From Gemmatimonadaceae bacterium (GTDB lineage Bacteria; Gemmatimonadota; Gemmatimonadetes; Gemmatimonadales; Gemmatimonadaceae): a stretch of 64,000 nt of DNA. The stretch is from assembly GCA_020852815.1 (NCBI GenBank), contig JADZAN010000039.1, positions 1 through 64,000 on the forward strand, given 5' to 3'. The notes under the pieces were generated by a model. The model was not told the origin of the DNA and made no database searches. It worked only from the letters and a program-made list of their open reading frames with translations. Shown one piece after another: positions 1-64,000 of this stretch. A program made the translations under genes and the position numbers. Every line of letters begins with the position of its first letter. Position 1 is the first letter of the stretch.

Positions 1-65
1 AGCTGGAACAGGCACGGCTGGACCGACGGCGGCGCAACGACGAGCAACGGCGCGCAGCCGCATGA
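1..65 (+). CDS. possible C-terminal end of a gene starting outside the window
   Basis: Reading from base 3, a frame runs 20 codons to a TGA at 63-65. It gives a highly charged Arg/Gln/Ala-rich helix-like tail (LEQARLDRRRRNDEQRRAAA). A basic helical tail of this kind is a common protein end, but the piece is too short to identify and the other two forward frames also read for some distance. Treat it as a tentative 3' end of a gene left of the window. Confidence 0.3.
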   Translation, partial: LEQARLDRRRRNDEQRRAAA

Positions 66-221
66 CTACCGGAGGGGTGTAACTCGCTCAGGTCTTGGCC
101 AAGTGCGAAAAGCGCTGAAGCACTACAAAGAGCACGACACGGAGGCTCACGGCGGATGCACACGGAGGAGACACGGAGGCGCACGAAGGAGTGCCGCGAC
201 GCGCCGAACCCAGCCCCCCAC

Positions 222-262
222 GCCCACCTTCCCAGCGAAAGCTGGGATCCACTTGTCCTCGG
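222..262 (-). repeat. REP-like hairpin, inverted copy
   Basis: TCCCAGC-GAAA-GCTGGGA (230-247) forms a perfect 7-bp stem with a GAAA tetraloop. The flanks match, in inverted orientation, those of the four copies at 733-1430. Confidence 0.75.
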
Positions 263-732
263 CATACTCGCGATCGACTGCCTCGGGCGTCCGTGATCGC
301 AACAACACAAGCACGACACGGAAGCGCACGGTGGAGACACGGAGGTAAACGAGGGAGTGCCGCGAACTGCCCTGATTCTCAACGCAATGCTCAGGAGACA
401 GCAGCGATGGCAGTTCGACGTGGCCACCACCGCTTGGATTTCAACACAGCTACTCCGAGTTCAAGCGTTTGAGTTGGTGAACCTCGTTGATCGATCGCCC
501 GCATCCAGCGCTTTCGCGCGCCTGTTTGCCGGCCAGGTACAGAGCCATTTCACGATGACGCCCCGCATTCGTGGCAGTGGTTGCGATGCTGGTAGTTCCA
601 AGAGCCTTGAACACGGGGGACACACGGAGGAACGGAGGTACACGGAGAAGACCTCGGCACTGCCGTTCTCCGTGATCCTCCGTGTCGTGCTTCTCCATCG
701 CCGAGGCCAGCACCGCACGCGACCGATCGGGT

Positions 733-1438
733 GCAACGCGAGGACAAATGGATCCCAGCTTGCGCTGGGACGGTGGGCGGTGGTTCTGGCACTCACTCGT
801 GCCTCGGCGCTTCCTCCATGCTCGCTCCGCGAATCCTCCGTGAATCCTCCGTGATCCTCCGTGTCGAGCTTTTCCATCGCCAACCCCGGCGCCAGACGCG
901 ACCGGTCGGGTGCAACGTGAGGGCAAATGGATCCCAGCTTGCGCTGGGACGGTGGGCGGTGGTTCTGGCACTCACTCGTGCCTCGGCGCTTCCTCCATGA
1001 TCGCTCAGCGAATCCTCCGTGATTCTCCGTAATCCTCCGTGATCCTTCGTGATCCTTCGTGATCCTTCGTGATCCTCCGTGATCCTCCGTGATCCTCCGT
1101 GATCCTCCGTGATCCTCCGTGTCGAGCTTCTGCATCGCCAACCCCGGCGCCAGACGCGACCGATCGGGTGCAACGCGAGGACAAATGGGTCCCAGCTTCC
1201 GCTGGGACGGTGGGCGGCGGTTCTGGCACTCACTCGTGCCTCTTAGCTTCCTCCGTGATAGCCTCGCGAATCCGCCGTGATCGCTCCGCGAATCCGCCGT
1301 GATCGCTCCGTGATCCCTCCGTGATCCTCCGTGTCAAGCTTTCCCATCGCCAACCCCGGCGCCGCCCGCGACCGGTCGGGTGCAACGCGAGGACAAATGG
1401 ATCCCAGCTTGCGCTGGGACGGTGGGCGGCGGTTCTGG
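733..1438 (+). repeat. four direct REP-like hairpin copies
   Basis: Near-identical hairpins lie at 753-770, 933-950, 1190-1207 and 1413-1430. Each is TCCCAGC, a 4-nt loop (TTGC or TTCC), then GCTGGGA. Each is preceded by a 'gcgaggacaaatgg'-type flank and followed by 'cggtgggcgg' and 'ctggcactcactcgtgcct'. Divergence between copies is only a few bases, so the array is either recent or homogenised. Confidence 0.85.
1011..1120. repeat. 11 tandem copies of a 10-bp unit (GATCCTCCGT)
   Basis: Eleven consecutive decamers follow the consensus GATCCTCCGT, with three GATCCTTCGT variants in the middle and two diverged units at the left. Shorter runs of the same unit occur near 840-870, 1270-1330 and 1480-1550. 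The 10-bp period is close to one DNA helical turn. Confidence 0.9.
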
Positions 1439-1576
1439 CACTCACTCGTGCCTCGGCGCTTCCTCCATGATCCCTCCGCGAATCCTCCGTGATCCTCCGT
1501 GATCCCTCCGCGAATCCTCCGTGATCCTCCGTGATCCTCCGTGATCCTCCGTGTCGAGCTTCAGGAACGCACCCCT

Positions 1577-2671
1577 TCAACACCCCGGCCGCGTGGCCGT
1601 CGTCGCAAAGACGCGCGCGAAGTACGGCAGGAGGTGACGCTCGAAGCGATCGCGCGCCTTGTCCACGTGACCGCCGTCGTACACCTCGACCGTGTGCGCA
1701 ATGCCGGCCTTGGCCAGCGCCGCCGCAAAGGTGCGTGACCCCTCCACCACGCTCGGGATCTGGTCCTGTGCGCCATAGTCGATCACGATCCCGCACATGG
1801 CCTTGAGCGCGCTCGGATCGCGCGCCACGCGGTCGGTGGGAATGAAGCGGCGCCAGGTGCGCTGCACCGCCGGGACGGTGCGCACCTGCTGGCCGCGCAC
1901 CACATACGGAAGGGCCAGCGGTGCGGTCGTGCGATACGTCGGCGCAAAGACGGCGGACAGGTCGCGCACGATGGACTCGGCGACATTCTGCGGTTTGTCC
2001 GACAACGAGAACGACGGCGCGCGCTGCCACACGGGGTGCGCGCTCCCCAGCTCGCCGACCATCGCCAGGCAGCAGGGACTCATCGCATAGACGTTTGCAA
2101 ACGTCGCGCTGTGCGTCATGGCGAGCGACAGTGCCCCGAATCCCCCCATGGACTGCCCGGCAACCCCGCGATGCCGGCGGTCGCGCATGGTGCGGTACTT
2201 CCCGTCGACGTATCCCACCAGCTCGCGCCCCACGAAGTCGTCCCATCGCCCAAACGCGACAGAGTTCACGTAGAACGCCCCGCCCCACGCGTTGTCGGCA
2301 TGCGGCGTCACGACGAGGTACTCGTGTCCCTGCAGTGCCAGCGAGTCCATCGCCAGGCGCAAGTCGAACCCCTGGTAGCTCCCGTCGAGCCACTCGCGAG
2401 GGTGCGACGTCATCCCGTGCAGGAGGTACAGGACGGGATAGCGACGCGCACGGTCACGCTCGTAGCTCGGCGGGAGGTAGATCCACACCTCGCGCTCGAT
2501 CGCATCGCCGGCGCGATTGCCGAGCAGCGCGCGCGCCCGCACGGTGTCGACGACCACACGCCCCTGCGCGCGCGGTTGTTCCTGCGCCCCCGCCAGGCGC
2601 AACGGCGCGGCGAGCGCGCCGAGTGCGCAGGTGAGGAGCGCGATACAACGTGCGACGGCGGAGTTGACCAT
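1577..2671 (-). CDS. secreted alpha/beta-hydrolase, putative esterase (esterase D / feruloyl-esterase-like family)
   Basis: 364 aa. An N-terminal signal peptide ends near the AGAQ at residues 27-30. The core is a PF00756-type esterase: LYLLHGM at 81-87 as the oxyanion region, nucleophile elbow GQSMG with Ser174, and a C-terminal GGH around residue 331 as the likely catalytic His. It probably hydrolyses ester bonds in the periplasm or outside the cell; the substrate cannot be read. The ATG at 2671 is chosen because it gives the signal peptide directly. Only 10 bp separate it from the propeller gene upstream, so the two are probably co-transcribed. The stop lies next to the repeat array. Confidence 0.8.
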   Translation of the reverse strand: MVNSAVARCIALLTCALGALAAPLRLAGAQEQPRAQGRVVVDTVRARALLGNRAGDAIEREVWIYLPPSYERDRARRYPVLYLLHGMTSHPREWLDGSYQGFDLRLAMDSLALQGHEYLVVTPHADNAWGGAFYVNSVAFGRWDDFVGRELVGYVDGKYRTMRDRRHRGVAGQSMGGFGALSLAMTHSATFANVYAMSPCCLAMVGELGSAHPVWQRAPSFSLSDKPQNVAESIVRDLSAVFAPTYRTTAPLALPYVVRGQQVRTVPAVQRTWRRFIPTDRVARDPSALKAMCGIVIDYGAQDQIPSVVEGSRTFAAALAKAGIAHTVEVYDGGHVDKARDRFERHLLPYFARVFATTATRPGC

Positions 2672-2681
2672 GAGACGGATT

Positions 2682-3896
2682 CTACCGCGGGACGCGCTGC
2701 AACCAGACGAGGTCGTCGTCATCGGTCCGCGCCAGGTAGAGCGACTTGGTCCCGAACCCTACCAGCCTCGTGCGCCTGGGGAGCGCGACGCGCTCCACGA
2801 CGCGTCCCGCGGCATCGAAGACGTCGAACGTCGGGATGGAGTCGTCCCAGGCACGCGTGCGCTGCACCCACACGCGCCCGTCGGGGGCCACGCGCACCGC
2901 CGCATCGAGGAAGGGGGGCTTGACCGCGGGCCACTCCTGGTCGGGGGTGAAGAGCTTCTCGACGTCGAGCTTCGACATGGTCGGCGTGCGCGGCTGGGGC
3001 GTTGCACCTGCTCCCTCCTTTTGCGGTGGCGCGGCCGGGCCGCGGCGGATGAGGATCCCCCCGGGGCGCACGGAGCGGCGCGCGAAGTCGGCCTTCTCCG
3101 CCGCGGTGACCGGAATGTTCGGCGACGCAGCGACCGCCCCCTCACGGCGCGTTCCGTCGGGGGCGATCCACTCCACGCGGTAGGGGGCGCTCCGCACGAG
3201 GGCGATGCGCCCGTCAGGCGCAATCGCGGCCAGGTCGCGCGACGCGAACGGGAGGTTGGTCACCAGTTGCATCATCCCGCCGCCGAGTATGCGCGCCGCC
3301 GTCAATTCCCCCTTGGGCTCGGCGAGCGTCGCTACCGTGTCCACGCGAGCGCTGCGCCGGTCGAGTCGCATCACGTCGGCAGTCCCGACGCTCCCGGCGG
3401 TCGGCGTGGACGGCGCGCGCGACTTCACGAGGAGGAGTCGCCCGGCGGCGTCGGCACCAACCAGCTGCGACCAGAGGAGCGGGCTGTTCTCCGCCATGCG
3501 CACGGGGGGTGCCGGCGTCCCGTCGGGGCCCACGAGGAAGACGCGCCCGTTGGCGACGTCGATCATCATCGTCGTGTCGCCCGGCAAGGCAACGAGTTCG
3601 GACACGCTCCCCCACTCCCCGGGCCCGGCGCCCTGCCGACCCACCGCGCGCGACGTGCCGCGCGACAGGTCGATCAGCTGCAACGTCTTCTCGCGCACGT
3701 CGGCCACGAGCACGCGCCCGTCGCTCAGCTCGCGGAGCCCGCTGATGGACGTGAACGGCTCGCGATGCTCGGCGTCGCTCCTGGCGAGCCGTCGCAGCGG
3801 CGCCTGCGCCCTCCCGGTCGATGGCGCCAGCGCGCCAAGCACCATCACCACACCCACGACCGTCACTTCGACGCACCTGCCGAGCATCGTTCTCAT
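2682..3896 (-). CDS. secreted six-bladed beta-propeller-like protein of unknown function
   Basis: 404 aa. The signal peptide (MRTMLGRCVEVTVVGVVMVL...GRAQA) is followed by repeated blade-like segments with Asp/Gly turns, such as LSDGRVLVADV, IAPDGRIALV, VAPDGRVWV and FDAAGRVV. This pattern fits NHL/SMP-30-type or 6-bladed TolB-like propellers that are common in large secreted repertoires. No catalytic residues can be assigned. A Pro/Gln-rich low-complexity stretch interrupts it around residues 295-320. It is the first gene of a likely two-gene operon with the esterase and is divergent from the DUF5916 gene. Confidence 0.65.
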   Translation of the reverse strand: MRTMLGRCVEVTVVGVVMVLGALAPSTGRAQAPLRRLARSDAEHREPFTSISGLRELSDGRVLVADVREKTLQLIDLSRGTSRAVGRQGAGPGEWGSVSELVALPGDTTMMIDVANGRVFLVGPDGTPAPPVRMAENSPLLWSQLVGADAAGRLLLVKSRAPSTPTAGSVGTADVMRLDRRSARVDTVATLAEPKGELTAARILGGGMMQLVTNLPFASRDLAAIAPDGRIALVRSAPYRVEWIAPDGTRREGAVAASPNIPVTAAEKADFARRSVRPGGILIRRGPAAPPQKEGAGATPQPRTPTMSKLDVEKLFTPDQEWPAVKPPFLDAAVRVAPDGRVWVQRTRAWDDSIPTFDVFDAAGRVVERVALPRRTRLVGFGTKSLYLARTDDDDLVWLQRVPR

Positions 3897-4127
3897 GCAC
3901 ACCTCGCCCTTGGCTTGACGTAGTGTGTGATAGCTGCCGTCATGGCACGGCGCCAGAGATGAGCGCCGCCGCCGCGCCTCACGACCGGCATCCCGGGTCA
4001 TCGGGTGTGAACGTCTCCCGGTCGTCGTGCGTTAATCTGGACTGGGCGGCCTGTTCGCCTTGGAACCGCCCCGAGTGTCGGTCCGCGGCTCGCTCAGCCA
4101 TTCGCTCCCCGCATCGGTCATCCCCCA

Positions 4128-6878
4128 GTGACCCGTTTCCGTCTCGCCGTTTGCGCGGCGATGTTCGCTTGCTCGCTCCTGGCGTCGCGTCGTGTTCGTG
4201 CGCAGGAGGAAGACGCCTCTGCGACGGCCGCGGCGGCGCGCGCTGGTGCGCGCCGGTCGCTCCGCGCGGCGCCGCGCACCGGCGCGATCGTGCTCGACGG
4301 GCGTATCGACGACCTCGCATGGGAAGCAGCGCCGGTTGCCTCGGACTTCGTGCAGCGCTATCCCGTGGAGGGAGGGCCGGCGCAGGATCGCACCGAGGTG
4401 CGCATCCTCATCGACGAGACGGCCGTCTGGGTCGCGGCGCGAATGTTCGACCACGAGCCAGAGACCATCGCCCGCCAGCTCGTTCGTCGCGACCAGGATG
4501 CGCAGGCCGACTACTTCGAGGTCGCCTTCGACTCCAACCGCGACAAGCGCACCGGCTTCATCTTCCGGGTGAGCGCGGCCAACGTGCAGCGCGACGAGTA
4601 CATCTTCGACGACAACGAACGCGACCGCACATGGGACGCGGTCTGGTCATCGTCGGTCGCCTTCGACTCGCTCGGCTGGACGGCGGAGCTGCGCATCCCG
4701 CTCTCGCAGTTGCGCTTTCGCGAGGTGGATGGCGAGCAGGCGTGGGGGGTGAACTTCGCGCGGCGGCGCGTGCGCTCCAACGAGGAGTCGCACTTTGCCC
4801 TCGTCTCGCGCCTGCAGCGCGGGCTCGTCTCGCAGTTCGGGGAGCTGCAGGGGGTGCGGGCCAGGAGCGCGCGCCGGCTGGAACTGCGCCCGTACGCGTT
4901 AGGCTCGGTCTTCCGCGGGACGGCGGAGGCGGGGAACCCGTTCCGCACCGGGCGTGACGCCTCGTCGCGCGTGGGGAGCGATGTGCGCGTGGGGCTGGGC
5001 GGCGCCTTCACGCTCGACGCGACGATCAACCCCGACTTCGGGCAGGTCGAGGCCGACCCCGCGGTCATCAACCTTTCCGCGTTCGAGCAGTTCTACGAGG
5101 AGCGGCGCCCCTTCTTCGTCGAGGACGCGAAGATCTTCGACTTCTCGCTCTCCGGCGGGCGCAACCGGCTGTACTACTCGCGCCGCATGGGGCGCGCACC
5201 GCGCGGCGGGGCGCCCGAGGCGGCGCTCTTCGCCGACGTTCCCGCGTCGGCCAACATCCTGGGCGCCGCCAAGCTCACCGGACGCACGCAGCGCGGCCTC
5301 TCGTTAGGTGCGCTGGTGGCGATGACGCAGCAGGCCGACGGGCGCGCCTTCCTCTCGGACGATGAGCCCGAGCGCCCGTTCATGGTCGAGCCGCGCGCGC
5401 GCTACGGCGTGTTGCGGCTGCGACAGGACTTCAACGGCGGCGCCTCGACCATCGGCGTGATCGGGACGGGGCTGGCGCGTTCCCTCCCCGCCGACAGGAC
5501 CTTCGACTTCCTCCCCCAGTCCGCCTTCAACGGCGGGATCGACTGGGAACACCAGTGGGGGAACCGCATGTGGGGCTTCTTCGGCTACGTCGCGGGGAGC
5601 CACGTGCGCGGCGACTCGGTGGCGATGATCCGCCTGCAGCGCGCCAGCAACCACTTCTTCCAGCGCCCCGACTACCGCGGCCCCGGCGTCGATTCGTCGG
5701 CGCGCACCATGTCGGGTTACGACTGGCGCATGACGGTGGAGAAACGGCGCGGCGACCACTGGACCGGCTCCGTGTGGGCCGCCGAGGTGTCACCGGGCTT
5801 CGAGGTCAACGACGCGGGCTTCAGCACGCGTCAGGAAGTGCTGGACGGCGGGGCGCGGGTGCAATACCGCGAGATCAACCCGGGTCGATGGTACCGCTCA
5901 TACAACGTGGCGCTGTCGACATTCCATAATTGGAGCCACGACGCCGTGGCGGGGCCCTGGAGCCGCGACGCCTGGGGGCGCGCGCACGTGGCGGGGTCGG
6001 TGGGAGTGAACTCGACGATCGAGTTCACCAACTTCTGGCGCCTCGAGAGCAATGCGCAGTGGCATCCCGAGACGATGGACCGGAGCGGGACGCGCGGCGG
6101 CCCCCTGATGTTGCAGCCGCGCTGGGGGGACCTGCGATTCTCGCTGCAGACCGACCAGCGCGCGCGCCTCGCCGTCGAGCCCTCGCTGTACGTGCGCCGC
6201 GGGGCCATGGGGAGCGGGAACGAGATGCAGGCGGCGCTCGAGATCAACATGCGCCCGTCGTCGCGCCTCGAGGTGGAGGTGGAGCCGCGCTTCACGCACG
6301 CGACCATCGGCGCCCAGTACGTGGGACAGCTCGAGGATCCCGGCTACGCGCCGACCATGGGCGGGCACTACTTCTTCGGCAACGTATCGCGCCGCGAACT
6401 GGCGCTCCCCACCCGCGTCAACGCCGCCTTCTCCCCCACGCTCTCCTTCCAGCTCTTCGCCCAACCGTTGCTCTCGTCGGGAGACTACTCCAACTACAAG
6501 CAGCTTGCCGCGCCGGCGAGCTTCGCCTTCACGAGTCTCGGCGAGGGCACGGCGGTCTCGGTCGATGGCGTGACACGCTGCACGGGGGGGCGCACCTGCG
6601 TCGACCGCGACAACGTGCGCCACATCGACGTCAACGGCGACGGCGCCACCGACACCACCATCGACGAGCAGGACTTCAACGTCCGCTCGCTCATCGGCAA
6701 CGCGGTGATCCGGTGGGAGTATCGCCCCGGATCGGCGATCTTCCTCGTCTGGCAGCGGCGGCAGCGGAGCGACGTGGTACGCGGCGACTTCGCCATCTCG
6801 CGCGACTGGGCGGCCTTGCTGCGCGCGCCGACGGACAACACGTTCCTGGTGAAGGTGAGTTACTGGTTGCCGCTGTAG
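4128..6878 (+). CDS. DUF5916 outer-membrane protein with N-terminal CBM9-like domain
   Basis: 916 aa, usual length for the family. Signal peptide at 1-25 (ends VRAQ). Residues about 50-230 resemble the carbohydrate-binding CBM9-like domain (DGRIDDLAWEAA; AELRIPLSQLRF). From about 240 on is the DUF5916 region with the family signatures DATINPDFGQVEADPAVIN and EERRPFFVEDAKIF, then long alternating beta-strands typical of an outer-membrane barrel, ending in an aromatic/leucine terminus (YWLPL). An EF-hand-like DVNGDGATDT segment lies near 845. The start is GTG; an in-frame ATG 11 codons on would shorten the signal peptide. The family's function is unknown; a role in binding or importing glycans is inference. 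Confidence 0.85.
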   Translation: MTRFRLAVCAAMFACSLLASRRVRAQEEDASATAAAARAGARRSLRAAPRTGAIVLDGRIDDLAWEAAPVASDFVQRYPVEGGPAQDRTEVRILIDETAVWVAARMFDHEPETIARQLVRRDQDAQADYFEVAFDSNRDKRTGFIFRVSAANVQRDEYIFDDNERDRTWDAVWSSSVAFDSLGWTAELRIPLSQLRFREVDGEQAWGVNFARRRVRSNEESHFALVSRLQRGLVSQFGELQGVRARSARRLELRPYALGSVFRGTAEAGNPFRTGRDASSRVGSDVRVGLGGAFTLDATINPDFGQVEADPAVINLSAFEQFYEERRPFFVEDAKIFDFSLSGGRNRLYYSRRMGRAPRGGAPEAALFADVPASANILGAAKLTGRTQRGLSLGALVAMTQQADGRAFLSDDEPERPFMVEPRARYGVLRLRQDFNGGASTIGVIGTGLARSLPADRTFDFLPQSAFNGGIDWEHQWGNRMWGFFGYVAGSHVRGDSVAMIRLQRASNHFFQRPDYRGPGVDSSARTMSGYDWRMTVEKRRGDHWTGSVWAAEVSPGFEVNDAGFSTRQEVLDGGARVQYREINPGRWYRSYNVALSTFHNWSHDAVAGPWSRDAWGRAHVAGSVGVNSTIEFTNFWRLESNAQWHPETMDRSGTRGGPLMLQPRWGDLRFSLQTDQRARLAVEPSLYVRRGAMGSGNEMQAALEINMRPSSRLEVEVEPRFTHATIGAQYVGQLEDPGYAPTMGGHYFFGNVSRRELALPTRVNAAFSPTLSFQLFAQPLLSSGDYSNYKQLAAPASFAFTSLGEGTAVSVDGVTRCTGGRTCVDRDNVRHIDVNGDGATDTTIDEQDFNVRSLIGNAVIRWEYRPGSAIFLVWQRRQRSDVVRGDFAISRDWAALLRAPTDNTFLVKVSYWLPL

Positions 6879-6906
6879 CGGCGCCCACGCTCGCGCCGCG
6901 GTCCGC

Positions 6907-8430
6907 GTGCCGACCGGCGTGCGCGCGACCAACGTCCTCCGCTCCCGACCCGTGACACAGGACATCAGCCGCCGCCATGTGCTGCGCACGCTTGCCACCG
7001 CGGGGGTCGCATCGCTGAGCGCACCGCAGATCCTCCGCGCGATCAACCCCTCCACGCCTAACGCCAACGAACTCCTCATCCGTGGCGGACGCGTGGTGAA
7101 CGCCGACGGCGTCGTCGCCGCCGATGTCCGCATCGTGGGCGAGACGATCGCCGAGGTGGGCTCGCACCTGACGCCCGGCGCCGGCGCACGCGTGATCGAG
7201 GCGCGGGGGATGCTCCTCATGCCCGGAGGCATCGACCCGCACACGCACCTGCACCCCACCTTCGCCGACGACCTCACCAGCGGGACGCAGGCGGCGCTCG
7301 CGGGCGGCATCACCACCGTTGGGACGTTCTCGACACCGCGCCGCGACGAGGCAATCCTCGCCGCGCTCGACCGGATGGAAGCGACGGTGAAGCAGGAGGC
7401 GATCGCCGATGTCATCCTCCATTCCTCGGTCTGGCCCCCAAACGACGCGTTGCTGGCCGCGCTCCCGGCGCTCGCCGAGCGTGGGCAGCCGAGCATCAAG
7501 TTCTACATGGTGCGCGCCGACTTCGGGGCGCAGCTCGAGATGGTGATCAAGGTGCTGGAGGGGGCGCGGGCGGCGGGGGTGGTGACGATGATCCACTGCG
7601 AGGACGGCGCGCTGCTCAATGCCGCGGTGCGGCGCCTCACGGCGCAGGGGAAGACCTCGCTCGACCACTACATCGAGTCGCGCCCAATCATCGCCGAGGT
7701 GGCGGCAACACAGCTAGCTGCCTCGTTATGCGAGGACACGGCGGCGCCGGTCTACCTGGTGCACATGTCGTCGGCGCGCGCGCTGGAGGCCTGCCGCCCC
7801 GTGCGGGCCATGGGGCGCGCGCTCTACCTGGAGACGCGCCCGCTCTTCATCCACCTCGACGAATCGAAGCTGCGCGGAAGCGACTATCCGTTGTTTGTCG
7901 GGCAGCCACCGCTGCGCCCGCGCGCCGATGTGGATGCGATGTTCCGCGGGCTCATCGACGGGAGCATCGACGTCCTGGCCACAGACCACGCGCCATGGAC
8001 GCGCGAGCAGAAGATGGATCCGCAGCTCTCCATCGCCCGCGTGCGCCCCGGGGCGAGCGACCTGCAGTGGATGCTCCCGATGTACTTCTCCGAAGGTGTG
8101 GGGAAGCGCAAGCTTTCGCTCACGCGCTTCGTCGAGACCACGTCGACCAACGCGGCGAGGATCTTCGGGGTGTATGGGAAGAAGGGGGTGATCCGCGCCG
8201 GCGCCGATGCCGACATCGCCATCTGGGACCCCAAGCGCACCGCACCGGTGCTGGCCGCCAACGACTACGGCAAGTCGGACTATTCGCCGTATGAAGGGTG
8301 GAGCGTGACGGGGTGGCCGATGACGGTGCTACGGCGCGGCGAGGTCGTCGTGGAGGAGGGAAAGGTCGTGGGAGCGGCGGGGAGCGGGCGGCTGGTGGCG
8401 CGCGAGCGGTGGATGCCCGCGCGCCGGTGA
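6907..8430 (+). CDS. dihydropyrimidinase/hydantoinase-like cyclic amidohydrolase
   Basis: 507 aa from the GTG at 6907; a GTG at 6952 is an alternative. The metal site is complete: HTH at 112-114, a candidate carboxylated Lys198 in PSIKFYM, His230 in IHCED, His286 in VHMSS and Asp360 in ATDHAP. This matches D-hydantoinase/dihydropyrimidinase/allantoinase enzymes that open cyclic ureides. Unlike the cytoplasmic family members it starts with a twin-arginine-like segment (SRRHVLRTLATAGVASLSA), suggesting export after cofactor insertion. It lies 28 bp after the DUF5916 gene on the same strand, so they may be co-transcribed. The exact substrate is not readable. Confidence 0.82.
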   Translation: MPTGVRATNVLRSRPVTQDISRRHVLRTLATAGVASLSAPQILRAINPSTPNANELLIRGGRVVNADGVVAADVRIVGETIAEVGSHLTPGAGARVIEARGMLLMPGGIDPHTHLHPTFADDLTSGTQAALAGGITTVGTFSTPRRDEAILAALDRMEATVKQEAIADVILHSSVWPPNDALLAALPALAERGQPSIKFYMVRADFGAQLEMVIKVLEGARAAGVVTMIHCEDGALLNAAVRRLTAQGKTSLDHYIESRPIIAEVAATQLAASLCEDTAAPVYLVHMSSARALEACRPVRAMGRALYLETRPLFIHLDESKLRGSDYPLFVGQPPLRPRADVDAMFRGLIDGSIDVLATDHAPWTREQKMDPQLSIARVRPGASDLQWMLPMYFSEGVGKRKLSLTRFVETTSTNAARIFGVYGKKGVIRAGADADIAIWDPKRTAPVLAANDYGKSDYSPYEGWSVTGWPMTVLRRGEVVVEEGKVVGAAGSGRLVARERWMPARR

Positions 8431-8443
8431 CAACTCGCCCCCG

Positions 8444-9985
8444 CTACTTCACCGTCTCCCACGCGATCGACGCAATCTCGCCTAACGCCTGGCCCGCCAC
8501 GATCGCCGGATCGCCCTTGGCCACGGCGACGTTGTTCACGTACACCGCGATCGCCATCTCGCGCCCGCTCTTCGACGTGAAGTAGCCGGTGAGCCCCTTG
8601 CCGTGGATCAACTGGCGGCGATTGAGGGGATCGAACGAGCCGAAGGTCCCCGTCTTGGCCCACACCTTTCCCGCCCCCGGCGCATCGACCTGGATCTTGG
8701 CCAGCGTTCCATCCTTTCCGAGGTTAGGCATCGCCATCTTGAAGTCGTTCGCCCACGGCTTCTCCCACACCTTGGCCAGGAGTCGCGTCATGAAGCGCGG
8801 CGTGAAGTAAGCATCGCCGCCGGCGCCGTCGCCTTGCACCGCGCCATCGAGGTCGAGCCCCTCGCTCGTCAGCCACTCGCGCGCGATGTCGAAGCCGCCC
8901 CTGGTCCCCTCGCCCTTGAGCGCCCCCACGACGAGCGGGAAGTTGGAGGCGTGCAGGTTCTGCGACGTCTTGAGGAGGACGACCGCCTCCTTGGCCAGGT
9001 CGAGCGACGTGTGCTCGGCGACCATGAGCGAGTCTGCATAACGAGCCTTGAGCGCGGCGACATCGACGACGCGCGAGGCCAGGCGCGGAATGGCGCGCAC
9101 GCCGGCATCGCCCAGCACCTCGGCGAAGGTGATCTCGCCAAAGCGCACGGGTGACGGGACCGCCCAGCGCGAGTTGATCGGCGCCCCCATCGGGACCGCG
9201 CCGTTGGCCACCAGGAAGCGGCGATCCTTGTTCGTGCTGTCCTCGGTCATGCGAACACGCGCGTTGACCGTCGAATCGATCGTGGTGAGGTACGCCTGCA
9301 CGGTGAGCAGCGACGTCTTGGGCGAGACCTCGACCGTGGCGGGCTCGCCGACGCGCCGCCCCGGGGTGATGACGATGTCGATGACGTTGTCGTTCACGAC
9401 CATGGGCGACATCACGATGCGCGTTCCCAGTTCGCGCTCCCCTTCCCTGAACAACGAACCATCGACGACCACCTGCCCCGTGAGCCCCTTGATCCCCTTC
9501 GACGCCACCTGCTGCGCCAGCGCACGCAGCGTGGTGAGCGGGTCACTCGGCAGCGGCATTCCGCCGTACGAGTGGTCCTGGTCGATGAAAGCATAACGCC
9601 CGTCGCGCACGCGCCCCGAGATGTTGGGATCGCCCGAGGCCACGAGGACGATGTCGCCCTGCACGATCCCGTTGACGATCGCCCCAGTACGATAGACGCG
9701 CGTGCGGAAGCGATGATCGGCGCCCAGCGCCTGCATCGCCGTCGCCATGGTCACGACCTTGGTGGTGGAACCGGGAACGAAGAGGCGGTCGCCGTTGTAC
9801 GACGCGACGACCTTCTTCGCCGCGATGTCGTAGATCTCGAGCCCGAAGTGCGCGTGCGCGAACTCGGGGCGATTGATGACGTCGAGAATGCGCTTGTTAG
9901 GCGCAGGCTGGGCGGCCAGGGTGGCGGCGGCCGGGAGAATCGCCGCGAGGGCGGTGATGGCGAGGCGTAGCGGACGACGAGACAT
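8444..9985 (-). CDS. dacB: D-alanyl-D-alanine carboxypeptidase/endopeptidase, PBP4 type (peptidase S13)
   Basis: 513 aa with a signal peptide (MSRRPLRLAITALAAILPAAATLAAQ). The penicillin-binding motifs are present in order: SxxK (STTK, Ser73-Lys76), SxN (SQN, around 345) and KTG (AKTGTF, around 463). The large insertion between the first two motifs is characteristic of PBP4/DacB. It trims or cleaves peptidoglycan peptides in the periplasm. It is the last gene of the murein-recycling run, 125 bp after mpl; in-frame ATGs further upstream (10036, 10114) lack a signal-peptide context, so 9985 is preferred. Confidence 0.9.
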   Translation of the reverse strand: MSRRPLRLAITALAAILPAAATLAAQPAPNKRILDVINRPEFAHAHFGLEIYDIAAKKVVASYNGDRLFVPGSTTKVVTMATAMQALGADHRFRTRVYRTGAIVNGIVQGDIVLVASGDPNISGRVRDGRYAFIDQDHSYGGMPLPSDPLTTLRALAQQVASKGIKGLTGQVVVDGSLFREGERELGTRIVMSPMVVNDNVIDIVITPGRRVGEPATVEVSPKTSLLTVQAYLTTIDSTVNARVRMTEDSTNKDRRFLVANGAVPMGAPINSRWAVPSPVRFGEITFAEVLGDAGVRAIPRLASRVVDVAALKARYADSLMVAEHTSLDLAKEAVVLLKTSQNLHASNFPLVVGALKGEGTRGGFDIAREWLTSEGLDLDGAVQGDGAGGDAYFTPRFMTRLLAKVWEKPWANDFKMAMPNLGKDGTLAKIQVDAPGAGKVWAKTGTFGSFDPLNRRQLIHGKGLTGYFTSKSGREMAIAVYVNNVAVAKGDPAIVAGQALGEIASIAWETVK

Positions 9986-10110
9986 GGAAGGCGAAAGCAG
10001 GCGGTCGAGAAAGGGAGCCGGAGGCGCGAGGAACATGCCCGCCGGACCGGTGTGCGTCAAACGGGACTGGATGACAAAGAGACGAGATACTCGCTGCCAT
10101 TGCCCAGCCG

Positions 10111-11589
10111 TCACCGCCCGCTGAGCCCCTCCAGCAACTTCGGGATGAACCCGCCGAACGCGCCGTTGCTCATCACCAGCACCACATCGCCCGCCACCGC
10201 ACCCTGCACCACCTGCCGCACGAGCACCTCGGGATCGGCGTCGGCATGCGCCTCGATGCCACGCGCCGCAATGGCGCGCACGATGGCCGGCACGTCGAGC
10301 TGCTGGTCGGCCGGTACCTTGTCATGCGCTTCCGGGAGGCGAATCGAGACGACGTTGGCCTCATCGAACGCCGCGGCGTACTCCGCCTGATGGATGTTGC
10401 GGCGCGAGGTGTTGGACCGGGGCTCGAAGACGGCCCACAGCCGTCGCGTGGGAAAGCGCTGGCGCATGGCGAGGATCGTCTCGCGCACCGCCGTAGGATG
10501 ATGCGCGAAGTCGTCGATCACGAGCACCCCGCCCACCTCGCCGCGCGGCTCCTGCCGCCGCTTCACGCCGCGAAACGAGGCAAAGCCCCGCGCGATCGCC
10601 GCGGGCTGCAATCCTAACGAGCGCGCCGCCGCGTACACGCCTGTCGCGTTCTCCAGGTTGTGGTAGCCGGTCATCGGGAGGAGCAGTTCGACCGACTCGC
10701 CATTGGGGCCATCGATCGTGAAGTGCGTCCCTTCTTCCGAGAAGCGTGCATCGTGTCCGCGCACGTCGGCCTCACGCTCCCACGCATAGGTCTGCACGTG
10801 CGCGCTGGTGCTGCGCCGCGCGATGGCGACCGCGCCGGGATACGACGCCGCGACGCCGAGCCAGCCATCGCTGGGGAGCACCGCCCCCAGTTGCTCGAAC
10901 GCCGACTCGTAGTGTGCCATGTCGCGGTAGATGTCGGCGTGATCGAACTCGACCGACGTCAGGAGCGCGGTCCTGGCGCGGTAGTGCAGGAACTTGGGCC
11001 CCTTGTCCCAGTATGCGGTGTCGTACTCGTCCCCCTCGACGACGACGTGCGCCCCATCTCCCAACCGGTAGTTGCCGCCGTAGTTGAGCGTCACCCCTCC
11101 CACGAGAAACGTGGGATCGAGCGCTGCCTCGGCGAGCACATGTCCCATCAGTGCCGACGTCGTCGTCTTCCCGTGCGTCCCCGCGATCACGATGGCATGG
11201 CGCGTGGCGGCTATCAGCGCCCCGAACGCCGAGGGGAACGACATCTGCGGCAGCCCGCGCTCGCGCACCGCAGTCGCCTCGGGATTGACCCGGCGGATGA
11301 CGTTGCCGATGATGACCAGGTCGGGGCGCGCGCGGTCGAGGTTGGCTGGCGCATACGGCGTGTAGGTCTCGATCCCCCATTCACGCAGCATGTCGCTCAT
11401 GGGAGGATAGACGTTCTCATCGCTCCCCGTCACGGTGTAGCCGGCTGCCTTGAGCATCCCGGCAAAGGCACCCATCCCCGTCCCGGCGACGCCGACGAGG
11501 TGGATGCGATGGATCGCGGAGGGATCGATGTCGGTGACGACGTTGCCGCTGTCGGGGCTCGCTGGATTCGGTGCAGCTGAAACGGACAC
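10111..11589 (-). CDS. mpl: UDP-N-acetylmuramate:L-Ala-gamma-D-Glu-meso-DAP ligase
   Basis: About 492 aa. A Mur-ligase architecture is clear: N-terminal Rossmann segment (HLVGVAGTGMGAFAGMLKAAG), ATP-binding loop GTHGKTTTS at 137-145, then VEGDEYDTA and a central YHNLENATGVYAAA. The pattern fits Mpl better than MurC. Mpl re-attaches recycled murein tripeptide to UDP-MurNAc in the cytoplasm. The frame stays open upstream into the preceding gene; the GTG at 11589 is preferred because it falls 17 bp after that gene's stop, but no start is certain. Neighbours that produce or degrade the tripeptide support the recycling role. Confidence 0.88.
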   Translation of the reverse strand: MSVSAAPNPASPDSGNVVTDIDPSAIHRIHLVGVAGTGMGAFAGMLKAAGYTVTGSDENVYPPMSDMLREWGIETYTPYAPANLDRARPDLVIIGNVIRRVNPEATAVRERGLPQMSFPSAFGALIAATRHAIVIAGTHGKTTTSALMGHVLAEAALDPTFLVGGVTLNYGGNYRLGDGAHVVVEGDEYDTAYWDKGPKFLHYRARTALLTSVEFDHADIYRDMAHYESAFEQLGAVLPSDGWLGVAASYPGAVAIARRSTSAHVQTYAWEREADVRGHDARFSEEGTHFTIDGPNGESVELLLPMTGYHNLENATGVYAAARSLGLQPAAIARGFASFRGVKRRQEPRGEVGGVLVIDDFAHHPTAVRETILAMRQRFPTRRLWAVFEPRSNTSRRNIHQAEYAAAFDEANVVSIRLPEAHDKVPADQQLDVPAIVRAIAARGIEAHADADPEVLVRQVVQGAVAGDVVLVMSNGAFGGFIPKLLEGLSGR

Positions 11590-11605
11590 GCTGGTAGACA
11601 GGGGC

Positions 11606-12838
11606 CTAGCCCCAGAACAGGTAAGCGACGAAGATCGCCGCGACGACGCCGGCAAGGTCGGCGAGGAGGCCGAGTGCAACCGCACTCCGCGTCTTCCGCA
11701 CGCCGACCGAGCCGAAGTAGAGGGCGAGGATGTAGAAGGTGGTATCGGTTGCCCCCTGAAAGGTGGACGCCAGGCGTCCGACGAACGAATCGGCGCCGTA
11801 GGTCTTCATCGCATCGACCATCATCCCGCGGGCACCGCTTCCACTCAGCGGCTTCATGAGTGCCGTGGGGAGTGCGGGAACGATGTCGCTGCGCAGCCCC
11901 ATCGCCTCGAGCAGGTTGCTCAACCCCGTCACGAGCAGGTCGAGCGTCCCCGAGGCGCGGAAGACGCCGATGGCCACGAGAACGGCAATGAGGTACGGGA
12001 TGATGCGCACCGCCACGTTGAACCCTTCCTTTCCCCCCTCCACGAAGGCCTCGTAGGCATTGACCTTCTTGACCATCGCCATGATCAGGAAGCCGGAGAT
12101 GACGCCGTAGAGGATCACGTTGGCGACAACGTTGGAGATTGCTTGCACCTGCTCCTGCGGCAGCCCCGTGAAGTACCACGTGACCGCGGCCACGAGCCCG
12201 GTCACCGCCACGAGGTAGCCGAGGACGACGGTGTCGAGGAGGTTGATGCGCTGCACGATGGCCGTGGCGATGAGCGCAACCAGCGTGGCGAAGTACGTCG
12301 TGATGAGGATGGGGATGAAGACGTCCGACGGGTTGGTCGCGCCAAGCTGCGCCCGGTACACCATGATGCTGATCGGGATGATCGTGAGCCCCGAGGTGTT
12401 GAGGACGAGGAACATGATCTGCGCGTTCGTCGCCGTATCCTTCTCCGGGTTCAGCTCCTGCAGCTCGTTCATCGCCTTGAGCCCGAGCGGCGTCGCCGCG
12501 TTGTCGAGCCCCAGCATGTTGGCGGCGAAGTTCATGATGATTGACCCGATGGCCGGATGCTCGGGCGGGACCTCGGGGAAGAGTCGCCGGAAGAACGGGC
12601 GCACGATCCTCGCCATCACGTCGATGGCTCCGCCCTTCTCCCCCACCTTCATGAGCCCCAGCCAGAGCGTGAGGACGCCCGTCAGCCCCAACGAGATGTC
12701 GAAGCCGGTCTTGGCCGAGTCGAAGGTTGCCTGCACCATCGAGGTGAAGACCGCCGTGTCCCCCAGGACAATGAGCTTGACCAGCGCCACCACGAGGGCA
12801 ATGAGGAAGAAGGCGAGCCAGATGTAGTTGAGCGTCAC
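11606..12838 (-). CDS. fused SpmA-SpmB-like nucleoside-recognition (Gate) domain membrane protein
   Basis: 410 aa, about eight or more predicted membrane segments. The first half carries the SpmA-type Gate region (SLGLTGVLTLWLGLMKVGEKGG, then NFAANMLGLDNAATPLGLKAM). The second half carries the SpmB-type region (VRIIPYLIAVLVAIGVFRASG; KPLSGSGARGM; GATDTTFYIL). In Bacillus SpmA and SpmB are separate proteins affecting spore maturation; the fused form is known in non-sporulating bacteria with no settled function. Here the start ATG overlaps the MpaA stop by 4 nt and mpl follows, so transport of murein peptides or a related metabolite is a reasonable inference. Confidence 0.85.
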   Translation of the reverse strand: MTLNYIWLAFFLIALVVALVKLIVLGDTAVFTSMVQATFDSAKTGFDISLGLTGVLTLWLGLMKVGEKGGAIDVMARIVRPFFRRLFPEVPPEHPAIGSIIMNFAANMLGLDNAATPLGLKAMNELQELNPEKDTATNAQIMFLVLNTSGLTIIPISIMVYRAQLGATNPSDVFIPILITTYFATLVALIATAIVQRINLLDTVVLGYLVAVTGLVAAVTWYFTGLPQEQVQAISNVVANVILYGVISGFLIMAMVKKVNAYEAFVEGGKEGFNVAVRIIPYLIAVLVAIGVFRASGTLDLLVTGLSNLLEAMGLRSDIVPALPTALMKPLSGSGARGMMVDAMKTYGADSFVGRLASTFQGATDTTFYILALYFGSVGVRKTRSAVALGLLADLAGVVAAIFVAYLFWG

Positions 12839-13575
12839 GGCAGCGTCCCCGTGAGGAGTTCGACGAGCACCGGAACGTGGTCGCGCATCAGGACCTCGGT
12901 GGCGGCAAGGGGAAACTCATACGTGATGACGGGGACACCGTGCTCCGCTCCCCACGAACCGAACGACCCGGGGGTGGGATAGCCCACGTCGCGCACCAGC
13001 GGCATCCCGGTGCGCGCGGCGAGTCGCCTGCCTAACGGCGAGTCGTTCGCGTCGTCGATGCAGGCCAGCGGCGCGTGCAGTGCAACCACCACCGACGGGC
13101 GCAGCTCCCCGATGAGCGACAGCAGCGCCCGCACCTCGGGCTCGGAGCCAGGCTCACTGCCCGTCCCGAGCACCACGTCGCTCGGATCCTCGATGGTCGA
13201 GCGGCAGGTGACCGAAGCGGCCTGCCAACTGGCGGTCGGGAAGTTGCGATTGAGGTCGACGCCGCGCGCGTTGCCACGCGTCCCGCGAATGAGACCGTCC
13301 GGATTGGCGGCCAGCACGACCGCCGATTGCTCTGCCTGGCCCGGGAGCTGCCGCAGCGCGCGCGACAGCGCATAGGTCGTCTCGGGCTCCTCGCCATGGA
13401 TCGACGCGAAGACGAGGAGCTCGCAACGCCCGCGCGGGCGCCAGACCTCGAGCGGGAGCCCCAGGACCGACCGCCCGTAGGTGGTGGGGAGCACGTGGTG
13501 CGTCCCCCATTGCGCTCGTGCGCGCAACGTGAGTGGTTCGTTAGGCAACCGGTCCCCCGGGCGGCGGCGAAACAT
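12835..13575 (-). CDS. mpaA: murein peptide amidase MpaA-like M14 zinc carboxypeptidase
   Basis: 246 aa with no signal peptide, so cytoplasmic. Zinc ligands His60 and Glu63 (HGEE) and His167 (ALHAP), the substrate segment NPDG-x-RGTRGNARGVDLNRNFP and catalytic Glu220 (TYEFP) are all present. The short length, about 240 aa without a propeptide, matches MpaA, which cuts gamma-D-Glu-meso-DAP in free murein tripeptide. It overlaps the M15 gene by 35 nt upstream and the SpmAB gene by 4 nt downstream. Other small M14 enzymes remain possible, but the neighbourhood favours MpaA. Confidence 0.82.
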   Translation of the reverse strand: MFRRRPGDRLPNEPLTLRARAQWGTHHVLPTTYGRSVLGLPLEVWRPRGRCELLVFASIHGEEPETTYALSRALRQLPGQAEQSAVVLAANPDGLIRGTRGNARGVDLNRNFPTASWQAASVTCRSTIEDPSDVVLGTGSEPGSEPEVRALLSLIGELRPSVVVALHAPLACIDDANDSPLGRRLAARTGMPLVRDVGYPTPGSFGSWGAEHGVPVITYEFPLAATEVLMRDHVPVLVELLTGTLP

Positions 13576-14263
13576 TCAGCACGAAGCGCGCGTGGATCTC
13601 GTCCAGGTGCTCGAGCACGGTCTCCTTGAGCGCGAGATCGGCGTGCAGCACCGTCTCACGCAAGACGTCGAGGGTGAGGCGTGGAAGGTACTGCGCGGCG
13701 AGCGGGGCGTGGCTCAGGTGCCAGCGTTCCGGCGCCACCCCGCCGCGGTCGCGGTCATACGGCCGGTAGAAGCCGTGTGCCGTGCCAGTCGCTATGCGCT
13801 CATCGAGCCACGCGTGCAACGGCGCATGCATCCCTCCCGGCTCCACCTCCGCTGGAACGAGCTGCACCACGTACCCCGCGGGCGTCGCCGCGGCGTCGAC
13901 AACGTCCACGTCGGTCCCCCAGTGATGACGCGAGGCGCCGGGGAGCGCCGACCAGCGCAGGATCGAGAAGACCAGGTCACGCGGCGCCAGCTTCGCGATG
14001 TCGAGCGGCTGCGCATTCGAGTCGAGGACGGCTAGTTCGCCCCGCACCTTCCGGTTCCAGATGGAGAGCTGTCGGTCAAACGATCGGAAGCCACTCTCCA
14101 GCCGCAAGTCGAATCCCTCCCTCGACGCCGCCTCGCGCAGCCGGAGCAGCGGCGCCAGCGCGTCGCGGTGCACGAGCGCGCCCAGCACGTCCCCCTCCTC
14201 AGGCGTGCAGAGATGGTCGGTCGTGCACCCGCTGAGCAGTTGTTCCAGGGCAATGACGGTCAT
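13541..14263 (-). CDS. M15B (VanY/LdcB-type) D-Ala carboxypeptidase, apparently cytoplasmic
   Basis: 240 aa. M15B signature elements are visible: SGFRSFDRQ at 57-65, SxHxxG ending in Asp120 (SRHHWGTDVD, zinc ligands His113 and Asp120), and ExWH (Glu179, His182). Unlike typical VanY or LdcB it has no signal peptide or membrane anchor. In this operon a cytoplasmic L,D- or D,D-carboxypeptidase would convert murein tetra- or pentapeptides to the tripeptide that Mpl and MpaA use, a job done by LdcA in E. coli. The start overlaps the preceding aminotransferase stop (ATGA), which fixes the ATG at 14263. Confidence 0.78.
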   Translation of the reverse strand: MTVIALEQLLSGCTTDHLCTPEEGDVLGALVHRDALAPLLRLREAASREGFDLRLESGFRSFDRQLSIWNRKVRGELAVLDSNAQPLDIAKLAPRDLVFSILRWSALPGASRHHWGTDVDVVDAAATPAGYVVQLVPAEVEPGGMHAPLHAWLDERIATGTAHGFYRPYDRDRGGVAPERWHLSHAPLAAQYLPRLTLDVLRETVLHADLALKETVLEHLDEIHARFVLNVSPPPGGPVA

Positions 14264-15588
14264 CGCAGCGCCTCGATCAACCGTTCCGCATCGGTCACGT
14301 CGTTGTACACGGACGGGGCAATGCGCATCCAGTGTTGCGCCACCCGCACGTTCACCTTCGCCGCCGCCAGCCTGTGGGGAACGTCGCTGTCGCCCAGCCC
14401 CGTCCTGGCAAAGGTGACGATGGGCCCAGTTGCGCCTGGCGGTGTGACCGCGGTGAATCCAAGCCGCGGTAACTCGCGCTGCAACATGGCGATGATCGGC
14501 GCGCGATGCGCCTGGATCCTCTCCACGCCGAGCGACAGCACGTACTGCAGCGACGTGGAGAGCAACGCCATCATCACCTCGGCGCTCCCCGTCAACGCCC
14601 CCATCTCGAAATGACCCGATGCCGACGTGCTGAAGTCGTACACAATGGGCGCGTAGCGTCCTGGCGGGAGGTTGGGGGGATAGTTGGGTTCGATGCTCGC
14701 GGCCTGATAGTAGCCCACCACAGGGCGCTCGATCCTGGTTAACGCTGCTTCGCTTGCGTAGAGGAAGCCCAGGCCAAAATCGCCCATGAGCCACTTGAAC
14801 GACGAGCAGGCGGCGAAGTCGATTCCCAGCGCCTTGACGTCGATGGGAACGGCGCCGGCGGCATGCACGATGTCGACGTAAACCATCGCCCCGTGCGCGT
14901 GCGCGAGGTCGGCGACCCGCTTGAGATCGTGCTGGAAGCCGTTGTACATCGCCGCCGCCGACACCTCGATGAGGCGCGTCCTGTTGTCGACGACGCGTTC
15001 GAGGTCGCGGAAGTCGATGCGCGCGTCCGGCGTCGGCGCGACGACGCGCACGTCGAGTCCGCGCTGGCGCAATGCGTCGAGGTGCATCAGTGCCCCCTCG
15101 AAGTGCAGCCCGTCAGTCACAACGTTGCCATCGCGCCGGTGGTCGAGCCCCAGCGCGCGCACGACGAAGTTCTCGCCGGCGCTGGTGCTCGACACGTGCG
15201 CCACCTCGCTCGGCTTCGCGTTGATGAGTTGCGCGAAGAGCGCCTTGGGGGTGGGGCGACTGGCCGCACCGGGGACCGTCATCGTGGCGCGCGCCGTCCC
15301 GCGTGCATCGGCTGCCCGGCGCGCCGCCTCGACCGAGACGCGTGGGATGGGGTGCGTGTACGCGGCGTTGAGAAAGGTCACCCCTTCCTCGATGACGAAG
15401 TCGTCCTTGCGGGGAAACTGAGCACCCGCAAGGGGAAGGGCGGCGGCGTCCAGTGGCGCAGCGACCGCGCCGCCAGCGCGCAGCTCCAGCGAGCGCGCCG
15501 CGGCCAGACCGCCTAACGCGCCGAGCATTTCGCGACGATCCATGGTGGCGCGATCCATGGCGGGACGATCCATGGCAGGACGATCCAT
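14260..15588 (-). CDS. class V PLP-dependent aminotransferase/epimerase-like protein with export-type leader
   Basis: About 442 aa. PLP-binding features: VDIVHAAG with Asp239 and the Schiff-base Lys265 in CSSFKWLMGDFG, as in isopenicillin-N-epimerase/cysteine-desulfurase-like fold I enzymes. The N-terminus is unusual: four near-identical 15-bp repeats give MDRPA-MDRPA-MDRAT-MDRRE, each beginning with ATG (15588, 15573, 15558, 15543), so the start cannot be fixed. The last runs into a twin-arginine-like leader (MDRREMLGALGGLAAARS). It is the first gene of the murein-recycling operon. The substrate is unknown; action on D-amino acids or cell-wall peptides is inference. Confidence 0.72.
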   Translation of the reverse strand: MDRPAMDRPAMDRATMDRREMLGALGGLAAARSLELRAGGAVAAPLDAAALPLAGAQFPRKDDFVIEEGVTFLNAAYTHPIPRVSVEAARRAADARGTARATMTVPGAASRPTPKALFAQLINAKPSEVAHVSSTSAGENFVVRALGLDHRRDGNVVTDGLHFEGALMHLDALRQRGLDVRVVAPTPDARIDFRDLERVVDNRTRLIEVSAAAMYNGFQHDLKRVADLAHAHGAMVYVDIVHAAGAVPIDVKALGIDFAACSSFKWLMGDFGLGFLYASEAALTRIERPVVGYYQAASIEPNYPPNLPPGRYAPIVYDFSTSASGHFEMGALTGSAEVMMALLSTSLQYVLSLGVERIQAHRAPIIAMLQRELPRLGFTAVTPPGATGPIVTFARTGLGDSDVPHRLAAAKVNVRVAQHWMRIAPSVYNDVTDAERLIEALR

Positions 15589-15602
15589 GGCAACGAGGTG
15601 GG
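15543..15602 (-). repeat. 15-bp tandem repeat carrying four candidate start codons
   Basis: The unit cgatccatggc-(a/g)gga recurs four times with 15-bp spacing across 15535-15595, each copy contributing an in-frame ATG for the aminotransferase. The repeat number would change the leader length without breaking the frame. Confidence 0.75.
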
Positions 15603-15843
15603 ACGGCGTGGACGGGAAGCGGGGAAGTCCTCCCCATGGCGCCACGCCCCGACTGCAGGCGTTGCACCCCCGTACGAATGTACCCCGATCCACGCCCTCG
15701 GCGAGCACTGCGACGCCGGTAGGCGACGCCGCAGCGCTCGTCGTGCGCCCGATCCCGGTTTGTATCCGGTTCGGGGGCTACCCTCGCTCGCGCATGGTGC
15801 CTGGTCGCGCGGGCGTCCTGTTCGGGCGCCCGCTACAGGCCCT

Positions 15844-15907
15844 CTCGCAGATGGTCGACGGCTCCTGGTCGGCGCGGCGCGCCGGCGCGCCGGCGACCAT
15901 TTGTGAG
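15844..15907. terminator. long GC-rich hairpin downstream of the DUF4382 lipoprotein gene
   Basis: Arms CTCGCAGATGGTCG (15844-15857) and CGACCATTTGTGAG (15894-15907) pair fully if two G-U pairs are allowed, around a strongly self-complementary GGCGCGCC-rich interior. It lies 13 bp beyond the minus-strand stop at 15921 and before the aminotransferase start region. No T-run follows, so termination is plausible but not certain. Confidence 0.45.
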
Positions 15908-15920
15908 ATGGCTTGCGGTG

Positions 15921-16727
15921 TTACGACTTGCCGAGCGTGATCCCGCTTGCCAGTTCCAGCTCGAAGCGCAGCGTCTTCCCGTTCTGCGCCGCGAGGTTCA
16001 CGACATTGTTCGCTTCCTTGAACCACGAGGTGGCGTCGAGATCGATCACAACCTTCGAGTCCTCCGGCACCTTGAATGACGTGGAGAAGTTCTTCCGAAT
16101 GACGATCTCCGCCTGGAAGTAGACGGTGAAGGGCTGGGCAGCACCGCCCGTTGGCGTGAAGGTTCCGTGCGCCACCATGCTCGCCTTGCGCGGATAGTTG
16201 GGGTACGTCTTGCGCACCTCGACGATGAGCAGCTCCACGTCGCGAACCGTTCCATCTTCCTCGAGGTCGTCGTCATCCGACGGGTCGAGGTTCTGCGCCT
16301 TGAACTCGAGCGAGGTGTAGTTCCCGGCCGGGACATCGGCGGTGACCACGTCGGCCGCTGAGCCATCGAGCAGGTTCACGAGGTACGGGCCGCCCTTGAA
16401 CTTGCGGCACGCCGTGGCGCTGTCGCTGTCGCCGCCACCGCAGTCGCTCTCGGCGCGCTTGAGGCGGATGCGCGAGACGATGAGTCGCAGGTCGTCGATG
16501 ACGAGCGTCCCGTTGGCGCCGGTGAGCGTGATGGGACCGTTGGCCCGTGTCGCGTTAGGCTGGGCCGTCGCGCTCGCACCGCTGGCAGCGGACGGGACCA
16601 CGGCGTTGAACTGCAGGGCGACGCTGGAGGCGTCGGGAGTGCCGCTGGCGGTACCGGAGCCATCGCACGCCGCCAGGAGCGGGAGGGCACCGAGGCACGC
16701 GGCCATGAGGAGGGTAGGCTTCATCAT
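15921..16727 (-). CDS. DUF4382 domain lipoprotein
   Basis: 268 aa. Lipoprotein signal with lipobox LLAAC (Cys about residue 21). The body matches DUF4382: LVIDDLRLIVSRIRL, LVNLLDGSA, VPAGNYTSLEFKAQNL and a C-terminal beta-rich domain. Members are surface or periplasmic beta-sandwich proteins of unknown function. Two adjacent ATGs (16727, 16724) make the start uncertain by one codon. An acidic DPSDDDDLEEDG loop near 150-165 could bind cations, but that is speculative. Confidence 0.75.
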   Translation of the reverse strand: MMKPTLLMAACLGALPLLAACDGSGTASGTPDASSVALQFNAVVPSAASGASATAQPNATRANGPITLTGANGTLVIDDLRLIVSRIRLKRAESDCGGGDSDSATACRKFKGGPYLVNLLDGSAADVVTADVPAGNYTSLEFKAQNLDPSDDDDLEEDGTVRDVELLIVEVRKTYPNYPRKASMVAHGTFTPTGGAAQPFTVYFQAEIVIRKNFSTSFKVPEDSKVVIDLDATSWFKEANNVVNLAAQNGKTLRFELELASGITLGKS

Positions 16728-17086
16728 AGCATGTGTAGGAAGGAGGGAAACAACTGGGGTGAGGATGCACGCGGCAACGGGCCCGGGCCTGGACACCCGT
16801 TCCGCAGGGGAGGCGCAAGCGCGCAGCGGCCAAGGGCCGCGGGCCAGGGGGGAAAGCGACCCGGCGCTCGTGCCTAACGTGACGTCGCGCGCGCGCGGTG
16901 CAGCGCCATGCTGCGACGTGTGGGCGAAGCTAGGCGTGGGAACGGGCGTCGGCGGTGACTCAACTCACCCGGCAATTGCGATGATGATCGGACTCGCGCG
17001 ATGCAGCGTTCGCATGTTCCGCCCAGCGGTCGCGGCTGGTACTATCCGATGCATCGAGACACTTCCCCGTCACATTCACACCGCCC
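16728..17086. promoter_or_regulatory. 359-bp divergent intergenic region
   Basis: It separates the minus-strand DUF4382 gene from the plus-strand M20 amidohydrolase and must hold promoters for both. I see no convincing coding frame and no clear -10/-35 pair. A GCCTAACG word lies at 16872-16879. Confidence 0.4.
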
Positions 17087-18415
17087 ATGCGCCCGCACCT
17101 TCTTGCCGCCGCCAGCGCGCTGGCCATCACGCACGCGCTCGCCACGCGCCCAGTTGCCGCCCAGGCCGCCCTTGACCCGTTGGCGCGCGAGATCGAGACG
17201 CGCCTTGCGCAAGTCATGCCCAAGGTCGTGGCGTGGCGGCGCGACATACACGAGCATCCCGAGCTCTCCTTCGAGGAGAAGCGCACGTCGGCACTCGTGG
17301 AGAAGCACCTGCGCGCGCTCGGGCTCGAGGTGCGCGCGCCAGTCGGCAAGACGGGGGTTGTGGGAGTGCTTCGCGGCGGAAAGCCGGGGCCGGTGGTCGC
17401 GCTGCGCGCCGACATGGACGCCCTCCCGGTCACCGAGCAGGTCGACCTCCCATTCAAGAGCACCGTGCGCGCGATGTACAACGGGATGGAAGTGGGGGTG
17501 ATGCACGCCTGCGGGCACGACAACCACGTGGCGATCCTGATGGGAGTGGCCGAGGTGCTCACGGGGATGAAGGCGCGCATTCCCGGGACGATCGTCTTTC
17601 TCTTCCAACCCGCGGAAGAAGGGCTCGGCGGAGCGCAGGCGATGGTCGAGGACGGCGCCCTCAAGGATCCGCGCCCGTCGGCGATCTTCGGATTGCACGT
17701 CTGGCCGTCCGCGTTAGGCTCGCTGAGCACGCGCGCCGGCGGCTTCATGGCCGCCGCCGATGGCCTGACGATCAAGGTCAAGGGGCGCCAGACGCATGGC
17801 TCGTCGCCTTGGCGCGGTGTCGATCCCATCCCTGTCGCTGCGCAGGTGATCCTCGGCCTGCAGACCGTCGCCTCGCGCCAGATCGACGTCACTGCGGCCC
17901 CCGCCGTGATCACCATCGGGATGATCCAGGGCGGCAACCGCGGCAACATCATCCCCGACAGCGTGATGATGATCGGGACCATCCGCACCTTCGACCAGAC
18001 GATGCGCGCCGAGATTCACGAGCGCGTGAAGCGCACGGCCGAGGACATCGCCCGGTCGGCAGGCGCAACGGCGAGCGTGGAGATCTCCACCGGCGGCCTG
18101 ATCACTCAGAACGATGCCGCGCTCCTCGACAAGATGACCCCGACGCTGCAGCGCACCGCGGGTGACGGTGGGATGAAGATCATCAACCCCGTCACCGGTT
18201 CCGAGGACTTTCCCGTCCTCACCAGGGAAATCCCCGGCATCTTCTACTTCCTCGGCGTGGCGCCCAAGGGGGCCGACTTGAACAAGCAGCCGGCCAACCA
18301 CTCCCCGCTCTTCTTCGCCGACGAAGCTGCGCTGCCCACCGGCGTGCGGTCGTTGGCGAATCTCGCGGTGGACTACCTCAAGAGTGGCGGGCTCAAGCTT
18401 GGGAGCGTGCAGTAG
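17087..18415 (+). CDS. secreted M20 family amidohydrolase (amidohydrolase/hippurate-hydrolase-like)
   Basis: 442 aa with signal peptide (ends VAAQA, near 26). M20D features: ALRADMDALP at 105-114, metal-binding HACGHDNH (Cys142, His144), catalytic PAEEG at 175-179, a dimerisation domain with KVKGRQTHGSSP, and a C-terminal TGSEDFP metal-ligand segment. Such enzymes cleave N-acyl amino acids or small amides. Export is unusual compared with cytoplasmic ArgE or DapE homologues but common for this subfamily in soil bacteria. The next gene starts 61 bp downstream on the same strand. Confidence 0.87.
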   Translation: MRPHLLAAASALAITHALATRPVAAQAALDPLAREIETRLAQVMPKVVAWRRDIHEHPELSFEEKRTSALVEKHLRALGLEVRAPVGKTGVVGVLRGGKPGPVVALRADMDALPVTEQVDLPFKSTVRAMYNGMEVGVMHACGHDNHVAILMGVAEVLTGMKARIPGTIVFLFQPAEEGLGGAQAMVEDGALKDPRPSAIFGLHVWPSALGSLSTRAGGFMAAADGLTIKVKGRQTHGSSPWRGVDPIPVAAQVILGLQTVASRQIDVTAAPAVITIGMIQGGNRGNIIPDSVMMIGTIRTFDQTMRAEIHERVKRTAEDIARSAGATASVEISTGGLITQNDAALLDKMTPTLQRTAGDGGMKIINPVTGSEDFPVLTREIPGIFYFLGVAPKGADLNKQPANHSPLFFADEAALPTGVRSLANLAVDYLKSGGLKLGSVQ

Positions 18416-18476
18416 CGGCGTCGGCGACTGGCGTTAGGCGCGCCCGCGGGCTCTACCATCCCGAACCAGGAACTCC

Positions 18477-19919
18477 ATGAACGCCCTCACCCGACTAACC
18501 GCCGCAGCCACCGCCGCATCGTCGCTCCTGCTCGTTGCGCCGCACGCCAGCGCGCAACCGCGCCCCAGCGCGCCAACGCTCGCCATCACCGGCGCTACCG
18601 TCATCGACGCCACCGGGCGCGCGCCGATCGCCGATGGCACGGTGCTGATCAGGGATGGCCGCATTGCGGCTGTCGGTGCCGCTGCACAGGTCAGCATCCC
18701 CGCGGGTGCCACGCGCATCGACGGGCGCGGGAAGTACGTGATTCCGGGGCTCATGGATGCCAACCTCCATCTCTATCTCAACGCCGACCTCGAGTCGCTC
18801 ATTCGCTACGAGGACCGCTATCACGAGATCGTCCTCGAGGGGGCCCAGATCGCGCTCAAGGCGGGGATGACGACGGTCTTCGACACCTGGGGGCCGCGCG
18901 CGGCCATCGCCAGGGCGCGCGACATGATCAATGCCGGCCAGGCGCCCGGGAGCCGGATCTACTTTGCCGGTAACATCATCGGCTTCAGCGGACCGTTAGG
19001 CCCCGACTTCTTCGGCGCCGCCGCGGCAACGGTCACCAAGCAGTTTGCGCGGCAGGTCAATAGCACGTGGGAGGAGGGAACCGGGCGCGAGTTGATGTGG
19101 ATGCCGCCGGACACACTGCGCGCCGCCATTCGCCGCTACCTCACGACCGGTGTCGACTTCCTCAAGTTCGGCGGGAGCGGGCACGTGGAGATGTCGTTCG
19201 TCTCGTTCTCGGAGCGGCAGCAACGGGCGATCGTCGAGGAGGGACACAAGGCGGGGAAGGTGGTGCAGGCGCACGTCACGTCGCCGGAGAGCATCGACAT
19301 GGCCGTGGACGCGGGGGTCGACATTCTCACCCACGGCGACATCTCCGGGTCCGCCTTCACCATCCCGCAGGAAACGCTCGACAAGATCGCGCAGCGTGGC
19401 ACCTACGTCTCGTCGCTCGCCATCACCGCGCGTTCGCTCGACGCGCTGCGCACGTCGGCCCCCAACGGCGTCCTCACACCCTACATGGTGCTTGCGTCCC
19501 AGAACGTGCATCAGATGGTCAAGCGCGGGGTAAAGCTCCTTGTCTCCACCGACGCCGGCGTCGAGGACCCCGTGCGGCTGGCGGAGTCGCCGACGCTGGC
19601 AGCCGATACGATCGATGCGCGCGTGAAGCTCGGCGAGGGGCACTTCAACGCCCTTCTCGCCTTCGAGGAGGCCGGGATGGCGCCGATGGAGATCCTCCGC
19701 TCGGCTACCGCCAATGTTGCCACCGCCTATCGACTGGACCGCGACATCGGGACGCTCGAAGCCGGGAAGATCGCCGACCTCGTCATTCTCGACGCCGATC
19801 CTCTGGCCAGCGCGCGAAACTACCGACGCATTGCCGCCGTCATCAAGGACGGCAGGGTGGTCGACCTCGCCCGGCTCCCGGAAAAACCGATCGTCAGTGC
19901 GAAGCGCGTGGTGAAGTAG
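18477..19919 (+). CDS. secreted metal-dependent amidohydrolase with NxH in place of HxH
   Basis: 480 aa, signal peptide to about residue 26 (ASAQ). The fold is imidazolonepropionase/prolidase-like: beta-sandwich start (LAITGATVIDATG), candidate carboxylated Lys230 (FLKFGG), His266 (QAHVTS), His286 (LTHGD) and Asp359 (STDAG), and the C-terminal EAGKIADLVILDADPL. The first metal motif, normally HxH, reads Asn96-Leu-His98. An NxH variant is known from molinate hydrolase, so this may be a mononuclear or altered-metal enzyme. Probably co-transcribed with the M20 gene; both would hydrolyse amide-type substrates outside the cytoplasm. Confidence 0.82.
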   Translation: MNALTRLTAAATAASSLLLVAPHASAQPRPSAPTLAITGATVIDATGRAPIADGTVLIRDGRIAAVGAAAQVSIPAGATRIDGRGKYVIPGLMDANLHLYLNADLESLIRYEDRYHEIVLEGAQIALKAGMTTVFDTWGPRAAIARARDMINAGQAPGSRIYFAGNIIGFSGPLGPDFFGAAAATVTKQFARQVNSTWEEGTGRELMWMPPDTLRAAIRRYLTTGVDFLKFGGSGHVEMSFVSFSERQQRAIVEEGHKAGKVVQAHVTSPESIDMAVDAGVDILTHGDISGSAFTIPQETLDKIAQRGTYVSSLAITARSLDALRTSAPNGVLTPYMVLASQNVHQMVKRGVKLLVSTDAGVEDPVRLAESPTLAADTIDARVKLGEGHFNALLAFEEAGMAPMEILRSATANVATAYRLDRDIGTLEAGKIADLVILDADPLASARNYRRIAAVIKDGRVVDLARLPEKPIVSAKRVVK

Positions 19920-19923
19920 CCGC

Positions 19924-21615
19924 TCACTTCGCGCGGTACGTGTCTCGCCCTCCCATCACGGTGAGCACGGGCCTGGTCCTGAGCAGCGCCGTGGGCGCCA
20001 CGCCGATGATTTCCTCCGAGAGCACCACGAAATCGGCGAGCATTCCCTCGCGCAGCACGCCGATGTCCTGCTCGCGGAAGGCGGCGTACGCCGAGCCGGC
20101 GGTGTAGTGCCGCAGCGCCGCTTCGAGCGTGAGGCGGTGCTCGGGAAACCACCCGCCGGCCGGCGTCCCGTCGGGGTTCTGGCGCGTGACCGCGATCCAG
20201 GTGCCTAACAAGGGATCCATCGGGAAGACGGGATAGTCGCTCCCGAACGCCTGCCGGGTCCCGGCGTCGTCCAGGTCCTTGAACGGCATCGCGTGCTGCG
20301 CGCGCGCCGGCCCCAGGAGGGGGACGTAGTTCTCCAGCGTCGTCTTGTCGGGCGTGGCGAAGATGGCTTGCGTGGAGGCGATGACTCCCAGGCGGCCAAA
20401 GCGCGGAATGTCGCTCGGGTCGGGAACCTCGAGATGCTCGATGCGGTGCCGGTGGTCGCGCGCCCCGTTGCGCCTGGCCGCCACCTCGAAGGCGTCCAGT
20501 GCCATCCGGATCGCCCGGTCGCCAATGGCGTGCAGCTCCACCTGGATCCCGGCGCTGTCATAGCGCGCGACGGTCGTGTTGAGTTCCTCCGCGCTCCAGC
20601 GCGGGAGCCCCGAGCCCTCGCCAATCGCATACGGGGCCAGCATCGCCGCCGTCCCTGCATCGACCGTCCCGTCCAGCATCCCCTTGGCGATCCCGGTGCG
20701 CAGGAGTGGCCCCGACCAGCGCGCGCCTAACGCCTTCCACGCCCGGAACGCCGAGTCGCCGGCGTCCTTGCGGAACGGGAGGGCAATGCGCCAGCGCACG
20801 AGCATCGAGTCGTCGGCGAGCGCCCGCTCGAAGGCGCTCGACTCGACCGAGTCGGGTGCACTCGCCAGTTGCAATGCGGTAAGCCCCTTCGACGCGGCGC
20901 GGTGCATCTCCTCGCGCATCGCCGCGTACACCTCGTCGGCCGTGGGATCAGGGAGGTGCCGGCGCACCAGCGCGCTCGCCGTCTCCTGCAGCAGGCCGGT
21001 GGGCCTGCCATCGGCGTCGCGGATGATCGCACCCCCCGCCGGTTCCGGTGTCTCCACGCCCACGCCGGCGAGCGAGAGGGCGCGCTGGTTGGCCAGCACC
21101 TGGTGCCCATCGCGGTCGGTGAGCAACACCGCGCGATCGGCAAAGGCGCTGTCCAGGTATCGACGGTGCGCGGTATTGCGCGGGAACATGTCCGGCGTCC
21201 ACCCGCGCCCCGTGATCCACGCCTCAGGCGGGAGCGTGCGCGCGAACGATTGCAGCCGGCGGACGATCTCCGCGGGATCGCTGGCGTTCACCAGGTCGGC
21301 ACTGCGGCGCGTGGGCAGGTGCCAGTGCGCGTCGTGGAACCCCGGGATCATCCGGCGACCGCCCAGGTCCTCCATGCGCGCCGCACTCCCGGCCATCGCG
21401 CGCACCGCCGAATCGCTCCCGACGGCGATGATGCGATCGCCGCGAAGGGCGAGCGCGGTCGCCTCGGGACGCGCGGAGTCGCCCGTCCAGATGCGGGCAT
21501 TGACGAAGATGCGGTCGGCGGCCGGCTGTTCTGCCGGCCGACAAGCGGCGAGCAGCAGCAGCGCGACGCTGCGCCCCGCCCGCGAGCGCCAGCGCGCACG
21601 CGCCTGCCCCCTCAC
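19924..21615 (-). CDS. amidohydrolase family 3 (YtcJ-like) lipoprotein
   Basis: 563 aa from the GTG at 21615, whose first bases overlap the DUF885 stop (GTGA). That start yields a lipoprotein leader with lipobox LLAAC (Cys25). Amidohydrolase-3 features: HxH in GFHDAHWHL, QVELHAIGDRA, HRIEHLEV, then GSDYPVFPMDP with the metal Asp, and the C-terminal MLADFVVLSEE segment. These enzymes cleave N-acyl or formamide-like bonds; the substrate is unknown. The stop lies 4 bp from the convergent amidohydrolase, so the two 3' ends nearly touch. Confidence 0.83.
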   Translation of the reverse strand: MRGQARARWRSRAGRSVALLLLAACRPAEQPAADRIFVNARIWTGDSARPEATALALRGDRIIAVGSDSAVRAMAGSAARMEDLGGRRMIPGFHDAHWHLPTRRSADLVNASDPAEIVRRLQSFARTLPPEAWITGRGWTPDMFPRNTAHRRYLDSAFADRAVLLTDRDGHQVLANQRALSLAGVGVETPEPAGGAIIRDADGRPTGLLQETASALVRRHLPDPTADEVYAAMREEMHRAASKGLTALQLASAPDSVESSAFERALADDSMLVRWRIALPFRKDAGDSAFRAWKALGARWSGPLLRTGIAKGMLDGTVDAGTAAMLAPYAIGEGSGLPRWSAEELNTTVARYDSAGIQVELHAIGDRAIRMALDAFEVAARRNGARDHRHRIEHLEVPDPSDIPRFGRLGVIASTQAIFATPDKTTLENYVPLLGPARAQHAMPFKDLDDAGTRQAFGSDYPVFPMDPLLGTWIAVTRQNPDGTPAGGWFPEHRLTLEAALRHYTAGSAYAAFREQDIGVLREGMLADFVVLSEEIIGVAPTALLRTRPVLTVMGGRDTYRAK

Positions 21616-23420
21616 GGCAGCACCCCGCCAGCCGCAACCCAGGCCTCGTACCGCTGGCGCAGCACCGTCATCGGCATCGACCCGCCCTCGAGAATGAAAG
21701 CATGCCACCGCCTGAGGTCGAACTTCGTCCCCAGCCGCTTTCGCGCGTCCTCGCGCAGCACCAGGAACTCGCGCGCCCCCATCTTGTACGCCAGTGCCTG
21801 TCCGGGAAGGTCCACGGCGTAGCGCAGCGTTTCGGTGTCGAGCTGCAGGTCGCTCTCCAGCGTGTTCTCCTTCATGAAGGCAATGGCCTGTGCGCGCGAC
21901 CAGCCCAGCGCATTCATCCCCGTGTCGACCACCAGGCGGCACGAGATGAACATGTCCATCAGGAGGCGGCCGTAGCGGTCGTACGGATCGGAGTACAGCC
22001 CCATCTCCCCCGCCAGCGCCGACGCGTAGTCGCCCCACCCCTCGGTGAACGCGGTGTGCCCCCCGTCGCGCCGGAAGGCGGGGAGCGTCGCGTTCTCCCG
22101 CTGCAGCGCCACCTGGAAGTGGTGCCCCGGAATCAGCTCATGGTAGACGAGCGCCGCCGCCTGCAACGTGCTCCGCTGCGACAAGTTTGAGCCGTTGAAG
22201 AAGTAATGCCCCATGGAGTCCTGCGCCGTGGGCTCCTGGTAGTAGCCGAACGTCATCGCCCCCTCGAGGCGCGGGTCCAGGCGGCGCACATCGCCCTGCG
22301 CCCTGGGGAGCGTGGCGAAGTAGTCGGCAATGCGCGTGCGGATGCGCGCGTCGTGATACATCAACCTCTCGCCGAACTCCTCCGGCGTCTTCGCGTGAAA
22401 GCGCGGGTCCTGCCGCAGCCTGGCGTGGAACTCCGCCTTGGTCCCGGCAAAGCCGAGTTCCCCGCGCACCAGCGCCATCGCGCTGTCGATGCGCGCCACC
22501 TCCGCGAGCCCGATGCGGTGCACGGCGTCGGGGAGAACGTCCATCGTCGTGTGCTGGCGCACCAGGGCGCGATAGTAGGCGTCGCCTCCCGGGAGGTTCC
22601 CCACGCCGACCGTCTCCCGCGCCGCGGCGCGATACGGACCGTCCAGGTATGCCGCCAGCCGCTCCAGCGCCGGGTTGACCCTGTCGGCGATGCGCGCGCC
22701 TAACGCGAGCACGAAACCGTCTCGCGCCGCCACGTCGAGCGCCGCGAGCTGCGCCTCGCTGGCCATGTACGGCGACTGCGGCGGCGGGTGGACGAAGCCG
22801 CGCACGAACGGGATGACGAGTCGCAGCTCCTCGCGCGGGAGCGTGATCTGCTTGAGGCGCCGCGCCTCCAGCCCGCCACGGATCGTGTCGGCCATCGCCG
22901 CCACCTCGTCCACGAGCGCCAGGTAGCGCCCCCGGTCGGCGGCCGTGGCCAGCGACTGCGCCGCCAGCAGGCGAGGAACGCTCGACAGCGGCGAGGCGTA
23001 GGGCGTGATGGCAGCGAACGAGAGCCAGAAGTAGCGCGCCCCCTCGACCACTTGCACCTGCTCCCAGCGCAGCATGCGCGACGTGGTCCACTCGTCAGGC
23101 GACAGCTCCTTGGGAACCAGGAGGTCGATCGAGCGCAGCAGCTCCCGCGCCTCGGCAGCGCTCCGCTCCGCACCGGCCAGGGTCACGTCGGGGAGGTGGT
23201 GCAGCGGGAGGCCGGTACGCACGCGCAGCAGCGGTTCTTCCTCGCGCATGCGCCTCTCGTAGTCGGCCACCAGGCGCACCAGGGCCCGCGCGCTCGGCGT
23301 CGAGTCCGGCGGCGTGGAGTCGGGCAGCGCTATCGGGGCAAGCGGCGCCAGGTGCGTCGCGGCAACAAGGGCGAGCGGGTGCAGCGCCTTGGCGGCGACG
23401 GAGACAAGGAGGGTCGGCAT
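21612..23420 (-). CDS. DUF885 zinc metallopeptidase-like protein
   Basis: 602 aa, the usual DUF885 length. The zinc motif HExxPGHH (His427-Glu428, PGHH to 434) and the downstream FTEGWGDYA glutamate motif are both present, so it should be an active peptidase. A hydrophobic N-terminus (MPTLLVSVAAKALHPLALVAATHLA) looks like a weak signal peptide. A 4-nt overlap with the amidohydrolase-3 gene suggests a two-gene operon for sequential breakdown of peptides or amides in the envelope. A repeated PDSTPPDSTPS linker follows the leader. Confidence 0.85.
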   Translation of the reverse strand: MPTLLVSVAAKALHPLALVAATHLAPLAPIALPDSTPPDSTPSARALVRLVADYERRMREEEPLLRVRTGLPLHHLPDVTLAGAERSAAEARELLRSIDLLVPKELSPDEWTTSRMLRWEQVQVVEGARYFWLSFAAITPYASPLSSVPRLLAAQSLATAADRGRYLALVDEVAAMADTIRGGLEARRLKQITLPREELRLVIPFVRGFVHPPPQSPYMASEAQLAALDVAARDGFVLALGARIADRVNPALERLAAYLDGPYRAAARETVGVGNLPGGDAYYRALVRQHTTMDVLPDAVHRIGLAEVARIDSAMALVRGELGFAGTKAEFHARLRQDPRFHAKTPEEFGERLMYHDARIRTRIADYFATLPRAQGDVRRLDPRLEGAMTFGYYQEPTAQDSMGHYFFNGSNLSQRSTLQAAALVYHELIPGHHFQVALQRENATLPAFRRDGGHTAFTEGWGDYASALAGEMGLYSDPYDRYGRLLMDMFISCRLVVDTGMNALGWSRAQAIAFMKENTLESDLQLDTETLRYAVDLPGQALAYKMGAREFLVLREDARKRLGTKFDLRRWHAFILEGGSMPMTVLRQRYEAWVAAGGVLP

Positions 23421-23536
23421 CGCACAAGCTTACCGCGGCTTGTCGCCGAATGCACGCCGCCGTGCGGGTGCGGGCGGCGGACAGCGCCTGGCCATGCGTA
23501 CGAAGCAGGGCGCCTTCGCCCCGCGTCGTTAGGTGA

Positions 23537-23965
23537 TCAGGTGGGGGTGATGGTCCCCCGATCGCGCAGTCGCGGCGGGAGGCTCGCTTCCCCCGCGCCG
23601 CGCAGCGACGCTGCACGCTGCGAGACGCGATCCACCTCGCCAGCGATGGCGTCGATGGCCTGCTCGATGCGGTCGAGTCGCACCTCGGCCGGGGTGCGCG
23701 CCCCGAAATCGGTGGCGCGTCCCGTGATCCACCCCGCGGTGCGCCACACACGCGCCAGCGGCGCGTCCGACGGGATCAGCGTGACATGTCCGCACGTGGG
23801 GCAGGTATCGCGTCGCATGGTATAGCGCCACACCGCATACGCCACCCCGGGAATCACGAACGGCACGGCAAGCACCAGGGCGACCCATGCGCTCCCCGGC
23901 GGAACCTTCACCGGCGCGGTTGTTTCGGAGCCGCACTGCGTGCAGAGCAGGTGCTGGGATGCCAT
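23537..23965 (-). CDS. small zinc-ribbon membrane protein, unknown function
   Basis: 142 aa. Cys8-x2-Cys11 and Cys55-x2-Cys58 (CTQC, CPTC) flank a single membrane segment at about 27-46, then a coiled-coil-like C-terminus (EVRLDRIEQAIDAIAGEVDRVSQR, about 94-117) follows. The paired CxxC motifs on either side of a helix suggest a split zinc ribbon. I do not recognise a named family. It is divergent from the GNAT gene with 157 bp between. Confidence 0.6.
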   Translation of the reverse strand: MASQHLLCTQCGSETTAPVKVPPGSAWVALVLAVPFVIPGVAYAVWRYTMRRDTCPTCGHVTLIPSDAPLARVWRTAGWITGRATDFGARTPAEVRLDRIEQAIDAIAGEVDRVSQRAASLRGAGEASLPPRLRDRGTITPT

Positions 23966-24122
23966 GGGAACCTCGGGAACGCGGGATGCGGAGCTATGCG
24001 AGCAATGCGAGCAATCTTGACAACGCCCTGTCGGACGCGGCTAAAGCTATCGGCCCACGACGTTCGCGCCTACGGGTGCCACTCGCTATTCTCTCCCTCC
24101 CCAACCTCCGCAGCGATCCGCG

Positions 24123-24968
24123 ATGTCGCCTCGTCCCGCCGCTCATGCACTGGTCACCGACCTTGCCCTCGCGCGCCGGCTGGAGCGTGCCGAAGGAGGG
24201 TCCAACGCGGCGTGCGTCGAGGCACACGCGGCGCGCCGCCCGCAGTCGGGCGCGGCCTGGTGCGACATCGGCGGCACGTACGCGATGTTTGATGGTGTGG
24301 GCTCACCGCTCACACAGACGTTCGGGCTCGGGCTTTTCTCGCCACCATCCGACGCCGACTTCGGTGCCTTGGAGGACTTCTTCCAATCGCGCGGAGCAGG
24401 CGTCTTTCACGAGGTCTCGCCGCTCGCCCATCCTTCACTGCTCGAGACGCTGCGCGCGCGCCGCTACCATCCGATCGAGCTTTCCACCGTCCTCCATCTC
24501 CCGTTAGGCGGTTCGGCGACACCGGCGGCGGGGCTTCGGGCACCGTCCCCCGGGCTCACCACGCGGCGTGTGGGAGGCGACGAACTCGCGGCGTGGACCG
24601 AGACGTCGGCCCTCGGTTGGGGAGAGACGCCGGAACTCGGCTCATTCGTGCGGGAGTACGGGGCCACCCTCGGCGCCGCGCGCGGCGTGTCGTGCTTCGT
24701 GGCCGAGCTGGACGGGAGGATGATTGCAGCTGGGGCGCTGTCCGTGCAGGGCGACATCGCGCTACTGGCCGGTGCCAGCACCATCCCTGCCTGGCGCGGG
24801 CGCGGCGCGCAGGGGGCGCTGCTGCGCGCGCGGCTCGAGCACGCCCGGGGCGTCGGCTGCGAGCTGGCGATGATGGCGGCGGCCCCGGGGAGCACCTCGC
24901 AATGCAACGCCGAGCGGGCCGGCTTTCGCGTGGCCTACACGCGCACCAAGTGGGCGCTGGCGGTGTGA
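24123..24968 (+). CDS. GNAT family N-acetyltransferase
   Basis: 281 aa. The C-terminal half carries the acetyl-CoA-binding signature R-G-x-G-A in IPAWRGRGAQGALLRARLE and the following NAERAGFRVAYTR segment. The N-terminal half resembles a degenerate second GNAT-like fold, giving the two-domain length. It transfers an acyl group from CoA to an unknown amine. Cytoplasmic, apparently monocistronic; the ATG at 24123 is the first of the frame. Confidence 0.75.
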   Translation: MSPRPAAHALVTDLALARRLERAEGGSNAACVEAHAARRPQSGAAWCDIGGTYAMFDGVGSPLTQTFGLGLFSPPSDADFGALEDFFQSRGAGVFHEVSPLAHPSLLETLRARRYHPIELSTVLHLPLGGSATPAAGLRAPSPGLTTRRVGGDELAAWTETSALGWGETPELGSFVREYGATLGAARGVSCFVAELDGRMIAAGALSVQGDIALLAGASTIPAWRGRGAQGALLRARLEHARGVGCELAMMAAAPGSTSQCNAERAGFRVAYTRTKWALAV

Positions 24969-24992
24969 CGGGGCGCGCGGTGACCGCGTCAC

Positions 24993-25913
24993 CTAACGAG
25001 ACCACGCATCCGGCACGTCGGGGCCGGGGTTGTGCGTGAGGCGCACGGGCGCCGAGCCGTCGGCGTTCATCACGTACACCTCGTCGTCACCGTCGCGGTC
25101 GGAGGCAAAGGCCACGCGTAGGCCGTCGGGCGACCAGACGGCGTAACGATCGTTGCTCGCGTGTGAGGTGAGAGCGCGCTGCCCGGTCCCGTCGGCACTC
25201 ACGACGTAGATGTCGAACGATCCGTCGCGATAGGCGTGATAGACCAGGCGCGTCCCGTCGGGCGACCAGGCGACGCGCGAGCCCTTCTCCAGCCCGTCGT
25301 TGGTGAGGCGCACGACGCCGCTGCCGTCGGCGCGCATCACATAGAGCTCGCGCGCGGCGCCGCGCGCCGAGAGGAAGGCGATGCGGGTTCCGTCGGGCGA
25401 CCAGGCGCCGCCGACATCGTCGCCGGGATTGACGGTAAGGCGCGTCGGTTCGCTCCCGTCGGCGCGAATCGTGTAGAGCTCGAAGTTCCCGTCGCGTGAC
25501 GAGGTGAGGAGGACGCGGGTCCCGTCGGGCGACCAGCGGGGAAAGCCGTTGGCGCCGGGGCCATTCGTCAGCTGCACGAGCCCGCGCCCGTTGATCCCGA
25601 TCGAGAAGACCTGGTACACCCCCGTCCGGTTGGACATGAAGGCGACACCGAAACCGTCGGGGGTGTAGTCGCCATGCTGGTTGCTTTGCGGTTGTGCAGT
25701 CACCGAGCGCACGCCGCTCCCATCGGGATGCATCACGTAGATGTCGGACGGGGCGCCGCGCACCGACGAGAAGAGGATCTGGTTCCCCACGCGTGGCGCT
25801 GGGCCGGCGCCCGCCAAGGCGTCACCGCCGCCGCATGCGCCGGCGAGGGCAACGACGGCGAGGGCAATGGCAGGCGCAGTGCGGCGTGCAGCAAGGGAGG
25901 GGGCCGCGTGCAT
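24993..25913 (-). CDS. TolB-like WD40/PD40 beta-propeller lipoprotein
   Basis: 306 aa. Lipobox LAGAC (Cys27) followed by six PD40 blades, each with a W/F-SPDGxR-x-A/L motif and a Y-V/T-M-x-A-D-G-S strand. The repeats are very regular. TolB-type propellers often scaffold protein contacts in the periplasm, but no Pal/Tol genes lie near. The stop codon TAG sits in a CGTTAGGT word. The aminotransferase gene ends 14 bp upstream on the same strand, so the two may be co-transcribed. Confidence 0.8.
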   Translation of the reverse strand: MHAAPSLAARRTAPAIALAVVALAGACGGGDALAGAGPAPRVGNQILFSSVRGAPSDIYVMHPDGSGVRSVTAQPQSNQHGDYTPDGFGVAFMSNRTGVYQVFSIGINGRGLVQLTNGPGANGFPRWSPDGTRVLLTSSRDGNFELYTIRADGSEPTRLTVNPGDDVGGAWSPDGTRIAFLSARGAARELYVMRADGSGVVRLTNDGLEKGSRVAWSPDGTRLVYHAYRDGSFDIYVVSADGTGQRALTSHASNDRYAVWSPDGLRVAFASDRDGDDEVYVMNADGSAPVRLTHNPGPDVPDAWSR

Positions 25914-25927
25914 TCCCCAATCTGCAC

Positions 25928-27049
25928 CTAACCGGGGAGCGCCGCCAGAAAGCGAGAGGTGGCGGCGAGCCCGTCGCGCAGCGCGGCGGTCGCGTTGCCG
26001 AAGCCGATCCGGACCGTTCCTTCCATCCCCAGCGCCGAGCCCGGCATGAGAAGGACGCCGGCCTCCTGCAGGAGGCGTGTGCACAGCTCGCGCGACGGCA
26101 TCGCGAGGTCGTAGTCGAGGAGCGTCACCGTCCCGCCACGCGGCTTGACCCACGAGAGGCGCGGCTCGTGCGCCAGCCAGGCTTCCAGCAGCGCGAGGTT
26201 TGTGCGCACGATGCCCCGGTTGCGCGCCAGGAGCGCCTCCCGGTGCTCGAGGGCGAGCGTGGCGAAGTGCTCGTCCAGCATCCCGACTGAGATCGTGCTG
26301 TAGTCGCGATGGAGCAGGACCGCCTCGCGCACCTCGTGCGGCGCGACGATCCACCCCAGCCGCAGCCCCGCCAGCGCGAACGCCTTCGACATGCTCCCCA
26401 CCGCGATGCCGCGCTCATACAGGTCGACGATCGACGGGCCAGGCGCATCGCCGTCCTGGTTCACGCCGCGGTACACCTCGTCGCAGACGACCCACGCGTT
26501 GTGCCTGGCGGCGATCTCGGCGATCGCCTGCAACATGGGACGCTCGATGACGGCGCCGGTGGGATTGTTGGGATTGGTGAGGGCAATGAGCCGGGTCCTG
26601 GGCGTGACGAGCCGCGCCAGTTCGTCCAGGTCGGGGAGGTATCCCCGCTCGCGCCGCAGCTGCAATCGCTTGACCTGCGCCCCACGGCTCTCGGCGATCG
26701 AGACATGCTGTTGGTAGGTGGGGACCACCGCGACCATCTCGTCGCCCGGGGCAATGAGCGCGTCGTAGAGGAGGGCGTTGGCACCGATGGCGCCATGCGT
26801 GGTCACCACCCGGTCGATCGTCACGTCGTCGTAGAGCGCGGCGATCGCCGCGCGCAGCCGCTCAGCGCCCTCGATGTCACCATAGGTGAGCCGGCGCGAA
26901 CGCAACTCGGCCAGCACGTCGGGGCGCCCCGCCAGGTCGAGCAGCGCGCCAAGGGTGATCGAGTCCACGCAACTCTCGGCGATGTTGTACTGGCAACGCG
27001 TCTCGTGCGCGTTCATCCAGATCTCGACGGCGAACGGTTCGATCTTCAT
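25928..27049 (-). CDS. class I/II PLP-dependent aminotransferase
   Basis: 373 aa. Fold I motifs are complete: NPNNPTG at 159-165, Asp190 and Tyr193 in VCDEVYRG, the Schiff-base Lys222 in SMSKAFALAG, and the C-terminal Arg in VRIGFGN. The ATG at 27049 gives a normal start (MKIEPFAVEIWMNAHE); upstream in-frame codons reach back across the divergent promoter. The substrate cannot be told from the motifs. The stop codon lies within a GGTTAGGT word. Confidence 0.85.
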   Translation of the reverse strand: MKIEPFAVEIWMNAHETRCQYNIAESCVDSITLGALLDLAGRPDVLAELRSRRLTYGDIEGAERLRAAIAALYDDVTIDRVVTTHGAIGANALLYDALIAPGDEMVAVVPTYQQHVSIAESRGAQVKRLQLRRERGYLPDLDELARLVTPRTRLIALTNPNNPTGAVIERPMLQAIAEIAARHNAWVVCDEVYRGVNQDGDAPGPSIVDLYERGIAVGSMSKAFALAGLRLGWIVAPHEVREAVLLHRDYSTISVGMLDEHFATLALEHREALLARNRGIVRTNLALLEAWLAHEPRLSWVKPRGGTVTLLDYDLAMPSRELCTRLLQEAGVLLMPGSALGMEGTVRIGFGNATAALRDGLAATSRFLAALPG

Positions 27050-27207
27050 GGCGACGATTGCGGGGTTGGGCGCGGTGACCGGGAAGGATAGCATCCACGC
27101 CCCGCACGCGCCCGCCCACCGTGCTAGCTTGCAGTGCCGCCGCCAGCGATGCGGAGCCGCGTCGGCTGGACCGGTGCTCACCGTCTTCCTGCAGCGGGCG
27201 ATTCGTC

Positions 27208-27858
27208 ATGCGTTCCCATTCCATCAACGGTTGTTGGCTCGCCATCGTGGCGGCGGCGCTCACCTGCGCGGCGTCCACCGCGGGTGCCCAGGATTCTGCC
27301 ACCGCGCGCGGCGCCGCCGGCGTGCACGCGCGCGCCAGGGCGACGCCCGGCGACATCGCCTTCATCCGTGGGATGATCCATCACCACGCGCAGGCGATCG
27401 AGATGTCGGCGCTCATTCCAACGCGCACCTCCCGTCACGAGTTGCACCTCCTGGGAGAGCGCATCACGGTGTCGCAACGCGACGAGATCGCGATGATGCA
27501 GCAGTGGCTGCGCGACCACGTCGCCCAAGGCGCCGACAGCTTGCCAGCGCAGGCACACGCTCCAGCGCACGCCGGGCACGGTGCCCCCGCGGCCAGCGAC
27601 TCGCTCATGCCGGGCATGCTGTCCCCCGCCGAGATGCAGGCGCTCGCCACCGCCAGCGGCAACGATTTCGATCGCCTCTTTCTCGAGGGGATGATCAAGC
27701 ACCACCAGGGGGCGTTGACGATGGTGCGCGCGTTGCTGGCACAACCGGGCGCGGCCCGCCAGCCGCAACTGTACGAGTTCGCCTCGGACATCGACGCCGA
27801 CCAACGTGCCGAGATCGCCCGCATGCGGGCGTTGCTGGCAACGATCCCACGCTCCTGA
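27208..27858 (+). CDS. secreted DUF305 protein
   Basis: 216 aa with a signal peptide (ends STAGAQ). Two copies of the DUF305 signature appear: GMIHHHAQAIEMS at about 54-66 and GMIKHHQGALTMV at about 160-172, separated by a His/Ala/Pro-rich linker. DUF305 proteins are periplasmic four-helix, often metal-rich environments; the clustered His and Met suggest copper or other metal binding (inference). The stop codon is embedded in a hairpin that could end transcription. Confidence 0.82.
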   Translation: MRSHSINGCWLAIVAAALTCAASTAGAQDSATARGAAGVHARARATPGDIAFIRGMIHHHAQAIEMSALIPTRTSRHELHLLGERITVSQRDEIAMMQQWLRDHVAQGADSLPAQAHAPAHAGHGAPAASDSLMPGMLSPAEMQALATASGNDFDRLFLEGMIKHHQGALTMVRALLAQPGAARQPQLYEFASDIDADQRAEIARMRALLATIPRS

Positions 27859-27873
27859 CGCGTCGGCGTCAGG
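27854..27873. terminator. hairpin overlapping the DUF305 stop codon
   Basis: CCTGACGC-GTCG-GCGTCAGG is a perfect 8-bp stem with a 4-nt loop that includes the TGA stop at 27856-27858. It lies between two convergent genes. No T-run follows, so activity as a terminator is inferred. Confidence 0.5.
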
Positions 27874-27889
27874 CGTCAGTCGCCAGTCG

Positions 27890-29092
27890 TCAGGCCGAGA
27901 AGCGGAGGCAGACCGGCGACGACACGTTGGCCTCGGCGCCGGTGCGCGCCAGGCGCCCGGTGGCGGCGTCCACGGCAAAGCTGGTGATGACGTGCGATCG
28001 CTGGTGCGCCACCAGGAGGAAGCGCCCCGAGGGGTCGAGCGCGAAGTTGCGCGGCCAGTCGCCCCCGGTGGCAATCGTCTGCACCAGGGCGAGTTTCCCG
28101 GTCGCCGCTGCCACCGAGAAGACGGCGATGGTGTTGTCCCCGCGGTTGGAGACGTAGACGGCGCGCCCCGACGGGTGCACGTGCAGGTCGGCCGGAAAGT
28201 TGTTCCCCGTCGCGCCCGCGTGACGTGTCCCGATGACCTGTCGTTGCGCCCCGATGGCCGTCGTCGCGCGGTAAGGGAAGGCGACGAGCGTGGAGTCGAG
28301 TTCGTTCACGACGTACAGCGAACGCCCGTCAGGAGCAAACGCCAGGTGGCGCGGCCCCGCACCGGGCGCGAGCGCGGCGCGGAGGCCCTGTGACGGGAGC
28401 AGGCGACCACCGGCGGCGTCGTATCGGTACACCTCGATCGCATCTGTCCCCAGGTCGGCGGCCAGCGCGAACGCGCCGCGCGGGTCCACCACGATGCAGT
28501 GCGCGTGCGGCCCCGCCTGCCGCGTGCGGTTGGGGCCCGCCCCCGCGTGTTGCACGAACGCCGTCGACTCGCCAGCGCCTTGATCGCCAACCGGAAAGAC
28601 GGCGACGTTACCGCCCACGTAGTTCGCCAAGAGGACGTGCTGGCCGGCGTGGTCGAAGGCGACATAGCACGGCGCCCCACCCAGCGAGCTGCGCTCGTTG
28701 AGCCTCGTCAGCGCTCCGCTACGCACATCGCGCGCGTAGGTCGTGAGCGCTCCCGCGCCCTTCCCCTCGTATGACACGAGTTCATTCACCGCCACCAGCC
28801 GGCGCCGGTCCGGCGAAAGCGCGAGATAAGACGGATCGGGGCATTCCGCGACCAGCGACACGTTGGCGAACGCACCTGTCGCCTTGTTGACCTCCAGGCG
28901 ATAGATCCCGCGACTGGCGGTGCCGTTGGTGTAGGTCCCGACGTACAGCTCCCACGAGTCGGCGCCTGGCGTCATTGCCTCGGCGTCGCGTGCGGGCCAC
29001 GACGCCACGCCGAGGGCCGCCAGCGCGCTCGCGCCAACAAAGTCGCGGCGCGAGAGTCGTGCGTCGCGACGCTGGGAATGTGTGGGCTTCAC
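27890..29092 (-). CDS. lactonase-family seven-bladed propeller (6-phosphogluconolactonase-like), Tat-exported
   Basis: 400 aa from a GTG at 29092 (a GTG at 29095 is equally possible). A twin-arginine leader (LSRRDFVGASALAALG) is followed by the YkgB/lactonase repeats: YVGTYTNGT, SYLALSPDRRRL, PHAHCIVVDPRG, GPRHLAFAPDGRSLYVVNE, FPADLHVHPSGRAVYVSNRG and GDWPRNFALDPSGRFLLVAHQ. The conserved His and Arg residues of PF10282 are kept. Cytoplasmic homologues open 6-phosphogluconolactone; export makes a different lactone or a muconate-like substrate more likely. Confidence 0.82.
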   Translation of the reverse strand: MKPTHSQRRDARLSRRDFVGASALAALGVASWPARDAEAMTPGADSWELYVGTYTNGTASRGIYRLEVNKATGAFANVSLVAECPDPSYLALSPDRRRLVAVNELVSYEGKGAGALTTYARDVRSGALTRLNERSSLGGAPCYVAFDHAGQHVLLANYVGGNVAVFPVGDQGAGESTAFVQHAGAGPNRTRQAGPHAHCIVVDPRGAFALAADLGTDAIEVYRYDAAGGRLLPSQGLRAALAPGAGPRHLAFAPDGRSLYVVNELDSTLVAFPYRATTAIGAQRQVIGTRHAGATGNNFPADLHVHPSGRAVYVSNRGDNTIAVFSVAAATGKLALVQTIATGGDWPRNFALDPSGRFLLVAHQRSHVITSFAVDAATGRLARTGAEANVSSPVCLRFSA

Positions 29093-29293
29093 CACAGAAC
29101 TCCGATGGTCGGGTGCAACATGGTCGTGCAACCCCCTGAATGATCGTTCCCCGCGCACGGCGGCGACAGCTCGCGGCTCTCTCGCGGGTATCAGGACGTG
29201 CGTGATTGCCGTGCCCCGCCGGCGCGATGCACTTCGCCCCGGGCGGGCGTAGCTTGCATCCAGTGGCCCTCCATCTCGAACCCGTTCGCGCGC

Positions 29294-31048
29294 ATGTTCA
29301 CGACCCGTTCGCTCCGCATCGCTCTTCCGGCCGCCCTGGCGCTCGCGCTGTCGCCTTTCGCGCGCGTCGCCTTGGCTCAGGATGACCCGCGCGTCGGCCT
29401 CAAGGCAGGGGTGCAGGACGCCGGCGAGGCGAGTCGCCACATGGAACTCGTCGCCCATCGCCCCAAGGCGGGGGGCTTCTCCAATGCCGCCGACCCGGGC
29501 GACTTCGCCTTCGCCAACTCCGACCTCGCCTTCAGCCGGCGCTACGCCTTCCAGGGAGGCTATCACGGTGTGCAGGTGTGGGACATTCTCGACCCGCGCA
29601 ACCCGAAGATCGTCACCACGTATCCGTGCCCCGGCGGACAGGGCGATGTCTCGATCTACGGCACCCTCCTCTTCATGTCGGTGGAGCAACCGTCGGCGCG
29701 CATCGACTGCGGCGACACGCCGGTAACCGACACGCTCAGCCGCGAACGCTTCGTGGGTGTGCGCATCTTCGACATCTCCAACATCAACGCCCCGCGCCAG
29801 CTCGCCTCGGTGCAGACATGTCGCGGCTCGCACACGCACACGCTGTACGTTCCGCCTGACGACAAGAAGAACGTCTACATCTACGTGCAGGGAACATCTC
29901 CGGTGCGCAATCCCGGGGAACTCGCGGGGTGCTCGGGGCTCCCGCCGGAGAAGGATCCCAACACGTCGTACTTCCGCATCGAGATCATCCAGGTCCCGCT
30001 CGCCTCGCCCAAGGACGCCAGGGTAGTGAACGCGCCGCGCATCTTTGCCGACGCACAGGGGAACGTGGCGGGGTTGTGGAAGGGGGGCGCGCACGGCGAG
30101 GGGACGCAGGAGACGTCGACGACCGACCAGTGCCACGACATCACGATCTTCCCCGCCTTCGCCCTCGCGGCGGGCGCCTGCTCGGGGAACGGGATCCTGC
30201 TCGACGTGAAGAACCCGGCGGCCCCGCGTCGCATTGGCGAGGTGAGCGATCCCAACTTCGCCTACTGGCACTCGGCCACCTTCAGCAACAACGCCGATCG
30301 CCTCCTCTTCACCGACGAGTGGGGCGGTGGGGTGGGAGCCCGCTGCCGCGCCACCGATCGCCCCACGTGGGGGGCGAATGCGACCTTCACGCTCAGCAAG
30401 GATCGCAAGCTGCGCCCCGCCGGCTACTACAAGCTTCCCGCCGTCCAGACGGCCGAGGAGAACTGCGTTGCGCATAACGGGTCGCTCGTCCCCGTCCCCG
30501 GGCGAGACATCATGGTGCAGGCGTGGTACCAGGGCGGAATCTCGGTGCTCGACTTCACCAACCCGCACAACCCCAAGGAGATCGCCTTCTTCGATCGCGG
30601 TCCGCTGGGTGACAAGCTCATGCTGGGTGGCTACTGGTCGGCGTACTGGTACAACGGATACATCTACGGCTCCGAGATCGCCCGCGGCCTCGACGTGTTG
30701 CAGCTGACGCCCAGCGAGCTGCTCACGCAGAACGAGCTGGACGCGGCCCGGCTGGTCATGCTCGGCGACTTCAACCCGCAGATGCAGCCGCGTTTCACCT
30801 GGCCGCCCTCGTACGCCGTGTCGCGCGCCTACCTGGACCAGCTCAAGCGCGACAACGGGATGTCGGCCGACAAGATCGCCGAATCGTCGCGCGTCCTCTC
30901 CAGGGCCGAGACCGCCAGGCCCGCGGCGCGTCGCACGGCGCTCAATGCGCTGGCGGCAACGCTGGAGTACGAGTCGGCGCTGGCCAACAACGGCCCCAAG
31001 GTGCAGGCGCTCGCCGAGTCGGTGCGCAAGCTGGCGGCCATGAAGTAG
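29294..31048 (+). CDS. secreted LVIVD-repeat beta-propeller protein
   Basis: 584 aa, signal peptide ending VALAQ. It shows LVIVD-type blades (VQVWDILDPRNPKIV; VRIFDISNINAPRQL; ISVLDFTNPHNPKEI) in which a hydrophobic strand is followed by D-x-x-N/D-P. Several Cys pairs (YPCPGG, RIDCGD, CRGSH, AGCSG) imply disulfides outside the cytoplasm. This large form is frequent in soil bacteria and has no known activity. The start at 29294 gives the signal peptide at once. A clear intrinsic terminator follows 26 bp after the stop. Confidence 0.8.
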   Translation: MFTTRSLRIALPAALALALSPFARVALAQDDPRVGLKAGVQDAGEASRHMELVAHRPKAGGFSNAADPGDFAFANSDLAFSRRYAFQGGYHGVQVWDILDPRNPKIVTTYPCPGGQGDVSIYGTLLFMSVEQPSARIDCGDTPVTDTLSRERFVGVRIFDISNINAPRQLASVQTCRGSHTHTLYVPPDDKKNVYIYVQGTSPVRNPGELAGCSGLPPEKDPNTSYFRIEIIQVPLASPKDARVVNAPRIFADAQGNVAGLWKGGAHGEGTQETSTTDQCHDITIFPAFALAAGACSGNGILLDVKNPAAPRRIGEVSDPNFAYWHSATFSNNADRLLFTDEWGGGVGARCRATDRPTWGANATFTLSKDRKLRPAGYYKLPAVQTAEENCVAHNGSLVPVPGRDIMVQAWYQGGISVLDFTNPHNPKEIAFFDRGPLGDKLMLGGYWSAYWYNGYIYGSEIARGLDVLQLTPSELLTQNELDAARLVMLGDFNPQMQPRFTWPPSYAVSRAYLDQLKRDNGMSADKIAESSRVLSRAETARPAARRTALNALAATLEYESALANNGPKVQALAESVRKLAAMK

Positions 31049-31073
31049 CCGCGCCGGGCAGCACTCGTCACCC

Positions 31074-31108
31074 AGACGCAGGGGAGCATTAGTGCCCCTG
31101 CGTCTTTT
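31074..31108 (+). terminator. intrinsic terminator after the LVIVD gene
   Basis: AGACGCAGGGG (31074-31084) pairs perfectly with CCCCTGCGTCT (31095-31105), 10-nt loop, followed by TTTTC. This is the cleanest Rho-independent terminator in the window. Confidence 0.85.
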
Positions 31109-31169
31109 CGTGTGTGGATCGCGGCGCCGTGGCGCCGTGCTCGCGTCTTTACAGGAGCCGCACGCGTGA

Positions 31170-31242
31170 TTGACACGCCGACACAGCGTGTAAACGCTGG
31201 CGTGGACGGCACGGCACCGGATACGTTACAACTCCGGTGCCG
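31170..31242 (+). promoter_or_regulatory. glgB leader: TTGACA box and two hairpins
   Basis: A perfect TTGACA lies at 31170-31175, with only weak -10 candidates (TGTAAA or TAAACG, 13-15 bp on). A small hairpin CAGCG-TGTAAA-CGCTG follows at 31184-31199, then a strong one: CGGCACCGGA (31212-31221) pairs perfectly with TCCGGTGCCG (31233-31242) around an 11-nt AT-rich loop. The strong hairpin ends 48 bp before the glgB ATG, so it could be an operator or a leader-RNA structure. Confidence 0.45.
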
Positions 31243-31290
31243 GCGCGGAACCACGAACGCTGCCGCGCCGTCCTCTTTTCGCATGGACGC

Positions 31291-33798
31291 ATGACTGCGC
31301 ACGCCGCCCGCCACGACATTTCGCTCCTCGACGACACCGTCGTCCACTTCTTCAACGAGGGAACGCTCGATCACGCCCACTACGTCCTCGGCGCGCATCC
31401 GCACGTGGCCGACGGCGTCGATGGCACGTACTTCGCCGTCTGGGCGCCTAACGCCGCATCGGTCGCCGTCATGGGCGACTTCAATTCGTGGCATCGCAGC
31501 TCGCACCCCATGCGCCTCCACGGCACGTCGGGGATCTGGGAGGTGTGGATCGCCGGCGTCGGGCATGGGACGCACTACAAGTACCACGTCGTGGGGCGCA
31601 CCGGCGGCTACCGCGTCGACAAGTCGGACCCCTACGGCTACTTCGCCGAGGTGGCGCCGCAGACGGCGTCCATCGTGTGGACGATGGACTACACGTGGAA
31701 TGACGGCGACTGGATGGCCGAGCGCGCCAAGCGGCGCGCGATGAACGGCCCGATGTCGATCTACGAGGTGCACCTGGGGTCGTGGGCCCGGGTCCCGGAG
31801 GAGGCGAACCGCTCGCTCACCTATCGCGAGATCGCTCCGCTCCTTGCCGACTACGTCACCCGCATGGGCTTCACGCACGTGGAGCTGATGCCGGTCATGG
31901 AACACCCCTTCTTCGGCTCGTGGGGCTACCAGGTGTGCGGGTACTTCGCCACCACCTCGCGCTACGGGACGCCGCAGGACCTGATGTACCTCATCGATGT
32001 GCTGCACCAGCGCGGCATCGGCGTCCTCCTCGACTGGGTCCCCTCGCACTTTCCCACGGATGCGCACGGGCTGTCGTACTTCGACGGGACGCACCTGTAC
32101 GAGCACGAGGACCCGCGCAAGGGACACCAGCCCGACTGGGGGAGCTACATCTTCAACTACGGGCGCTACGAAGTGCAGAACTTCCTGCGCTCCAACGCCG
32201 TCTTCTGGCTGGAGATGTTCCACGCCGACGGGCTGCGCGTCGACGCCGTGGCGTCGATGCTCTACCTCGACTTCTCGCGCAAGGACGGCGAGTGGATCGC
32301 CAACCAGTACGGCGGGCGCGAGAACCTCGAGGCGATCCGCTTCCTGCAGCGCCTCAACGAGTCGGTCTACCGCGAGCACCCCGACACCGAGACCATCGCC
32401 GAGGATTCCACGGCGTGGCCCATGGTCACCAAGCCCGCCTACATCGGCGGGTTAGGGTTCGGGCTCAAGTGGGACATGGGGTGGATGCACGACACCCTCG
32501 ATTACTTCGCCAAGGACCCCATCCACCGGAGCTACCATCACAACAAGATCACGTTCCGGATGATGTACGCCTTCTCGGAGAATTACGTCCTCCCCATCTC
32601 GCACGACGAGGTGGTGCACGGAAAGGGGTCGCTCATCAACAAGATGGCCGGCGACAACTGGCAGAAGCGCGCCAACCTGCGCGCCCTCCTCGGCTACCAG
32701 TGGGGACAGACGGGGAAGAAGTTCCTCTTCATGGGGTGCGAGCTGGGACAGTACCGCGAGTGGAACCACGACGGGTCGATCGACTGGCACTTGCTGCAGT
32801 TCGAAGAGCATCGCGGCATCCAGCAGTGGGTCGCCGACCTCAACGCGCTCTATCGCGACGAGCCGGCCATGCACGAACTGGACAACGATCCTGCCGGCTT
32901 CGAATGGGTGGACTGCAACGATGCGGAGCAGAGCATCATCTCCTTCCTCCGCTTCAACCGCGACCGTTCGCGGGCGATCCTTTGCGTCTGCAACTTCACC
33001 CCTGTGCCGCGCGTGCGGCACAAGGTCGGCGTCCCCGAGTCGCTGCGCTGGGACGAGATCCTCAACAGCGACGCCACGATGTACGGCGGCGCCGGGTGGG
33101 GGAATCTTGGCGGCGTCTTTACCGAGCCGGAGTCGGTGCATGGGCGAGCGCGCTCGGTCACGCTCACGCTCCCACCGCTCTCCATCTCCTTCTTCCGCAT
33201 GGTCCCGCTCCCGTCGGCGGCAATCGACTTCGAGGAAGCGTTCGCGACGCTCCCCGACGCGGAGGGGGTGGACGCGTTCGATGTGGCTGGAATCCCTGGC
33301 ACGGCCGAAGCGCCGGGCATGCCTGACGAGTCGCTGGGCAGCGTCGACGTGATCGAGGCGCTGGGGCGTGTCAGCGTGAGTGACGCGCTCGACGCCTTGG
33401 AGTCGCTCGAGCCGGTGCGCGCCGATCTCGTCGCCGCCGATGAGTTCGAGCACGTGGTGGAAGCGCCAGTGATCGACCCCAGCACGCCGCACGAGGCGCT
33501 GGCCTTCGTCCCCGAAGCCGAGGTCGTGCATACCGAGACCGAACCGGCGCTGACGACTTCACCCAAGGCGCCGAAGGCGCCGAAAACGCCGAAGGGGGCG
33601 AAGGCGCCGAAGGCGGCGAAGGCGGCGAAGACGCCGACAACCTCGAGGAAGCCGACGACGTCGAAGACGCCGAAGGCTCCAGGGGAATCGAAGACGTCGA
33701 CGACAGGGCAGAAGGAGCGGAAGAAGAAGGGCGCCGTGCAGCCCACGACCGACGCCAGCGACGCCGCCGCGCCCAAGTCGCGTCGCAAGAAACGCTAG
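31291..33798 (+). CDS. glgB: 1,4-alpha-glucan branching enzyme with long basic C-terminal tail
   Basis: 835 aa. CBM48-type N-domain (about 30-120, FAVWAPNAASVAVMGDFNSW), GH13_9 catalytic barrel with nucleophile Asp318 (DGLRVDAVASML), acid/base Glu371 (TIAEDSTAWP) and transition-state His438-Asp439 (ISHDEVVHGKG), then the beta-sandwich C-domain ending near 640. It forms alpha-1,6 branches in glycogen. Typical enzymes stop near 630-730 aa; here about 195 extra residues follow, first acidic, then a Lys/Ala/Pro/Thr repeat (APKAPKTPKGAKAPKAAK) and a final SRRKKR. No other glycogen gene is adjacent. The ATG at 31291 is preferred over an upstream GTG. Confidence 0.93.
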   Translation: MTAHAARHDISLLDDTVVHFFNEGTLDHAHYVLGAHPHVADGVDGTYFAVWAPNAASVAVMGDFNSWHRSSHPMRLHGTSGIWEVWIAGVGHGTHYKYHVVGRTGGYRVDKSDPYGYFAEVAPQTASIVWTMDYTWNDGDWMAERAKRRAMNGPMSIYEVHLGSWARVPEEANRSLTYREIAPLLADYVTRMGFTHVELMPVMEHPFFGSWGYQVCGYFATTSRYGTPQDLMYLIDVLHQRGIGVLLDWVPSHFPTDAHGLSYFDGTHLYEHEDPRKGHQPDWGSYIFNYGRYEVQNFLRSNAVFWLEMFHADGLRVDAVASMLYLDFSRKDGEWIANQYGGRENLEAIRFLQRLNESVYREHPDTETIAEDSTAWPMVTKPAYIGGLGFGLKWDMGWMHDTLDYFAKDPIHRSYHHNKITFRMMYAFSENYVLPISHDEVVHGKGSLINKMAGDNWQKRANLRALLGYQWGQTGKKFLFMGCELGQYREWNHDGSIDWHLLQFEEHRGIQQWVADLNALYRDEPAMHELDNDPAGFEWVDCNDAEQSIISFLRFNRDRSRAILCVCNFTPVPRVRHKVGVPESLRWDEILNSDATMYGGAGWGNLGGVFTEPESVHGRARSVTLTLPPLSISFFRMVPLPSAAIDFEEAFATLPDAEGVDAFDVAGIPGTAEAPGMPDESLGSVDVIEALGRVSVSDALDALESLEPVRADLVAADEFEHVVEAPVIDPSTPHEALAFVPEAEVVHTETEPALTTSPKAPKAPKTPKGAKAPKAAKAAKTPTTSRKPTTSKTPKAPGESKTSTTGQKERKKKGAVQPTTDASDAAAPKSRRKKR
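33559..33682 (+). repeat. low-complexity 9-bp repeat in the glgB tail
   Basis: Imperfect copies of GCGCCGAAG/GCGGCGAAG/ACGCCGAAG encode alternating Ala/Thr-Pro-Lys and Ala-Ala-Lys triplets. Copy-number change would keep the reading frame. Confidence 0.75.
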
Positions 33799-33900
33799 CG
33801 GTCGCCCGTTAGGCACGCCGAATCCCAGGTCACCGCGTGGCGCGAGCCCGCGGTACACGTCCCGCGCTTCCCAGCGCCATCCGCCGTTCGACTCGTACGC

Positions 33901-34965
<1,065 letters not shown>

Positions 34966-34967
34966 GC

Positions 34968-35096
34968 GCTCGCGGCGGGCCTGAGTGGCCCGCCCGAGCG
35001 ACTCCTACATGCTCGCGGCGGGCCTGAGTGGCCCGCCCGAGCGACTTCTACATGCTCGCGGCGGGCCTGAGTGGCCCGCCCGAGCGACTCTTATAG
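34968..35096. repeat. three tandem 43-bp hairpin units between convergent genes
   Basis: Units at 34968-35010, 35011-35053 and 35054-35096 are nearly identical. Each contains GGCGGGCC-TGAGT-GGCCCGCC, an 8-bp stem extended by CTCG/CGAG. The last unit runs into the stop codon of the minus-strand ZIP gene (35091-35093). The position between convergent genes suggests a triplicated bidirectional terminator. Confidence 0.85.
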
Positions 35097-35840
35097 AAAC
35101 CGCTGGACCGCGACCATCCCAAGCATCGACAGCGTCGCCGCGGCCGCGATCCCGCGCGACGACTCCTGCTCGTACGCCTCGGGGAGCAGCTCCACCAGCA
35201 CCATGAAGATCATTGCCCCAGCCGCAAAGCCCAGCCCGTAGGGAAGTGTCGCCGCGAACTTCTCCACGAAGAGGAACGCCGGCACCGCTGCCAGCGGTTG
35301 CGGAATGGACGAGAAGAACGACCACCACGCGCACGACAGGATCGACGCCCCCTGCGGGCGCATCACCGCGCTGATCGCCAATCCCTCGGGGATGTTGTGC
35401 ACCGCGACCGCCAGCGTGATCGCCGTCGCCAGCGACTCACCACCGCCAAACGACACCCCCACCGCCGCCCCTTCGGCGAACGAGTGCACCGTCATCACCG
35501 CGATGATGAGGAGCATCTTCCTCGCTCCCACCCCGCGCGCCCCCAGGAACTCCGTCTCGTGCTCGTGCCCCCCAACAAAGCGCTGCACCACCAGCATGAA
35601 GACGACGCCCAGGAGGACGCCGACCAGCGTCGCCCCCCCACGCTCCCGCGCCCCCTCCACGATGAGGCCGAACGACGCACCCAGCATCAACCCCGCCGCA
35701 AGCGCGTTGGAGTACCCCACCACGCGCTTCGACACCGACTTGATGAAGGCGAACGGGATCGCGCCTAACGCCGTCGCCACCGCCGTGAGCAGCGCGTACC
35801 AGAAGACGAACAACACGGGATGGGAATGCAGCCAGCTCAT
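35091..35840 (-). CDS. ZIP-family divalent metal transporter, second of a pair
   Basis: 249 aa, about eight membrane segments. ZIP signatures: HSFAEGAAVGVS (transmembrane IV-like) and HNIPEGLAIS (V-like), with a His/Glu-rich loop GGHEHETEFLG between earlier helices that may sense metal. It imports Zn2+, Fe2+ or a similar ion across the inner membrane. The start ATG overlaps the stop of the upstream ZIP gene by 4 nt. The stop codon falls in the third 43-bp hairpin unit. Confidence 0.85.
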   Translation of the reverse strand: MSWLHSHPVLFVFWYALLTAVATALGAIPFAFIKSVSKRVVGYSNALAAGLMLGASFGLIVEGARERGGATLVGVLLGVVFMLVVQRFVGGHEHETEFLGARGVGARKMLLIIAVMTVHSFAEGAAVGVSFGGGESLATAITLAVAVHNIPEGLAISAVMRPQGASILSCAWWSFFSSIPQPLAAVPAFLFVEKFAATLPYGLGFAAGAMIFMVLVELLPEAYEQESSRGIAAAATLSMLGMVAVQRFL

Positions 35841-36532
35841 CGCATCGCCTCGGCAAAGGCCACCATGCTCGTGGCGGCAATGACGACGATGCTGATCGCC
35901 GTGCGTCCCGAACCGCGATAGCCGCCGGGCAGGAGGTCGGCCAGCGACAGGTACACGAGCGACCCCGCCGCCGCGCCCAGCAGCGCAGGGCGCAGGGCGG
36001 GCTGCGCAGTGGCCAGCGCGAAACCGCCAACCGCCATTGCAAACTGCGGAAGGTTCGATAGCGCCGCCGCCGCCACCGCGCCCAGGCGCCGCTCGCGGCG
36101 CACCAGATAGGACGACAGCGCGATCCCCTCCCCCACGTTGTGCAGCGCGAGCGTGAGCGCCACCACCACGCCAAAGCGCTCATCCACCGCGGCGGCCACG
36201 CCTAACGCCAAGCCCTCAGGCGCCGAGTGGATCGAAGCCCCGACCAGCGCCCGAATCGGCGGAAGCGAGTCGCCGCCGTCCAGGTTGAACCAGACGTGCA
36301 CCAGGAACAGCGCCACCACCGCCACCGCTGCCCCCATCGTTGCCTGCACCGTCTCGCTGTCGAAACCGTCGCGGATGAGGGGATACGCAAGGCCAAGCAT
36401 CATCCCCGCGGCCAGCGCGTTCGCGAACCCCACGAAGCGATCCTCGGGTCCCTGCACGCGCGAGATGATCGGACCCAATCCCGCAGCGGCAGCGGCAAGG
36501 GCGGCATACAGCGCAACGGTGTTGATCGTCAT
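35837..36532 (-). CDS. ZIP-family divalent metal transporter, first of a pair
   Basis: 231 aa, about seven or eight membrane segments. The paired metal motifs read HSAPEGLALG and HNVGEGIALS. It is clearly related to, but diverged from, the gene that overlaps it downstream. Two paralogous half-size transporters translated in tandem could form a heteromer, since ZIP proteins work as dimers (inference). A GCCTAACG word lies inside at 36199. Confidence 0.83.
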   Translation of the reverse strand: MTINTVALYAALAAAAAGLGPIISRVQGPEDRFVGFANALAAGMMLGLAYPLIRDGFDSETVQATMGAAVAVVALFLVHVWFNLDGGDSLPPIRALVGASIHSAPEGLALGVAAAVDERFGVVVALTLALHNVGEGIALSSYLVRRERRLGAVAAAALSNLPQFAMAVGGFALATAQPALRPALLGAAAGSLVYLSLADLLPGGYRGSGRTAISIVVIAATSMVAFAEAMR

Positions 36533-36710
36533 GCCCCAACGCTAGACGCAGAGCGGAGCGGGCGCCACTCGCCGCGACGAGCCGCGAAAGCGCTCGTCGC
36601 CGCGGGAGTCCGCCGCTCGCGGCCACTACCCTGTCGCAACTGGATGATGCGGAGCGCGCAGAAATGGTACGCCGCCACCGCTCACCTCGGTCAACTTCTG
36701 AATCGCCGAG

Positions 36711-36740
36711 TTGACCTTTTTCGCCGAGGAGTGGAATACT
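36711..36740 (+). promoter_or_regulatory. possible promoter just ahead of the Uma2 gene
   Basis: TTGACC (36711-36716), an 18-bp spacer and AATACT (36735-36740) end directly at the ATG at 36741. If real, transcription would begin at about 36747, inside the run of alternative ATGs (36747, 36753), implying a leaderless message. A GAGGAG Shine-Dalgarno-like string in the spacer argues for a longer transcript instead. Confidence 0.3.
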
Positions 36741-37298
36741 ATGGCTATGACGATGACCGTCCCGCCGCTCATGACCGCCGAGGAGATACTCGTCCTCGAC
36801 ATTCCCGGCAGGTCGACGGAACTCGTGCGCGGGCGCCTCGTCGTGCACGAGCCTCCAAGCACGCTCCACGGTATCATCGCCGCAAAGCTGCTGTATAGCA
36901 TCGCCCACTTCGTCTACGGGCACGACTTGGGCGCCGTCGCCGCCCAGGACACCGGCTTCCACATCTTCGCCAACCCCGACACCGTCCGCGCGCCCGATGT
37001 CGCGTTCATCCGAAAGGAGCGGCTCGCCGACGTGCCGTCGCGCGGCTACGCGAAGGTCGCCCCCGACCTCGTCATCGAGATCGTTTCGCCGAACGATCGC
37101 CCGGGTGAGCTGCTGGCAAAGGTTGGCGACTGGCTGCAGGCGGGGACGTTGCTGGCCTGGGTAATCGATCCCAAGCGACGCGCAGCGTTCGTGTACCGCG
37201 CCGACGGTTCCATCTCCTTCGTCGGCGAACAAGGCGCCCTGGAAGGGGAAGACGTCCTGCCGGGGTGGCGGTGCGCGTTGGAGGAGCTGCTGCGTTAG
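36741..37298 (+). CDS. Uma2-family (DUF820) putative restriction-fold endonuclease
   Basis: 185 aa. The PD-(D/E)xK fold is visible: RAPDVAFI (Asp of the motif) and DLVIEIVSPND followed by a Lys/Trp-rich C-terminus (WVIDPKRRAAFVYR). Family members are frequent in cyanobacteria and soil bacteria, often alone, and their biological role is unsettled. The ATG at 36741 has GAGGAG upstream; ATGs at 36747 and 36753 are alternatives. Its TAG stop overlaps the TAA stop of the convergent diguanylate cyclase in a single CGTTAGGC word. Confidence 0.8.
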   Translation: MAMTMTVPPLMTAEEILVLDIPGRSTELVRGRLVVHEPPSTLHGIIAAKLLYSIAHFVYGHDLGAVAAQDTGFHIFANPDTVRAPDVAFIRKERLADVPSRGYAKVAPDLVIEIVSPNDRPGELLAKVGDWLQAGTLLAWVIDPKRRAAFVYRADGSISFVGEQGALEGEDVLPGWRCALEELLR

Positions 37299-38371
37299 GC
37301 AGCGTTCGCCGTAGGCGAAGAACCGGCCGGCGAAGAGACGGCCGGCGAAGAAACGGCCGGCGCAGCATCGCCCGGCGCGGCAACCGCCGCTCCCCCCTCC
37401 GCTTCATGCACCACCACGCGGTCGCGTCCCCAGGCCTTGGCGCGGTAGAGCGCGAGGTCCGCCCGTGACAGCACCGCGTCCGCCGTCGGCGATCCATCGC
37501 CCATCGCCACGCCAACACTCACGGTGATCGAGATGTCGCCGTCCGGGTGCCAGAGCGGCGCCCCGGCCACGGCGGCGCGCATCCGCTCCGCGACTCCCTG
37601 CGCTTCCACCACCGACGTGCGGGGAAGGATCACGACGAACTCCTCTCCACCCACTCGCCCCAGCCGGTCGCCCTCGCGCAGCCGCTCCTGTAGCACCCGC
37701 GCCAGGTGCTTGAGCGCGATGTCCCCCATCGCGTGCCCATGCGTGTCGTTGATCCGCTTGAAGTGATCCACGTCGAGTATCAGCACGGCCATCCCGTCTC
37801 CCGCCGATCGCGTCCGGGCAAACTCCTCCTCCAGCCAGATCATCAGTGCCCGGCGATTGGCCACGCCGGTCAGCTCGTCGGTCGTTGCCTGCAGGTGCAT
37901 GCGGCGCGAGCGGCGCACCTTGCGTAGCGCCGGAGCGAGCGTCGCCAGGAGCAACACGACGAGGAGCACCAATGCTACGCCCTGGGTCCGCCGCAGCTGT
38001 TGCCCCAGCGCGCGCGCGTGCTGCTCGTCCATTCGCTGCGCCTCGGCCAGCGCCCGGTAGGCGTCGCGCCACTGCGCCGCGCCCCCTGCAGCCGACGCGT
38101 AGGTTCGCAGCCAGCGCTCGACGATGGGCGCGCTATGGCGCGAACGCACCGACGGTTCCACCGCGCGCAGGATGTGCAGCGCCTGCTCCGCCTCGCCGCG
38201 CGCCACCAGGATCTCCGCACGTTCCAGCTCCACGTCGTCGCCCGTTCGCGGACCGGATGCGTGATCGATGCCCCGCGGCGCGTCGAACGCGAGCGCGAAC
38301 ACGGCCATGCCGATGACGCTGACGACACGCCATCGCGCGACGATTCGACGGAGGAGTGAGAAGGCGCGCAT
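37295..38371 (-). CDS. membrane-anchored diguanylate cyclase (GGDEF)
   Basis: 358 aa. An N-terminal membrane segment, a periplasmic helical region of about 100 aa, a second membrane helix at about 131-148, then a GGDEF domain: DELTGVANRRA, DVDHFKRINDTHGH and the active-site GGEEF at 241-245. An RxxD inhibitory site (Arg232-Asp235) lies five residues before it, so product inhibition by c-di-GMP is likely. The C-terminus is a Pro/Ser/Ala repeat (SSPAVSSPAGSSP). It should be catalytically active. It is divergent from the alpha/beta hydrolase and converges with Uma2. Confidence 0.88.
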   Translation of the reverse strand: MRAFSLLRRIVARWRVVSVIGMAVFALAFDAPRGIDHASGPRTGDDVELERAEILVARGEAEQALHILRAVEPSVRSRHSAPIVERWLRTYASAAGGAAQWRDAYRALAEAQRMDEQHARALGQQLRRTQGVALVLLVVLLLATLAPALRKVRRSRRMHLQATTDELTGVANRRALMIWLEEEFARTRSAGDGMAVLILDVDHFKRINDTHGHAMGDIALKHLARVLQERLREGDRLGRVGGEEFVVILPRTSVVEAQGVAERMRAAVAGAPLWHPDGDISITVSVGVAMGDGSPTADAVLSRADLALYRAKAWGRDRVVVHEAEGGAAVAAPGDAAPAVSSPAVSSPAGSSPTANAA

Positions 38372-38504
38372 GATGCGAGTACGAGTCTCGGCACCGGCGC
38401 ATCAGCGATGAAGAGGTTAGGGACTTCCCATGTTTGGGTGTGCGCCTCGAACCCCGACACCCGCGGCGAGGCGCGCATCACTCGTCGCCCTGTATCTTTC
38501 CCGC

Positions 38505-39422
38505 ATGACCGCGCCGCTCACCGCTCGCGATCGTTTCGTCGCCTTTCGGCGCTCGCTCCCGCGCGCGCCGCGCCTGCACCACACGCGCGTTGCCGCGCGC
38601 GGGCTCGAATTCGCGGTCTTCACCACGCCGGCGGTGCACGGCGCGACCCCGCTCGTGTGCGTCAACGGCGGCCTGCTCTTCTCGCACAAGCTCCTCTGGC
38701 CCGCCCTTTCACCGCTCGCGCAGCACCGGCAGCTCATCTTCTATGACCAGCGCGGTCGTGGCGAGAGCAGCGCACCCCCCGGTGCGCAGGCCGCGCGCAT
38801 CGAGCACGATGCGGGCGACCTGGCGGCGCTGCGCACTGCGCTTGGCTACCGGCGCTGGGATGTGCTCGGGCACTCGTGGGGCGGGGGGATCGCCCTGCTG
38901 GGCGTGGAGCAGGATCAGGGCGGGGTGCGGAGGCTGGTCCTGGTCGACGCCGTCGGCCCGCGGAGCGCGAGTTGGCTCCCGAACCTGCACGATGCCGCCC
39001 TGGCCAGACTTTCGGCCCCGCAGCGCGCGGTGTTGCAGCACATCGACCCCGTGACGCTCCGCACGGGCGATCCAGCGGCACAATCGGCCTACTCGCGCGC
39101 CATGTACCCCGCCTGGTTCGCCGATCCCGAAATGGCGCAACTCTTTGTCCCACCGCGCAGTGAGTCGCGCACCGGAGGCGCTGTCGCCGCGCAATTGCGA
39201 CGCGTCGGGTACGACTGGAGCACCTTGGTACGTGCCGTGCAAGTGGAAACGCTCGTCATTCATGGGGCAGACGACCTTCTCCCGCCTTCGGTGGCGGCGG
39301 AACTTGTTGCCCTCTTGCCGAATGCCCGACTTTCGATCATTCCACAGGCGGGGCACATGCCCTTCTGGGAGCAACCGCACGCGTTCTTCAGTCAGGTCGA
39401 ACAGTTCCTTGGCGGAGCGTAG
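38505..39422 (+). CDS. alpha/beta hydrolase, proline-iminopeptidase-like
   Basis: 305 aa. Oxyanion segment VCVNGGLLFSH, YDQRGRGES, nucleophile elbow GHSWGGG, catalytic Asp in IHGADDLLPP and His in AGHMPFWEQP. The DQRGRGxS and GHSWGG strings are typical of prolyl aminopeptidase-like enzymes, but substrate cannot be assigned. The ATG at 38505 is the best start; upstream in-frame codons overlap the promoter region. Cytoplasmic. Confidence 0.8.
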   Translation: MTAPLTARDRFVAFRRSLPRAPRLHHTRVAARGLEFAVFTTPAVHGATPLVCVNGGLLFSHKLLWPALSPLAQHRQLIFYDQRGRGESSAPPGAQAARIEHDAGDLAALRTALGYRRWDVLGHSWGGGIALLGVEQDQGGVRRLVLVDAVGPRSASWLPNLHDAALARLSAPQRAVLQHIDPVTLRTGDPAAQSAYSRAMYPAWFADPEMAQLFVPPRSESRTGGAVAAQLRRVGYDWSTLVRAVQVETLVIHGADDLLPPSVAAELVALLPNARLSIIPQAGHMPFWEQPHAFFSQVEQFLGGA

Positions 39423-39464
39423 GCTCCTGCGTATCCGCCGCACAAGCAGCACTTGCCGGTCATC

Positions 39465-40271
39465 ATGAAGCGTCTGGATCTCGTCTTCGCCATCACCCTT
39501 ACCTGCCTTGCCGGCTTTGTCGGCGTGGAGGCGTACGCCATGCGCGGCCAGGTGGGGGCGCGTCACGTCGTCGGTTCCGCCGGCGCCAACGCGTCGATCA
39601 TCCCGGTCGAGGACGAGTCGCCCCGACCTAACCGCCGAGTGAAGAAGGGAGGAGACGCCGCGTCCGTCTCCAACGATCGCTCGCTCATCGACGTGCGCGC
39701 GCGCCTCGAACTCTCCGGCGCGGGTACGTACATCGGCGAGGTGCTCGCCGCGCACGACTCCGCGCTTGCCCGTTGGCCCGATCGCGCGGGGCAGCCGCTG
39801 CGCATCTGGATCCAGCCCATCGCCCGGGTGCGCGACTGGACGCCGACTGCGATTCCGCTCGTTCGCGATGCCTTCATCGAATGGGGAGAGGCCGGCGTCC
39901 CGCTCAACTTCTCCTTCGTGCTCGACTCGGCGTCCGCCGACGTGCACGTCACGTGGATCGATCGCTTCAACGAAGCGATCTCCGGCAAGACGCTCTGGTC
40001 GCACGACGATCGATGGACGATTCTCGAGGCCAACATCGTCCTTGCCGTGCACCATCGCACCGGCGAGGTCCTCGACACCGCGGCCACGCGCGCCATCGCG
40101 CTGCACGAGGTGGGGCACCTCATCGGCCTCGATCACACTACCGACACGACGTCTATCATGACGCCGCGCGTGCGCGTGAAGGCGCTCTCCCCCGCCGACC
40201 GCGCCACGGCGCAACTGCTGTACATGCTCCCCCCGGGGCCCGTTCGCGCGCGCCAGGGCGAGGATCGTTAG
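39465..40271 (+). CDS. matrixin-like secreted metalloprotease (M10-type)
   Basis: 268 aa. A membrane anchor or signal peptide (MKRLDLVFAITLTCLAGFVGVEA) is followed by a linker and a metzincin domain. The zinc motif HEVGHLIGLDH lies at 214-224 and the Met-turn SIMTPRV at 230-236. The domain is about 150 aa, a minimal matrixin without hemopexin repeats. It likely cleaves proteins in the envelope. It follows the alpha/beta hydrolase by 42 bp. The stop lies in CGTTAGGC, and a strong hairpin follows. Confidence 0.85.
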   Translation: MKRLDLVFAITLTCLAGFVGVEAYAMRGQVGARHVVGSAGANASIIPVEDESPRPNRRVKKGGDAASVSNDRSLIDVRARLELSGAGTYIGEVLAAHDSALARWPDRAGQPLRIWIQPIARVRDWTPTAIPLVRDAFIEWGEAGVPLNFSFVLDSASADVHVTWIDRFNEAISGKTLWSHDDRWTILEANIVLAVHHRTGEVLDTAATRAIALHEVGHLIGLDHTTDTTSIMTPRVRVKALSPADRATAQLLYMLPPGPVRARQGEDR

Positions 40272-40300
40272 GCCGGCCGGCGCAACGCACCGGGACGCGA

Positions 40301-40336
40301 ACGCGGGCCGCTCGACATGGTGCGAGCGGCCCGCGT
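40301..40336. terminator. 14-bp perfect hairpin between convergent genes
   Basis: ACGCGGGCCGCTCG (40301-40314) pairs perfectly with CGAGCGGCCCGCGT (40323-40336), 8-nt loop. It lies between the matrixin gene and the convergent PDZ gene and may end transcription from both sides; no T-run is present. Confidence 0.6.
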
Positions 40337-40367
40337 CGTCCTGATCCCTGTGGTGACGCTCAGCGCC

Positions 40368-41651
40368 CTACCACTTGAGCGTCGCCGTGACCGGCTTGCG
40401 GCGACGCACCAGCTGCAACCTGAGCTCGCGATCGCGCGACTCCTCCACCGCCTGGAGGAAGGTGAGGGGCGACGCCAGCGCCTCCCCGTCGACGCTGAGC
40501 AGGACGTCTCCCACGCGCAGCCCAGACCGTTCGGCGGGCGAGCCACGCCCCGTCGCCACCACCAGGAGCCCGCGCACCACGCCTAACGCGGCGGCGAGTT
40601 CCGCCCCCACGGCCACGAACTGTGCACCGGCAAAGACCACCGTCGATGCACTCGTCGCGCCGGCGACCGGTGGCAGCGGCCCGGGAGCCGCGATGGCGCC
40701 GGGAGCCGTGGCGGCGACCGGTGTCGGCAGCGACGGCGTGGCCGGGCTCTCCGTTGCGCCCGCGGGGAGCGAGCGGCGCTGCACCACGATGCGCGGCGGG
40801 CCTGACCCGGGCACCGCCGATTCATCCGACGTGATGGTGAACGTCAGCTGCTGCATCGGGGCGAACGCCGCCGCAATGCGCTCGTCGATCCACGGGCACG
40901 GCGAGGCGAACTCGCCCGGATGTGGCTCCACCGTCACCGTCAGCACCTTGGTCTCCATCCCGCGACGCAGCTTGAATGGGATGCGGGTCCCGACCTTGAG
41001 GAGTGGGGTGAAGTCGATCTCCGCGTCGCGCAGGTCGCGCCCCGACATCGCCAGGATGCGGTCGCCGCCGCGAATCCCCGCCTTCTCGGCCGGCGATCCC
41101 GGATCGACCGACTCGATTTCCGGATAGTCGACGAACCGTATCACGAGGCCTCCCTCGTCGTCGCGGAAGGCGCTCGCATCGGCGGAGTAGATGACCCCCA
41201 CCCACCCTTCCGGCTTGGCGGCGGCGCAGATGTCGCTCAGGCGGCGCTGGATACGCGTCCCGTCGTTCTCCAGCGCGGCCAGCTGCGTGCGCATCCTGCG
41301 CAGCGACACCTGCCCCTGCGAGCGCGCCTGCTCCGTGAGGTTGGGCGATCGCAGCGCCAGCTGCAACTCCTGCAGGTTGTCGAGGAGCGCCATCGACAGG
41401 CGCTTGCGCTCGAGCAACTCCTGCACCAGGTGGTCGACTTCCTGCTCGAACGGCGATTCCTCGCGCGCCACGTCACGCGTGGTACCGCGCGCGTCGCCGC
41501 GCACCGTCACGCGGCGCTGCTGCCCCTCCACCACCAGCGGCGTGGCCGCCAGCAGCGCGACTGCCGCCAGCCACAACGCTGGCGCCAGCGGGCGCCAGCG
41601 CGCCACGACGCCGTGGAAGGTCCAACGATTGCAGACGAGCGGCTTCGCCAT
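40368..41651 (-). CDS. double-PDZ-domain envelope protein in an ECF sigma operon
   Basis: 427 aa. An N-terminal membrane segment or signal (about 21-43), a coiled-coil-like helix region (about 65-135), PDZ domain 1 (about 145-245, IESVDPGSPAEKAGIRGGDRILAMSGRDL), an Ala/Pro linker, and PDZ domain 2 (about 345-425, GSPAERSGLRVGDVLLSVDGEAL). No protease domain is present. The start overlaps the anti-sigma stop (ATGA). By analogy with DegS/RseP, where PDZ domains sense misfolded envelope proteins, it may gate anti-sigma factor turnover; that is inference. Confidence 0.8.
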   Translation of the reverse strand: MAKPLVCNRWTFHGVVARWRPLAPALWLAAVALLAATPLVVEGQQRRVTVRGDARGTTRDVAREESPFEQEVDHLVQELLERKRLSMALLDNLQELQLALRSPNLTEQARSQGQVSLRRMRTQLAALENDGTRIQRRLSDICAAAKPEGWVGVIYSADASAFRDDEGGLVIRFVDYPEIESVDPGSPAEKAGIRGGDRILAMSGRDLRDAEIDFTPLLKVGTRIPFKLRRGMETKVLTVTVEPHPGEFASPCPWIDERIAAAFAPMQQLTFTITSDESAVPGSGPPRIVVQRRSLPAGATESPATPSLPTPVAATAPGAIAAPGPLPPVAGATSASTVVFAGAQFVAVGAELAAALGVVRGLLVVATGRGSPAERSGLRVGDVLLSVDGEALASPLTFLQAVEESRDRELRLQLVRRRKPVTATLKW

Positions 41652-42433
41652 CAGAAGCTCCCGAGCTTGTTGCCCACCGGGAGCGTCGTCCCCAGGCGGC
41701 GCAGCGTCTGCTCGCGGGCGCTCAACGTCGCGAGGTAGTACTGGTTGATGTAGGGATCGGATGGCGCGTCGCGCATGGCCTGTTGCATGGTCTGCGCGGT
41801 GCGGTCGAGCGCGGCCAGGCGCGTGCGATACTGCTCCGGCGCCGCTTCCGACGACGACGTGTCGTGCGTCGCCAACCACGCCGCCGCCTGCTCGTACTGG
41901 CGTTGCGCCTGGTCCAGCGCCGCGAGCGCGTCCTGCGACGTGCCGAAGTCGTTCCCCGCATTCGACGCCGGGATGACGTTTGACGGTGCGGAGCCGGCGG
42001 GCACCGCCCCACGCGCCGACGAATCGCCCAGCGCACCGGCGCCGCCTCGCAGCGCCACCGCCTCCACCACTTGCATCCCCGTGCTCATGCGCCCCAGTAC
42101 GGCGCCCCCGGCCACCAGCACCAGCACGGCTGCCACGCGGCGCGCGACGTCGGCCAAGGCACCCACGCGGCGCCCGCCGTGCGCCGTGGCGCGTCTCGCC
42201 GGCGTGGCGCCCCCCTGCAGCAACCCTTCGGCGCGCAGTTGCTCGCCTAACGTATCCCATGCCGTGAGCGGCGGCGCGATGCGACGTCGCTCGTCGCCCG
42301 CCATCACCACGAGGCGACGGTACGCCTCCAACTCGCGCGTGCAGCTCACGCAGGCACCCAGGTGCTCGCGCTCCGCGGGCATCGCGCCCCCGTCGACCAG
42401 TTCGGCCAGCCGTTCAATAGGCAGGTGCAGCAT
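41651..42433 (-). CDS. anti-sigma factor with zinc-finger (ZAS) N-terminus
   Basis: 260 aa. The N-terminus has the His-x3-Cys-x2-Cys motif (EHLGACVSC) of ZAS anti-sigma factors, followed by RELEAYRRL. A single membrane helix lies at about 97-116, and the periplasmic part contains a helical region (DALAALDQAQRQYEQAAAWL). It should bind and hold the ECF sigma factor encoded just upstream, with which it overlaps by 20 nt. Confidence 0.85.
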   Translation of the reverse strand: MLHLPIERLAELVDGGAMPAEREHLGACVSCTRELEAYRRLVVMAGDERRRIAPPLTAWDTLGEQLRAEGLLQGGATPARRATAHGGRRVGALADVARRVAAVLVLVAGGAVLGRMSTGMQVVEAVALRGGAGALGDSSARGAVPAGSAPSNVIPASNAGNDFGTSQDALAALDQAQRQYEQAAAWLATHDTSSSEAAPEQYRTRLAALDRTAQTMQQAMRDAPSDPYINQYYLATLSAREQTLRRLGTTLPVGNKLGSF

Positions 42434-42989
42434 GTTCCCGGTCCGTGTCAGCCCTGAATTCGTCGATGACGTGCGACAGCATCTTGCGCAGCCGTGCGCG
42501 CGCCTTGAACAGTTGCGACTTGCTCCCGCCGGGGGTGATCCCCAACTCGGCGGCTATCTCCTCGTGCGTGTAGCCTTCCACGTCGTGCATCAGGAAAACG
42601 GTGCGCGCGCCTGGCGAGAGGCGCGACGCCGCGTCCTCGATCGTCTGCGCCAACAGCGCGCGATCGCTCCCGTGCTCCACCGACGCCGTCTCCTCGTCGA
42701 TGTCGGTCTCGATCTTCGCCAGCCGCCGCGTGCGTCGAAGCGCATTCAACGTCCGGTTCACCGCAATGCGATGCGCCCACGTGCCGAACTGCGAGTCACC
42801 GCGGTACGTGGGAAGTGCCCGGAAGATCTGGATCCAGACCTCCTGCGCGATGTCCACGGCATCGTCGGCATTTCCCACCAGGCGACGGACAACCGCGTCG
42901 ATGTGCGGGGCATGTTGCGACCAGAGCCGTCGCATGGCCCGCTCATCTCCGTCGATGGCGCGCTGAATGAGGGAATTGTCCGTAGCCAT
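42414..42989 (-). CDS. ECF-family RNA polymerase sigma factor
   Basis: 191 aa. Region 2: DAVDIAQEVWIQIFRALPTYRGDSQFGTW with RIAVNRTLNALRR. Region 4: LSPGARTVFLMHDVEGYTHEEIAAELGITPGGSKSQLFKARARLRKML. Size and layout are typical of RpoE-like group IV factors. It is the first gene of a sigma/anti-sigma/PDZ operon. ECF genes are often autoregulated; the AGGTAGAG box 14 bp upstream is a candidate control site, though it does not look like a standard ECF -35. Confidence 0.93.
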   Translation of the reverse strand: MATDNSLIQRAIDGDERAMRRLWSQHAPHIDAVVRRLVGNADDAVDIAQEVWIQIFRALPTYRGDSQFGTWAHRIAVNRTLNALRRTRRLAKIETDIDEETASVEHGSDRALLAQTIEDAASRLSPGARTVFLMHDVEGYTHEEIAAELGITPGGSKSQLFKARARLRKMLSHVIDEFRADTDREHAAPAY

Positions 42990-43353
42990 GAAGTCCCGGG
43001 TACTCTACCTCTTTCGTCACGTCCCACCGCTGCGTGGGTTTACCCCTGCAACCCCTTCGACGACGGTTCGCCGCCCTCTCGAACGCCATTGTCACCCGCC
43101 CAATCGGGGGTTTTCGTCCCCAGCGAAGGACGCACTTTGCGCGTTGTCGTCCAGCCCGCCCGACAGTCCTGCCTGCACCCGAACGAGAACGTACGTGAGG
43201 TAGAGAAAGGCATCTCTCTACCTTGCAACAACCTAGGCATTTTCTTATTGTCGATATAGACCGCCCAGGGCTGTTGGTGTAGCCTTTGCGGTCCGATACC
43301 TATCGCGATCCCAGCTCGTCGGTGCGATAGCCCTTTGTTGCAGGAGAAGTCCA
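42990..43353. promoter_or_regulatory. divergent control region with AGGTAGAG repeats
   Basis: 364 bp between the ECF sigma gene and the TTG-start serine hydrolase. AGGTAGAG occurs three times: as the complement at 43003-43010, and as an inverted pair at 43198-43205/43216-43223 with a 10-bp spacer. An AT-rich stretch (about 43233-43260, with TTTTCTTATTG and GATATAG) follows and stands out from the GC-rich surroundings; it could hold a promoter for the plus-strand gene. A Shine-Dalgarno AGGAGA sits at 43342. Confidence 0.55.
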
Positions 43354-44862
43354 TTGGTCGCCCATCTGGCCCTCGCCCTCGTACTCGCCGCCGTCACGGA
43401 GAAGCTCCCCGTGCGCTCGCCGCGTGCCGTGGGCATGTCCCCGGAACGCCTGGCGACCATCGACCGCGTCGTTCGCCGCGGGATCACGGCAGGTGGATAC
43501 CCCGGCGCCTCCGTCGTGATCGGCCGCCGTGGCGCCGCCGTCATGCAGAAAGGCTTCGGGCACCTCGGTTGGACCTCCGGGTCGCCCGACGTGAACGCCG
43601 ATCGCACCATCTACGACCTCGCCTCGCTCTCCAAGGTCGTCGGGACCACGACGGCGATCATGATCCTCGTCGACGAGGGGCGTGTCGAGCTCGACGCCCC
43701 CGTCTCGCGCTACATCCCCGAGTTCTCCGGCGGGACAAAGGACCTGGTGACGGTCCGGCACCTCCTCACCCACCGCTCGGGCCTCCCCGCCGGGCGCGAG
43801 CTGTGGCGGATGACCTCCTCGCCCGCAGAGGCGAAGCAGATCGTCATCAACACGCCACTGTATTGCCAGCCGGGCGCCTGCTACGAGTACTCAGACCTCG
43901 GAGCCGACTTGCTCGGCTGGGTCGCCGAATCGGTCGCCGGGCTGCGCCTCGACAAGTTCCTCGCCGAGCGCGTCTTCAAGCCGCTGGGGATGAACGACAC
44001 GTTCTACAACCCGCCCGACTCCGTTCGCTATCGCATCGCCCCCACCGAGGTCGCCCCGCCGCGCGGCTATCCCCTCAAGGGCGAAGTCCACGATGAGAAC
44101 GCCTTCGCGCTCGGCGGCGTGGCAGGGCATGCCGGTCTTTTCTCCACGGCGGCCGACCTCGCCATTTTCGCCCAGATGATGCTCAACGGCGGCATCTACG
44201 ACGACGTTCGCATCTTCTCGGACAGCACGGTCGCGCTGTTCACGCGGCGCACGGCGGGGACGCGCGCCCTGGGGTGGGACACGGCAGACGGACAGGGCGG
44301 GTCGGGCGAGTACCTCACCTCGGCGGCGTACGGCCATACCGGCTACACGGGAACCTCCATCTGGATCGATCCCGACCGGCAGATGTTCGTCGTCCTCCTG
44401 ACCAACCGCGTCCACGCCGCGCGCGCGCGCCGCCCTGCCAAGGTCATCGCCGATGTCCGCGCCGACCTGGCCGACGCCGCCGCCCTCTCAGTCGAGGATA
44501 CCGAGCAGATCCTGAACATGCCTACCTCGTTCCGCGCCGATCGCGCCGACGGGTGGAACAAGGTGGTTCGTCGCTCGCGATCGTCCCGCCGCGGCGCGAA
44601 AGCCAGGTCCGCGCGCTCGACGAAGGCGGCCAAGGCCAGCAAGGCGCGCACTGCCCGCAGTGCGACGGCCAAGTCCAAGAGCACCAGCGCGCGTGCCAAG
44701 GCGCGCACGACGGCCAAGTCATCGAAGTCGTCCAAGCCCAAGGCGCGCCCCGCAGCGACGGTACGTTCGTCGCGCAGCGCTACCGCCAAGTCGCGCGCGG
44801 CCAGCTCGCAGCGACCGCGCCCGGCCGCCAAACGCCCTTCCGCGAGCGGCGGCGGCCGCTGA
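43354..44862 (+). CDS. beta-lactamase-fold serine hydrolase (class C type) with histone-H1-like basic tail
   Basis: 502 aa from a TTG start fixed by AGGAGA 7 nt upstream. Catalytic motifs: SxxK (SLSK, Ser91-Lys94), Tyr179 in YEYSDLG and the HTG motif in YGHTGYTGT (near 332). The fold is that of class C beta-lactamases, esterases and D-Ala-D-Ala peptidase relatives. The N-terminus (MVAHLALALVLAAV) is short for a signal peptide. From about residue 405 a 95-residue Lys/Arg/Ser/Ala tail follows (SRRGAKARSARSTKAAKASK), resembling histone H1. Such a tail on a hydrolase is very unusual. Confidence 0.85.
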   Translation: MVAHLALALVLAAVTEKLPVRSPRAVGMSPERLATIDRVVRRGITAGGYPGASVVIGRRGAAVMQKGFGHLGWTSGSPDVNADRTIYDLASLSKVVGTTTAIMILVDEGRVELDAPVSRYIPEFSGGTKDLVTVRHLLTHRSGLPAGRELWRMTSSPAEAKQIVINTPLYCQPGACYEYSDLGADLLGWVAESVAGLRLDKFLAERVFKPLGMNDTFYNPPDSVRYRIAPTEVAPPRGYPLKGEVHDENAFALGGVAGHAGLFSTAADLAIFAQMMLNGGIYDDVRIFSDSTVALFTRRTAGTRALGWDTADGQGGSGEYLTSAAYGHTGYTGTSIWIDPDRQMFVVLLTNRVHAARARRPAKVIADVRADLADAAALSVEDTEQILNMPTSFRADRADGWNKVVRRSRSSRRGAKARSARSTKAAKASKARTARSATAKSKSTSARAKARTTAKSSKSSKPKARPAATVRSSRSATAKSRAASSQRPRPAAKRPSASGGGR

Positions 44863-45011
44863 CGCCGCTACGGCGAACGCAGTCGTCCTCGCTAGCCATC
44901 CCCTGAGTCGCCCTGACCGGCGGCTCTTTCTTTTCCCCGGTTTCTTCCCGAATACCTTGATCGGAATAGTCCCCCGCGCTGATCTTGTTGGGGAGCATGC
45001 GAGGATTACCG

Positions 45012-45467
45012 ATGGACGAGACCGCCTCCGTGGACGTCGCAGACTTGGACACAGCCGACCAGCCCGAGCAGACGCGCTCTTCTGCGCACCCCACACCGCC
45101 CGCCTCCGCGACCACGGCCAGCGCCCCCTCCGTGGGCGGGGCGGACGGCACCGCGGCGGGCGCCGAGTCGACGCTGACCACCGATCAGGTCAGGCTGGCG
45201 CTGCGCAAGGTGAAGGACCCCGAGCTCAACCTGAATATCCTCGACCTGGGGCTCGTATACGACATTGCCGTGAACGGGAACGACATCTCGATCGACATGT
45301 CGCTGACGTCGCCGGGGTGCCCGAGCGGCCCCGAGATCATGGGCGACGCCGAGCGCCAACTGAAGACCATCGAGGGGGTTGGCTCCGTCGCGGTCAACCT
45401 CGTGTGGAGTCCGCCATGGACCCCCGAGCGTATCGAGCCGCGCGTGCGGGCTTATCTTGGGTTTTGA
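45012..45467 (+). CDS. sufT: SufT/MIP18-family (DUF59) Fe-S assembly protein
   Basis: 151 aa. The C-terminal 100 residues are a DUF59 domain: ALRKVKDPELNLNILDLGLVYDI and the TSPGCPSG motif with its conserved Cys, then VEVSLVW-type ending (VAVNLVWSPPWTPERI). SufT-type proteins help mature or deliver Fe-S clusters. The first 50-60 residues are an acidic, Ala/Thr/Pro-rich disordered extension. GAGGA 6 nt before the ATG at 45012 supports this start over an ATG at 44997. The suf operon begins 17 kb away, so it is unlinked. PaaD-like roles are an alternative. Confidence 0.78.
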   Translation: MDETASVDVADLDTADQPEQTRSSAHPTPPASATTASAPSVGGADGTAAGAESTLTTDQVRLALRKVKDPELNLNILDLGLVYDIAVNGNDISIDMSLTSPGCPSGPEIMGDAERQLKTIEGVGSVAVNLVWSPPWTPERIEPRVRAYLGF

Positions 45468-45473
45468 AGGGCG

Positions 45474-45523
45474 GAGGACGAGAAGACGAGAAGACGAGAA
45501 GCCTGCCCCGGCGAAAGCTGGGG
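45474..45523. repeat. GARGACGA octamer tract plus REP-like hairpin
   Basis: GAGGACGA-GAAGACGA-GAAGACGA (45474-45497) starts 7 bp after the sufT-like stop. CCCCGGC-GAAA-GCTGGGG (45506-45523) follows, a hairpin with the same GAAA loop as the inverted REP copy at 230-247. Confidence 0.75.
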
Positions 45524-45580
45524 ACGAGGATGGACCCTAACGGGTCTCCTCCCCCGTTCCTGCCTCCCTGCGGCGCAGAC

Positions 45581-47311
45581 CTAACGAATGACAGCGGCTA
45601 GTGACTCCAGCCCTGCGTGATCCACGGCTGTCACCGCGATGACGGCGGGCGGCGCGTCGTCGGCATCGAGGGGGAGGCGGACGCTGCGCTCGGAGGCGGG
45701 GATGATGCGCGCGTACCAACCGTCTGCGTAGCGGGCGCGCACGACCCACCAGTGCGGCTCGCGCACGTGGGCAACGGTTGAGTAGCCGGGGGCGGCGGTG
45801 CGGTCGGCGGGGGCGCGGGGGGCGGGGGCGGCGGCTGGGCGGCGTGCACCTGACGGCGGTGCCTCGACGAGCGGGGCATCACGGCGCGTGATGTCGAGTT
45901 CCACCATTCGTGGCTGCGGGACGCGCACCACCACGGGCGCGTCGGGGACGCCGCTGGCGAGCCACGGGGAGGGCGGGACGAGCGCCGGCGACGCGTAGAG
46001 CCCAGTCGCCAGGCGCGCATTCATCGAGTCGCGATCGACGAGGAAGGCGTCCATGCTGAAGTGGACGTTCCCGCTGTTGGGGGAGAGCTGGGCGCGCGTC
46101 TCCTGCACCTGATCCAGGAGCTCGTCCACCGGCCACGGCGGATTGCGCCTGGCGGAGGACCGCGACGTGTAGTTCCCCGGCCAGATGCTGCGTCCCTGCC
46201 GGTTCTGCGCACGCCACCAGGCCAGCAGCTCGCGATACGACTGCTGGGGCGCCGAGAGCTTCCAGTAGAGCTGTGGCGTCCAGTAGTCGACCCACCCTTC
46301 CGTGAGCCACTTGCGGGAGTCGGCGTAGAGGCGGTCATAGGCGTCGAAGCCGCGTACCGACTCCGGATAGCCCGGGCGCCAAATCCCAAACGGCGAAATG
46401 CCGAACTTGACCCACGGCTTGGTGCGCTTGATGGCGCCGTACAGCTCCTCCACCAGCTGGTCGACGTTCTGGCGGCGCCAGTCGTCGCGCGACAGCGTCC
46501 CCTCGCGCGCCTTGTAGGCGCGCCACGATCTCTCGTCGGGGAACGGGATCTCGCGTCCGCGGCGCGTCCGCTCGGGATAGGGGTAGAAGTAATCGTCGAT
46601 GTGCACGCCGTCGATGTCGTAGCGGCGTACCACGTCCAGCACGACGTCGACCGTCTTCTTCCGCACCACGCGCTCGCCGGGGTCCATCCAGGTGAACGGG
46701 CCGTAGCGGTGCACGACCGCCGGGTTGGTCCTCGACAGGTGCAACGGCGACCTGGTGCGCGTAGTGTCCGCGGGGTGGCCGGCGCGGTACGGGTTGAACC
46801 AGGCGTGCAGCTCCATCCCGCGCCGGTGTGCCTCGGTCACCGCAAAGGCGAGCGGGTCCCACATGGGGCGCGGGGCGCGTCCCTGCTGCCCCGTAAGGAA
46901 GTACGACCACGGCTCCAGCCGCGACTGATAGAGCGCATCCCCCGCCGGCCGCACCTGCAGGATGATCGCATTGAGGTGCACCGCGTGCGCCACGTCGAGC
47001 AGTCGAAGCAGCTCGACCTTCTGCGAGTCGACCGGGAGTCCAGGGCGCGACGGCCAGTCGATGTTGGAGACCGAGGCCACCCACACCGCGCGAAATTCGC
47101 GGGCGAGGGGCGGGGCGATGGTGTCGGCGGCGGGATCGCTACCTAACGACGCATAGGGGAGCCCGCGCGCGGGGGCACTCCCGTCGCCCGGCTGCGCGCC
47201 CTGCTGCGCGCCGGCTGCCGCGGGGAGGGCTGCGGAAAGGGTCGCGCACGCGATGATGGCGGCCAGGCTCAGCGCCGACAGGTGGGCGCGCCGTGCCGCT
47301 CGCTCAGCCAT
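45581..47311 (-). CDS. secreted GHL10 (DUF187) family glycoside hydrolase
   Basis: 576 aa with signal peptide (ends AGAQ). The GHL10 barrel is clear: REFRAVWVASVSNIDWPS, LNAIILQVRPAGDALYQS, ELHAWFNPYRAG, catalytic-region GVHIDDYFYPYP, KFGISPFGIWRPG, and YWTPQLYW. E. coli DigH (YddW), of the same fold, cleaves denuded peptidoglycan glycans, so a cell-wall role is plausible. The C-terminal 120 residues, after an Ala/Pro linker, form a separate beta-rich domain. Its start overlaps the RNase D stop by 8 nt. The stop codon lies in CGTTAGGT. Confidence 0.85.
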   Translation of the reverse strand: MAERAARRAHLSALSLAAIIACATLSAALPAAAGAQQGAQPGDGSAPARGLPYASLGSDPAADTIAPPLAREFRAVWVASVSNIDWPSRPGLPVDSQKVELLRLLDVAHAVHLNAIILQVRPAGDALYQSRLEPWSYFLTGQQGRAPRPMWDPLAFAVTEAHRRGMELHAWFNPYRAGHPADTTRTRSPLHLSRTNPAVVHRYGPFTWMDPGERVVRKKTVDVVLDVVRRYDIDGVHIDDYFYPYPERTRRGREIPFPDERSWRAYKAREGTLSRDDWRRQNVDQLVEELYGAIKRTKPWVKFGISPFGIWRPGYPESVRGFDAYDRLYADSRKWLTEGWVDYWTPQLYWKLSAPQQSYRELLAWWRAQNRQGRSIWPGNYTSRSSARRNPPWPVDELLDQVQETRAQLSPNSGNVHFSMDAFLVDRDSMNARLATGLYASPALVPPSPWLASGVPDAPVVVRVPQPRMVELDITRRDAPLVEAPPSGARRPAAAPAPRAPADRTAAPGYSTVAHVREPHWWVVRARYADGWYARIIPASERSVRLPLDADDAPPAVIAVTAVDHAGLESLAAVIR

Positions 47312-48539
47312 CCCGGTACGGTGACGACGCGTCGTCGGCGTCGCGGGCGCTCTCGACCGTCTCCCGCGCCTCCTTCTCGCCGTTGAGTACGTCGCGCAGT
47401 GCCTTCACGAAGGCGGGGCCGAGGAGTTCCACCTGCCACGAGCGCAGCTCGGGAATCTCGCGCAACTGGTCGAGGTGGCGCGGCTTGGCACGCGCCACCG
47501 CTTCCAGCCGGTCGCGGGCGCAGAGGACACCGGGGTCGAGCTCGAGGTCTGCGGCCGCCTCGTCGCGCACCCGCTTGAGGCGCGCCACGCGATCGTCGAA
47601 GTGCGGATCGCGTTCCCAGCGTGGCGCCTTGGGAAAGCGTGGGAGCTCGCTGTCGGGAACGGCACGCCCGCGCGCGCACGCATCCAGCAACTCGTGCCCG
47701 CGGTTCTCCAGGATCCCGCGCCCAATCCCCTTCACGCCACGCAGCTCCTCCATGGTCCTCGGCGAGCGGCGCGCGAGATCAAGCAACACCTCGTTTGTCA
47801 CCACGCGGAAGGTGCTGCGGTCGAGCGACCTGGCAACGCCATCCCGCCAGGCCACGAGTTCGCGCAGGAGCGCCAGTTCGCGCCGCGACAGGTCGCGCGC
47901 CCCCTTGAGGCGGAGGAAGGCCGTCCCTTCGTCGTCGGTGGGCCACTGCGTCCCTTCCAGGCGCGAGAACTCCTCGCGCGCCCACGCCCAGCGCCCCTTC
48001 TGCTCCAGCGTCTCGCGCAACCGCTCCCGCAGCCCCAGCAGGTGCATCGTGTCCTGCGCCGCGTAGTCGAGCATGTCGGCCGTCAGCGGGCGCATTGACC
48101 AGTCGGCGCGCTGGTGCTTCTTGTCCAGCTTCACGCCGAAGTACTGGTCCAGGAGCGCGGCGAGGCCGAACGCCTTGACGCCCAGCAGCTGCGCGGCAAT
48201 GCGGGTGTCGAAGATGTTGGTGACGCGCCAGCCGTAGTCCTGGTGCAGGAGTCGCAGGTCGTAGTCCGCGTCATGGAAAACGACCTCCACGTCGCGCGAC
48301 TCGAGGAGCGTGCCCAGTCGCGACGGCGACTCGACCTTGAGCGGGTCGAGGATGGCGTGGTGCGCATCGGTCGACAGCTGCAACAGGTAGATCCGGTCGA
48401 CGTAGCGGTGAAAGGAGGCGCCCTCCGTGTCGATGGCCACGACCCGCGTCGACTCGATCGACGACAGGAAGTGCTCCGCCGCCTCGGGGGAATCGAGGAA
48501 AAGCGGGCGCGACGGATCGGATTTCCGCGAAGCGGTCAC
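47304..48539 (-). CDS. rnd: ribonuclease D
   Basis: 411 aa from a GTG. DEDDy exonuclease motifs: VVAIDTEGAS (Exo I), VVFHDADYDLRLL (Exo II) and LDYAAQDTMHLLGL (Exo III). One or two HRDC-type helical domains follow (about 210-290 and 310-385). It trims the 3' ends of structured RNAs, including tRNA precursors. Length is close to that of E. coli RNase D (about 375 aa) plus a short charged tail. It is the first gene of a two-gene run with the GHL10 enzyme. Confidence 0.92.
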   Translation of the reverse strand: MTASRKSDPSRPLFLDSPEAAEHFLSSIESTRVVAIDTEGASFHRYVDRIYLLQLSTDAHHAILDPLKVESPSRLGTLLESRDVEVVFHDADYDLRLLHQDYGWRVTNIFDTRIAAQLLGVKAFGLAALLDQYFGVKLDKKHQRADWSMRPLTADMLDYAAQDTMHLLGLRERLRETLEQKGRWAWAREEFSRLEGTQWPTDDEGTAFLRLKGARDLSRRELALLRELVAWRDGVARSLDRSTFRVVTNEVLLDLARRSPRTMEELRGVKGIGRGILENRGHELLDACARGRAVPDSELPRFPKAPRWERDPHFDDRVARLKRVRDEAAADLELDPGVLCARDRLEAVARAKPRHLDQLREIPELRSWQVELLGPAFVKALRDVLNGEKEARETVESARDADDASSPYRDG

Positions 48540-48918
48540 TGGGTCTCGTGCACATCTGGCGGGCCGGGCGATGCCGCGAAGGCGCTCGCCGACCGGATTC
48601 GGCCGCGCGCGGCCGGGACATCGGTTGGATTTCGTAATGTAGCACGGGCCACCGGGCCCGTCCCCCCATGCCGCCCGGCCGGCGCGGACGCGACGTTGGG
48701 AACGTTCGGGGAAAGGCTGGCACGGCGTGTCGGGCCACTACTCTCGACCTCGGCGACGCGGGGACGCATGTTAACGCTCCCCCCCCCGAACCAAGCGCCG
48801 TTCTCTCGATCCCGCTCCAAGCTCGCGCCCCGGACGCAAGGCCCAACTTCGTGCGCACTTTCCATCGACGCCGCTCCGCGCTCACCACCACTTCCACCCC
48901 CATTCCCAACGCCGTCCC
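48540..48918. promoter_or_regulatory. 379-bp divergent intergenic region with a C9 tract
   Basis: Between the divergent rnd and alpha/beta-hydrolase genes. It contains a CGGCCGCGCGCGGCCG palindrome near 48598, a relatively AT-rich ATTTCGTAATGTAG stretch near 48630, and nine consecutive C at 48779-48787, which could be prone to slippage. No gene seen. Confidence 0.4.
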
Positions 48919-49713
48919 ATGATTGCGTACGGCGATGGGATCGAGATCGGCTACGACGACGCGGGAGAGGGCGACGCGATCGTCTTCATCCACGGCTTCC
49001 CTCACCATCGGGGGCTCTGGTCGGCGCAGCTGGGGGCGCTCATGGATCGCGCCCGTTGCATTGCGCCCGACCTCCGCGGCTTTGGCGAGAGCACCGTCGA
49101 GCCGCCCTACTCGGTGGAGCAGTACGCCGACGACGTGGCAACGCTCCTCGACGCGCTCAAGGTAGAACGGGCGGTGTTGTGCGGGCTATCGATGGGAGGC
49201 TACGTCGCCCTGGCGTTCTGGCGGCGCCATCGCGCGCGCGTGCGCGGACTCGTCCTCATGGACACCCGCGCCGGCGCCGATGACCCCGAAGCCCGCGAGC
49301 GCCGCAACCAGATGATCGCCACCGCCCGCGAGCGCGGAAGCGCCGCCATCGCCGACGCGATGATCACCGGGATGGTCGGCAAGCGGACCCGCGAGAAGTG
49401 CCCGGAGGTCGTGGACGACGTGCACCGCATGCTGGAAAGCGCGCCCGTCGAGGGGGTCATCGGCGCGCTCCAGGCCCTGCGCGACCGTCCCGATTCCACG
49501 TCAACGTTAGGCACGATCGACGTCCCCACGCTCATCGTCGTCGGCGAGGACGACACCCTCACCCCGCCCAGCGAGGCCATGCTCCTGCACGCGGGGATTC
49601 GTGGCAGCTCCCTCGAGGTGATTGCCGGCGCGGGTCACGTGTCCAACGTCGAGCGGCCGGCCGCGGTGAATCATGTGCTCACGGAGTTCCTGGCGAGGCT
49701 TTCACTCTCTTGA
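48919..49713 (+). CDS. alpha/beta hydrolase
   Basis: 264 aa. HGFPHHRGLW oxyanion segment, DLRGFGES, nucleophile Ser91 in GLSMGGY, catalytic Asp in VVGEDDTLTPP and His in GAGHVSNVERP. This is the generic 3-oxoadipate enol-lactonase/haloperoxidase-like core with a small lid. The substrate is unknown. Its stop is directly followed by the GAGGACGA tandem tract. Confidence 0.82.
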   Translation: MIAYGDGIEIGYDDAGEGDAIVFIHGFPHHRGLWSAQLGALMDRARCIAPDLRGFGESTVEPPYSVEQYADDVATLLDALKVERAVLCGLSMGGYVALAFWRRHRARVRGLVLMDTRAGADDPEARERRNQMIATARERGSAAIADAMITGMVGKRTREKCPEVVDDVHRMLESAPVEGVIGALQALRDRPDSTSTLGTIDVPTLIVVGEDDTLTPPSEAMLLHAGIRGSSLEVIAGAGHVSNVERPAAVNHVLTEFLARLSLS

Positions 49714-49769
49714 GAGGACGAGAGGACGAGAGGACGAGAGGACGAGAGGACGAGAGGACGAGAAGTCGA
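49714..49769. repeat. six tandem GAGGACGA octamers plus one variant
   Basis: Six perfect copies (49714-49761) and GAAGTCGA (49762-49769) begin at the base after the TGA stop of the hydrolase gene. The same octamer family follows the stop of the sufT-like gene at 45474. Confidence 0.9.
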
Positions 49770-49891
49770 GATGGCTGGGCGCGGCGGGAGGGCGAAGCGT
49801 CGCTGCACTTCGCCTGCACGGACTCTGCGTCGAGAGGGGCTCTTCCGAGTCCCAGCCCTACACCACTGCTACCGCTGCCTGACGCGCCAGA

Positions 49892-50608
49892 CTAGCCCAG
49901 CAGGTAGTCCCCCAGCTCGCCCAGCGACCGCGCCACACGCTCGGCGCGCGTCTCCCCGCTGTCGCGGACGGCGTCCAGGCGCACGGCGCGCATCCCCACC
50001 GCCAGCGCCCCGGCCACATCGGTGCGTTCGATGTCACCCACGTGCAGCGCCTCATGCGGTTCCACGCCTAACGCGCCGAGCGCGGTGTGGAAGATCTCGG
50101 GGCGGGGCTTGGCGTGGCCGACGTCCATCGAGTACACCGTCGCCGTGAAGTAGCCGCGGATCCCGTCCTGCCGCAGCACGAGATCCTGCGCGCGCCCGCT
50201 GGCAAAGCCGGTGTCGGAGATGATGGCGAGGGCATAGCGCCGGGACAGGCGCTCCAGCAGCTCTCGCGCCCCGTCCAGAAAGGGCGGCGGGAGTTCGAGG
50301 AGCGTTCGGTCGACGGTCTCCACGGCGGCTGCTACGTGCGCGCAATCGTCGGGACGCTCGATGCCGAGCTGCTGCAGCAACCAGTGGATCCGTTCGGCGG
50401 TCTGGTAGCCGCGCTGCTCGTCGCGCCACCAGCGCATCGCCTCCTCGGACGAGGCGAGGTAGAGGCGGTCGAATTCCTCGCGGCCGATGGCGTGCCCGAG
50501 CTCGTGCACCATCCCGAAGAGCGCCTCACGCCGCCGCTCGACGCGGACGGGCTCGGAGGCGCCCTGGTAGAGCGTGTCCCAGTAATCCAGGGTGATGGCG
50601 CGCAGCAT
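49892..50608 (-). CDS. HAD-superfamily hydrolase-like protein
   Basis: 238 aa. Motif I reads LDYWDTL with nucleophile Asp8; the +2 position, usually Asp, is Trp10. Motif II Ser/Thr lies in AIISDTGF, motif III Lys in HAKPRPEIF, and motif IV in HVGDIERTDVAGA. The helical cap (about 20-95) fits the haloacid-dehalogenase/phosphatase C1 class. The missing general-acid Asp may alter or weaken phosphatase activity. Cytoplasmic, monocistronic. Confidence 0.8.
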   Translation of the reverse strand: MLRAITLDYWDTLYQGASEPVRVERRREALFGMVHELGHAIGREEFDRLYLASSEEAMRWWRDEQRGYQTAERIHWLLQQLGIERPDDCAHVAAAVETVDRTLLELPPPFLDGARELLERLSRRYALAIISDTGFASGRAQDLVLRQDGIRGYFTATVYSMDVGHAKPRPEIFHTALGALGVEPHEALHVGDIERTDVAGALAVGMRAVRLDAVRDSGETRAERVARSLGELGDYLLG

Positions 50609-50695
50609 CTCAGCCGTGCGAACGACGAGTCACGGTGTGCTGGCGCTCCGGGCGGGACGGATCGGCGTTCCGCCCGGTGTTGCCGAGGGAGGGGC

Positions 50696-50959
50696 TCAGC
50701 GGGTGGGGCGGCCCGGCGGGTTGGCGCCCTTGAAGACGTCGCGATTGATCTGGATGTACTGGCGCAGGTTGGCCGGGACGTCCTCTTCCGGGAAGATTGC
50801 CGTCACCGGGCATTCCGGTTCGCAGGCGCCGCAATCGATGCACTCATCGGGGTGGATGAAGAGCTGTTGCTCCCCTTCGTAGATGCAGTCCACGGGGCAG
50901 ACATCCACGCAGGCCTTGTCCTTCGTGCCAATGCAGGCTTCGGTGATGACGTACGGCAT
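50696..50959 (-). CDS. fdxA: 7Fe ferredoxin (FdxA type)
   Basis: 87 aa. Cys spacing fits Azotobacter-type 7Fe ferredoxin: Cys9, Cys17 and Cys50 for the 3Fe-4S cluster; Cys21, Cys40, Cys43 and Cys46 for the 4Fe-4S cluster; Cys25 extra. The strings [14 protein letters not shown] and [13 protein letters not shown] are diagnostic. It is a low-potential electron carrier. It is divergent from the aldehyde oxidoreductase Fe-S subunit gene (122 bp between), so it could serve that enzyme; PaoABC of E. coli can pass electrons to ferredoxin. A TATACT box (complement at 51012-51017) may be its -10. Confidence 0.9.
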
Positions 50960-51081
50960 GATCCCAGGTGGTTGAGCCGGTAGGTAGGCCGGAGGTACTT
51001 GCGGAGTGACAAGTATATGCGCTCCGCTCGGTGGATAATAGACGCTGGACATCGCCCTCGCGGCACACCAGATAGACACAC

Positions 51082-51537
51082 ATGCGTGTCACCATCAACG
51101 GCCGCTCGCGCGAGCTGTCACCCGAGCCGCTCGAGAGCCTCCTCACCACGCTCCGCGAGCGTCTCTTCCTCACCGGAGCCAAGCAGGGGTGCGACCGCGG
51201 CGAGTGCGGGGCGTGCACCGTCCTGCTGAACGGCGAGCCGGTGTGCGCCTGCCTCACGCTCACCCGCGCCTGCGAGGGAGCGTCGGTGACCACGGTCGAG
51301 GGGCTCGCGACGGGGCAGGCACTGCACCCACTGCAGGAGGCCTTCATTGTCCACGACGCGGTGCAGTGCGGCTTCTGCACCGCCGGGCAGCTGATGTCGG
51401 CGGTCGCCCTCCTGGCGCGCGACGCCTCGCCGGACGAGGGGGCGATTCGCGAGGCGATGGCGGGGAACCTGTGCCGCTGCGGCAGCTATCCGGGAATCGT
51501 GCGCGCCATCCAGGCCGTCGCGCGGGCAAACGGATGA
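51082..51537 (+). CDS. molybdenum aldehyde oxidoreductase, 2Fe-2S subunit (PaoA/YagT-like)
   Basis: 151 aa. Two 2Fe-2S clusters: plant-type Cys37, Cys42, Cys45 and Cys57 (or Cys55) in [16 protein letters not shown], and the four-helix C-terminal pair CGFC and CRCG. Normal length for small subunits; it lacks the Tat leader of E. coli PaoA, so the enzyme is likely cytoplasmic. The stop overlaps the start of the large subunit (ATGA). Confidence 0.92.
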
Positions 51538-53972
51538 GCGGGCCTAACGAGCGCCAGGGGCGTCGCTTTGTCTCCACCGTCGTCGAGGTGGAGGGTCGCC
51601 GCGAGGTCAAGGTCGTGGAGCTGCCGGCGCACGACCCCGCGCCGTGGGACGCGGACGCATCGCTGTCCATCGTTGGGCAGCGGGTCCCGCGCGTCGATGC
51701 ACGGGAGAAGGTCACCGGGCGCGCGACGTTCACCACCGACATCCAGCGCCCGGGGATGCTGCACGCCGCCCTCGTGCGCGCGCCGATCGCGCGCGGGACG
51801 GTGACGTCGATCGATGCCGCCGCCGCGTTGCGGCTGTCGGGCGTGGCCGACGTCATCACGGGTGCCGACCTCCCCCGCCCCATCCGCGCCGGCGGGCTCC
51901 CGTTCCTCGGCGCGTCGGTCACCTATCCCGGCCAGCCGGTCGCGGCCGTGTGCGCCGAGTCGCGCCACCAGGCCATCGCCGCGGCCAGGGCGGTTCGCGT
52001 CACGTATGAGGCCGCTCCCTTCGCCATCACCTTCGAGGATGCGACGGCACCGGGCGCCCCCAGCGTACGCGGCGGCAACGCCAACACGATGCGCGGTTCT
52101 CCCATCGTCGTCGAGCGCGGCGACGTGGATGCGGCGCTGGCCACGGCCGACGTCATCGTCAGGCGCGAGTATCGCACGCCGTCGCAGCTGCACTCGCCGC
52201 TGGAGCCGCACGCCGCGGTCGCCGAGTGGGACGGCGATCGCCTCACGGTGTGGGAGTCGACGCAGGGGGTGTTTCGCGTGCGCGACGAGCTGGCCAAGGA
52301 GCTGGCGCTCCCGAAATCGCACGTGCGGGTGATCAAGGACTACATGGGGGGCGGCTTTGGCGGGAAGAACAACTCGGGGACGTACACCTTCGCCGCCGCC
52401 GTCCTGGCCCGTCGCACCGGACGCGCGGTGCGCTGCGTGTTCGAGCGCGATGAGGAGCAGATGGACGGCGGGCATCGCGCCCCGTCGCGCCAGGTGGTGA
52501 CGTTAGGCGCGCGGCGCGACGGCCGCCTGGTGGCCATCGACGTGGTGGCGGAGGTGGCGTTAGGCGCCACGGGGTGGGAAGGGGGGCCGGCGGCGATCTT
52601 CCGCGAGCTGTACTCGTGCCCCAACGTGCGCACGCACGAGACGTTCGCCTACGTGAACACGCAGCCGATGATGTCGTTCCGCGCCCCGGGGCACGTGGAA
52701 GGGGCGTTCGCGCTCGAGCGAACGATGGACGTGCTGGCGCGCGAGCTCGGGCTCGACCCGCTGGCGCTGCGCCTGGTGAACTTCGCCGAGCGCGACGAGT
52801 CGGCGGATCGCCCGTACTCGGCGAACGGGCTGCGGCGGTGCTACGAGGAGGGGGCGAAGCGCTTTGGGTGGGGGGCGGCGGAGAATGCAGATGCCGACGC
52901 GGAAGGGAATGGTACGGAGGGGAAGGAAATGGTCACGTCGGATGGGCGCGGCGGTGCGAATGTGTTGTTGGGGGGGGCCCCCCAGCCGAACCACACCCCC
53001 CCGCACTCCCCCCACCGCGCGCCTCCCCACGCCCGCCGCCGCGGCGTCGGCATGGCCGCCTGCGTCTGGGGGGCCGGCGGCGGCCCTCCCGCCTACGCCA
53101 CCGTCCGCCTCAACAACGACGCCTCCGTCGACGTCCTCAGCGGCACGCAGGACCTCGGCACCGGCTCGCGCACCGTCCTCGCCCAGGTGGCCGCCGAGTC
53201 GTTAGGCGCGCGACTCGACGACGTCCGCGTCATCCTCGGCGACACCGAGCGCACCCCATACGCCGGCAACTCCTGGGGTTCGATGACGACCGCCTCCGTC
53301 GGCCCCGCCGTCCGCGCCGCCGCCGAGGAAGCGAGGCAGAAGCTCCTCGAGGCGGCGAGCGAGATGCTGGAGTGCCACGCTGACGACCTCACCGCGCGCG
53401 ACTCCACCATCACCACCCGCGACGGCGCACGCCGCATCGCCTTCGCCGATGTCACGCGCAAGCTCGGCAACGTCATGATCATGGGACAGGGCTCGCGCGG
53501 TCCCAACCCGGAGAATGTCGGGCTCATGTCGTTCGGCGCGCACTTTGCCGAGGTCGAGGTCGATATCGAGACGGGCGTCGTTCGCCTGCTCCGCATCGTG
53601 GCCGCGCACGACGCCGGGCGCATCATCAACCCGATGCTCGCCGAGTCGCAGTTGCACGGCGGGATCCTGCAGGGGATGGGCTTCGCGCTTTTCGAGGAGC
53701 GCCACCTCGACCCGCACTCGGGGCGCCCGGTGAACCCGTCGTTCCACGACTACAAGATCCCCACCATCGCCGACCTCCCGGAGATCGACGCCTTCTGCGT
53801 GGAGGGGAGCGACACGGTCGCCAACCACCTGGGGGCGCGCGGTCTCGCCGAGCCGCCGATCATCCCCGTGGCCCCCGCCATCGCCAACGCCGTGGCCGAC
53901 GCGTTAGGCATCGAGGTGCGCGAACTCCCGCTCACGCCATGGCGCATCCTCACGGCGCTGCGCGAGGGGTAA
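51534..53972 (+). CDS. molybdenum aldehyde oxidoreductase, molybdopterin-binding subunit (PaoC/YagR-like)
   Basis: 812 aa. Ald_Xan_dh_C N-domain (VPRVDAREKVTGRATFTTDIQ), first Moco domain (GGGFGGKNNSG; FRAPGHVEGAFALE), second Moco domain (GTQDLGTGSRTVLAQVAAESLG; GILQGMGFALFEE) and the catalytic Glu in RGLAEPPI near 770. Between the two Moco domains (about 450-500) lies an odd Ala/Asp/Gly then Pro/His-rich insertion containing G8C6, C7 and C6 runs. It oxidises aldehydes or N-heterocycles with water. The FAD subunit is not next to it but at 58331. Confidence 0.9.
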   Translation: MSGPNERQGRRFVSTVVEVEGRREVKVVELPAHDPAPWDADASLSIVGQRVPRVDAREKVTGRATFTTDIQRPGMLHAALVRAPIARGTVTSIDAAAALRLSGVADVITGADLPRPIRAGGLPFLGASVTYPGQPVAAVCAESRHQAIAAARAVRVTYEAAPFAITFEDATAPGAPSVRGGNANTMRGSPIVVERGDVDAALATADVIVRREYRTPSQLHSPLEPHAAVAEWDGDRLTVWESTQGVFRVRDELAKELALPKSHVRVIKDYMGGGFGGKNNSGTYTFAAAVLARRTGRAVRCVFERDEEQMDGGHRAPSRQVVTLGARRDGRLVAIDVVAEVALGATGWEGGPAAIFRELYSCPNVRTHETFAYVNTQPMMSFRAPGHVEGAFALERTMDVLARELGLDPLALRLVNFAERDESADRPYSANGLRRCYEEGAKRFGWGAAENADADAEGNGTEGKEMVTSDGRGGANVLLGGAPQPNHTPPHSPHRAPPHARRRGVGMAACVWGAGGGPPAYATVRLNNDASVDVLSGTQDLGTGSRTVLAQVAAESLGARLDDVRVILGDTERTPYAGNSWGSMTTASVGPAVRAAAEEARQKLLEAASEMLECHADDLTARDSTITTRDGARRIAFADVTRKLGNVMIMGQGSRGPNPENVGLMSFGAHFAEVEVDIETGVVRLLRIVAAHDAGRIINPMLAESQLHGGILQGMGFALFEERHLDPHSGRPVNPSFHDYKIPTIADLPEIDAFCVEGSDTVANHLGARGLAEPPIIPVAPAIANAVADALGIEVRELPLTPWRILTALREG
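52970..53013 (+). repeat. homopolymer tracts inside the molybdopterin subunit gene
   Basis: G8 (52970-52977) directly joined to C6 (52978-52983), then C7 (52996-53002) and C6 (53008-53013), within the interdomain linker. A slip in any of them would truncate the second Moco domain. Confidence 0.85.
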
Positions 53973-55156
53973 CGCCCGCCGCGTCACGTCGCGACGGGTC
54001 GCGGGGCGCGTTGGGCGCTGCCCTGGGCGCGGCCTTCATGCTGTCGGCCGGCAGTGGCTGCGCCGGCAACCCTGCGCCATCGCCAGCGACGCTACCCGCC
54101 GGAACGACCGACACCATCTGGTACATCTCGGCGCGCGGGAAGGACGGCCGGCGCGAACGGACACGACCGGCGCCAACACTCGCCTACGGTTTCGTCGTGC
54201 TCGACCGCGGCGGGCGGGGCGTCCCTCCCGGCGGCTCCCCGCCCTCCGCGGTGATCGACTCGGTGCAGCTGACGGAGGAGTCGTTTGGCCAGTTGATCGC
54301 CGAGCGTCTGCGCGACGCCCCCGCCCCGGATGACTACGCGGTCCTCTACGTGCACGGCTTCGGGACGTCGCTGCGCGAGGCGTGGGTGCACACCGCCACC
54401 GCGCGCCACCGCGCCGGCGCGCGCGCGCCATGGATCGTCTTCTGCTGGCCGTCACGGGGGAGCGGCATTGGCCCGCCACGGCGCGGCGCCCTCCTCACTA
54501 GCGCCTACCACGACGACTCGGCCGCCGCCGCAGCCAGCATCCCATCGTTTGTCACCGCCACCCGCCGGATCCTGGCCGATCTCTCGCCAGCACGAACCGT
54601 CCTGCTCGCCCACTCGCTCGGCGGACAGATCGTGGGAGAAGGGCTGGCGAGCGACGACTCGCTGCAGCGTGCGCTGCGCACCGCGCCGCTGCGCGCCATT
54701 GCCTTTGCCGCTCCCGATATCGACGCGGCGCGCTTCGCCGACTCGCTTGTCCCCGCACTGCGGCCGCTCACCCAGCGCCTCGTACTCTACGCCTCGCAGC
54801 GCGACCGCGTGCTCCGCGTTTCCGGCCGGATTCACGGGAGCGATCGCGCCGGGCGTCGCAACGCGCGAGCGATCCTGCGTGCGGGACTCGAGACCGTCGA
54901 CGCCTCGCGCGCCTGGACGAACGAGGGATGGTTCATGCGAACGGTCGGGACGCACCACGCCATCAAGCGAGCCAACGGGATCCTCTTCGACCTCGGCTTC
55001 ATCGTCGCTCGCCAGCGCTCACCGATGTGCCGCGTCACGCTCGGCATCGGATCGCTGACCACAGAGGGAGAATGGCGACTGACCAGCGCCCCACCACGGA
55101 TATCGGACCAGGGGAGCACGTCGTGCGACGCACTCCAACCTGCTCTCATCCGTTAG
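53939..55156 (+). CDS. DUF900-like alpha/beta hydrolase, secreted or lipoprotein
   Basis: 405 aa if started at the ATG at 53939, which overlaps the Moco subunit gene by 34 nt; the ATG at 54038 would also leave a leader (MLSAGSGC). Family marks: YVHGFGTSLREAW, WIVFCWPSRGSG and nucleophile elbow LLAHSLGGQIVGEGL, then FAAPDIDAARF. DUF900 proteins are exported esterase-like hydrolases often found near cell-envelope genes. The catalytic Asp and His are not certain. The stop is in CGTTAGGC. Confidence 0.75.
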   Translation: MAHPHGAARGVTPAASRRDGSRGALGAALGAAFMLSAGSGCAGNPAPSPATLPAGTTDTIWYISARGKDGRRERTRPAPTLAYGFVVLDRGGRGVPPGGSPPSAVIDSVQLTEESFGQLIAERLRDAPAPDDYAVLYVHGFGTSLREAWVHTATARHRAGARAPWIVFCWPSRGSGIGPPRRGALLTSAYHDDSAAAAASIPSFVTATRRILADLSPARTVLLAHSLGGQIVGEGLASDDSLQRALRTAPLRAIAFAAPDIDAARFADSLVPALRPLTQRLVLYASQRDRVLRVSGRIHGSDRAGRRNARAILRAGLETVDASRAWTNEGWFMRTVGTHHAIKRANGILFDLGFIVARQRSPMCRVTLGIGSLTTEGEWRLTSAPPRISDQGSTSCDALQPALIR

Positions 55157-55217
55157 GCCGCGCGGCGCGTCAGGCCACCGCGCGTCAGGCGGCGCGGGCC
55201 TGGGAAAGTCGACGCCG

Positions 55218-55523
55218 TCACCCCTTCCACGGCGGGAGCTTGCGTGGCTCTCGCCAGAGGTCGGGGTTGTGCCGGTACAGCGTCACCTTGCGCCCGATCG
55301 TCTGGATGATGTCGGCGCCTAACGACTCGGCCATCTGCGAGGCCAGCGCCTTGGGCGACTCGTCCAGCGTGCGCGCCAGCGCCACCTTCACCAGTTCGTG
55401 GGTGCGCAGCGCGTCGTCCAGCGCGCCCAGTGCGGTGTCGCTCAGCCCCTGGTGCCCGATGTGGACCATCGGGTCGAGATGATGCGCCTCGGCGCGCAGC
55501 TCCGCGCGTTCCTTTCCCTTCAT
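55218..55523 (-). CDS. yhbY: YhbY-family RNA-binding protein (CRM domain)
   Basis: 101 aa, full length for YhbY. Key segments: RAEAHHLDPMVHIGHQGLS, ALDDALRTHELVKVALAR, and GADIIQTIGRKVTLYRHNPD with the conserved GxxxxYR-type end. It binds pre-50S ribosomal particles. The start overlaps the stop of the M23 peptidase gene (ATGA), an unusual pairing. The ATG at 55523 gives the standard MKGKERAELRAEA start. Confidence 0.9.
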   Translation of the reverse strand: MKGKERAELRAEAHHLDPMVHIGHQGLSDTALGALDDALRTHELVKVALARTLDESPKALASQMAESLGADIIQTIGRKVTLYRHNPDLWREPRKLPPWKG

Positions 55524-56152
55524 GATGGTGTGCGGATCCGCCCGGCCCGGGCGAGGTAAGGGCGCGGGTTCAGCGGGTCGCCGTCCCACCAGCGACCGTT
55601 CCCGCGGTACACGAGCACCTGGAAATGGAGATGCGGCGCATTGGGCGGCGCATTCCCGGTGGTACCAACGTAGCCGATCACGTCGCCCGGTTGCAGCGCC
55701 TGCCCCTCGGCCAGCCCCTCGGCGTAGCGATCGAGGTGGGCGTAGTAGTAGACGAAGCGCTCCGTGGGGTCGAGAGTGTAGACGGTGAGCCCCCCCAGGT
55801 TGTTCGACCGGACCTTGAAGACCTTTCCCGCATCGGCGCTCAGCACCGGGGTTCCGCGCGCTGCCATGATGTCGAGCGCCGAGTGGATGCGTTGGCCGCG
55901 TCGCGCCGTGAAGGTGTCGGGGACCTTCTCCGGGACGATCCCGGCGACGGGGACCATGAGCTGCTTGGCGCGCAGGAGCGTTGCCAGGTCGGCGGTGGCG
56001 GCGCCGGCGGTGGCCGGGTTGGCGGGGAGCGGAAGCTCCAAAGGGTCTGGCGCGGGATCGGCCGGGCCGGGGAGGGGGCGGAGGGCGGGGGTACATGCGG
56101 CGAACGAGAGCTGCGCACCCACGAACAACGGTGCTACAATCCACCTCCACAC
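55520..56152 (-). CDS. M23 (LytM) peptidase lipoprotein
   Basis: About 210 aa from a GTG at 56152, chosen because it gives a lipoprotein leader (MWRWIVAPLFVGAQLSFAAC, Cys20). The LytM zinc site is intact: His90 and Asp94 in HSALDIMA, His139 in YAHLD, and His174/His176 in PHLHFQ. It cuts peptidoglycan cross-links or activates amidases at the outer membrane. The frame is open far upstream, so the start is an inference. Confidence 0.83.
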   Translation of the reverse strand: MWRWIVAPLFVGAQLSFAACTPALRPLPGPADPAPDPLELPLPANPATAGAATADLATLLRAKQLMVPVAGIVPEKVPDTFTARRGQRIHSALDIMAARGTPVLSADAGKVFKVRSNNLGGLTVYTLDPTERFVYYYAHLDRYAEGLAEGQALQPGDVIGYVGTTGNAPPNAPHLHFQVLVYRGNGRWWDGDPLNPRPYLARAGRIRTPS

Positions 56153-56438
56153 GCGTCGTCCCAGCGGGCAGCGACGTCCCTGTCTCTCCCACGGGCCACC
56201 GACACGTCCCACCGCCGAGACAGTTGGGCGCGTGTCGACGCGTGGCCTACTGGGAATTGGGCAGGGAATCACGACGGCACGATTCATTCGTATGCAGGCG
56301 CACGCAAGGGGATCGCTCGAAGATGCGGCGGCGATGTGCACCCATCGCTCGCACACGGTGGGCGCATTCCCGGCCCGCGATGCCATTCGGTCACCGACAA
56401 ACTCTCCCCAGCCGGCTCGTCGCCGGTGGAGGTGCCAC

Positions 56439-56930
56439 ATGCCCGTCTCGTCGTCGTTCACACGGCGTGCCGCGATGGCCGCCATCGTCACGCTCGCCTT
56501 GTCCGCCACCGCCTGTGCCGTCATCACGGGAACCGACGAGCGCTGGGATGAGCAGGGCGACCTGTCGCGGGCGCGCCGGACCTGGCTGGCACAGTCCATC
56601 ACCGATTACGAGTACGTCGCGCGGTTCGACTGTTATTGCCTGCTGGGGGGCGTTGCCGTGCGCGTCACCGTGCTGGACGATCGCGTCGTGTCGGCCGAGA
56701 TCGACGGGACGTCGACGCCGATCCCCACGTCGACGAATTCCGGCTACACCACCATCGACGGTCTCTTCGCGGGACTGCAGTATGCCATCGACCGCCCGGC
56801 GTGGGAGCTCGACGCACGATACGACCCGCACTACGGCTTCCCCACCGAGTACTGGATCGACCAGGACCGATACATCGCCGACGACGAGGTACGTTACGTC
56901 CTGCTCCGCTTCCGGTCGTTGATGCGTTAG
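56439..56930 (+). CDS. DUF6174-like lipoprotein
   Basis: 163 aa. GGAGGT sits 6 nt before the ATG. A leader with a lipobox-like SATAC (Cys about 26) is followed by the DUF6174 pattern: ARRTWLAQSITDYEYVARFDCYCLL, VRVTVLDDRVVSAEIDG, TIDGLFAGLQYAID, and DPHYGFPTEYWIDQDRYIADDEV. Such proteins are about 130-170 aa and of unknown function. The paired Cys in FDCYC are conserved in the family. The stop lies in CGTTAGGC. Confidence 0.78.
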   Translation: MPVSSSFTRRAAMAAIVTLALSATACAVITGTDERWDEQGDLSRARRTWLAQSITDYEYVARFDCYCLLGGVAVRVTVLDDRVVSAEIDGTSTPIPTSTNSGYTTIDGLFAGLQYAIDRPAWELDARYDPHYGFPTEYWIDQDRYIADDEVRYVLLRFRSLMR

Positions 56931-56998
56931 GCGCCGAGCCGACAGTCGCAACCGGGCACCTGCCCGCGCGCGCCGCGGCGAACGCGCCGCCAGGTGCA

Positions 56999-58267
56999 TC
57001 ACCGCTCCCAGGCGAACCCCTGCGCCAACCGCTCGAAGCGCGCCGCGCCCGGCACGAAGGTGAGGATCGCCGTCCCCCCGCCGCGCGGCGTCCAGGCGCG
57101 CGCCGCGAGGTCATCGACCCCATCGCCGTCGGCATCGAGCGCGTGGAGCACCTCGTGCGCGCGAAAGCGCAGGTCGCGGATCGTCGCCTTGCGCGCGGCG
57201 CCAGCGCCCACCAGCAGGACGCGCTCCCGCACCCACTCGTAGTCGCCCGCATACAGCGTCACGACCACCACGCCGCGCGCCTCGCCGAAACACCCCTGCG
57301 CCACGCTGCGCCGTGCGCGCAGCGACTTCTTCAGGCGCTCGTACATCGGCTGGTCGGTCGACGCGCGCAGCGAATCCTCGGTCTCGCGCGCAATCCCCCT
57401 GAGGCGTGCCACGAACGCCGAGTCGACCGCGCGGTCGCACGGGGTCGCGAGACCATCGCCCGCGCTCGCCGCCGACGACGACCCCAGCGACGCACTGTCG
57501 GCACGGGGGCGAGCGACCGAACGCTGCGCGGCGACCACGAGCGCATCGCTCACGCGCGCGATCGAGTCGACCTGTGGCGTGCTCTTGAGCGTCCCCACGA
57601 TGCGCCCGTTGTAGGGCTCGAAGTCGTCGATCGTTGCCGCAGCGCTCCCCCACGGCCCGTGCAGCGTGAGTGGCGTTCCCTGCTTGAACGGCGAGGTGGC
57701 GCGCGCTGCATGCCCGAAGGCGGCGATGCGCGCCGGGTCCTTCTTGAGGTCGATGTCGATGCGCCCCAGGTCAACCACGAGCTTCTGGTTGCGCGCCGCC
57801 GCGACGAACCAGTCTTGCACCAGTGGCGCAAAGACGAGACGTTGGGCGATGCTATCGGCAAGCGGGGCGAGGTGCACGCCTTGTGGCGCGCTCGTGCTCG
57901 GCGGCGCGCTCGTGCTCGGCGGCGCGCTCGGCGGCGCGCTCGTTGCCGGCGGCGCTGGCACGGCGGCGGGCGTCGGAGCGCCTGAGGCTCCGAACGCTGA
58001 TGCCGCGGCCGACGGTGCGCCCGACGGCGATGACGCGTTGGCAGTATCATTCCCCGCCGGCGTGTCGGCGGGCCTCGCCTGGCAGGCGACGAGGGCGACG
58101 GCTAGCGTTGCGACAAACGTCGCGGAGCGAGCGAAGGACGCGCGCGTGGCGCGATGGGCACCCGTCGCGCCAACGGTGGCGGCGTGACGGGCGTTGCCTA
58201 ACGCGGCCTGGAAGGGCCGGCGCCGGGGGGCGGAGAGGCTGGGGGCGGGCAGCTGCACCATCGGCAT
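56999..58267 (-). CDS. lipoprotein of unknown function with Pro/Ser/Ala linker
   Basis: About 422 aa; ATGs at 58267 and 58261 are possible starts, but the hydrophobic lipoprotein segment (TFVATLAVALVAC) only begins near residue 50, so a later start is possible. After the Cys comes about 65 residues of Ala/Pro/Ser low complexity, including SAPPST repeats. A structured part follows with helical stretches and a C-terminal beta region carrying an EF-hand-like DADGDGVDD loop near 387. I do not recognise a family. Divergent from the FAD subunit gene. Confidence 0.6.
   Translation of the reverse strand: MPMVQLPAPSLSAPRRRPFQAALGNARHAATVGATGAHRATRASFARSATFVATLAVALVACQARPADTPAGNDTANASSPSGAPSAAASAFGASGAPTPAAVPAPPATSAPPSAPPSTSAPPSTSAPQGVHLAPLADSIAQRLVFAPLVQDWFVAAARNQKLVVDLGRIDIDLKKDPARIAAFGHAARATSPFKQGTPLTLHGPWGSAAATIDDFEPYNGRIVGTLKSTPQVDSIARVSDALVVAAQRSVARPRADSASLGSSSAASAGDGLATPCDRAVDSAFVARLRGIARETEDSLRASTDQPMYERLKKSLRARRSVAQGCFGEARGVVVVTLYAGDYEWVRERVLLVGAGAARKATIRDLRFRAHEVLHALDADGDGVDDLAARAWTPRGGGTAILTFVPGAARFERLAQGFAWER
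57888..57957 (-). repeat. 18-bp tandem repeat encoding Ser-Ala-Pro-Pro-Ser-Thr
   Basis: Two to three near-identical GCGCTCGTGCTCGGCGGC units (plus-strand reading) and shorter derivatives form the linker of the lipoprotein gene. Changes in copy number keep the frame. Confidence 0.7.
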
Positions 58268-58330
58268 GAGTCGACGGGAACTTAGTGACCGCGGCTTCGC
58301 CCTGAAACTCCGATCACGACCACACCACCC

Positions 58331-59296
58331 ATGGCCGCGTTGCACTACAGCCGCCCCACCTCGCTGGACGACGCCGTGACCCAACTGCAGTCGCCAGGGG
58401 CACTCCCCATGGGAGGCGGGACCGATCTCCTCCCGCAACTGCGCGAGTCGCTCGCCGCTCCCGAGGTGCTGGTCGACCTGCGCCGCGTGGACGCGTCCGG
58501 CGCCGTCACCTGGCACGCCGACGGCTCGGTGACGATTGGAGCGTCGACCCCACTGGCCCGCCTCGCGCGTGACGCCGCGCTGCGCGACGCCTTCCCCTCC
58601 CTTGCCGAGAGCTGCGCCGCCGTAGGCTCGGAGCAGATCCGGACCATGGGGACACTTGGCGGGAACCTGTGCCAGCGCCCGCGCTGCTGGTACTTCCGCC
58701 ACGGTTTCTCCTGCCACAAGAATGGCGGCGACAGCTGCCGCGCCGAGGTGGGGGAGAACCACTATCACAGCATCCTCGGCGGCGGCCCGTGCTTCGCCGT
58801 GCACCCGTCGGACCCGGCCGTTGCCCTCACCGCACTGGAGGCGGTGGTGCACGTGGCTGGCGCCGAGGGGAGGCGCGACCTCCCCATGGCCGAGCTGTAC
58901 ATCAACGCTTCGCGCCCCGGGTCCCGCGAGACCGAGCTTGCAGCTGGCGAAATCATCACTGGTGTCACCGTCCCGGCGGTGTCGCGTGGCGGCCGGCAGC
59001 GCTTCGACAAGGTCATCCAGCGCGGCGCATTCGAGTTCGCGCTGGTTTCCGTCGCCGCCATCAAGCGCACCGACGGCGAGGTGCGACTGGTGCTGGGCGG
59101 GGTGGCGCCGCGCCCGTGGCGCGTGACCGATTCCATCGAGGAGGACGTGGGGAGCGGCGGGCTGAGCGACGACGACATCGAGACGCTGGGGATGCGTGCG
59201 CTGTACGACGCGCGGGCGTTGGCGCACAACGGCTACAAGGTCGATATCGCGGGCGCGGCGCTGTCGCGTGCCATTGCCTTTCTCGTGGGGCGTTAG
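58331..59296 (+). CDS. molybdenum aldehyde oxidoreductase, FAD/4Fe-4S subunit (PaoB/YagS-like)
   Basis: 321 aa. FAD-binding motifs: PMGGGTDLLPQL at 26-37 and TMGTLGGNL at 105-113. Five Cys (114, 119, 128, 136, 154) in CQRPRCWYFRHGFSC through GGPCFAVHPSD match the extra 4Fe-4S cluster of PaoB/YagS rather than ordinary CoxM. It passes electrons from the 2Fe-2S subunit to the acceptor. The other two subunits are at 51082-53972, with five unrelated genes between. The stop is in CGTTAGGC and the next ATG follows it directly. Confidence 0.9.
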   Translation: MAALHYSRPTSLDDAVTQLQSPGALPMGGGTDLLPQLRESLAAPEVLVDLRRVDASGAVTWHADGSVTIGASTPLARLARDAALRDAFPSLAESCAAVGSEQIRTMGTLGGNLCQRPRCWYFRHGFSCHKNGGDSCRAEVGENHYHSILGGGPCFAVHPSDPAVALTALEAVVHVAGAEGRRDLPMAELYINASRPGSRETELAAGEIITGVTVPAVSRGGRQRFDKVIQRGAFEFALVSVAAIKRTDGEVRLVLGGVAPRPWRVTDSIEEDVGSGGLSDDDIETLGMRALYDARALAHNGYKVDIAGAALSRAIAFLVGR

Positions 59297-59298
59297 GC

Positions 59299-59808
59299 AT
59301 GTCGCGCCCCGACTTGCCCCCATCGTTCGGCGCGCTCATCCTCGCCACCGGCCTCGAGCGCGACCCCGGGCGGGCGCAGTGCGCCGACGACCACCTCGAC
59401 ACGCTCGTCGCCACCGCTGCCCTGCTCGGCGCGTCGCCAATTGTCGTGGTGCACGATGGCTCGCCGCGCATCGCGGCGCCGGCGCGCGGCTATCGCCTCC
59501 CGCGCCCGGAGCGCGACGACCTGAGTGCCATGCGGTTGGGTTTGATGCAGTTCGCCAATGCGCAGGTGGGGGCGGCGCTGCTGCTCCCCATCGAGGCCCA
59601 CGCGCTCGCCCCGCCGATGCTGCGCGCGATGATCGCCGAAGCGACGCGGCGTGGTTTGCCGCTGGCGGCCGGCGCAGTGCACGGCGCGTTAGGCTTCCCG
59701 CTCTACGCCGTGCGAGACGTGTGGCGCGAACTGGTGACGACCGAGGGCGCCCTGGCGGGCGTCCTGCGCGCGCTGGGGACGCGCGTCCTGGCGGTGGAGA
59801 TGGAGTAG
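59299..59808 (+). CDS. degenerate MobA/MocA-like nucleotidyltransferase fold protein
   Basis: 169 aa. The layout follows MocA: an N-terminal strand ALILATG where MocA has the nucleotide-binding LAGGxSxRMG, then LLGASPIVVVHDG, an ALLLPIEAHALAPPMLRAMI helix where MocA has LPVDxPxV, and GHPVFF-like GALGFPLYA. The Gly-Gly-x-Ser-x-Arg loop is lost (ATGLERDPG) and the metal Asp is Glu or absent. It starts 3 nt after the FAD subunit stop, the usual place of a Moco-maturation gene. It may be a chaperone-like pseudoenzyme. Confidence 0.6.
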   Translation: MSRPDLPPSFGALILATGLERDPGRAQCADDHLDTLVATAALLGASPIVVVHDGSPRIAAPARGYRLPRPERDDLSAMRLGLMQFANAQVGAALLLPIEAHALAPPMLRAMIAEATRRGLPLAAGAVHGALGFPLYAVRDVWRELVTTEGALAGVLRALGTRVLAVEME

Positions 59809-59824
59809 GCCGTCCCCGCGAGTG

Positions 59825-60181
59825 CTACCGTCCGCCGACGAAGGCGAAGTTCTCCTCCGTCACGAGATGACGCGCATCCGAAAGGGGAATGTCGCGCACC
59901 TCGCCCACCGCGAAGACGTACTCGCGTCCCGTCACCTTTCCGCGCACGCACACCGCCTCGTCGCCGACATGGCGTACCGAGATGCGCCGTTCCACGCCCA
60001 GTGGTGCGATGGTGGGAGCGAGCGTGGGGCGATGCTGGAGCACGACGCGACGCGCGCGAGGGCGCAGCGACTCGAACGGCGCGACGGCGTCGTCATCGCC
60101 GACGGGGTCGATGGGTTCCATCGTGGCGGTCACGGTACGGGGCAAAGTGGCGAGGCAATCGGGGATCGTCGACATGTGCAA
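59825..60181 (-). CDS. hypothetical protein, about 118 aa
   Basis: No family recognised. The N-terminal half is acidic (PIDPVGDDDAVAPFE) and the C-terminal half is a compact beta-rich stretch (RRISVRHVGDEAVCVRGKVTGREYVFAVGEVRDIPLSDARHLV) that resembles a small barrel. There is no signal peptide. Starts at 60181 and 60175 are equally possible. It converges with the MocA-like gene, 16 bp apart. Confidence 0.5.
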   Translation of the reverse strand: MHMSTIPDCLATLPRTVTATMEPIDPVGDDDAVAPFESLRPRARRVVLQHRPTLAPTIAPLGVERRISVRHVGDEAVCVRGKVTGREYVFAVGEVRDIPLSDARHLVTEENFAFVGGR

Positions 60182-60375
60182 GCTCGCGTGATCGGAGGGG
60201 GATGTAGCGTTCGCGCAGTCGTGAGCGGCTCAGCGTCGCCAGGCGTGGCAGCGATCCGTGTGGTGCGGAGCGGCGGTGCTGATGCTCACGCGAGAGAAGA
60301 TCGGCGCCGCAAGTCGCGCTGTATACTCGGGGTAACCCGGGTGGTTGAGCCCATGAGCGCACCGGGCCGCTCTCG

Positions 60376-60388
60376 CGAAACGTTTTCG
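60376..60388. promoter_or_regulatory. AAACGTTT palindrome upstream of the ABC permease gene
   Basis: CGAAACGTTTTCG has a perfect AAACGTTT core (60378-60385), the type of sequence bound by LacI/PurR-like repressors. It is 63 bp before the permease ATG in an otherwise featureless 269-bp intergenic stretch. Confidence 0.25.
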
Positions 60389-60450
60389 TGATGTAGCTTA
60401 CACGCCCGGTGGTGCTGCACCGTCCGTCCTAACCGTCGACCAGGCGCGTC

Positions 60451-61743
60451 ATGCGAGTTCTGTGGGCCGTTCTCAAGCGGGAGTACCTCGAGCGCGTACG
60501 CACGCGGTGGTTCGTGATCGCCACGCTCTTCGGGCCGCTGTTGTTCGGATCGCTGATGTTCCTCCCCTCCTACCTGGGGCAACGCACCAAGGCCGCCGCT
60601 GACGCGGCACGCATCCGCATCCTCGATGCGACCGGGACAAACCTTGGCCAGCTCGTGGCGTTCGAACTGGGGGGCGGGATCACCGGCAACCCCTCCATCA
60701 CGCAGGTCGAGCAGGCCACAGCTGCAACGCTCGCCGAGGCGGAAGCGCGTGCGCGCGCCGCAGTCACCGCGAAGGAGCTGCGCGGCTACCTCGTGCTTCC
60801 ATCGGACATCCTCGCCTCGGGGAACGCGCGCTACGTGGGCGTGAATGCCACCGCCATCGCCGACATGGACCAGCTGCGCACCACGGTGCAGCGGCAGCTC
60901 CTCACGACGCAGATGCAAGCGGCCGGCGTCTCGCCCTCCACCGCCGAGCGTATCAGCGGCCAGCGCTTCAACCTCAAGGCCGATCGCCTCACGGCAAGCG
61001 GCGAGAGCGGCGGCTCGGGACGCCTCTCGCTCCTGTTCGCCATCACCGTCTCGATGCTGCTCTACTTCACCATCCTGCTCTACGGCCAGAACGTCTTGCG
61101 CAGCGTGATGGAGGAGAAGCAGACGCGGGTCGCGGAAGTGATCGTGGCCAGCGTGCGCCCCAGCCACCTCCTGGCCGGTAAGGTGCTGGGCGTGGGCGCG
61201 GTGGGACTCACGCAGATGGTCATCTGGATCGTCGCCGCGTTGTTGATGGCCAAATACCGCGTGAAGATGCTCGCCCTCCTGGGAGTCGGCGCGATGCCCC
61301 TCGTCGGCATTCCGCCGATCTCGGTGGGGATGGTGATCACGCTCGTCCTCTACTTCCTGCTCGGCTACATCCTCTACGCCGCGCTCTTTGCCGCGGTTGG
61401 CGCCATGACCAGCACCGAGCAGGAGGCACAGCAGGCGCAACTCCCCGTCGTGCTCCTGCTGGTGGGGGGCATCATGTTCCTGCAACCGGTCCTCAGTGCC
61501 CCCGAGGGGACGCTGGCCAAGGTGCTCGCCTGGTTCCCGTTCACCGCCCCGATCATGATGCCGCTGCGCTTGACCGCGGTCGAAGTCGCGCCGTGGGACA
61601 TCGCGCTATCGATCCTGGCGCTGCTCATCTTCAGCTACCTGGCCATCGCCTTCGCTGCCCGCATCTACCGGACGGGGATCCTCATGTACGGCAAGCGCGC
61701 CACGCTGGCGGAGGTCATCCGCTGGGCTCGGCAGTCGAGCTGA
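60451..61743 (+). CDS. ABC-2 type transporter permease (NatB-like)
   Basis: 430 aa. One membrane helix at about 20-40 (RTRWFVIATLFGPLLFGSLMF), a periplasmic domain of about 150 aa, then five or six membrane helices (from about 192). The FTILLYGQNVLRSVMEEKQTRVAEVIVASVRP segment is typical of NatB/YhaP-type permeases. It needs an ATPase partner, which is not in the visible neighbourhood; the two sides of the gene are unrelated. It exports an unknown substrate (Na+ in NatAB). Confidence 0.85.
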   Translation: MRVLWAVLKREYLERVRTRWFVIATLFGPLLFGSLMFLPSYLGQRTKAAADAARIRILDATGTNLGQLVAFELGGGITGNPSITQVEQATAATLAEAEARARAAVTAKELRGYLVLPSDILASGNARYVGVNATAIADMDQLRTTVQRQLLTTQMQAAGVSPSTAERISGQRFNLKADRLTASGESGGSGRLSLLFAITVSMLLYFTILLYGQNVLRSVMEEKQTRVAEVIVASVRPSHLLAGKVLGVGAVGLTQMVIWIVAALLMAKYRVKMLALLGVGAMPLVGIPPISVGMVITLVLYFLLGYILYAALFAAVGAMTSTEQEAQQAQLPVVLLLVGGIMFLQPVLSAPEGTLAKVLAWFPFTAPIMMPLRLTAVEVAPWDIALSILALLIFSYLAIAFAARIYRTGILMYGKRATLAEVIRWARQSS

Positions 61744-61810
61744 ACCGACGCGTCGTGGAAGGGCGCTCTCACCGCTCCCGATCGAGCGGCCGAATCCACG
61801 CACACTTTCG

Positions 61811-61839
61811 TTGACTTATTTCCTGACACCGGCCATCTT
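61811..61839 (+). promoter_or_regulatory. candidate suf promoter
   Basis: TTGACT (61811-61816), a 17-bp spacer and a weak CATCTT -10 (61834-61839) lie 9 bp before the sufR ATG. If used, the message would have almost no leader. SufR often binds its own promoter; no clear inverted repeat stands out. Confidence 0.35.
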
Positions 61840-61848
61840 CCCCGTCCG

Positions 61849-62634
61849 ATGGCTGGATTCACACCCTCCGCTCCCCCGGGATACCGCGGCCTGCGTGGCG
61901 ACGTGCTCGTCGCCCTCAAGAAGGCCCAACCGCTGACCGCCAAAGAACTTGGCGCTCAATTCGGGGTCACGCCCAACGCCCTCCGGCGGCACCTCAAGGA
62001 GCTCGAAGCTGGGGGGTTCGTCCGCTACCAGCGCGAGATTCGGGGGGTGGGCGGTCCGGTCTTCGCCTACTCCCTTACCGACGACGGCGAGCGCCTCTTT
62101 CCACGCGCCTACGACACCGCGCTAAACGAGGTGCTCGAGCTCGTGCGCCAGCAGTTGGGGTCGGACGGCGTGGTTGAGCTCTTCCGGAAGCGGTGGGCCG
62201 ATATCGCCGAGAAGGCAAAGCCGGAGTTGGCGCGCCTTCCGTTGAATGAACGGGCGCAGCGGCTGGCGCAGCTTCTCACCTCGCTCGGCTACATGGCCGA
62301 GGCGTCGCCGGGAGACACCGCAACGCTGCGCGAGCACAACTGCGCCATCCGCGCCGTGATCGAACGCTTTCCGGAGATCTGCGTCGCCGAGGAGCGCTTC
62401 CTCGCCGAAGTGCTCGGCACCAGCGTGACGCGGCAGACGCACATTGCCGCCGGGGCCAACTGCTGCGAGTACTGCATTCACCCGTCGGCGACGGTGGAGG
62501 GCGACCAAGCGTTGGCGTCCCTCTCCAGTTCGCCGAGCGACGATCCAGCGAACGGCGCCCTTCCCTTCGTACAACTTGCTTCCGCGCGGGGCGTTGCGCC
62601 CGCGCTCCGGCCTGCACTGCAGGAGATGCCATGA
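61849..62634 (+). CDS. sufR: SufR-type Fe-S-sensing transcriptional repressor
   Basis: 261 aa. The N-terminal winged helix ([30 protein letters not shown], about 29-58) with a TDDGERLFP wing is DeoR/MarR-like. The C-terminal cluster site has Cys165, Cys178 (12 residues apart) and CCEYC (205-209), the SufR arrangement that ligates an Fe-S cluster. Holo-SufR represses suf genes when Fe-S supply is adequate. The stop overlaps the sufB start (ATGA), so both are in one operon and the gene is likely autoregulated. Confidence 0.88.
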
Positions 62635-64000
62635 GTTCCGCCATCGACCAACTGGTCTCGAAGGAGTACCAGTACGGCTTCACGACCGACATCGCGACCG
62701 ACACGATCCCGCCGGGGCTCAGCGAGGAGGTGGTGCGCCTCATCTCGGCCAAGAAGGGGGAGCCGCCGTTCCTGCTCGAGTGGCGCCTCAAGGCGTTTCG
62801 CCGCTGGCAGCAGATGACGGAGCCGCATTGGCCTAACGTGACCTACCCCGCCATCGACTACCAGGGGATCTCGTACTATTCGGCGCCCAGGACGGCCAAG
62901 CCGTTAGGCAGCCTCGACGAGCTCGACCCGAAGATCAAGGAGACGTACGACAAGCTGGGGATCCCGCTGCACGAGCAGAAGCTGCTTGCCGGCGTGGCGG
63001 TGGATGCGGTCTTCGATTCTGTCTCGGTCGGCACGACGTACAAGGAAGAGCTCAAGAAGCACGGAATCATCTTCTGCTCGTTTGGCGAGGCGGTGCGCGA
63101 ACACCCGGAGCTCATCGAGAAGTATCTCGGTTCCGTGGTTCCCTACAGCGACAACTATTTCGCCGCGCTCAACTCGGCGGTGTTCTCCGACGGGTCGTTC
63201 GTCTACGTCCCCAAGGGGGTGCGCTGCCCCATGGAGCTGTCGACGTACTTCCGCATCAACGCCGCGGATACCGGGCAGTTCGAGCGTACGCTGATCGTGG
63301 CGGACGAGGGGGCGTACGTGAGCTACCTCGAGGGGTGCACCGCGCCCAAGCGCTCCACCAACCAGCTGCACGCCGCCGTTGTGGAAATCGTCGCCCTCGA
63401 CAACGCGACGGTGAAGTACTCCACGGTGCAGAACTGGTACGCGGGCGACGAGGAGGGGAAAGGCGGCATCTACAACTTCGTCACCAAGCGCGGCAAGGCG
63501 TTCACGAACTCCAAGATCTCGTGGACGCAGGTGGAGACCGGCTCGGCGATCACCTGGAAGTACCCCAGCGTGATCCTGCAGGGCGACAACTCGACCGGGG
63601 AGTTCTACTCGGTCGCGGTCGTCAACAACATGCAGCAGGCCGACACCGGGACCAAGATGATCCACATTGGCCGCAACACGAAGTCGAACATCGTCTCGAA
63701 GGGGATTTCTGCCGGCAAGGGACAGAACTCGTATCGCGGCCAGGTGAAGGTGATGCCCAAGGCCGAGAACGCGCGCAACTACACGCAGTGCGATTCGATG
63801 CTCATCGGCAACGCCTGCGGTGCGCACACCTTCCCGTACATCGAGGCCCAGAACAACTCGGCCACCATCGAGCACGAGGCGAGCACGTCGAAGATCGGGG
63901 AGGACCAGATCTTCTACCTGAAGCAGCGTGGCATGTCGGCCGAGCAGGCGGTGTCGATGATCGTCTCGGGGTTCTGCCGCGAGGTGTTCAAGGAACTTCC
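62631..64000 (+). CDS. sufB: Fe-S cluster scaffold SufB (3' end beyond window)
   Basis: 456 codons are visible before the window ends. SufB marks: [11 protein letters not shown] start, [48 protein letters not shown], and [37 protein letters not shown]. With SufC and SufD it assembles Fe-S clusters for transfer. AGGAG lies 5 nt upstream of the ATG. sufC, sufD and sufS are expected to the right of the window. Confidence 0.95.

Follow-up and report, generated by a model that had tools for sequence, protein, structure and literature searches.

The locus examined here raises the question of whether a VanY-family peptidase encoded among genes of murein recycling can do the work of LdcA, the unrelated L,D-carboxypeptidase of the S66 family, as the first-pass annotation had suggested. 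The gene occupies positions 13541..14263 on the minus strand of the window, by which we mean the whole 64,000-nucleotide stretch of Gemmatimonadaceae DNA that was analysed, and its open reading frame specifies a 240-residue product of the M15B/VanY family. Pfam, active-site residues, alignment and a structural model point to a zinc peptidase without a leader, most likely an L,D-carboxypeptidase of the LdcV type. The VanY domain (PF02557; 86.9 bits, cut-off 25) is the only Pfam domain of the protein, which carries neither a YkuD nor an S66 domain. The active site had been described as intact, and this was borne out: His113, Asp120, Glu179 and His182 are all present at those positions, and none of them varies in an alignment of 52 sequences that includes the window's own. 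The structure paper on LdcB gives His153, Asp160 and His207 as zinc ligands and Glu204 as important in catalysis (PMC4087270), and the spacing of these four residues in the SpLdcB sequence matches that of H113, D120, H182 and E179.

The M15 gene heads a run of minus-strand genes in the order M15, mpaA, two-Gate protein, Mpl-like ligase, dacB. The mpaA gene (12835..13575, minus strand) overlaps the 3' end of the M15 gene and encodes MpaA, a murein tripeptide amidase of the M14 family (NCBIfam NF007897, 235.4 bits, cut-off 157). It is followed by a gene for a 410-residue membrane protein with two Gate domains (PF07670, by Pfam) in an SpmA-SpmB-like arrangement (11606..12838, minus strand), and by a gene for an Mpl-like UDP-MurNAc:murein tripeptide ligase (10111..11685, minus strand), whose true start probably lies further downstream than this call. 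The ligase scores 355 bits with TIGR01081, below the cut-off of 388.7, and 297.7 bits as MurC; the Mpl-like proteins of three relatives likewise fall below the cut-off (365.1, 349.6 and 352 bits), and two S66-linked Mpl proteins lie above it (449-451 bits). An exported PBP4/DacB-type D-Ala-D-Ala carboxypeptidase/endopeptidase closes the run (8444..10114, minus strand; TIGR00666, 135.3 bits, cut-off 107.8). The conservation of this arrangement was evaluated in the 22 carriers of the M15 gene found among 370 Gemmatimonadota genomes of at least 85% completeness. The mpaA gene was located at most 0.7 kb from the M15 gene in 21 of the 22 (window counted), 20 had a Gate gene in the block, alongside M15 and mpaA or mpl, and mpl belonged to the block in 7; some carrier contigs are short, and one of the two carriers without a Gate gene stops at a contig edge. 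Two further genes were rejected as conserved members of the block, because neither turned up near M15 in any of the 21 relatives looked at: dacB, and the aminotransferase-like gene upstream (14260-15708, minus strand). The latter encodes a protein resembling class V aminotransferases/cysteine desulfurases; reading by eye showed a twin-arginine-like stretch, MDRREMLGALGG, and the stop of the gene overlaps the M15 start as ATGA.

If the M15 enzyme takes the place of LdcA, the content of the rest of the genome matters. The window's genome comprises 5.38 Mb in 47 contigs, with a listed completeness of 100% and contamination of 1.7%. A search of the whole genome for an S66 protein (LdcA; PF02016) found none; the same search, run as a control on 14 well-known genomes, was positive in 6, E. 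coli included. Nor was a second VanY-family gene found genome-wide, so that the M15 gene is the sole one. Three YkuD genes are present, and the first 60 residues of each product include a hydrophobic stretch (15-residue means of 2.25-2.47; the M15 protein reaches 1.31); an ElsL-like, i.e. YkuD, substitute for LdcA was rejected for this genome because all three bear leaders. The genome further holds one AmpG-like transporter (186.8 bits, below the cut-off of 350). A gene of the Peptidase_M15_2 family (PF05951, 33.2 bits; no PF02557 match) lies at L022 397-1395 on the minus strand, close to one of the YkuD genes and a gene for a 235-residue product; it carries the motif SRHQYGDAAD, and its start is leader-like, if less clearly (15-residue mean 1.55).

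Across the phylum, the M15 and S66 genes replace one another among genomes that bear Mpl. Among the 370 genomes, 22 carried M15, 152 S66 (151 above cut-off) and 67 Mpl, the latter defined with the window's Mpl as query at E≤1e-90, a threshold of our choice. The 67 Mpl-bearing genomes had S66 only in 57 cases, M15 only in 9, both in none and neither in a single genome, which is 86% complete; M15, S66 or both occurred in 107 of the 303 genomes without an Mpl match. At the level of genera, where shared descent is likewise ignored, the 30 genera with Mpl divided into 24 with S66 and 6 with M15, with none having both or neither, and 43 of the 106 other genera had M15 or S66. M15 and S66 shared a genome once, compared to 9.0 expected (Fisher p 1.7e-4, a value that ignores shared descent). 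The single genome with both (G302, locus L129) has no Mpl match. S66 was found without Mpl in 95 genomes, and S66 is thus not always LdcA; similarly, 13 of the 22 M15 carriers have no Mpl match (E≤1e-90), so that the argument from Mpl covers only part of the M15 family. The phylum offers a natural experiment: one step of the pathway appears to be filled by either of two unrelated enzymes. Together, gene content (a genome without S66 and the M15/S66 exchange among Mpl genomes), gene order and sequence support the suggestion that the M15B peptidase replaces LdcA.

The preferred reading, which we regard as highly likely on the evidence of sequence and genome comparison, is that the product of the M15 gene acts in the cytoplasm as a zinc-dependent L,D-carboxypeptidase of the LdcV type. 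The fold by itself is compatible with another specificity. In its AlphaFold model (pLDDT 96.8) the M15 protein is predicted to resemble most closely, among solved structures, VanYB (Z 13.2, 2.8 Å over 152 residues), followed by VanXYg (Z 11.9) and B. anthracis LdcB (Z 11.7, 3.0 Å over 143 residues). The protein might accordingly be a cytoplasmic D,D-carboxypeptidase or D,D-dipeptidase, VanY-, VanX- or VanXY-like, acting on pentapeptide precursors or on D-Ala-D-Ala, as would suit the D,D-pentapeptidase VanYB and VanXYg as its top modelled matches. The substrate contacts described for LdcB, Arg120, Gln125 and Ser151 (PMC4087270), have R60, Q65 and S111 as their counterparts by motif spacing, and all three are invariant, but these D-Ala-binding residues do not discriminate: the contacts named for LdcB do not separate L,D- from D,D-enzymes, and the attempt to prove L,D specificity from residues was dropped. 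Other evidence makes the D,D specificity unlikely. No VanY or VanXY model matched the M15 protein at E≤0.001, and its relatives score far below the cut-offs of those models. Its neighbours (mpaA, Gate, mpl, dacB and the aminotransferase-like gene) include no van gene, its neighbours across the carriers are genes for handling tripeptides, and the gene exchanges with S66 among Mpl genomes. Moreover, a D,D-carboxypeptidase in the cytoplasm would be expected to attack the cell's own UDP-MurNAc-pentapeptide.

It is more doubtful still that the protein is a cytoplasmic peptidase for another bond, for example an L-Ala-D-Glu endopeptidase, that serves amino-acid scavenging with MpaA and not Mpl. LAS-family endopeptidases do exist, and ChiX (Z 6.6) and phage endolysins (Z 8.3-8.4) are among the matches of the predicted model; the M15 carriers that have no Mpl match would also fit such a role. 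However, the endolysin matches are weaker than those above, the sequence is nearest to carboxypeptidases, and the residues by which LdcB contacts the carboxylate and D-Ala are conserved.

The proposed place of action depends on the N-terminus. Only one other in-frame start is available, 177 residues upstream and within the upstream gene. The N-terminus extended to this start reaches a maximal 15-residue Kyte-Doolittle mean of 0.97, while the leader of the window's DacB scores 2.0; as the 177-residue extension thus holds no hydrophobic segment, a longer start with a signal peptide was ruled out, and the claim that the peptidase lacks a leader stands. Close to the predicted start, a segment L10-x-G12-x4-H17 is kept in 9 of 9 sequences compared. 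Counts for relatives refer to 79, since one of 80 (L027) was excluded because no start codon was found; a partial relative (L038) is counted among the 79. A looser form of the segment occurs within the first 25 residues in 68 of the 79 relatives, and in 38 of the 79 an upstream start is impossible. We infer from the sequence that the protein stays in the cytoplasm. Export by a route invisible in the sequence, with wall trimming in the periplasm as by LdcB, would agree with the habit of VanY/LdcB enzymes, which are normally exported, but is the least probable reading given the missing leader, the lack of an alternative start with one, the family segment near the start across phyla, and the LdcV precedent, in which recycled peptides are acted upon in the cytoplasm (PMC11555704).

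Replacement of LdcA by a zinc enzyme of the LAS type is not new in kind, as it is already published under the name LdcV. The LdcV publication (2020) is cited in PMC8649774, PMC8630537, PMC11555704 and PMC6888817. According to these, V. cholerae, A. hydrophila and P. mirabilis have in LdcV a zinc metalloprotease of the LAS type that carries out the task of LdcA (PMC8649774), and the purified V. cholerae enzyme turned tetrapeptide muropeptides into tripeptides (PMC6888817). The M15 gene very probably represents LdcV in a phylum new to it, set in a different gene block; the identification with LdcV rests on family and on elimination in records of P. mirabilis and A. caviae, not on an accession. 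These species were the only ones found by tblastn in the plasmid collection (two records and one record, respectively), and the records are apparently chromosomes because they are 4-5 Mb long. Each P. mirabilis and A. caviae record searched contains exactly one VanY-family gene, the M15 relative, and no S66; identity to the M15 protein is 38.9% for P. mirabilis and 46.7% for A. caviae. Two records filed as plasmids, NZ_OL790811.1 (L012, 4.08 Mb) and NZ_AP026896.1 (L013, 4.94 Mb), are apparently mislabelled chromosomes; in both, dapE adjoins the LdcV-type gene. A set of 31 named genomes and records that carry an LdcV-type gene, which leaves out the second Proteus record, showed at least one VanY-family match throughout, with S66 absent in 23 and present in 8. 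No NCBIfam model scored above cut-off for five LdcV-type proteins or for the window's M15 protein, and LdcV-type genes are therefore likely annotated merely as VanY-family carboxypeptidases.

The closest named relatives of the M15 protein are on Gemmatimonadetes MAG contigs (best 68% identical). The family was searched with the patterns PG[AT]SRHHW and [FL][ED]RQ[LSN][SA]IWN. The Ala position of SxHxxGxAxD, which these patterns do not fix, is Asp or Glu in 79 of 79 relatives. A viral source of the gene was considered and rejected, with no match to the M15-protein patterns in viral_contigs. Genes of recycling or of diaminopimelate metabolism recur beside the relatives, in differing arrangements: among the 79, mpaA adjoins the M15-type gene in 5 Fibrobacterota loci (2 checked, both passing the MpaA cut-off), 12 gammaproteobacteria have mpl 2-5 kb downstream (of the 10 that were checked, every one passes the Mpl cut-off), dapE is directly upstream of the LdcV-type gene in 22, and three Gemmatimonadota loci have the block; within at most 6 kb on each side, no linkage to mpaA, mpl or dapE was seen in the remaining loci. 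A midpoint-rooted tree of 101 sequences, which includes the Vibrio genes and omits L038 and an M15 carrier cut by a contig end (G174), united the 24 Gemmatimonadota sequences (with two identical pairs) in one group with support 88/91. Nearest to it were the Fibrobacterota, with a joint support of 99/91. In the literature on peptidoglycan recycling in Gemmatimonadota we found no paper on an LdcV-type enzyme there. With these findings, the range of LdcV-type recycling enzymes grows beyond Proteobacteria to take in Gemmatimonadota; the same search adds Fibrobacterota and Bdellovibrionota. The findings also imply that a genome without LdcA need not be without tripeptide recycling.

A scheme for the pathway can be proposed on this basis. 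Peptides from wall turnover would reach the cytoplasm, where the M15 enzyme, with zinc held by His113, Asp120 and His182 and with Glu179 serving catalysis, would release D-Ala from the end of L-Ala-D-Glu-mDAP-D-Ala tetrapeptides, whether these are free or attached to sugar. The resulting tripeptide could then be joined to UDP-MurNAc via Mpl or be split by MpaA. Trimming would stop Mpl from making tetrapeptide precursors that spoil cross-linking, a safeguard that in E. coli falls to the unrelated serine enzyme LdcA. Tetrapeptide precursors are reported to harm the wall when trimming is missing in E. coli and V. cholerae (PMC13046382, PMC11555704).

The membrane protein encoded at 11606-12838 is the remaining regular partner of the M15 enzyme in Gemmatimonadota. 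Its Pfam Gate domains and the two-gene form seen in relatives give it the likeness of an SpmA-SpmB fusion, and we take SpmA and SpmB to be its nearest named kin; the predicted model is of little guidance (pLDDT 39.1, with only 5 sequences in the alignment). Gate genes also occur where S66 stands in place of the M15 gene. At 2 of 11 S66-bearing mpl loci examined (G094 and G303) Gate is present as two genes directly beside mpl, and at a third (G085) two Gate genes lie a few kb from mpl and S66; no Gate gene was seen in the stretch examined at the remaining 8, of which seven have the window's Mpl type and one is G344. The loci in G094 and G303 (L142 and L144) show a Gate-Gate-mpl run with S66 0.5-3 kb further on, a parallel arrangement with S66 in the stead of the M15 enzyme. 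We tentatively suggest, as one possibility that we ourselves think doubtful, that the two-Gate protein is a permease for murein peptides or breakdown products, partnering whichever L,D-carboxypeptidase the cell has. The SpmA/SpmB literature that we found concerns mainly sporulation, and a search for papers linking murein peptides to Gate or SpmA proteins found nothing on point. A 2012 survey lists SpmA and SpmB as having no known enzymatic activity (PMC3533761), the B. subtilis genes spmA and spmB are described as lying in one operon with dacB (PMC8745062), and loss of SpmA/SpmB is reported to give spores with a wetter core. If the permease reading were true, it would suggest a biochemical role for SpmA/SpmB. 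The conserved partner with Gate domains also offers a way to test what SpmA/SpmB-type proteins do outside the setting of sporulation.

VanY and VanXY enzymes are D,D-specific and belong to the context of vancomycin resistance. The M15 protein shares their Pfam family and fold, but differs from them in having no VanXY or VanY model match (E≤0.001) and no resistance context. ElsL of Acinetobacter baumannii, a YkuD protein, is another cytoplasmic stand-in for LdcA (PMC8649774); it is a cysteine enzyme unrelated to the M15 protein, in which a YkuD domain is absent. The resemblance to LdcB/DacB of S. pneumoniae, B. subtilis (YodJ) and B. anthracis lies in the fold and the zinc site, and the chemistry of these enzymes is that of an L,D-carboxypeptidase. 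However, LdcB is described as trimming the wall outside the cytoplasm (PMC4087270), whereas the M15 protein is leaderless; identity over structural alignments is 24-28%, the NCBIfam LdcB model gives only 19.4 bits (cut-off 275), and alignments place D118 of the M15 protein opposite a Thr in B. anthracis LdcB and an Ala in VanYB. With LdcA of E. coli, an S66 serine peptidase, the M15 enzyme would share reaction, compartment and pathway step, while it is unrelated in fold and catalytic chemistry, and S66 is absent from its genome. The closest parallel is LdcV: both are of the LAS/M15 zinc family, leaderless and apparently engaged in recycling where S66 is missing, and the M15 protein is 39-47% identical to the sole VanY-family gene of the P. 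mirabilis and A. caviae records. What sets it apart from LdcV is its place in an mpaA-Gate-mpl block and not after dapE, in a different phylum and in a separate group of the tree.
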